IMG/VR virus record: IMGVR_UViG_3300009091_000066
Span: 1 to 22,265 of that record
Length of the DNA stretch: 22,265 bases
Direction: 5' to 3' (one strand)
Origin: a virus
Below are positions 1-22,265 of this stretch, piece after piece. The notes beneath the pieces are model-generated. The model was not told the origin of the DNA. It worked only from the letters and a program-made list of their open reading frames with translations, and made no database searches. Each line of letters begins with the position of its first letter. The stretch's first letter is position 1. A program made the position numbers and the translations under genes.

Positions 1-2646
1 GGAGTAGACTTGCTGTAAGAACCACCAAGCAGTCTTGACGTGGCCCTCTTTGACTATTACCTTGTTGTAGTCCCCTTCTACATGACTGAATAGTCGTATC
101 GCCATGGCGATTGCGACCCGAGCCAGCTTCTTAGAGAAGTCCGAGGACACTAAAGGAATGATTGGGTGATACATTGCTCTAGCCGTGTCTGATAGAACGT
201 CGATTAGGTGTTCGGCATTTTCTTCGAAGACTATCTGGTCTAACGAGTCTAAGTTTCGTGACCAAGCCCACAGCAATAGAGCACGACTGCTAATCGTGTC
301 GTATCGAGGTTCCTCTGGAGGAAACGCGGTGAGAATGGCTTCGATGTCAGTCATGTCTACTTCTTCCGAAGTTAGCATGAGAGCGAAGTCTAGACGCCTA
401 ACGTCTTCTGCTGTCCCAAATAGGCTCTCGAGTACATTGACACCGTAGCGCTCGTCTGCGAGCTGAGTTTGACCCCGATCTCCTCTACGTGGGTTAGAGA
501 GCCAAAGGATCCTCGTACGAGCGAGAGCCTCTCCTTGACGGATGTGGGTGATCTTTACCTTACCCTCTTCGCCTCGGACTGAAGTCATTTTGTTGATGTC
601 CTGTACAGATAAGCCGGACATCTCGTCGATGCATACCATACGTAGGTCGTTCTGAGGTAGCTGACCCCAAGTGTTAATCCATCCTATGCCGTCTACGTAT
701 TGCGTACCGCCTACCATGCCGGCAAACGTAGCAGCTTCCCCGGATAGTATCTTGCCTAAGCCATAGTGTTCGACAAGTTTAGCTGCTACTTTCGTCTTCG
801 CCGTACCAGTATCTCCTACGACTATCGCATCGATTCTTCCCTTTTCTTCAAGTCCTTTCCATTGGAATCGAAGAGCGGAGAACATCGTAATGTCCACAGC
901 CATATGTAGGAACTGCCTACTGTATATACGGGTGATATTCCTCTGTTGGTCTTCGTGAATGTCTTCCAGCTTATCGCGGATGCTTTGTCCTTTCTTAAGG
1001 CGGTACAGATTGTCTAGCTTCTCTGCCATGTCCGCGTTAAGTTTGAAGTTCACGACTTGGTCTTCTGTAGGGCTTAGCTCAGCCGCTACTATGATTCGGT
1101 TCTCAGTTATCGGGTGAGCATCGATCCATCCTCGTAGGTCGTACTGACCTCCAAGTCGGGGATACTCGTCATTCTCTTTCTGGAAGTAGTACGCGATATG
1201 CATACCGGAGGACTGCTGAACTCTCTCGTGCTGTACAGACTCTACTTGCAGGGTATGTACGTAGTATTGGGCCTCGATTTGGTATTCCGGTGATGTACAG
1301 TTGCCGGGAATCCCCCGCATCTCTCGCAGAAGAGTCTGCATCTGATTCTTCCTGGTAGCCAACAACAACGAATCCACTGAAGGCATTATTCGAGACACAG
1401 GCTCGTTGTGGAAGTTGAATACACACGTTCGACACCCCTTCTTGTCTGTCGATCGGTGCTTGCAGTCCCAACGAATTACTCTCGGGATGATAAGCGGGCT
1501 ATTAGCTTCGCCCACGACCTTGACCAGAAACTCTCTGGGGAAAGCTGTTCCAATTCTCGTTGGATCAACAGCAGTCTCGTCGAGGTCTGCTGGACTGTAC
1601 TGTTCAGGAAGTCCAATGCCTCCTGCAATTCCCGTAAGGATGTCCGGATTCTTGACTGTTGGTTCCGTAGAAGTGATAAGGTCGGCGAAGTCCTTGTGAG
1701 AGTGCTTGAGGAAGAAGAGATTGAGGTCGGTACCTTCTTCTGGAAGAACGATACGACGAACTTCCTTAGCCGAGTACCTAACGAGAAGAGTCTGAGCAAC
1801 TGTCTGCCCTCCTTTGATCCCGGCTTCATCTGAGTCGTAAACAACGCTGATCTTCTTGTCCCGGAGTAACTCAGGATGCGTAACGTATCCGTCTGCAACT
1901 CGTGGAAAGGATCCTGCTCCTCCTGTACCTGTGAAAGCACGAACCACTCCTTTGCTCATAGCGGAGATGGTATCCATCTCTCCTTCAGTTAGTACCCACC
2001 ACTTGGAGTCGTCCCACTTGAGCATTTCTTGCAAGGGCCAAAAGCGAGGAGGACTACCGAGCGAAGTAATACCTCCAGGAAGCGTATAAGAGATAACCTT
2101 ACCGGACCCCTCACGCCTGCTACTGTGCATTCGTACGTTAACGACCTGTCCCCGCGAGTTCTGTACCGGTAGTGTAGTACGGTATTGTTTCCGGTCGTAA
2201 CCGATTCGGAGTCTTTTGAGGACTTCACTGCTGAACCCTCGCTTGTCTATTAGGTACTCTTGATGTTCCTGGCTACCCCAGAGAGCATCCTCCCACGCCT
2301 GCAGTTGGTCTTCAGAGATGGGAAATACTCCTTTGAAGGAGTTCCCGGCTTCGAAGTAATCCCTTAAGTCGAGAGCGGCTCGCTGAGCAATCTCGAAGTA
2401 GTACTGAAGGAAGTGAACAGCATCTCCGCCTTCCTTAGGCCTACCTAGCTGGTTGCTGGGGCAGTCGGGCGCCTTACAGTGCCAGTAACCAGTCTTGATG
2501 CTGATGGAGAATGAAGGACTATCTTCCTTGTGGAACGGACATAGTATCTCCACGTTTCCATCTGGACGAGCTTTGCTCAGGTATGGCTCGAGAGGATAAG
2601 GAAGTACCTCGCCCCAGAAGCGAGTGTGATCCTTTATTCCAGGCAC
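1..2646 (-). CDS. Primase-helicase: CHC2/TOPRIM primase fused to MCM-like AAA+ helicase (3' end outside window)
   Basis: The frame stays open for 882 codons from a GTG at 2646 (2 nt after the stop of the RHH gene; an in-frame TGA lies just upstream) to the window edge, so the C-terminus is missing. The N-terminus has a DnaG-type CHC2 zinc finger (C36, H39, C57, C62, with CPFH followed by SPSFSI). A TOPRIM domain follows, with EGEMD at 221-225 and DSDEAG from 271. A middle region (about 300-590) carries cysteines C395, C405, C408 and perhaps C450 that could bind zinc as MCM N-domains do. The C-terminal half is AAA+ of MCM type: Walker A GDTGTAKT (611-618), Walker B CIDEM (D674, E675), sensor-1 asparagine N718 in LSNP, and an arginine-finger-like RRLDF at 750-754. 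Expected role: primer synthesis and replicative unwinding. Domain calls are strong; the absence of a DnaB/RecA-type helicase is the odd point. Confidence 0.9.
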   Translation of the reverse strand, partial: MPGIKDHTRFWGEVLPYPLEPYLSKARPDGNVEILCPFHKEDSPSFSISIKTGYWHCKAPDCPSNQLGRPKEGGDAVHFLQYYFEIAQRAALDLRDYFEAGNSFKGVFPISEDQLQAWEDALWGSQEHQEYLIDKRGFSSEVLKRLRIGYDRKQYRTTLPVQNSRGQVVNVRMHSSRREGSGKVISYTLPGGITSLGSPPRFWPLQEMLKWDDSKWWVLTEGEMDTISAMSKGVVRAFTGTGGAGSFPRVADGYVTHPELLRDKKISVVYDSDEAGIKGGQTVAQTLLVRYSAKEVRRIVLPEEGTDLNLFFLKHSHKDFADLITSTEPTVKNPDILTGIAGGIGLPEQYSPADLDETAVDPTRIGTAFPREFLVKVVGEANSPLIIPRVIRWDCKHRSTDKKGCRTCVFNFHNEPVSRIMPSVDSLLLATRKNQMQTLLREMRGIPGNCTSPEYQIEAQYYVHTLQVESVQHERVQQSSGMHIAYYFQKENDEYPRLGGQYDLRGWIDAHPITENRIIVAAELSPTEDQVVNFKLNADMAEKLDNLYRLKKGQSIRDKLEDIHEDQQRNITRIYSRQFLHMAVDITMFSALRFQWKGLEEKGRIDAIVVGDTGTAKTKVAAKLVEHYGLGKILSGEAATFAGMVGGTQYVDGIGWINTWGQLPQNDLRMVCIDEMSGLSVQDINKMTSVRGEEGKVKITHIRQGEALARTRILWLSNPRRGDRGQTQLADERYGVNVLESLFGTAEDVRRLDFALMLTSEEVDMTDIEAILTAFPPEEPRYDTISSRALLLWAWSRNLDSLDQIVFEENAEHLIDVLSDTARAMYHPIIPLVSSDFSKKLARVAIAMAIRLFSHVEGDYNKVIVKEGHVKTAWWFLQQVYS

Positions 2647-2648
2647 GG

Positions 2649-2885
2649 CTATTCAGAATCATCCGCAGCTGTGCCTTCCTTATCCTCGTTCGGAGGCGAC
2701 ATGATGTTGTTCTCTGCCCACTGGATCAGAACGAACTCACACTGCGACTTTAGTGACCGGAAGTTTGATTGCGCATACGCCTGAATGGCGTTGTAGACAT
2801 CGATCGGGACACGTATGTTGATCTGCCCCATAGGCAGCCTCATAGCCTGGCCACGAATCTTAACATGTGCCTGCGTCTCGGCCAT
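2649..2885 (-). CDS. Ribbon-helix-helix DNA-binding protein (Arc/CopG type)
   Basis: This 78-residue protein has a beta-strand (INIRVP, about 22-27) followed by two amphipathic helices ending near WAENN, the pattern of a ribbon-helix-helix fold. The tail is short and acidic. RHH proteins bind DNA as dimers and usually act as transcriptional repressors or plasmid/phage copy-control proteins. It starts at ATG 2885 behind AAGGGG, has its own promoter just upstream, and its TAG stop lies 2 nt before the GTG of the primase-helicase. It is therefore co-transcribed with the replicative enzyme and is a natural candidate regulator of it. The DNA target is unknown. Confidence 0.75.
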   Translation of the reverse strand: MAETQAHVKIRGQAMRLPMGQINIRVPIDVYNAIQAYAQSNFRSLKSQCEFVLIQWAENNIMSPPNEDKEGTAADDSE

Positions 2886-2918
2886 AGAGACCCCTTTCGG
2901 ATAGACTGCTGTACTTAT

Positions 2919-2948
2919 ATTATAACATATGACTAATCAATCCTTCAA
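2919..2948 (-). promoter_or_regulatory. Sigma-70 promoter for the RHH / primase-helicase operon
   Basis: On the minus strand TTGAAG (2948-2943) and TATAAT (2924-2919) are separated by 18 bp, with a TGT extended -10 (ATGTTATAAT). The same arrangement, including GGA.. after the -35 and ATGT before the -10, recurs at 9056-9085 and, with GGATTG, at 16125-16154. Confidence 0.8.
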
Positions 2949-2949
2949 G

Positions 2950-2976
2950 AGGAGAAAAAAAAGAATATTTTCTCCT
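2950..2976. repeat. 9-bp inverted repeat between RHH genes
   Basis: AGGAGAAAA (2950-2958) and TTTTCTCCT (2968-2976) form a perfect 9-bp dyad with a 9-nt spacer. It overlaps the stop of the upstream RHH gene and ends 1 nt before the -35 hexamer of the next promoter. It could be a weak minus-strand terminator (the spacer holds a T run) or a protein-binding dyad. No T tract follows the second arm. Confidence 0.45.
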
Positions 2977-3196
2977 ATACTATGTCCTCCGGACGGATAT
3001 CCACAGTTTCCTTCCACTCCTGCTCCTCTTCTTTTGCTCTTTGTTTCTCCTCCTGCTCTTTTCGGTACTGTCGAACCCACTGCTCAAGAGACCACACTAT
3101 CTGGTTTCTGAGAGACCTCATCTGCTGTACGGCAATTGCTTTCAACTCCTCTTTGAGGTCGTTTTCCAAAGCGATCATAACGTTAGATTTTTCCAT
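2975..3196 (-). CDS. Second ribbon-helix-helix protein with coiled-coil tail
   Basis: The protein is 73 residues from the third of three tandem ATGs (3202, 3199, 3196); AAAGGA sits 6 nt before the third. An upstream in-frame ATG at 3256 precedes the mapped promoter and is excluded. Residues about 5-45 show a short strand (NVMIAL) and two helices with SLRNQIVWSLEQW, an RHH pattern resembling the neighbour at 2649. The tail (about 46-65) is Lys/Glu-rich and probably helical or coiled coil. It likely binds DNA, perhaps the repeat-rich region directly upstream. The two RHH proteins may be distant paralogues. Function is inferred from fold only. Confidence 0.7.
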   Translation of the reverse strand: MEKSNVMIALENDLKEELKAIAVQQMRSLRNQIVWSLEQWVRQYRKEQEEKQRAKEEEQEWKETVDIRPEDIV

Positions 3197-3235
3197 CATC
3201 ATTCCTTTCTCTGTAAGTACAGATTTTATATCACC

Positions 3236-3264
3236 ATTATAATTGGAAGTTTTCATTCCTGCAA
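3236..3264 (-). promoter_or_regulatory. Promoter for the second RHH gene
   Basis: Minus-strand TTGCAG (3264-3259), a 17-bp spacer and TATAAT (3241-3236). Predicted transcription start near 3229, about 30 nt before the ATG cluster. Lies at the left edge of the noncoding region. Confidence 0.7.
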
Positions 3265-3298
3265 GGTTCCAGAAAGAAAGTCTGGCTGGAGTTACCTA

Positions 3299-3332
3299 GG
3301 TTGTTTCTAGTTTGTTGCTGGGTTGTTTCTGG
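3299..3332. repeat. Direct repeat GGTTGTTTCT(A/G)G
   Basis: Two 12-bp copies with one mismatch at 3299-3310 and 3321-3332, start-to-start 22 bp (about two helical turns), as expected for tandem protein-binding sites. Confidence 0.6.
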
Positions 3333-3431
3333 TTTTGATATCACTTTCAGCCTGGTGAGGGTCGCAAACCATGTGTTTACGCACAGTTTCATTTTGAGAC
3401 CACCCACTGTGTACACCCGTATAAACAGTAG

Positions 3432-3448
3432 TGAAACGCAATGTTTCA
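3432..3448. repeat. Dyad TGAAAC-N5-GTTTCA
   Basis: Perfect 6-bp arms at 3432-3437 and 3443-3448; a 17-bp operator-sized palindrome built from the same GAAAC/GTTTC unit found through the region. Possible RHH or initiator site. Confidence 0.6.
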
Positions 3449-3511
3449 TCATTTGTTTTTCTTGCTGCTTGCTGCTCAGCGCTAAAAAATGCGTGGGGGC
3501 ATAAAGAGCAA

Positions 3512-3551
3512 TTTTGTTTTTTCTATAGCTGCTTAGCAAGAAAAAACAAAA
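3512..3551. repeat. 13-bp AT-rich inverted repeat
   Basis: The arms at 3512-3524 and 3539-3551 are exactly complementary over 13 bp with a 14-nt loop. The same T-rich/CTTGCT unit also occurs at 3454-3468, so the block is repeated as well as inverted. It could be a DNA-unwinding element of an origin; it is too AU-rich for a typical terminator. Confidence 0.55.
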
Positions 3552-3614
3552 ATCTGTTTCAGGTCACACCCGTAGAAACAGTGCGTTTGCATGCGTTTCC
3601 CCCCGATATCTGTA

Positions 3615-4028
3615 TTAGGCCAAATGTTGGTCTACTGTTTCAGATTCACCCTGATTTTCCGTGGGGTAGCCTAGTCTTTCCTTGACCTTTGCCACGATTT
3701 CATCCACGCCTTCCTTACCGTAGTTGTCGATCCGACGATCGAGCTCCTCTTGGTAGATAAACCCAAGCTGGCAAGCTCGGAGCATGAGGACGGTCTTCTC
3801 GATGTTCTCGCCACAGACATCCTTGTAGAGCATCCAGATTCTAGGTCCGTAGATATCGAGGGTATCCATCCACATGATAGTCCCTAAGCCCCCCAAAGCA
3901 CTCAATGGATCAACTCTTTCGGTCTCCTTGAGTAGTTTCATGAGCACAACTAGAGCTCCTGGGTTTCCCTCAGACATCGTCGTTAGCACATCAATAGTAG
4001 TCATGTCAAGCTTGATTCGTGATCCCAT
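3615..4028 (-). CDS. Conserved phage protein of unknown function (MSEGNPGA type)
   Basis: This 137-residue protein is mostly helical. The segment TMSEGNPGALVVLMKLL, then LGGLG, and YGPRIWMLYKDVCG match a pattern I recall from conserved hypothetical proteins of Gram-positive phages. The C-terminus is charged. The start is the second of two adjacent ATGs (4031 and 4028), because AAGGAG lies 5 nt before it. It is the last gene of the 5352-3615 operon and the noncoding repeat region follows it. No catalytic motif is visible and no function is proposed. Confidence 0.75.
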   Translation of the reverse strand: MGSRIKLDMTTIDVLTTMSEGNPGALVVLMKLLKETERVDPLSALGGLGTIMWMDTLDIYGPRIWMLYKDVCGENIEKTVLMLRACQLGFIYQEELDRRIDNYGKEGVDEIVAKVKERLGYPTENQGESETVDQHLA

Positions 4029-4039
4029 CATGGCTCCTT

Positions 4040-4168
4040 CTAGAAATGTCCTGGCTCTGATCCCTTTTTGCGAAACGTCCACAAAGTTGCGGCACAGTAT
4101 GCCGTAGTAGCGACACAGTAACCAATGAGCAAGCCGAGCAAGAAACCCTGAATCCAACCGCCTTCCAT
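4040..4168 (-). CDS. 42-residue single-span membrane peptide
   Basis: ATG 4168 overlaps the TGA of the upstream gene (TGATG) behind GGGGGTGGAG. After a short Gly-rich N-terminus the peptide has one hydrophobic segment (residues about 8-31, including FLLGLLIGYCVA) followed by a basic tail (FRKKGSEPGHF). The predicted topology is a single transmembrane helix with the basic C-tail in the cytoplasm. Its stop is 8-11 nt before the next gene. Coupling, ribosome site and composition support it as real. Function unknown; it could act on the host membrane. Confidence 0.7.
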   Translation of the reverse strand: MEGGWIQGFLLGLLIGYCVATTAYCAATLWTFRKKGSEPGHF

Positions 4169-4422
4169 CACTCCACCCCCTTGTACTTGCGAGCGAGGTC
4201 GACAATCTCTAGCCACTTTGCGCGGTAAACTTCCGAGCCAAGCAATAGTGCTGACTTGCCTAACTCCAGCACCGCCTCGGCTAGCTTCTCCACTTGGGCG
4301 AGGCGGGATTCAAGGGCTGCCCGAGTCGGTGGGGCGTCGGCCAGGGAATAGCAGTTACCGCGTTCGCCACAGGCTTGACAGTCAGGAGAAATGTCCTCAG
4401 TGCGTACTGTCTTGATGCTCAT
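4168..4422 (-). CDS. Small protein with N-terminal zinc knuckle and coiled coil
   Basis: The 84-residue product has a cysteine cluster near the N-terminus (CQACGERGNC, about residues 15-24) that could bind a metal, followed by a long helix rich in Leu, Ala and Glu that may be a coiled coil. ATG 4422 lies 3 nt after the stop of the upstream membrane peptide; a GTG one codon upstream is an alternative start. It is coupled at both ends in the 5352-3615 operon. I do not recognise a family. Confidence 0.65.
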   Translation of the reverse strand: MSIKTVRTEDISPDCQACGERGNCYSLADAPPTRAALESRLAQVEKLAEAVLELGKSALLLGSEVYRAKWLEIVDLARKYKGVE

Positions 4423-4425
4423 CAC

Positions 4426-4527
4426 TCACCCCATAGACAAGATTTGCATGACAAAAGCGAACAGGATGAACAGCGACCCTATCACGACCATCACCAAGCC
4501 AAAGATGTAGGCCCAATCCCGCTTCAT
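4426..4527 (-). CDS. 33-residue single-span membrane peptide
   Basis: ATG 4527 overlaps the upstream TGA (ATGA) behind GAGGAG. The peptide starts MKRDW and is otherwise almost one continuous hydrophobic helix (about residues 6-31: IFGLVMVVIGSLFILFAF). Positive N-terminus and hydrophobic core predict a single inner-membrane span. It is the second membrane micropeptide within 500 bp. Function unknown. Confidence 0.7.
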   Translation of the reverse strand: MKRDWAYIFGLVMVVIGSLFILFAFVMQILSMG

Positions 4528-4751
4528 GACAGTAGCTCCTCAATCGTCGAGTATACTCTCTTCCACTCTTCGGCACTCAGGATAGGCGACCCTACCCAAG
4601 ATACTAGACGCTTGTCGTACGTGCCTAGAATGCCATGAGTATGAAGCTTGAAGGTCAGTTGGACACCCTTATCTGATGGAGCTAAGTGAGCTTCTAGGTA
4701 CTTCCTAGAATCCGCCATCTGCCGGATTATAAGTACTACTGTTTCACTCAC
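4524..4751 (-). CDS. Small unknown protein, paralogue of the 6714-7067 product
   Basis: 75 residues from GTG 4751 behind AGGTGG. The C-terminal two thirds align by eye with the protein at 6714-7067: LEA near residue 20, DKGVQLTFKL against DKKLTLKFKV, then a P-x-L-(S/T)-x-EEW motif followed by an amphipathic C-terminal helix (IEELL / LEIVL). This suggests an ancient duplication inside the phage. No catalytic residues are evident; an alpha/beta binding protein is possible. The two copies sit in different operons. Confidence 0.65.
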   Translation of the reverse strand: MSETVVLIIRQMADSRKYLEAHLAPSDKGVQLTFKLHTHGILGTYDKRLVSWVGSPILSAEEWKRVYSTIEELLS

Positions 4752-4783
4752 TTACCACCTACCTTCTCCGTAGAAAGGCCATT

Positions 4784-5044
4784 TCATTTCCACTTCTCCT
4801 TGTAGTCAGCCAAGGCAGTCTGGAGATTACCTAATTCGAGAAACCTTGGATTAGGTAGGTAGAGACGTTGAGCAATGGCATCCGTAGCCTCTACAGCATC
4901 TATCACCTTCTTCGCGTCGGTCAATTGCTGACGAGCGGCGAGCAGTTCGCAGGCGAGATGGTGCAGGGCTTTCACATAGATTGGCCCGTATTTATCCTCT
5001 CTAGCCCACTTCTCTAGCTCTGCGTCGGTATAGTGCTCGGTCAT
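4784..5044 (-). CDS. Small helical protein of unknown function
   Basis: 86 residues starting at ATG 5044, which overlaps the upstream TGA as ATGA. A start three codons earlier is less likely. The sequence is charged and probably all helical (AELEKWARED, then a long Leu/Ala helix ELLAARQQLTDAKKVID). The pattern resembles phage-encoded heptad-containing small proteins, but I recognise no family. Second gene of the operon that begins at 5352. Confidence 0.6.
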   Translation of the reverse strand: MTEHYTDAELEKWAREDKYGPIYVKALHHLACELLAARQQLTDAKKVIDAVEATDAIAQRLYLPNPRFLELGNLQTALADYKEKWK

Positions 5045-5352
5045 GGCAGGCATAGCTCAATGACTTCTTGGAGATGACGAAGACCATCCATCTCCGTAAC
5101 AGGGATCTTCTCCCAAGTTCTAAAGGTCACCAAGTCGTGGAGAGTCATGTAGGTCTCTTGAGACAGATCGTCTTGACCGGCTTCTGCAAGCTCCTTCAGC
5201 TCGTTTAGGACGATATCAAGCTCGTCGATGTCGAAGACCTCTCCTATTTGTCGAGTGTCTTCTTCATCTGACTTCGCGATCTCCTCTTCCTTCTCCTTCT
5301 GCTTCTCCGCAAGCTGGATTAGGTACTCGAGGTCCTTCTTCGTAAAGTCCAT
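5041..5352 (-). CDS. Acidic, helical protein of unknown function (first gene of operon)
   Basis: 103 residues, strongly acidic, with an N-terminal predicted helix of Lys/Glu repeats (EKQKEKEEEIAK, about 16-27) and a second helical region. ATG 5352 follows GGAAGGG by about 8 nt and lies about 35 nt after the predicted transcript start. Acidic small phage proteins sometimes mimic DNA or bind host factors, but nothing here proves this. It is the first gene expressed from the operator-bearing promoter at 5394-5422. Confidence 0.65.
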   Translation of the reverse strand: MDFTKKDLEYLIQLAEKQKEKEEEIAKSDEEDTRQIGEVFDIDELDIVLNELKELAEAGQDDLSQETYMTLHDLVTFRTWEKIPVTEMDGLRHLQEVIELCLP

Positions 5353-5372
5353 AGTAGTTCCCTTCCGACGAA

Positions 5373-5404
5373 GTGCTATATTGTGCTATCACAATTATAT
5401 AGCA
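5373..5404. promoter_or_regulatory. Operator-like cluster overlapping the -10
   Basis: Three TGCTAT half-sites occur at 5374-5379, 5384-5389 and, inverted as ATAGCA, 5399-5404. The last two form the dyad TGCTAT-N9-ATAGCA across the -10. The 20-mer GCTATCACAATTATATAGCA (5385-5404) recurs exactly at 15317-15336, also over a -10. Confidence 0.6.
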
Positions 5405-5422
5405 TTCCTTTAAGGACTTCAA
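5394..5422 (-). promoter_or_regulatory. Promoter for the 5352-3615 operon
   Basis: Minus-strand TTGAAG (5422-5417), a 17-bp spacer and TATAAT (5399-5394). The -35 begins inside the T-rich end of the terminator of the preceding operon, so one operon ends and the next begins with almost no gap. Confidence 0.8.
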
Positions 5423-5461
5423 TAGAAAAAGAGCCCGAGAGTGCTAAGACTCTCGGGCTCT
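5421..5461 (-). terminator. Rho-independent terminator of the replication operon
   Basis: A perfect 13-bp GC-rich stem (5461-5449 with 5442-5430, AGAGCCCGAGAGT / ACTCTCGGGCTCT) with a 6-nt loop is followed on the minus strand by TTTTTCTATT. Located 11 bp after the stop at 5472. Confidence 0.92.
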
Positions 5462-5471
5462 CTGGGCGATC

Positions 5472-5933
5472 TTAGGTAGGTAGATCTGCATCCCCTCCGG
5501 GAAGCTCTCCGCCGCCTTCCGCCGCCAGAACGTCGGTGACGTTGTTGACTTCCGCTCCCTCGTAGATTCTCTTCCGGACCTTGACTCGGCAGATCTTCCC
5601 AGGGAGATCTGAGAGGAGCTGCTGAACACTGAAGGAGTCTGACGGGTAGCTCAGACTGTTCAGGTATCTCTTCAAGAACGGCTTGCCTTGCTCGGTCAGC
5701 ATCCAGTTCTGGAAGAACTTACGGTTCTCGTAAGGCTCCTCAGTGACACTGAACATGACCTTGATCATGGGGTTGCCCGACTCTTTGGCCTTCACGAACT
5801 CAGCTGTCTCGATGATGACGTTGTAAATGCCGGCAGGCAGGGGCTCGAACGTAGCTTCCTGAGTGTCACTCAGATCGATGACTAGATCGTCGTCGTCGAT
5901 GTGTTCGTCAGGTAGAAGTGGTGCAGGTGACAT
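5472..5933 (-). CDS. DUF669-like protein, possible ssDNA-binding partner of Sak4
   Basis: 153 residues from ATG 5933, which follows AGAAAGGA; upstream in-frame codons overlap the previous gene and lack a ribosome site. After an acidic N-terminus (DDDDLVIDL) it has a beta-rich core, PAGIYNVII, SGNPMIKVMFSV, RKFFQNW and VRKRIYEG, as in phage DUF669-type proteins that accompany recombinases. The C-terminus is Gly-rich with acidic residues (GGDADLPT), loosely recalling the acidic tip of SSB proteins. It directly follows the Sak4-type gene, fitting a role in coating ssDNA or loading the recombinase. Family resemblance is moderate; the SSB role is inference. Confidence 0.65.
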   Translation of the reverse strand: MSPAPLLPDEHIDDDDLVIDLSDTQEATFEPLPAGIYNVIIETAEFVKAKESGNPMIKVMFSVTEEPYENRKFFQNWMLTEQGKPFLKRYLNSLSYPSDSFSVQQLLSDLPGKICRVKVRKRIYEGAEVNNVTDVLAAEGGGELPGGDADLPT

Positions 5934-5946
5934 GTGATGTCCTTTC

Positions 5947-6798
5947 TTAAACGATGTCTGATGCGGCTTCCGTTTCTTTGGCTTCCAACTGCGGGCTTGA
6001 CAAGTCAAACAGCAGTCGGAAAATCATGTTCATGTCTGGGTTCTCCAAATAGCCTCCTAGCTTCCCTCCTCGATCTTTGGCCGTATACTTCCCAGAGGGG
6101 GAAGTAAGAAGTATACGCTTCAACGGATTGTTGTCTCCCGCCGGCTTCTCGGGATCGGCAGATGTGACATAGAGGTATGCCACGTTGTCGACATACGCAG
6201 GCATCTGCGAGGATAGTCGATCAGTAAGGAAAGGACCAACAGACTTCTTCTGAGTACGTTCATCTTGTACCACCGCGGCTAGAGCAGTGAAGATAGTATT
6301 CCTGGGAAGGTTACGTAGATCTCGTACCAGTCGCTTGATCCGATTGCCTGCGACCAAGTAGTGCTGTAACTGCGGTAGGTCAGGATCGACTTCCTCGGGC
6401 TTCAACAAACTAGCAGACATGACCACATCCAGTAAGGCCATCTGATAGGCATCAGTGAGGCTATCCAAGATAATGGTCTTGTACTTGCTTAGCTTGCCCT
6501 CGAGAAGACTGTTTACGATGGACAGTAACACAGTCCATCCAGTAACGTGGGAGCTATCAGCTACCTCGCCAATGGTCACTACATCGATGTCCATATGTTG
6601 GACTGTCTTCTTGCCTGCTTCGACGTCGATAAGCAACGCTGGTCTACCGAAGTCACTCTGATCCGCGGTCGCTGCTAGGTAGGTCTTGCCTACTCCCGAG
6701 TCTCCGTAGATAATCATGTTGACGAACTTGGTTGCTTCCCTCGCTGGCTTGATGTGGGGACCGAGATCGATCTTCGCGTGTTGCCCGTACGTAACCAT
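5947..6798 (-). CDS. Sak4-type RecA-like ATPase / phage recombinase
   Basis: 283 residues with a Walker A GDSGVGKT (32-39), Walker B IILD (D112) and the compact single-domain RecA-like architecture of phage nucleotide-binding proteins (AAA_24/Sak4). These promote single-strand annealing or strand exchange in phage recombination and replication-fork repair. The last 20 residues are acidic. ATG 6798 is preceded by AGAGGAG. The gene lies between a small unknown (85-nt overlap) and the DUF669-like protein, the usual company of Sak4 genes. An alternative reading is a generic phage AAA protein without recombinase activity. Confidence 0.82.
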   Translation of the reverse strand: MVTYGQHAKIDLGPHIKPAREATKFVNMIIYGDSGVGKTYLAATADQSDFGRPALLIDVEAGKKTVQHMDIDVVTIGEVADSSHVTGWTVLLSIVNSLLEGKLSKYKTIILDSLTDAYQMALLDVVMSASLLKPEEVDPDLPQLQHYLVAGNRIKRLVRDLRNLPRNTIFTALAAVVQDERTQKKSVGPFLTDRLSSQMPAYVDNVAYLYVTSADPEKPAGDNNPLKRILLTSPSGKYTAKDRGGKLGGYLENPDMNMIFRLLFDLSSPQLEAKETEAASDIV

Positions 6799-7067
6799 CT
6801 CTTTCTTCTCCTCTGGCGTTTATTATCGACGCCGTGTGGGATAATGTAGCCTAACACAATCTCCAGGAACCCGATGACTTGTCTCCACTCTTCTACAGTG
6901 AGTGCTGGTGTCGCTACGAACTTACTAACTCCGGGTTCATATCCGTCCATAAAGGAGACCTTGAACTTGAGAGTCAGCTTCTTGTCGTCGTAGTACACAA
7001 TAGCTTCCAGGTTATTCCTGATCTGTGTACTACCAGTTAGCAAGTGGAGCTCTTTAGGCTTCTTCAT
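6714..7067 (-). CDS. Small unknown protein, paralogue of the 4524-4751 product, with extended basic tail
   Basis: 117 residues from ATG 7067 (ATGA overlap with the upstream stop). Residues about 18-75 align with the protein at 4524-4751 (LEA, DKK.LTLKFKV, TP.L..EEW, C-terminal helix). Unlike that protein it does not stop after the helix: it continues about 40 residues in a Arg/Lys/Ser-rich tail encoded by the overlap with the Sak4 gene (85 nt). The tail composition suggests it arose when a stop was lost and the frame ran into the neighbour. Function unknown. Confidence 0.6.
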   Translation of the reverse strand: MKKPKELHLLTGSTQIRNNLEAIVYYDDKKLTLKFKVSFMDGYEPGVSKFVATPALTVEEWRQVIGFLEIVLGYIIPHGVDNKRQRRRKRWLRTGNTRRSISVPTSSQRGKQPSSST

Positions 7068-7288
7068 ATTGGGTTCACGTACTCCTGGATGATCCCTAGA
7101 GCAGCGTCGTAGCCCGCACACTCCATAACTCGTTGGTGCATCTCGGTGAACTTCTCTTGTTGACCAACGAGTCTCATAGCTCGACGAACTCTCCCTAGGA
7201 TAGAGAAGATGTTACCATCCTCGTCTACGAGCTTAACGTTGACACGTTCTTCTTCGGGGATACCTAGTTGCTCAGGAGGTGCAACCAT
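7064..7288 (-). CDS. Conserved small phage/actinobacterial-type protein (ILGRVRRA motif)
   Basis: 74 residues starting at ATG 7288 behind AGGAG (5 nt); three upstream ATGs overlap the previous gene further and have no ribosome site. The core VKLVDEDGNIFSILGRVRRA followed by a helical region and GYDAALGIIQEYV resembles short proteins I recall from actinobacterial plasmids and phages, whose function is not established. It overlaps its upstream neighbour by 17 nt and is coupled to the next gene by ATGA. Confidence 0.7.
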   Translation of the reverse strand: MVAPPEQLGIPEEERVNVKLVDEDGNIFSILGRVRRAMRLVGQQEKFTEMHQRVMECAGYDAALGIIQEYVNPI

Positions 7289-7784
7289 TTTGACTCCTGT
7301 CATAGCCGTCGGTCTTTCCATGCCAGCAGTCGTCACAGTACCCTCTATAACACTCCTCCAGAGCTATTGGATTTCCACAGGCAGTGCACGTACCCCGAAC
7401 ACTCGACACAACCGTGTAGTAAGGCATGCCTCCAGGTAGAGCTGGCCAGAGATCCCTAGGCAAAGGACAACAGACCATCTTAGTGGCCATGCCTAGCAAG
7501 AACAACTGCTCCATAGTCGCATGGAGGCCTGTCCATTGATGGTCGTACCTATCCATACAGGCGTTCAAGAAGGACATGCCGCCTCCGAGCTTCTCCTGGA
7601 AACTATCAGGAAGCTCAGATAGGAGTAGCTTGATCTCCTTCTCGTACGAGGCTAGCCGGCCAGGATGAAAGTGTACCGTAGCCAAGATTCCGATAGCTTC
7701 TACGTAGTCTGCCTTATCCTCTTCTTCGCTGAATAGACAGTCTCGGAAGATCGTGTCTACTCTGGATGCGTTTAGGTCACTCAT
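7272..7784 (-). CDS. Conserved phage protein with C-terminal zinc ribbon
   Basis: 170 residues. The pattern SRVDTIFRDCLF, FHPGRL, LGGGMSFLNACMD, WTGLHATMEQLFLLG and LPGGMPYY matches a conserved but uncharacterised protein that I recall from many Gram-positive phages. The C-terminus adds CTACGN and CDDCW (about 132-155), a CxxC...CxxC zinc ribbon. ATG 7784 overlaps the nuclease stop. The position among recombination genes suggests a DNA-linked job, but no catalytic motif is evident. Confidence 0.75.
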   Translation of the reverse strand: MSDLNASRVDTIFRDCLFSEEEDKADYVEAIGILATVHFHPGRLASYEKEIKLLLSELPDSFQEKLGGGMSFLNACMDRYDHQWTGLHATMEQLFLLGMATKMVCCPLPRDLWPALPGGMPYYTVVSSVRGTCTACGNPIALEECYRGYCDDCWHGKTDGYDRSQNGCTS

Positions 7785-9024
7785 CTCTCACATCCCCGTA
7801 GTAACCAATGCGCTCTACGTACTCCCCTGTACCGTACAAGTACTCGGTTATGTCCACACCGTCATTGAGAGCCAAGCACACTTCTTTGAAGTCACACCGC
7901 CACGTGCAATCCCAAGTAGGTGTTGGAACGATGTGAGTAGGTCTACGCATGTCGTAGTACTCATGCACGATACTCTTTCCGACGTGATCGATCTCGGCTT
8001 GAGAGTGTCTCACCCAAGTGATCCGTACATAGCCCTTACCCTGACGTTCCTTCTCGTATAGGTTGTCCAGCATGGCTATGTAGTCGGTATCAGCTCTACG
8101 GTGGATGTTCTGCTCTAGCTCTTCTAGAGTACCTTCCCAGCCTTCGAGTTGAGCGACTGTCTCAAGCCAAACATCAGGTGTAGTGTCAGTTGCCTTGTTA
8201 CAAGACACCCGTTTGCCTTGGTACACAATATCGGGAATCCTTGGCTTCTTCTTCCGAAGCTCGATGTAGACCACACCGAGATACTTGTCCTTCTTATCTC
8301 CCCCTCGTTGCTCCTGTTGCTTAGCCCAGATGTATGACGTCCACTGTTCGTCGAACTGCAGACGTTCTGGGTCTCGCATCTGTGCTACCGACTTGTACTC
8401 ACCCAGCCACAGGTTGGGATCTCTAAGATCCTCTGTGTCATCCATCACGAAGTCGATGTGGCCGTCGTAAGTTGCTCGCAGTCGGTTCCCTGAGCGGTAA
8501 TCGTAGAGTGGTACACTAAACGGTACTTCACTAGCGATTACCTTGAACTTGGCCACGCGCTTGTGCCAGAGCATGTAGGTGTGACACATAGCCAAGCCTA
8601 GCTCGAGTAGTCCGTCTAACTCTTCCTCTTGCTCAGGAGAGAAGCCCTGCCAATTCATCTTCTGGGCTAGATTCGCTCGAGCGACTTTCTGACAGATCTC
8701 GAACACCTCTTCTAGGTTGTCCACAGTTAATGGACCGCCGAGGTAGATGTCCTTCTCCCCCTGGGGCGTAGGATAGGACCACATTGTGCCAGTAACAGTT
8801 GGATTCGATACGACACAGTGGGCGAGGGCTTCGTGAAGGAGTTTGCCCAACCAGAGCTTGTCGTTAGGCCAGGCACGCTCGAGATTGAGCTGAAGAGGAC
8901 TAGAGAAGAACCACTTACGACGGCATTGCTTGAAGGCAGTCCTGTCACTGGTGTGGATGTGCAGGACCTTATGAGGCGGGTGAATTACAAGTGGGAGTAA
9001 GTTATGTCTTGGGATGTCGATCAT
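7777..9024 (-). CDS. RecB/Cas4-like PD-(D/E)XK nuclease with predicted Fe-S cluster
   Basis: 415 residues from ATG 9024, which follows CGGAGG. An ATG at 9072 is ruled out because the -10 of the promoter lies inside that extension. N-terminal TSDRTAFKQCRRKW, then H64 in LLHEAL, E166, D191 in GHIDF and E209-x-K211 in LGEYKS form the RecB-family nuclease pattern. Cysteine C34 plus C-x3-C-x5-C near residue 375 (WDCTWRCDFKEVC) gives four cysteines placed as in Cas4/AddB 4Fe-4S nucleases. Predicted to resect double-stranded ends, feeding ssDNA to the Sak4-type recombinase. No Cas genes are near. Confident in the fold; polarity and cofactor are inferred. Confidence 0.85.
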   Translation of the reverse strand: MIDIPRHNLLPLVIHPPHKVLHIHTSDRTAFKQCRRKWFFSSPLQLNLERAWPNDKLWLGKLLHEALAHCVVSNPTVTGTMWSYPTPQGEKDIYLGGPLTVDNLEEVFEICQKVARANLAQKMNWQGFSPEQEEELDGLLELGLAMCHTYMLWHKRVAKFKVIASEVPFSVPLYDYRSGNRLRATYDGHIDFVMDDTEDLRDPNLWLGEYKSVAQMRDPERLQFDEQWTSYIWAKQQEQRGGDKKDKYLGVVYIELRKKKPRIPDIVYQGKRVSCNKATDTTPDVWLETVAQLEGWEGTLEELEQNIHRRADTDYIAMLDNLYEKERQGKGYVRITWVRHSQAEIDHVGKSIVHEYYDMRRPTHIVPTPTWDCTWRCDFKEVCLALNDGVDITEYLYGTGEYVERIGYYGDVRDE

Positions 9025-9055
9025 GTTCCTCCGTTCAGATAACTGCTTAGCCATA

Positions 9056-9085
9056 ATTATAACATGGACCATGAGCCTCCTTCAA
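9056..9085 (-). promoter_or_regulatory. Internal promoter before the nuclease gene
   Basis: Minus-strand TTGAAG (9085-9080), 18-bp spacer, TATAAT (9061-9056) with TGT extended -10. Same class as 2919-2948 and 16125-16154. It allows the nuclease-Sak4 segment to be expressed apart from the long operon. Confidence 0.78.
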
Positions 9086-9103
9086 TGGGTGTTGGCTGTC
9101 CGA

Positions 9104-9445
9104 CTAAAACGAGATGTCGTCGCTCGCGGACCCTCTATACCCGAGTGACCCCGACTGATCAGGAAAGTGCTTGTCTCCTGGCTTGGCTAGAGCTTCTTTC
9201 TCTTGATACGCATTCACCGCGGCTACAATGAGTTTGTACCTCTCCTCAATTACTCCGTTAAGTGAAGACGAAGAAAAAGCAGGCTCCCGGAGTATAATTC
9301 CAACAGCTCCTCTAGTACCTACTTCGCGGACAGTATGAATTGTGTACTCGAGAGGAGGATCTACTTTATGATCGTACCCTCGAAAGGACTCTCGATTTGT
9401 CTGCTTAGCATGAGACTTGACATATTCCCATTTCTTACGTTCCAT
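9104..9445 (-). CDS. Small protein of unknown function
   Basis: 113 residues from ATG 9445 behind GAGAGG, overlapping the helicase stop by 11 nt; a GTG two codons earlier is possible. The N-terminus is basic (ERKKWEYVKSHAKQ), the middle may form a small alpha/beta fold, and the tail is polar (GSLGYRGSASDDISF), ending in acidic residues and Phe. An acidic-Phe end recalls SSB-like interaction tips, but that is only a resemblance. No family recognised. It sits between the SNF2-type helicase and the nuclease promoter. Confidence 0.6.
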   Translation of the reverse strand: MERKKWEYVKSHAKQTNRESFRGYDHKVDPPLEYTIHTVREVGTRGAVGIILREPAFSSSSLNGVIEERYKLIVAAVNAYQEKEALAKPGDKHFPDQSGSLGYRGSASDDISF

Positions 9446-11099
9446 TGTCACCTCTCTTCAGGATCAATTTTGCCATTTCCTGAATAGCCATCACCTCCGA
9501 CTTGATGTGTACCTTAGTCTTAATGACCTCAGTCAGTTGATCGTCGATGGTGCCAGGCGCAACCACTTCCGTACAAAGTACTGAATACGTTTGTCCCATA
9601 CGATATAGACGGTCGCGAGCTTGTAGGTTGTCGTCTGGTACCCAATGCCTGTCCGCAAAAACCACCAGATGACACTTATCCTGTAAGTTAAGGGATTCGC
9701 CCATGCTGGCAATTGTACCCACGAGTGCTCGGCATCCAGGATCACTTTTCCACTTCTCAATGGCAGAGTCTCGTTCGTCGACATTCATGCCTCCATGGTA
9801 GTACTGAGTTCTAGTTCCGAGTCGCTTAGCTATTTCTTGGGCTAGGATCTCCGTATGCTTCTTGTACCAACAGAACACCAGAACCTTCTCATCTGGTATA
9901 TCCTCCAAGAACTCAACGATAGCGTCCGTCTTAGCCGAAGGTACATCGAGCCCTAGAATTCGTGGGTCGGCGACGAGTTGTCGTAGCCTTACAAGCTGAC
10001 TACCTATGCTTGTTGCGTAGCGACTTTCCGGATCGGCAAGGTCATCAAGAGAGCTAATTCCTTGAAGATTGGTATGAAGCTCCTTGAACATGGAAGCATA
10101 TAGCTCTTTTTGTTCCTTTGCAAGCTCCACTTGAATGACGCGACTCGTTAGTGGGGGCAGCTGGGGTAGCATCAAACTCTTGTCTCGGAGGATCGTGTAC
10201 CGAGTTAGTATGTAACGGAGGACATTGACGTTCTTAGCACCGACGATCTTAGGGAACCCTGAGGGAGTAGTTTCGAATTCAGTGAAACGATTGACGAATT
10301 GCCAGTACGAGGTGAATCGATTTGGATCCAGTGAATTGAGAAGTGGCCACAGTTCTCCTGGTCGATTGCGCATGCCTCCAGAAGCAGTAAGCTCGAACAC
10401 AACGGGTATCTTCTTTGCGAGTAGAAGCGCTCCACGAGTCCTTGCCGCCTTTCTCCCGGTGAAGTGGTGTGCCTCGTCAAGTATCAAGGAAGCCCAACGA
10501 CGATTCGCCAAATGAGGAAAGTACTGTCCGCCGACACGTAGCATATCGTGGTTCACAATTACGGTGTCGGCCATCTGCGACAACGCGGCATGCCGCTGCT
10601 TCGGAGTTCCTGTTACCACTGCCACAGGGTGAAATGGAAGCCAATTATACGCTTCCGTAGACATCTCGTACTGCTTACCCTGTTTACAGACAATAAGACA
10701 AGGGTAAGCATTCATCTCGTCTACGGCAGTCATAGACTCGACTGTCTTACCTGTACCTGTAGGATTGAGGTCTAGAGCTCGTTTGAAGTGCTTCATGAAC
10801 ACGACGTCAGCCCGTTGTATAGGAGTCAGTAGAGTGCAGCCTTCTGCGTCTAAGGCCTCGCGCATCTTCGCGGCGTCACCAGTGATACTGAGGTCCTTCA
10901 TCAAGAAGAGAGTCACAGCGTCGTCTTCGTGGAGTACTGGGAGCTGCTTCCTCCATCGGTAGACTAACGTCGGCTCTGGAGGGAACGAGTAAGAACCCCC
11001 GCCTCTACGAGCACCACCACAGTTCTCAGCTTCGATGCGATCTTCCAGAGAGTCAGGGTGGAAAACTAGCCTGCTGCCGTCTAGGAATACTCTAGCCAC
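9435..11099 (-). CDS. SNF2-type SF2 helicase/translocase
   Basis: 554 residues, GTG 11099 overlapping the previous TAG. SF2 motifs in order: TPIQ at 92-95, motif I GTGKT (115-119), motif II DEAH (208-211), motif III LTASG (237-241), and motif VI QARDRLYRMGQ (493-503), the last being the SNF2/Rad54 signature Q-x2-R-x-(H/Y)R-x-GQ. Both RecA-like lobes are present with little insertion, the compact form seen in phage DNA translocases. It probably remodels protein-DNA or recombination intermediates and works with the resolvase and nuclease encoded around it. The start is uncertain because the ribosome site is weak. Confidence 0.88.
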   Translation of the reverse strand: MARVFLDGSRLVFHPDSLEDRIEAENCGGARRGGGSYSFPPEPTLVYRWRKQLPVLHEDDAVTLFLMKDLSITGDAAKMREALDAEGCTLLTPIQRADVVFMKHFKRALDLNPTGTGKTVESMTAVDEMNAYPCLIVCKQGKQYEMSTEAYNWLPFHPVAVVTGTPKQRHAALSQMADTVIVNHDMLRVGGQYFPHLANRRWASLILDEAHHFTGRKAARTRGALLLAKKIPVVFELTASGGMRNRPGELWPLLNSLDPNRFTSYWQFVNRFTEFETTPSGFPKIVGAKNVNVLRYILTRYTILRDKSLMLPQLPPLTSRVIQVELAKEQKELYASMFKELHTNLQGISSLDDLADPESRYATSIGSQLVRLRQLVADPRILGLDVPSAKTDAIVEFLEDIPDEKVLVFCWYKKHTEILAQEIAKRLGTRTQYYHGGMNVDERDSAIEKWKSDPGCRALVGTIASMGESLNLQDKCHLVVFADRHWVPDDNLQARDRLYRMGQTYSVLCTEVVAPGTIDDQLTEVIKTKVHIKSEVMAIQEMAKLILKRGDNGT

Positions 11100-11292
11100 G
11101 TTCGTCAGACTTAGCTGAGCATCTGGAGCACATGTCTCCCCAAGGAATTAATCCCTCGAAGAACTCGGTCTTGAAGGGAACATTGAGAACGTAAACGCCG
11201 CACTTGGCGTTAAGTTCGTCGCGCCAGTGGTCGCGAAATAGGTGCCAGACACCGCGCTGAGAACGGAACCACTTGTGCCTTTTAGTGTACAT
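11092..11292 (-). CDS. Small CxxC protein
   Basis: 66 residues from ATG 11292 behind GGGAG (4-5 nt). Earlier in-frame starts fall inside the preceding gene. It is basic and aromatic at the N-terminus (HKWFRSQRGVWHLF), with one cysteine in NAKCGVY and a CSRC pair near the C-terminus, together a possible three-cysteine plus His metal site. Such short W/C/H proteins are common in phage early regions. No function assigned. Confidence 0.65.
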   Translation of the reverse strand: MYTKRHKWFRSQRGVWHLFRDHWRDELNAKCGVYVLNVPFKTEFFEGLIPWGDMCSRCSAKSDERG

Positions 11293-11305
11293 TGGACTCC
11301 CTTCG

Positions 11306-11701
11306 TTACTTCTTCCAAAACTGCCACCAAGGAGCAGGCTTCGGTTCGGGTGCATATATGTCGAAGTTCAAACTTCCAGCAGCTATGTGGATGCGATCCT
11401 CAGTCGTCACCCATAGACTTCGGTCAAGATTAATTTCGTGACCCGCGTTTTGGCCTCCGACTCTATGCGTCCAAACGTTAGCACGTGCATAGAGTCGAAA
11501 TTCCCCTTTTCGAGGGAATTTGAACAGCCACATAATCTCAGTGGTATTGGTTCGATGTACTTTGCGTTCTTCCTTCTCTATTGGACCTAGCCGGAAGTAC
11601 TTGCGTCTAGTCACCCTGTCAAACTCGTCCTTTAGTTCTATCCATAGACCCTTACGATGCGGATCGAAGACTATAGACGGGTCCATCCATCCGGCTATCA
11701 T
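11306..11701 (-). CDS. Protein of unknown function, beta-rich
   Basis: 131 residues, ATG 11701 overlapping the resolvase stop as ATGA. The sequence alternates hydrophobic and polar residues (GLWIELK, MWLFKF, EFRLYARANVW) and is likely beta-rich, ending in a Pro/Trp/Lys tail (PWWQFWKK). The aromatic-basic tail could contact membrane or nucleic acid. I recognise no family. Confidence 0.6.
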   Translation of the reverse strand: MIAGWMDPSIVFDPHRKGLWIELKDEFDRVTRRKYFRLGPIEKEERKVHRTNTTEIMWLFKFPRKGEFRLYARANVWTHRVGGQNAGHEINLDRSLWVTTEDRIHIAAGSLNFDIYAPEPKPAPWWQFWKK

Positions 11702-12099
11702 AGAGTCTCCCTTGTAGTGGTCACGTAGTAGAAGGCTGCGTGGCGAATAGCGTCCCGCATGTGGGTGCTACCTTTCACCCAGAGACCGCACTTCCTGAGA
11801 TGGTTATCGGTCATTACCTGCTTCACCGATGCGGCCTGTTCTACAATGGGTATACCAAGTCGACGTGCGAACTCCTTGATGATTCCTATTACCTGTACGG
11901 CAGGGAACTCATCCCATACTGCTTGGTTCTTCTTCCATGGATATAGTCTCCAGGACTCGTATACGATGACGTCGGCCTCGTTGGTCTCGATTACGTTAGC
12001 TACCTCGTCCCATTTTGCCTCACCGCAGACGACGAGCTCTGGGCCATCGAAGAAGGCCCACCCAGTTGTTACTCCAGGATCAAAAGCTAGGACCCTCAC
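11698..12099 (-). CDS. RuvC-like Holliday-junction resolvase (RNase H fold)
   Basis: 133 residues, shorter than cellular RuvC but typical of phage versions. The N-terminus VLAFDPGVTTGWA puts the first catalytic Asp at D7 followed by the Gly-x-x-x-Gly loop. E48 in IVYESW is the second acidic residue and D116 in MRDAIRHAA, with H120, the C-terminal one. These enzymes cut four-way junctions, here needed for recombination intermediates or branched DNA before packaging. The GTG at 12099 is used; it overlaps the preceding small gene by 20 nt. Confidence in the family is high. Confidence 0.85.
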   Translation of the reverse strand: MRVLAFDPGVTTGWAFFDGPELVVCGEAKWDEVANVIETNEADVIVYESWRLYPWKKNQAVWDEFPAVQVIGIIKEFARRLGIPIVEQAASVKQVMTDNHLRKCGLWVKGSTHMRDAIRHAAFYYVTTTRETL

Positions 12100-12259
12100 T
12101 TACCCTGTCTAGAAAGGCTCTAATCCGACATTGCTCTCTTGGTATAGGACACTTGTAGTCGGCTGTCATACGAATCGCATATCCGCAAGACGACCTACAA
12201 CATTCCCTAACGATCAGGCCAACCGCCTCTCGAAGAAGTTCCTCGGGAGTCGCTTTCAT
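12080..12259 (-). CDS. 59-residue cysteine-rich protein
   Basis: ATG 12259 follows AAAGGA by 6-7 nt and the frame runs to a TGA inside the resolvase gene. The sequence begins with a helix (MKATPEELLREAVGLIV) and then has five cysteines, CC, C, C and C (residues 20, 21, 25, 37, 44), in a possible zinc-binding array, ending with a helix. It overlaps the upstream membrane-protein gene by 53 nt, which lowers confidence, but it fills what would otherwise be the largest gap in this operon. Function unknown. Confidence 0.55.
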   Translation of the reverse strand: MKATPEELLREAVGLIVRECCRSSCGYAIRMTADYKCPIPREQCRIRAFLDRVSEGPSF

Positions 12260-12458
12260 CCCTATCCTTTCTAGGACGTTCTTCTTGTGTCTCTAGTCGA
12301 CTTCGGTTGATTCTAGTCCAGTTGTATACGACATACGCGAACAGAAAGGTAAGCCCCATGACCATTCCACCGAAGAAGGTCATCGTGGGACTCGTTCGTG
12401 TCCATCCCAAGGCACACAGCACGATAGCCACTATGGCTCCGCAGCCTACTATGAACAT
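12207..12458 (-). CDS. Two-span membrane protein
   Basis: 83 residues behind a strong AAGGAGG. Two hydrophobic segments (about 1-18, FIVGCGAIVAIVLCALGW, and 26-46) are joined by a short loop; the tail (about 50-83) is highly charged (Arg, Glu, Asp, Ser). Probably an inner-membrane protein with a cytoplasmic C-tail. Third gene in a row with small-protein features. Function unknown. Confidence 0.7.
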   Translation of the reverse strand: MFIVGCGAIVAIVLCALGWTRTSPTMTFFGGMVMGLTFLFAYVVYNWTRINRSRLETQEERPRKDRDESDSRGTSSRGGWPDR

Positions 12459-12470
12459 TCGACCTCCTTG

Positions 12471-12605
12471 TTACAGAATGACAGGAGCCTTTGGGTGTAG
12501 TGGAGACTTCTTGCAGTAGCCCGTCTTCGGCATGATGTAGTTGTGAACGCACTTTCCTTTGACGAGATCCGGGCACTTCTTACAAGGTTTAGACTTACCG
12601 AACAT
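12471..12605 (-). CDS. 44-residue cysteine-rich peptide
   Basis: ATG 12605 has GGAGGAG at the right distance. The peptide has four cysteines in CKKC, KGKC and GYCKK (residues 8, 11, 19, 31) and many lysines, a compact zinc-finger-like or disulfide peptide. No signal sequence, so intracellular zinc binding is more likely. Stop 12 nt before the next gene. Function unknown. Confidence 0.65.
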   Translation of the reverse strand: MFGKSKPCKKCPDLVKGKCVHNYIMPKTGYCKKSPLHPKAPVIL

Positions 12606-12897
12606 GGCTCCTCCTTCTAGTAACGATTTCTTCGTCGGTGCTTGTAAGCAATGGAGAAACGTATCTGACTGGTCGATTGTTGTCACTGTACTTGGGATAC
12701 AGTCGATCCATAGCATCTTCGGGTTTCTTGATACGGCTATCTTTCTTCTCCTGGGGCAAGAGATAGAAAGCGTCGAAGATAATGAGTATGGCCCAGAGAA
12801 GGAAAGCAAAAAGTGCTCCCCAAAGTTTAAGGCTGACCCCAAAGCCGATTAGCATTCCCATGCAAACGAACTGGAATCTAATGATGTGTTTCCGCAC
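12595..12897 (-). CDS. Two-span membrane protein with charged tail
   Basis: 100 residues from GTG 12897 behind GGGGG. Two hydrophobic helices (about 9-24 and 26-46) make a hairpin that is followed by about 50 charged residues, topologically like the product of 12207-12458. The two may form a pair in the host membrane. No family recognised. Confidence 0.68.
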   Translation of the reverse strand: MRKHIIRFQFVCMGMLIGFGVSLKLWGALFAFLLWAILIIFDAFYLLPQEKKDSRIKKPEDAMDRLYPKYSDNNRPVRYVSPLLTSTDEEIVTRRRSHVR

Positions 12898-12899
12898 GC

Positions 12900-13277
12900 T
12901 TACCCCCTATCGTCGAATGCGGGCCAATCAAAGTCGTCTGAGTCTGCAGGAGGTCTCGTCAGTCGATCTCCTCTTAGGCTCAGAGGAGGACGATCCTCAT
13001 AGTCTCTATCACGAGGCCTGCGTCGTCCGTGGGATATCTCTATATCGATCTCCCGGTCGATGCGGTTGATACGAGCTTCGTCGTTGGCTGCCAGGTCTTC
13101 TTCGTCTCGCATCTTGTCGTAGAACTCTTGCTTCTTACGACTGCCTGCGGGCCCCCATTCTCTCATGGCGTTGTAAGTTCGCTCCTCGTAGATCTCGGCC
13201 ATCTTCAGATGGTACTCGAGATCCCGTTCGTATATCTCGCGGAGGAACTTAAGCCACAAGAGACGCAGTTGTCCCAT
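12900..13277 (-). CDS. Charged helical protein of unknown function
   Basis: 125 residues, ATG 13277 (TGATG overlap) behind GGAGG. The N-terminal half is a long amphipathic helix (LLWLKFLREIYERDLEYHL), the C-terminal half is disordered and rich in Arg and Asp (RRRPRDRDYEDRPP). Such sequence would suit a scaffold or protein-binding factor. No homology recognised. Confidence 0.62.
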   Translation of the reverse strand: MGQLRLLWLKFLREIYERDLEYHLKMAEIYEERTYNAMREWGPAGSRKKQEFYDKMRDEEDLAANDEARINRIDREIDIEISHGRRRPRDRDYEDRPPLSLRGDRLTRPPADSDDFDWPAFDDRG

Positions 13278-13561
13278 CACTCACCTCCACCTGGCAGTGG
13301 CGGCAGTGTTAGCTGGGCGATCTCAGCCATAGCTGACTCGGCTTGAGTCTTAACTGCCATAGCCATATCGGAGGTGATCTTGGCTACACGACGTAGACCA
13401 GCTATGTTCCTGGTCTGCTCTTCGATTATGTTCAGCAACTGAATGGCGTCCATAGCTGCTGCCCCAAACACTTCGGTAAGGGCTGCTGGATCCGTCTCGA
13501 AGAGCTTACTCAGACGTATCCATCTACCCTTACATTCTTCGAAGCTCCACCCCTCAACCAT
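13277..13561 (-). CDS. Small helical protein of unknown function
   Basis: 94 residues from ATG 13561 behind AAGGGAG, overlapping its upstream neighbour by 8 nt. It is alpha-helical with a heptad-like stretch (LLNIIEEQTRNIAGLRRV) and ends in Pro/Gly (LPPLPGGGE). Possibly oligomeric. No family recognised. Confidence 0.62.
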   Translation of the reverse strand: MVEGWSFEECKGRWIRLSKLFETDPAALTEVFGAAAMDAIQLLNIIEEQTRNIAGLRRVAKITSDMAMAVKTQAESAMAEIAQLTLPPLPGGGE

Positions 13562-14093
13562 TTTCGCTCCCTTCCCAGTTGACTAGCTGACTCGGTTGTG
13601 CGTAGTCATGACACTCGTCCTTCAAGTAGTGTAGGGAACACTTCTCGTTCTTGTGACTCCAGTTACCACACAGAGAACATCGATTCTGGGGCTTCTCCAG
13701 AACTCGTATTCCAACTAGCTCTGGTTCCTCCTCTTGCATTTCGAGGAAGAGGACTTCCAAGTCTACAGGGTTCAAAAAAGGATTTTTCAAAGCGGTACGA
13801 ATCTTCTGTAGTACTCGACCCTGCCAGATGTTGTGGGCTTTGTATGTATCAGCCTTAGCTTCTAAGCCCTCGACGTCGTGTAGAAGGGCAACAGCTTGTT
13901 CCTTGAGAGTGTCTCGTTCTCCTGAGACCACCGTGAGTTCCCATCGTATAGCGGCGAGTACACGAACAAGCTCTCCATGATCCAAGCCGCTTACTGCAGC
14001 GGTCATCTTAAGGTACTCTTCAGTAGACACCTGATGCCGCTCGCGGGTGTTAGGAAGCAGTGAAGGCCTCTCGGGGTCAGTCAGTCCACCCAT
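13554..14093 (-). CDS. Helical protein with C-terminal zinc finger
   Basis: 179 residues from ATG 14093, chosen over 14129 because AAGGAG lies 6 nt upstream. A long central helix or coiled coil (about 30-95) precedes CSLCGNWSHKNEKC and a later cysteine (about 139-161), a CCHC-like zinc-knuckle arrangement. The knuckle suggests nucleic-acid binding. Overlaps both neighbours as in the rest of the operon. Function unknown. Confidence 0.65.
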   Translation of the reverse strand: MGGLTDPERPSLLPNTRERHQVSTEEYLKMTAAVSGLDHGELVRVLAAIRWELTVVSGERDTLKEQAVALLHDVEGLEAKADTYKAHNIWQGRVLQKIRTALKNPFLNPVDLEVLFLEMQEEEPELVGIRVLEKPQNRCSLCGNWSHKNEKCSLHYLKDECHDYAQPSQLVNWEGSENG

Positions 14094-14281
14094 TCGCGTC
14101 TCCTTGATATCGCTCCAGCGTCGAGACACTTCTCATAAGGGAAATACCGAAAGTCACTCGAGTACTCTATTGCCGTCCAAGTAGCACAGACCGCTAGCAC
14201 TTCACCTGCTGTCTCCACTATTCGACGCAAGGCCTCGAGATAAGACGAACAGCTCTCCAGTCTGAGTGTGATGAGTATCAC
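14081..14281 (-). CDS. Small protein of unknown function
   Basis: 66 residues from GTG 14281 (GTGA overlap). Mostly helical in the middle (YLEALRRIVETAGEVLAV) with a basic C-terminus (ISRRREWVD). It has no visible motif and no independent ribosome site; translation would rely on coupling. Moderate confidence that it is expressed. Confidence 0.5.
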   Translation of the reverse strand: MILITLRLESCSSYLEALRRIVETAGEVLAVCATWTAIEYSSDFRYFPYEKCLDAGAISRRREWVD

Positions 14282-14541
14282 TCTTTGGACCTCTGAAATA
14301 GGTGCCAGACGAACATATCGTCGCTCGTCATGAAAGTGCCGATGTAGTCTCCTTCTGGAACGTCGTGACCCGTACCAGTAATCATGAAGGCCACTGTCTC
14401 CAGAGGGTTTTCGGGTTCGACTAGGACCCAGAGGTAAGGATTTCGACGTTGCATACCAAGATGTAGCACCTGAGCATCTGAGGGCATATCAATCCAGAAC
14501 TCAACCTCAAGAGGCACAGGGTACTTCCAAATGGTCTTCAT
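14278..14541 (-). CDS. Conserved phage protein, DUF7352-like
   Basis: 87 residues beginning MKTIWKYPV, with VLHLGMQRRNPYLWVLVEPE, GTGHDVP and YIGTF in sequence. This matches the short beta-rich phage family I know as DUF7352, widespread in phages and of unknown function. ATG overlaps the previous TGA (ATGA). Full length for the family. Confidence 0.78.
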   Translation of the reverse strand: MKTIWKYPVPLEVEFWIDMPSDAQVLHLGMQRRNPYLWVLVEPENPLETVAFMITGTGHDVPEGDYIGTFMTSDDMFVWHLFQRSKE

Positions 14542-14777
14542 TGCTCCTGCTCCTCTTCAGGCTCCTGATCTTTCAGGGCTGCTTGATTCCACTCTCCTAC
14601 GGAAGGAATACCTTTAGGACCCCTATCGGCCTTAGGCTTCTTAGGATCCTCTACGTACTCCTTACAGCGAAGACAGCGAAGCTTATTGGTATCGGTCTCA
14701 CGAATGACTACCATTCCACACTTGGGGCAGTAGACCCAAGGCTCGCCGCTCTTGAATATGGACTTAGTTGGATCCAT
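14538..14777 (-). CDS. Zinc-ribbon protein
   Basis: 79 residues with CPKCG (17-21) and CLRC (35-38), a classic four-cysteine zinc ribbon, then an acidic Gln/Glu-rich tail (EPEEEQEQ). AAGAAGG precedes ATG 14777. Zinc ribbons of this size often bind nucleic acids or RNA polymerase; a transcription-linked role in the early operon is a guess. Confidence 0.72.
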   Translation of the reverse strand: MDPTKSIFKSGEPWVYCPKCGMVVIRETDTNKLRCLRCKEYVEDPKKPKADRGPKGIPSVGEWNQAALKDQEPEEEQEQ

Positions 14778-15210
14778 TGGAGACCTTCTTAGCCATAGTC
14801 AGGTACCGCTTGAGTAGTCCAACTAGGGCGCTAGCGTTCTTGTGCATGATCTGATAGTACTGTTCCGAAGTGGGATTCTCGTCACCATCCAAGAGAGCTT
14901 CCAAGTCTTCTAGAGCAGCGTCGAACTTCGAGTAGTACGGATGACAAAAGCTGCGCTCTCGGTCGGTTGCTTCTCCTAGAACACAGAAGTCACAGGCAGT
15001 GGGATAGACGTATTCCTTTCTATCCCATACTTCGTCCTCGAACTCGTAATGTAGTCCACAAAGGGAGCACGGTGTATTCATTAGACGAGTGACATTGTGG
15101 AGGACCTTGGTCTTCGATGCGACTGCGATCTTTTCCCACTTGGTGATCGTTCCCTGTAAGGCTTCGATGTACTCTCGCCTTCCAAGAAACTCTCGAGCGT
15201 ACTTCTCCAT
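14764..15210 (-). CDS. Two-CxxC protein, first gene of the long operon
   Basis: 148 residues behind GAGGAG. CSLCG (about 48-52) and CDFC (about 74-77) are 20-odd residues apart and could hold one zinc, with nearby CHPYY as extra ligands; the flanks are helical. It is the first gene after the operator-bearing promoter and the structured leader, so it is made early and is subject to whatever the leader does. Family unknown. Confidence 0.7.
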   Translation of the reverse strand: MEKYAREFLGRREYIEALQGTITKWEKIAVASKTKVLHNVTRLMNTPCSLCGLHYEFEDEVWDRKEYVYPTACDFCVLGEATDRERSFCHPYYSKFDAALEDLEALLDGDENPTSEQYYQIMHKNASALVGLLKRYLTMAKKVSNGSN

Positions 15211-15242
15211 AAAAGCTCCTCTCCTAGCTCCTGGTTATGAAG

Positions 15243-15284
15243 TGGAGCAGGTACTCCGGGGGTGTCAGTAGAGTACCTGCTCCA
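15243..15284. repeat. 14-bp perfect inverted repeat in 5' leader
   Basis: Arms TGGAGCAGGTACTC (15243-15256) and GAGTACCTGCTCCA (15271-15284) with a 14-nt loop. In the minus-strand transcript this gives a strong hairpin about 30 nt before the ribosome site of 15210. No T tract follows, so it is not a simple terminator. Confidence 0.85.
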
Positions 15285-15320
15285 TAGCCATAACAGAGGG
15301 GAGAGCCAATATTATGGCTA
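15285..15320. repeat. 9-bp inverted repeat at transcript 5' end
   Basis: TAGCCATAA (15285-15293) and TTATGGCTA (15312-15320) with an 18-nt loop. The arm at 15320 coincides with the predicted transcription start, so the RNA would begin with a terminal hairpin directly followed by the 14-bp one. Confidence 0.65.
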
Positions 15321-15354
15321 TCACAATTATATAGCAGTCCCCAAGGGAATACAA
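15317..15354 (-). promoter_or_regulatory. Promoter and operator of the long early/replication operon
   Basis: Minus-strand TTGTAT (15354-15349), 17-bp spacer, TATAAT (15331-15326). The -10 lies in the exact 20-bp element GCTATCACAATTATATAGCA (15317-15336) also found at the 5394-5422 promoter. Confidence 0.78.
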
Positions 15355-15358
15355 GGTT

Positions 15359-15394
15359 CGAAGTTGTAGCATGTTTGTCTGCGAAGTTGTACAT
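15359..15394. repeat. Two direct repeats CGAAGTTGTA(GC/C)AT upstream of the promoter
   Basis: Copies at 15359-15372 and 15382-15394, start-to-start 23 bp, just upstream of the -35. Each contains GTTGTA; the first has GTTGTAGC, which recurs in the inverted repeat at the regulator's own promoter. Candidate binding sites for the 15394-16086 regulator. Confidence 0.55.
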
Positions 15395-16086
15395 TAACAC
15401 TGCACTACTTCCAGAATCACTTCGTTGAGCATTCGGATCTGAGCTCTTCTGGTTATGAGATGTTGCAAATTCTCCTCAAGTTGTAACCTTGTAGGATCTT
15501 CTCTAGGTAGGATTGACATAACTCTCCTAGCCAGTCTTTCATAATGGTCCTGCCATTTTGTGGCTTCTTTCTTCCAAGCTAGCATTGCTGCCTCGGAAGC
15601 CACAGGGTGAAGGGGGTGCTTATTCAGCATGTGGATGTCATGTATTTCGCCTAGATGATCGATTTCAACTACATATGCCGCTTCCCTTGCTGTGGCACCT
15701 AAGTAGGCGAAATCCGGTCCATGGGTTAGTTCGGAACTGAACATGACGATGTTATGCTTGCCGTACCGAGCTTCCTTGTCTCTAGGGTCTACAGGGAACC
15801 TCTCTCGGATCATTCGGATGATCTTGACCTTAGTATCCGAGTCAGGCATCAAGAACTCTTCTGGAGCCCGCTTCTCCTTGACTGCAGTCCGACGTTCTTG
15901 TTGAACCTTTCCTCGATGAAGTGCTGTCTCTGGAATTCTCCACTTAGGGCGCAAGCTAGCGTCCTTCTCAACGTTAACTGCGCCCTTGAACAAGCCCTTA
16001 CGGACTTGAGTATACAGAGTCATTTTATGTATACCGAGTTCCGTAGCTGCTTCTTCCACGGTATACATTCGTTCGCTATCCGCCAT
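15394..16086 (-). CDS. Helix-turn-helix (MerR/excisionase-like) transcription regulator
   Basis: 230 residues from ATG 16086, chosen because GGGGAG lies 5 nt upstream; an ATG at 16101 has no such site. Residues about 8-40 (YTVEEAATELGIHKMTLYTQ) form a winged-helix HTH of the HTH_17/MerR type: a first helix, the turn, then a recognition helix. The C-terminal part (about 90-225) has no effector domain I recognise and is helical at the end, possibly for dimerisation. It lies alone between two promoters that carry GTTGTAGC sites, so autoregulation and control of the downstream operon are likely. The divergent SprT operon may also be under its control. Confidence 0.78.
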   Translation of the reverse strand: MADSERMYTVEEAATELGIHKMTLYTQVRKGLFKGAVNVEKDASLRPKWRIPETALHRGKVQQERRTAVKEKRAPEEFLMPDSDTKVKIIRMIRERFPVDPRDKEARYGKHNIVMFSSELTHGPDFAYLGATAREAAYVVEIDHLGEIHDIHMLNKHPLHPVASEAAMLAWKKEATKWQDHYERLARRVMSILPREDPTRLQLEENLQHLITRRAQIRMLNEVILEVVQC

Positions 16087-16107
16087 ATGCTCTCCCCTCA
16101 TGTCGCG

Positions 16108-16146
16108 TTGTAGCTTACATGATTATTATAACATGGAGAGCTACAA
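16108..16146. promoter_or_regulatory. Operator-like inverted repeat at the regulator promoter
   Basis: TTGTAGCT (16108-16115) and AGCTACAA (16139-16146), 8-bp perfect arms, spacer 23 bp. One arm lies in the -35/-10 spacer, the other just beyond the predicted start site. Confidence 0.65.
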
Positions 16147-16154
16147 TCCTTCAA
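16125..16154 (-). promoter_or_regulatory. Promoter for the HTH regulator
   Basis: Minus-strand TTGAAG (16154-16149), 18-bp spacer, TATAAT (16130-16125) with TGT extended -10; predicted start near 16118, about 32 nt before the ATG. Confidence 0.8.
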
Positions 16155-16174
16155 TAGGGAAACCAAAAAGAACG

Positions 16175-16217
16175 TTGATGAATCCGCTAAGTCTAAGCTA
16201 TAATATTAGTGTACACT
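16175..16217 (+). promoter_or_regulatory. Promoter for the SprT operon, with palindrome at the start site
   Basis: TTGATG (16175-16180), 18-bp spacer, TATAAT (16199-16204). A 10-bp palindrome AGTGTACACT (16208-16217) covers the predicted transcription start. Its -35 is 21 bp from the -35 of the divergent regulator promoter. Confidence 0.72.
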
Positions 16218-16241
16218 TAAAACGACCTCGAAGGAGGGCAC

Positions 16242-16973
16242 ATGGCAGAGGGAAGCATTCAGCCAGCTGTTGCCGAGCTGGAGAGGGCGTATGCACACTT
16301 CAACAAGGAGTTGTTTGAAGGCGCCCTGCAGAAGCCAGTAGTTGTAACCATCCAAACTTCTGGCGCGTGGAAGAGTACCCTCGGATGGACAAGATACCTC
16401 GGTTGGGACAGAACTGAGGTTGAAGTGGATGAGGTAGAGGGCCTCGGAGCAACCACTTCCAAGAAGCTCGAGGTCAAGGATACCTATGTAGAGGTGAACA
16501 TCGTAGCAGAGGCACTGCTCAACGATCCCTACGGCACTCTTGTCCACGAGATGGTACATGTGAAGAACCACGAAGACGATATCCGAGACTGCAGTGCCAA
16601 CGGGTATCACACAAAGGCTTTCCAGGAAGCAGCAGAGAAGGCGGGACTGATAGTTACCAAGCATCCCGTAATGGGCTTCTCTCTAACTACCTGGGGAGAC
16701 AAGAGTCGGGAAGCAATGGTGTCGCTTCACCCCAACTGGGACGCTTTCAAGCTCGTCCGCAAAGACGTCACAAAGGCGTTTCCCGGAATGGCTGTTGATG
16801 GCACAGGAACAAAGGTGACAGTTCTTACTGGCGCCGATGGCCCTGGCAGTCGGGGCAAGGGTGGAGGGCCAAAGAAGTGGGCCTGCCCGAAGTGTGGAGT
16901 ATCCGTGTATAGCGGAAGAAAGGAGCTCAACCTGCTATGTGGAGATTGCAAAGAGTCCCTAGAGAGAAGGTAG
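16242..16973 (+). CDS. SprT-like zinc metalloprotease
   Basis: 243 residues behind AAGGAGGG. Zinc-protease motif HEMVH (102-106) with the third ligand probably H123 in GYHTKAF, as in SprT/Spartan-like proteins. The C-terminus has a zinc ribbon, CPKCG (215-219) and CGDC (233-236), which such proteins use for DNA or protein contact. Cellular Spartan degrades DNA-crosslinked proteins; the phage version's target is unknown. It heads a short plus-strand operon with its own promoter, set apart from all other transcription. Family is certain; substrate is not. Confidence 0.88.
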   Translation: MAEGSIQPAVAELERAYAHFNKELFEGALQKPVVVTIQTSGAWKSTLGWTRYLGWDRTEVEVDEVEGLGATTSKKLEVKDTYVEVNIVAEALLNDPYGTLVHEMVHVKNHEDDIRDCSANGYHTKAFQEAAEKAGLIVTKHPVMGFSLTTWGDKSREAMVSLHPNWDAFKLVRKDVTKAFPGMAVDGTGTKVTVLTGADGPGSRGKGGGPKKWACPKCGVSVYSGRKELNLLCGDCKESLERR

Positions 16974-17284
16974 CCCGGAAAGTCAAGAGTGTGGTCTCTT
17001 TGGGGCTTCCGATAGTAGCTGGTGCGACTTTAGGTGTCTACGCCAAAGAGGGCTACCAGAGCCTAAGCCTTCTGACAAAGGTTCCAATTCTCGATCTGTC
17101 CTTACTAGTTAATGCTGGTAAGACAGTTGCGAAGGAAGCCTTCGAAGATATGGCTATGGACGAGGAGACCAAGAAGCAGACGGTTGATGTCGCGGCTTCC
17201 CTATGGATGCTGGGCTATGTCGCTGCAGTAATGGAGCGCAGGTTCAAGGGAAGGAAAGTGATCTACAAGGAGGTGAAAGAATAG
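16937..17284 (+). CDS. Small membrane-associated protein
   Basis: 115 residues. Starting from ATG 16937 the frame overlaps the protease by 37 nt, with GGAG 11 nt upstream (long spacing), so a later start is possible. A basic N-terminus (REKVARKVK) is followed by a hydrophobic segment (about 20-37, VVSLGLPIVAGATLGVYA) and a second one near 86-100 (ASLWMLGYVAAVM). Probably a two-span membrane protein with basic C-tail. Function unknown. Confidence 0.65.
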   Translation: MWRLQRVPREKVARKVKSVVSLGLPIVAGATLGVYAKEGYQSLSLLTKVPILDLSLLVNAGKTVAKEAFEDMAMDEETKKQTVDVAASLWMLGYVAAVMERRFKGRKVIYKEVKE

Positions 17285-17285
17285 C

Positions 17286-17528
17286 ATGGAAGACAAAGGA
17301 TACAAGCTGACGACAGTGCAGGGCGTACCTGAACGAGTTCGTCGAGGACTCTACAGAGAGATAGTAGACGACTTCCTGGCTTCAGGAGAGACTACTCAAC
17401 TGGTGGAAGTCGATGGGAAGGAGATGAATCAGATCATGCAAGGGTTGCTGTACACCCTTAGGTCTGTACAGACTCCTCTCAGGGTGTTCACTCGCGTAGG
17501 TCAAGTGTACCTAACTCGCGAGGTATGA
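17286..17528 (+). CDS. Small protein of unknown function
   Basis: 80 residues behind AAGGAGG, 1 nt after the stop of the preceding gene. It is charged and probably alpha/beta (VRRGLYREIVDDFL, then MNQIMQGLLYTLRS and a final VFTRVGQVYLTREV strand pair). Last gene before a strong terminator. No family recognised. Confidence 0.65.
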   Translation: MEDKGYKLTTVQGVPERVRRGLYREIVDDFLASGETTQLVEVDGKEMNQIMQGLLYTLRSVQTPLRVFTRVGQVYLTREV

Positions 17529-17535
17529 ACAAGTC

Positions 17536-17576
17536 GAGAGGGCGACTGCGGAGCCAACAGTCGCCCTCTCTTTCTC
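17536..17576 (+). terminator. Rho-independent terminator of the SprT operon
   Basis: GAGAGGGCGACTG (17536-17548) pairs perfectly with CAGTCGCCCTCTC (17558-17570), 9-nt loop, followed by TTTCTC. It lies 8 bp after the last stop, and may also stop minus-strand transcripts from the lysis genes, although their side has no good T run. Confidence 0.9.
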
Positions 17577-17609
17577 TATAGAGCTCCCGCCCAAGAGCCC
17601 TAGTAGAGA

Positions 17610-18074
17610 CTACGTAGGAATGTCTTCCACAGGATCAGGAACAGGAACAGGATCTGCTGGAGTCTTCGTAAATAGTTTGTCGACCACGTCAGAAGCAACG
17701 TGGAATACAGATGCTCCTGCAGTCGTAGTTCCTCCAACAACTGCTCCAATGAGACCAAGCTTAGTCAGTTTGTCCCAAATGGATGCGGATAGTCGTGCTA
17801 CGATGAAAGCGTACACGGCATCAACCATAACGGTCAAGCCAATGAGAGTTCCATCCACGACCCCTAGTCGATCTGCACCCCAACCAATCGCGGCTAAGAA
17901 TGCCCACACAAGGACAGATGCAGCTACCTGAGACTTAAGAAAGTCCAGTAGCTTCTTCCACTCGAAGTTATTCGTCTTCAGGCCTAGACTGACTGCTCCT
18001 ATTACATCTAGGATTATCATTCCTAGGATGACTACGAACTGAGTGAACAAGGTGTTTTGTGCCAGTGCTGTCAC
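17610..18074 (-). CDS. Holin-like membrane protein
   Basis: 154 residues from GTG 18074 behind AGGAGGTG. Hydrophobic helices at about 10-32, 50-68 and 76-95, perhaps a fourth near 106-124, with a Pro/Asp-rich C-tail (PADPVPVPDPVED). A small multi-span protein directly after the endolysin gene is the usual position of a holin, which opens the membrane to release the lysin. No family signature can be seen, so the call rests on topology and context. Confidence 0.72.
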   Translation of the reverse strand: MTALAQNTLFTQFVVILGMIILDVIGAVSLGLKTNNFEWKKLLDFLKSQVAASVLVWAFLAAIGWGADRLGVVDGTLIGLTVMVDAVYAFIVARLSASIWDKLTKLGLIGAVVGGTTTAGASVFHVASDVVDKLFTKTPADPVPVPDPVEDIPT

Positions 18075-18088
18075 TTTGATTCACCTCC

Positions 18089-18778
18089 TTATTCGAGCTC
18101 GTCCAGAATAGCCCATGTCTTAGGTCCTACGACGCCCAAGCCTTGCAACCCGCTCTTGAGCTGTAGCCAAACCACCGCCTTGCGAGTGGTTCGTCCGAAG
18201 ACTCCGTCGGGGATAAGTGGAGGTTGCCATCCTGCCTTGTTCAACAGGTTCTGAAGGAGCTGCACCTCTATGCCTCTACATCCCTGCCAGAGTGCTCGAT
18301 GGGTTACTAGGATAGGCTCCGAGCTAAGCTCTCCCAGATCAAGGTTTACTCGTCCCCAATGAATTCCAGGACGAGCGTTCTCTACAGCGACGGTAGTGAT
18401 TCGAGCTTCGTGGTTGTATCCCATCTCTCCAACTTCGCCGTTGCCAAGATAAGCGAACATGTGGTACTCAGGACTACCTAAGAACCCCATATCTCCTGGC
18501 TTGGAAGGTTGATCAATGGGAGTCGCTATGGCTGCCCACCCTCTTGCAGTTCGTCTGTCGCCTTTGGTGATAGGACGTCCGTTGAGGTAGGCTTCTGCGT
18601 ACCTGAGAGCCGCCCAGACGTCTCCGGAGCAATCCCCCTTTCTTGGATCGCTACCAACAGGATCTCCAACATCGAAGACTGGATCGGGTACTCCTGCGGG
18701 GTTACTCTCATAGCCCCACATGTAGGGGAAGCCTCGCATCTTGTACCAGGCTTCTCGGTGTTTGTCCGCCTTAGTCAC
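18089..18778 (-). CDS. Endolysin: NlpC/P60-like domain plus peptidoglycan-binding domain
   Basis: 229 residues from GTG 18778, which follows AAAGGAG by 6 nt; an upstream TTG at 18823 overlaps the previous gene and lacks a ribosome site. Cysteine C50 in GDCSGDVWAAL and histidine H106 in EYHMFAYLGNGE fit the Cys-His pair of NlpC/P60 peptidases; GDMGFLG between them is the usual lead-in to the His strand. The C-terminal part (about 170-229) is PG_binding_1 (IEVQLLQNLLNKAGW, DGVFGRTTRKAVVWLQ). Expected to cut peptide bonds in peptidoglycan at lysis; there is no signal peptide, so export needs the holin. An amidase-type CHAP fold is the alternative. Confidence 0.82.
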   Translation of the reverse strand: MTKADKHREAWYKMRGFPYMWGYESNPAGVPDPVFDVGDPVGSDPRKGDCSGDVWAALRYAEAYLNGRPITKGDRRTARGWAAIATPIDQPSKPGDMGFLGSPEYHMFAYLGNGEVGEMGYNHEARITTVAVENARPGIHWGRVNLDLGELSSEPILVTHRALWQGCRGIEVQLLQNLLNKAGWQPPLIPDGVFGRTTRKAVVWLQLKSGLQGLGVVGPKTWAILDELE

Positions 18779-18806
18779 AGTTAGCTCCTTTCTCTTCGTT
18801 TTCCCC

Positions 18807-19229
18807 TTAGGTAAATAGGGCAATCAATGCACCTATAATGGGGCCCACAAAATATCCGATAAGGCCGACAATAGAGGCGATACCCATCTTACGTCCTGTG
18901 TCTGTATCGCCCTTGGACTTAATTTCGTCTACGTCCTGGGCTATGTTATCCAGACGTAGGTCGATGTTAGATTCGACCTTCTCTAGTTCGGCTCGAGTAA
19001 CGAAGTGCTTAGTCTGGTCGCTAAGAGCGTTACGAAACTCGTTCATACCTTCCAGACGCTTTTCTATGGCAGTCTCGGCTTTGGTGAGGGCCTTATCAGT
19101 AGCCGTCAAGGCAGCGTTAATGGACTTCTCTTGGGCCTTGAACTGAATATCTATCCGCTTCTCGAATTCGTCAAGAATACGAGTGAGCATTATTTCAAGA
19201 CTGCCTACGGTAAAGTCTGATGGAGTCAT
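18807..19229 (-). CDS. Coiled-coil protein with C-terminal membrane span (DUF7201-like)
   Basis: 140 residues. Ala/Lys/Glu-rich repeats (QEKSINAALTATDKALTKAETAIEK broken over residues about 32-58, then NEFRNALSDQ) are typical of a phage family I know as DUF7201 that sits beside lysis genes; the C-terminus (about 115-140, IVGLIGYFVGPIIGALIAL) is a single membrane helix. Possibly a spanin-, holin- or antiholin-like partner, or a tail-associated membrane anchor. ATG 19229 overlaps the stop of the 40-residue peptide (ATGA). Confidence 0.7.
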   Translation of the reverse strand: MTPSDFTVGSLEIMLTRILDEFEKRIDIQFKAQEKSINAALTATDKALTKAETAIEKRLEGMNEFRNALSDQTKHFVTRAELEKVESNIDLRLDNIAQDVDEIKSKGDTDTGRKMGIASIVGLIGYFVGPIIGALIALFT

Positions 19230-19348
19230 CTCGGTCTAGGCCTCGCTCTCGGAATTTCAGTTAGTACCCATCTAGGTTCCTTATTTACCCACCTCCAGAT
19301 TATCTCTCCGAAGGAGAAAGTGAGGAGAAGTTTCCATATTCTTCTCAT
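19226..19348 (-). CDS. 40-residue basic/aromatic peptide
   Basis: ATG 19348 stands behind GAGGAGGTGAG, the strongest ribosome site in the lysis block, 14 nt after the stop of the tail protein, and ends in ATGA with the next gene. The sequence starts RRIWKLLLTFSFG, with Trp and Arg throughout (WRWVNKEPRW) and an Arg-Pro tail. Possible peripheral membrane peptide. Real by context; function unknown. Confidence 0.65.
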   Translation of the reverse strand: MRRIWKLLLTFSFGEIIWRWVNKEPRWVLTEIPRARPRPR

Positions 19349-19362
19349 GGCCTCACCTCCTC

Positions 19363-21840
19363 TCAGCTCTGTGCTCGTAGGCGATCAATGGATCTTCTAA
19401 TAGCCATGTCAGCCTGAGCCTCGTCAAGTTGTTTGTCTCCCAACTCGAACTCGGTGACTTGTTCGCCAGGCTTATGAGTTATGGTCATAGGGCCTAAACT
19501 AATGTCCGTTACACCGACAGAAGTCAGTTGTACCGGGAACCTGGACAGTGTAGGTGGGTTAACTATCCCACGAACTTGTAAGTCAGGTACATTAGTTCGA
19601 GTCCGGTTATTTATCGCCAGGGTAAGCATAGCGATGGTATCTGCGTCTTGGTAAGGCAGACTCTTGTCTTGGATGGCCATCGAGATGGGCTGCTCTCTAC
19701 CTTCCGACACTGCCTGAGTCTCTACAAAGGATTGACTTATAGCGTCCGCGGAGTTTGCTGCGGTAGATCCTAGAGGCTGTAGAGACTCGAACCAAACTTC
19801 CAAAGTCCATGTATGCCCTTCAGTGAGTACTACGGCTCCTGCGGGATCGTACAACATAGCTCGCAGATGGATCCAGTGTACATTGGCTGGATCAAACAAG
19901 GTATCTCCTGCCTCGTTCTCTGTCTGTCTAGTCTTGCTATACATCTCCCACTTAGTTGGAGTCCAACCAGTTCCCATAATTTGGTTGGGGTTTAAGAAGG
20001 CACAAGCACTAGAGACCGCGGCAATGTCCGGACCTGGATATGCTCCTGTATGAAGTGCTAAACCGAGCCACGCAACGCTACGAGGAATGGCTGCGATTCC
20101 TTGATCGGTCGTTACTCGATACCTCACCCAGGCCCACAAGTAACCCCAGTACCAAGAGGACATATTACAAAGGACCGCAGGCACAGCTATGTAGCCCAAG
20201 TCTATATGATCTGGTATACTTGTCACAGTAGTTGACATGGTGTAAGACTTGGTAAACTTGATACTCTTTGTTCCCTCGTAGGGAGTCTTCTCCCCAGCAC
20301 TAATGACTACTCCGTTTCCGAAGTTATGCCACTTAGTTTCGTCTTCACACCACACTTCATCCCAATAGAACACTCCCTCAGGACGAGGTGTAGGCGTAGT
20401 AGTTCTGGAGTAGTATACCCGGTTAACATACATGGAACTATCTTGCTGCAAGGCTATTTCTCCCTCAGGAGTCAGTAACCTGCGTTCTGTCCCAGGAGTG
20501 TCTTCCTCCACGTCGTCGCGTAGTGCGTCCCACGCGGGCCAGTTTGCTTGATGACCGAAGTAGAAGTGCCAGACTCCTTCGATGCTTATTAGAGTCCACT
20601 GACACCCTGTTATCTCACAGAACTCGTCGAGAACGGTTCTAATAGACTTCCCCATACCTGACCAGCTGTGTAGAACTAGAGGACCGCCGTAGGTTCCAGC
20701 TGCCAGGGCTTGCCAAGTCTCTTGGTCGACTACTCCGCTTTCATGGAGGCCATGAGCAGTCTGAAAGGACTGCACAGCAGTAAGCGTCGCGGTGTCAAAG
20801 ATAGCGGTAATATCCAGAGAAGCTCCGTGAGCGTTGAGAAGGAATTGAGCACGTTCTACGTACAGCCCTTGAGCTCCGTAACTAAGTGTAGGCCACACAG
20901 GAATGGACTGAAGAATGCTTGGCTCTTCCACATGACATATGATTCCTGTAGGACACATTCCAGAGGGATTCTCTATCATGCTTCGGATAGCCATACCTAC
21001 TGTGGTGTTGTTCAGCTGCCACTCACAGGATATTTTGTCCCATTGAGCTGATGGGTCTTCACAGATGACTCTAGGAGCCTTTCCTCCCTCTCGAGCAGTT
21101 ACAGTTCCTCGATACTCCACAGCCTTACCGTCCTCATCCTTGATGACCAAGGCAAGCTCTTCGTCCTTGTATCCCCAACGAATTACCCCGCCGTAGGGCT
21201 GGGTAGCGGTGTAAGTAGGGAGCAAGATAGTGCCAGGAGCTGCAGGCTCTATTCCAGCATCTTCTCTGTACTGTCCGAATCCTGTAGTAAGTGACTCCCA
21301 CTTACGACAGGTAAGTCCACCAAGAGCGTACTCTGACTGTGTCTGAATTAAGTTGCAGTCTACATGGTATCCATGACCGTATTGCCACTCTAGAATTTGG
21401 GCCGCGTACATGCCTGTAGCCCAGGTGTTGAGCCACTCTAGAGGTGTCCAAGGACATAGAACACCTATTCGAGACCAGGTACCTATATGTTCTCCGTAAC
21501 CATAACAGTATTGTGCTACGGATGCGGCAGTGGCGTCGAATTCTATGGCAAAGTACACAGGACACAAAGTAGAAATACCCAAGGCAGTTAATGCGGCCAT
21601 AGCCGCAGTAGCGTCAGCGTCTCCTGCAGCCCATCCTGCAGCCGCTCTTGTAGGGTACAACCGCCACACGAACACGTGGTCTACCATAGCAGCCTTGGCG
21701 GAATCAAGCTCAGCTTCAGTAACCGAGGATAGAGTTCGAACAATGAAGTCTCTACCACAAGCTTTCATGGTATCAAAGAACTCGTCCCAGTCGCTGGGGG
21801 TTCCTCCGTACTCTATGCTTACGCCGTAGCGACGACTCAT
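19363..21840 (-). CDS. Tail hub-like protein with embedded DUF1906-like and peptidoglycan-binding domains
   Basis: 825 residues. Residues 1-190 resemble DUF1906, a glycoside-hydrolase-like TIM barrel (YGVSIEYGG at the start, VYFAIEFDAT with E100 and D102). About 205-310 and 385-470 look like two halves of a tail-hub fold (SMIENPSGMCPTG; KSIRTVLDEFCEITGCQWTL), with a PG_binding_1 domain (about 315-381) between them, as if inserted. About 488-690 is beta-rich, possibly carbohydrate binding, and the end (about 700-825, THKPGEQVTEFELGDKQLDE) matches the closing strands of hub proteins. It probably sits at the tail tip and locally opens the cell wall during DNA entry. Catalysis by the barrel is unproven; domain borders are approximate. 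Confidence 0.75.
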   Translation of the reverse strand: MSRRYGVSIEYGGTPSDWDEFFDTMKACGRDFIVRTLSSVTEAELDSAKAAMVDHVFVWRLYPTRAAAGWAAGDADATAAMAALTALGISTLCPVYFAIEFDATAASVAQYCYGYGEHIGTWSRIGVLCPWTPLEWLNTWATGMYAAQILEWQYGHGYHVDCNLIQTQSEYALGGLTCRKWESLTTGFGQYREDAGIEPAAPGTILLPTYTATQPYGGVIRWGYKDEELALVIKDEDGKAVEYRGTVTAREGGKAPRVICEDPSAQWDKISCEWQLNNTTVGMAIRSMIENPSGMCPTGIICHVEEPSILQSIPVWPTLSYGAQGLYVERAQFLLNAHGASLDITAIFDTATLTAVQSFQTAHGLHESGVVDQETWQALAAGTYGGPLVLHSWSGMGKSIRTVLDEFCEITGCQWTLISIEGVWHFYFGHQANWPAWDALRDDVEEDTPGTERRLLTPEGEIALQQDSSMYVNRVYYSRTTTPTPRPEGVFYWDEVWCEDETKWHNFGNGVVISAGEKTPYEGTKSIKFTKSYTMSTTVTSIPDHIDLGYIAVPAVLCNMSSWYWGYLWAWVRYRVTTDQGIAAIPRSVAWLGLALHTGAYPGPDIAAVSSACAFLNPNQIMGTGWTPTKWEMYSKTRQTENEAGDTLFDPANVHWIHLRAMLYDPAGAVVLTEGHTWTLEVWFESLQPLGSTAANSADAISQSFVETQAVSEGREQPISMAIQDKSLPYQDADTIAMLTLAINNRTRTNVPDLQVRGIVNPPTLSRFPVQLTSVGVTDISLGPMTITHKPGEQVTEFELGDKQLDEAQADMAIRRSIDRLRAQS

Positions 21841-22265
21841 AGCTCTATGCTCCTATGTCGCAGGATACTTTTGTAGGCTAGAACCTCTCTAGTGTCCTCG
21901 GCTGCGGTCATGTCGTCGCTATGAAGCATGTGTCCAGCTACCTTAGACGAGGTAACCGTGCTCCCTGGAGTAGCCCCCATGTAACGACCTATGGCTAACT
22001 TGGGTACACCTGTCGCCGTTGCTGTAGTCGTTACATCCGAGGGAACGGTAGCACTTATGTTCGTCAGCGTAAGTGTAGTACCTACTCGCTTCAGACGTAG
22101 GAGTACCCAAGCAGTAGCCGATACCGTAAGGTCAGCTGATGTCGCTCCGTTGACTACAATACGTATCTTACCCGTACCATTGTATTGGACGGAGTAGTAG
22201 TTTGTGTCGTTAGCATCTTCACCTAGAAACCAGATACAACCCGAAGTTCCACTAGGATATAGAAC
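21837..22265 (-). CDS. LamG-like tail or receptor-binding protein, C-terminal part
   Basis: The frame is open from the window edge to a TGA that overlaps the start of the next gene (ATGA), leaving 142 C-terminal residues. The visible part is a beta-sandwich pattern as in LamG/concanavalin-like domains: WFLGEDANDTNYYSVQY, GKIRIVVNG, WVLLRLKRVGTTLTL and KLAIGRYMGA, followed by a helical end. Such domains bind sugars on phage tails. The start and the rest of the protein lie outside the window. Confidence 0.65.
   Translation of the reverse strand, partial: VLYPSGTSGCIWFLGEDANDTNYYSVQYNGTGKIRIVVNGATSADLTVSATAWVLLRLKRVGTTLTLTNISATVPSDVTTTATATGVPKLAIGRYMGATPGSTVTSSKVAGHMLHSDDMTAAEDTREVLAYKSILRHRSIEL

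Follow-up and report, generated by a model that had tools for sequence, protein, structure and literature searches.

Bacteria on the one hand and archaea and eukaryotes on the other use primases that are unrelated, and their replicative helicases are likewise unrelated; to our knowledge, the bacterial-type primase and the archaeal/eukaryotic-type helicase belong to separate lineages throughout cellular life. A viral fragment of 22,265 bases (record IMGVR_UViG_3300009091_000066, analyzed over its whole length and called the window here) raises the question of whether the two can be parts of a single enzyme, and of what such an enzyme would do. A first-pass annotation of this DNA had reported one open frame of at least 882 codons with CHC2, TOPRIM, and MCM-like motifs and had called the combination unusual.

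A DnaG-type primase and an MCM helicase in one reading frame

The frame occupies positions 1 to 2646 of the minus strand, a strand that the first-pass annotation had not given and that is shared by the whole replication module. It starts with a GTG at 2646 and runs through 882 codons with no internal stop; the contig ends before its 3' end, and the window copy lacks approximately 110 C-terminal residues present in relatives. All of the motifs quoted earlier were found, with EGEMD (residues 221 to 225) and DSDEAG (271 to 276) in the primase half and GDTGTAKT (611 to 618), CIDEM (672 to 676), LSNP (716 to 719), and RRLDF (750 to 754) in the helicase half. Pfam agrees, with matches above the gathering cutoff to CHC2 (residues 30 to 83; 3.9e-6), Toprim_2 (PF13155, residues 218 to 309; 1.2e-5), and MCM (PF00493, residues 571 to 722; 5.9e-8). 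The frame is a DnaG-type primase joined to an MCM helicase, and its parts are as follows (conservation is given for an end-to-end alignment of 62 sequences):

1..2646, minus strand: primase-helicase fusion gene, 882 codons, GTG start at 2646, 3' end absent
2398..2559, minus strand: CHC2 zinc-binding domain of DnaG type, residues 30 to 83, with C36, H39, C57, and probably C62 (Pfam PF01807)
2002..2340, minus strand: N-terminal subdomain of the DnaG catalytic core, approximately residues 103 to 215; fold match to DnaG over 103 to 338
1657..2001, minus strand: TOPRIM domain, approximately residues 216 to 330, with E223, D271, and D273 (Pfam PF13155)
1057..1599, minus strand: MCM N-terminal tier, OB-fold with zinc-finger-like insert, approximately residues 350 to 530, with C395, C405, and C408; aligned to SsoMCM
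1..1029, minus strand: MCM AAA+ domain, C terminus incomplete, approximately residues 540 to 882 (PF00493; fold Z 30.5 to SsoMCM)
793..816, minus strand: Walker A, GDTGTAKT, residues 611 to 618; G611 and K617 in 62/62
622..636, minus strand: Walker B, residues 671 to 675; catalytic E675 in 62/62
493..495, minus strand: sensor 1, Asn718; 62/62
394..396, minus strand: arginine finger candidate R751 (in EDVRRLDF); E747, D748, R751, D753, and F754 in 62/62

Identity of the two halves

When a profile of the family was compared with PDB sequences, the matches shown were to DnaG-type primases or MCM proteins only, and those to the first part included A. aeolicus DnaG (1.5e-28) and T7 gp4 (2.6e-11). 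With the whole protein as the query, MCM took up the structural match lists, so we modeled the primase half separately with AlphaFold2 (pLDDT 85.7); this model matched A. aeolicus DnaG with a Z score of 22.0 over 224 residues (matching region, 17 to 340), B. subtilis DnaG with 19.7, and T7 gp4 with 18.9. The first-pass annotation had allowed that the TOPRIM part might turn out not to be of the DnaG/Toprim kind, and both the profile and the fold speak against this; as judged from them, residues 17 to 340 are a DnaG-type primase with a zinc-binding domain and a TOPRIM catalytic core. The DnaG fold rules out an AEP primase identity for the window protein. A cellular DnaG orthologue can also be set aside, as the C-terminal DnaB-binding domain is absent and residues 340 to 882 are MCM.

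The helicase half called for more than a Pfam assignment. PF00493 gives matches in every one of the 14 control genomes, that of E. coli among them, and its matches in a Paenibacillus genome extend to loci detected by AAA_3, the model for MoxR, and to a ComM-like protein, which would be compatible with an AAA+ part drawn from another helix-2-insert clade (MoxR, Mg-chelatase/ComM, or a DnaC-like family), as the first-pass annotation had itself considered. We therefore rejected a PF00493 match by itself as proof of MCM and checked the call by hhalign, fold comparison, and phylogeny. By hhalign the helicase half scored 99.3% to archaeal MCM over 460 columns, compared to 16.4% to ComM and 1.3% to MoxR, the last two being thin profiles of one and two sequences, respectively. 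The matches shown for this part of the family profile against the PDB were all to MCMs (MCM2, 4e-11; SsoMCM, 2.9e-10), and a reverse search starting from SsoMCM recovered the phage proteins. We also predicted the structure of the window protein with AlphaFold2 (pLDDT 84.6), and in this model residues 343 to 882 matched the SsoMCM fold with a Z score of 30.5 and an rmsd of 4.1 Å over 447 residues; the SsoMCM alignment begins at its residue 96 and thus includes the OB/zinc N-tier, which is MCM-specific. The model has the two hairpins expected in an MCM, the helix-2 insert (strands 646 to 651 and 655 to 660) and PS1 (strands 696 to 700 and 704 to 708), together with the MCM-type Walker A and B, sensor-1 Asn, and Arg finger. 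The N-terminal helical A subdomain of MCM is not aligned in the fold comparison, and the primase occupies that position. For the C-terminal winged helix, a region missing from the window copy, a profile comparison of the relatives' C termini with archaeal MCM C termini gave only 0.8% by hhalign. On present evidence an origin in another helix-2-insert clade is refuted, and we give it scarcely any credence; on the profiles and the model, residues 343 to 882 or thereabouts are an MCM subunit consisting of an OB/zinc N-tier and an AAA+ motor. The profile search and structure prediction suggested by the first-pass annotation have thus returned DnaG for one half and archaeal MCM for the other.

Conservation of the catalytic residues

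Throughout the 62-sequence alignment the TOPRIM residues E223, D271, and D273 are unchanged, as are K617 (Walker A), E675 (Walker B), N718 (sensor 1), and the arginine finger candidate R751. The CHC2 cysteines C57 and C36 are present in 62 and 61 sequences, respectively, and the N-tier zinc cysteines C395, C405, and C408, the three ligands that could be located, in 61. Pfam CHC2 was matched in 46 of 60 relatives and DNAG_N (PF08275) in 6 of 60. The window copy is divergent: the nearest full-length relative in the alignment is 33% identical to it, and its branch in the tree is long. At position 701, within the predicted PS1 hairpin, it has His, whereas Lys is found there in 51 of 62 relatives. 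By the catalytic residues, the active sites of primase and helicase are intact, and both enzymes look active.

Distribution among phages

A tblastn search of annotated phages returned 56 records, in 47 of which one locus spans 80% or more of the query with 24 to 30% identity, from phages of Microbacterium, Bacillus, Weizmannia, Arthrobacter, and Paenibacillus. The Microbacterium phages Krampus and Pharpay, Arthrobacter phage Wollypog, Bacillus phages BSTP12/BSP7, and Weizmannia phage Youna2 encode the fusion over 97 to 100% of the query (28 to 30% identity), where it is annotated as "DNA primase" or "DNA primase/helicase" with no MCM designation. A single-sequence search of viral contigs gave no match; with an alignment as the query, a profile search of IMG/VR found 170 viral contigs that encode relatives, of which the best 80 were retrieved for study. 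Full-length relatives in the phage genomes are proteins of about 930 to 1005 amino acids and are longer at the C terminus than the window copy, by the approximately 110 residues that it lacks. The combination is unusual, as described earlier, but the fusion is old, widespread in phages, and already present in GenBank under generic names. That the gene runs off the end of the contig might point to an artefact of assembly or gene calling; however, the frame is free of stops, and dozens of phages sequenced independently encode full-length, co-linear fusions, which exclude chance and chimerism, so that an artefact is refuted and its probability is next to nil.

In one relative (L086, near 9467) the gene appears to be split into a 519-amino-acid part with the primase and MCM N-tier and a 427-amino-acid AAA+ part, through either a frameshift or a true split. 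Six loci (L022, L024, L027, L037, L057, and L081) have a free-standing CHC2-like protein of about 90 to 100 amino acids directly upstream of a fusion that keeps its own CHC2; this small protein may be a stand-alone zinc-binding domain that works in trans.

Different primases on one MCM backbone

Relatives of the helicase half also occur with an AEP primase, in phage vB_BboS-125, at Paenibacillus/Brevibacillus loci, and on Bacillus velezensis plasmid p3. They align to window residues 375 to 882 with 27 to 28% identity, and in a Paenibacillus relative an AEP domain (PF01896; 4e-10) replaces CHC2 and TOPRIM; the AEP domain was seen only in relatives such as P0002. In another record, L080, the gene at 7974 to 9842 encodes an MCM of this family without a primase at the equivalent position, with a DUF669 single-strand DNA-binding protein (SSB) gene on one side and queC on the other, and neither CHC2 nor Toprim_2 was matched elsewhere in the 45.8 kb of that record. 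We built an AAA+ tree that includes archaeal MCMs, with eukaryotic MCMs left out. The phage proteins, the AEP relatives, and L080 group in a single clade (100/100) whose stem is very long; within it the AEP members form a subclade (98/94), and L080 falls among the TOPRIM members, so that it has most simply lost its primase. The tree gives neither the place of the phage clade among archaeal MCMs nor the ancestral primase. By alignment and phylogeny, relatives with a DnaG primase, an AEP primase, or no primase share one MCM backbone.

The replication module

Upstream of the fusion lie the following genes of the window, among which the order of SNF2 helicase, exonuclease, Sak4, and DUF669 SSB recurs in relatives:

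2649..2885, minus strand: small ribbon-helix-helix (Arc-like) protein, ending 2 bp before the primase start (PF03869, E 0.005, weak and below the cutoff)
2975-3256, minus strand: second small ribbon-helix-helix-like gene, directly upstream of the fusion together with 2649-2885
5472..6008, minus strand: DUF669/single-strand DNA-binding protein (PF05037, 4e-10; phrog_378, 3.3e-15)
5947..6798, minus strand: Sak4-like RecA-fold recombinase (phrog_124, 1.2e-47; PF13479, 2.1e-26)
7777..9072, minus strand: PD-(D/E)XK (Cas4/RecB-like) exonuclease (phrog_1218, 7.2e-38; PF12705)
9435..11099, minus strand: SNF2-type helicase (PF00176 and PF00271; phrog_62, 2.2e-86)
11698..12099, minus strand: putative RuvC-like Holliday junction resolvase (phrog_1770, 2.3e-6; phrog_159, 5e-4)

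Where 6.5 kb or more of upstream sequence was available (57 loci), SNF2 is found upstream in 45, Sak4 in 29, and the exonuclease in 28. Most loci with enough downstream sequence encode a polymerase there, of PolA type in 30 and of DnaE type in 25. A DnaB-family helicase (PF03796) was found neither in 20 genomes or records of relatives nor in the window, with a model that matches all 14 control genomes. The window is a 22-kb fragment, and the other replication genes of this phage are therefore out of sight.

A ribbon-helix-helix-like gene also lies directly upstream of the fusion in L010, and the proteins encoded in this position may be an origin-binding protein or a regulator. The queC gene lies downstream of the fusion in L002 and L003, as it does of the MCM in L080, with other deazapurine-pathway genes also after the fusion in L002 and L003, which suggests 7-deazaguanine DNA modification in part of the family. 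Farther along the window, a minus-strand gene (19363-21840) encodes an 825-amino-acid protein with an Rv2525c-like glycoside hydrolase and peptidoglycan-binding domains, near an endolysin-like gene (18089-18823). A gene resembling SprT-like metallopeptidases (16242-16973; Pfam 7e-4, weak; phrog_6361, 1.3e-20) is among the few in the window on the plus strand.

Discussion

The DnaG-MCM fusion belongs with the known phage primase-helicase fusions and is not a new category; it is the pairing of parts that sets it apart. The T7 gp4/Twinkle proteins likewise have a DnaG-type zinc finger and TOPRIM core N-terminal to a hexameric helicase, but their motor is of RecA/DnaB type and moves 5' to 3', whereas that of the window protein is an MCM AAA+ domain for which 3' to 5' movement is expected. 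A T7 gp4-type primase-helicase was accordingly rejected as an identity for the window protein, with an MCM in the helicase half, no RecA/DnaB-type domain, and no DnaB_C match in the window. SsoMCM and eukaryotic MCM2-7 share the OB and zinc-finger N-tier and the AAA+ fold (Z of approximately 27 to 30) and have no fused primase, which in the window protein takes the place of the helical A subdomain. A precedent in layout and function is BcMCM, an AEP-MCM prophage protein of Bacillus cereus reported to have 3'-5' helicase, primase, and polymerase activities (cited in PMC4538821); the studies cited for it in PMC4538821 and PMC5862659 are those of McGeoch and Bell (2005), Samuels (2009), and Sanchez-Berrondo (2012). 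BcMCM, too, is a single phage protein in which the primase precedes the MCM helicase, but, by its description, its primase is of AEP type rather than DnaG/TOPRIM. The AEP-MCM proteins of vB_BboS-125, Paenibacillus/Brevibacillus, and p3 have the same MCM backbone as the window protein and a similar context (SNF2/DEAD helicase and PolA), with an AEP domain where the window protein has CHC2 and TOPRIM. In bacterial mobile elements, MCM is one of the helicases described as fused to an AEP primase; within the bacterial realm it was previously described only from bacteriophages (PMC5862659). We found no published description of a DnaG-MCM fusion in the literature searched, which did not cover the 2016 survey of viral replication proteins, and the published papers on Youna2, BSTP12/BSP7, and vB_BboS-125 make no mention of MCM.

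We think it quite probable that the window protein serves a tailed phage as its replicative primase-helicase. The computations behind this reading show the two folds, unaltered catalytic residues, a fusion conserved across phages, replication genes around it, and relatives without a DnaB-type match, whereas activity and polarity are what we infer. Six copies would assemble into an MCM ring translocating 3' to 5' along the leading-strand template with the N-tier first, and the ring would carry up to six DnaG-type primases. On the N-tier these would sit at the exit of the displaced lagging strand and make RNA primers in cis, which is the natural reading of a primase placed directly N-terminal to the OB/zinc tier. 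In the yeast/eukaryotic replisome, Pol alpha-primase occupies that same place: it is held on the N-tier of MCM, next to the zinc-finger channel from which the lagging strand is extruded (PMC10501992).

The recombination genes among the neighbors make a role in recombination-dependent replication possible, and a different division of labor could be built on them, in which the host replisome drives the main forks and the fusion serves in fork restart or recombination-dependent replication with Sak4, the exonuclease, SSB, and SNF2. The gene does share its cluster with the Sak4-type recombinase, DUF669 SSB, PD-(D/E)XK exonuclease, SNF2 helicase, and RuvC-like resolvase, and a restart role has been suggested for BcMCM (PMC4538821). 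Most complete or near-complete relatives, however, encode their own PolA- or DnaE-type polymerase downstream and no DnaB-type helicase, which fits a self-contained replisome, and we consider a restart enzyme to be unlikely. More doubtful still is a primase domain that no longer polymerizes RNA and acts only as a DNA-binding or tethering module. L080, an MCM alone with no DnaG-type primase match elsewhere in its record, indicates that the primase has been dispensable at least once, but the complete retention of E223, D271, D273, and the zinc cysteine C57 in diverse relatives, with C36 lost from a single sequence, argues against such a module, and we regard it as very improbable.

With a replicative primase-helicase as our preferred reading, we lean toward a broader proposal: the proteins would belong to a phage replisome class, widespread but so far undescribed, whose homohexameric MCM carries a DnaG primase as part of its N-tier, on a backbone that has exchanged non-homologous primases (DnaG and AEP) or lost its primase. 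One bacterial and one archaeal/eukaryotic replisome part are joined here in a single enzyme, whose relatives swap the primase and keep the helicase, and the interchangeability of replisome parts across lineages thereby becomes testable. The analysis also provides a precise name for a gene that in many phages, some of which grow on laboratory Bacillus and Microbacterium, has no annotation beyond "primase" or "primase/helicase", and the fusion offers a system in which a single polypeptide combines an MCM ring with priming of the lagging strand. If the proposal is true, these phages would have a natural "CMG-like" priming geometry built from a bacterial primase.
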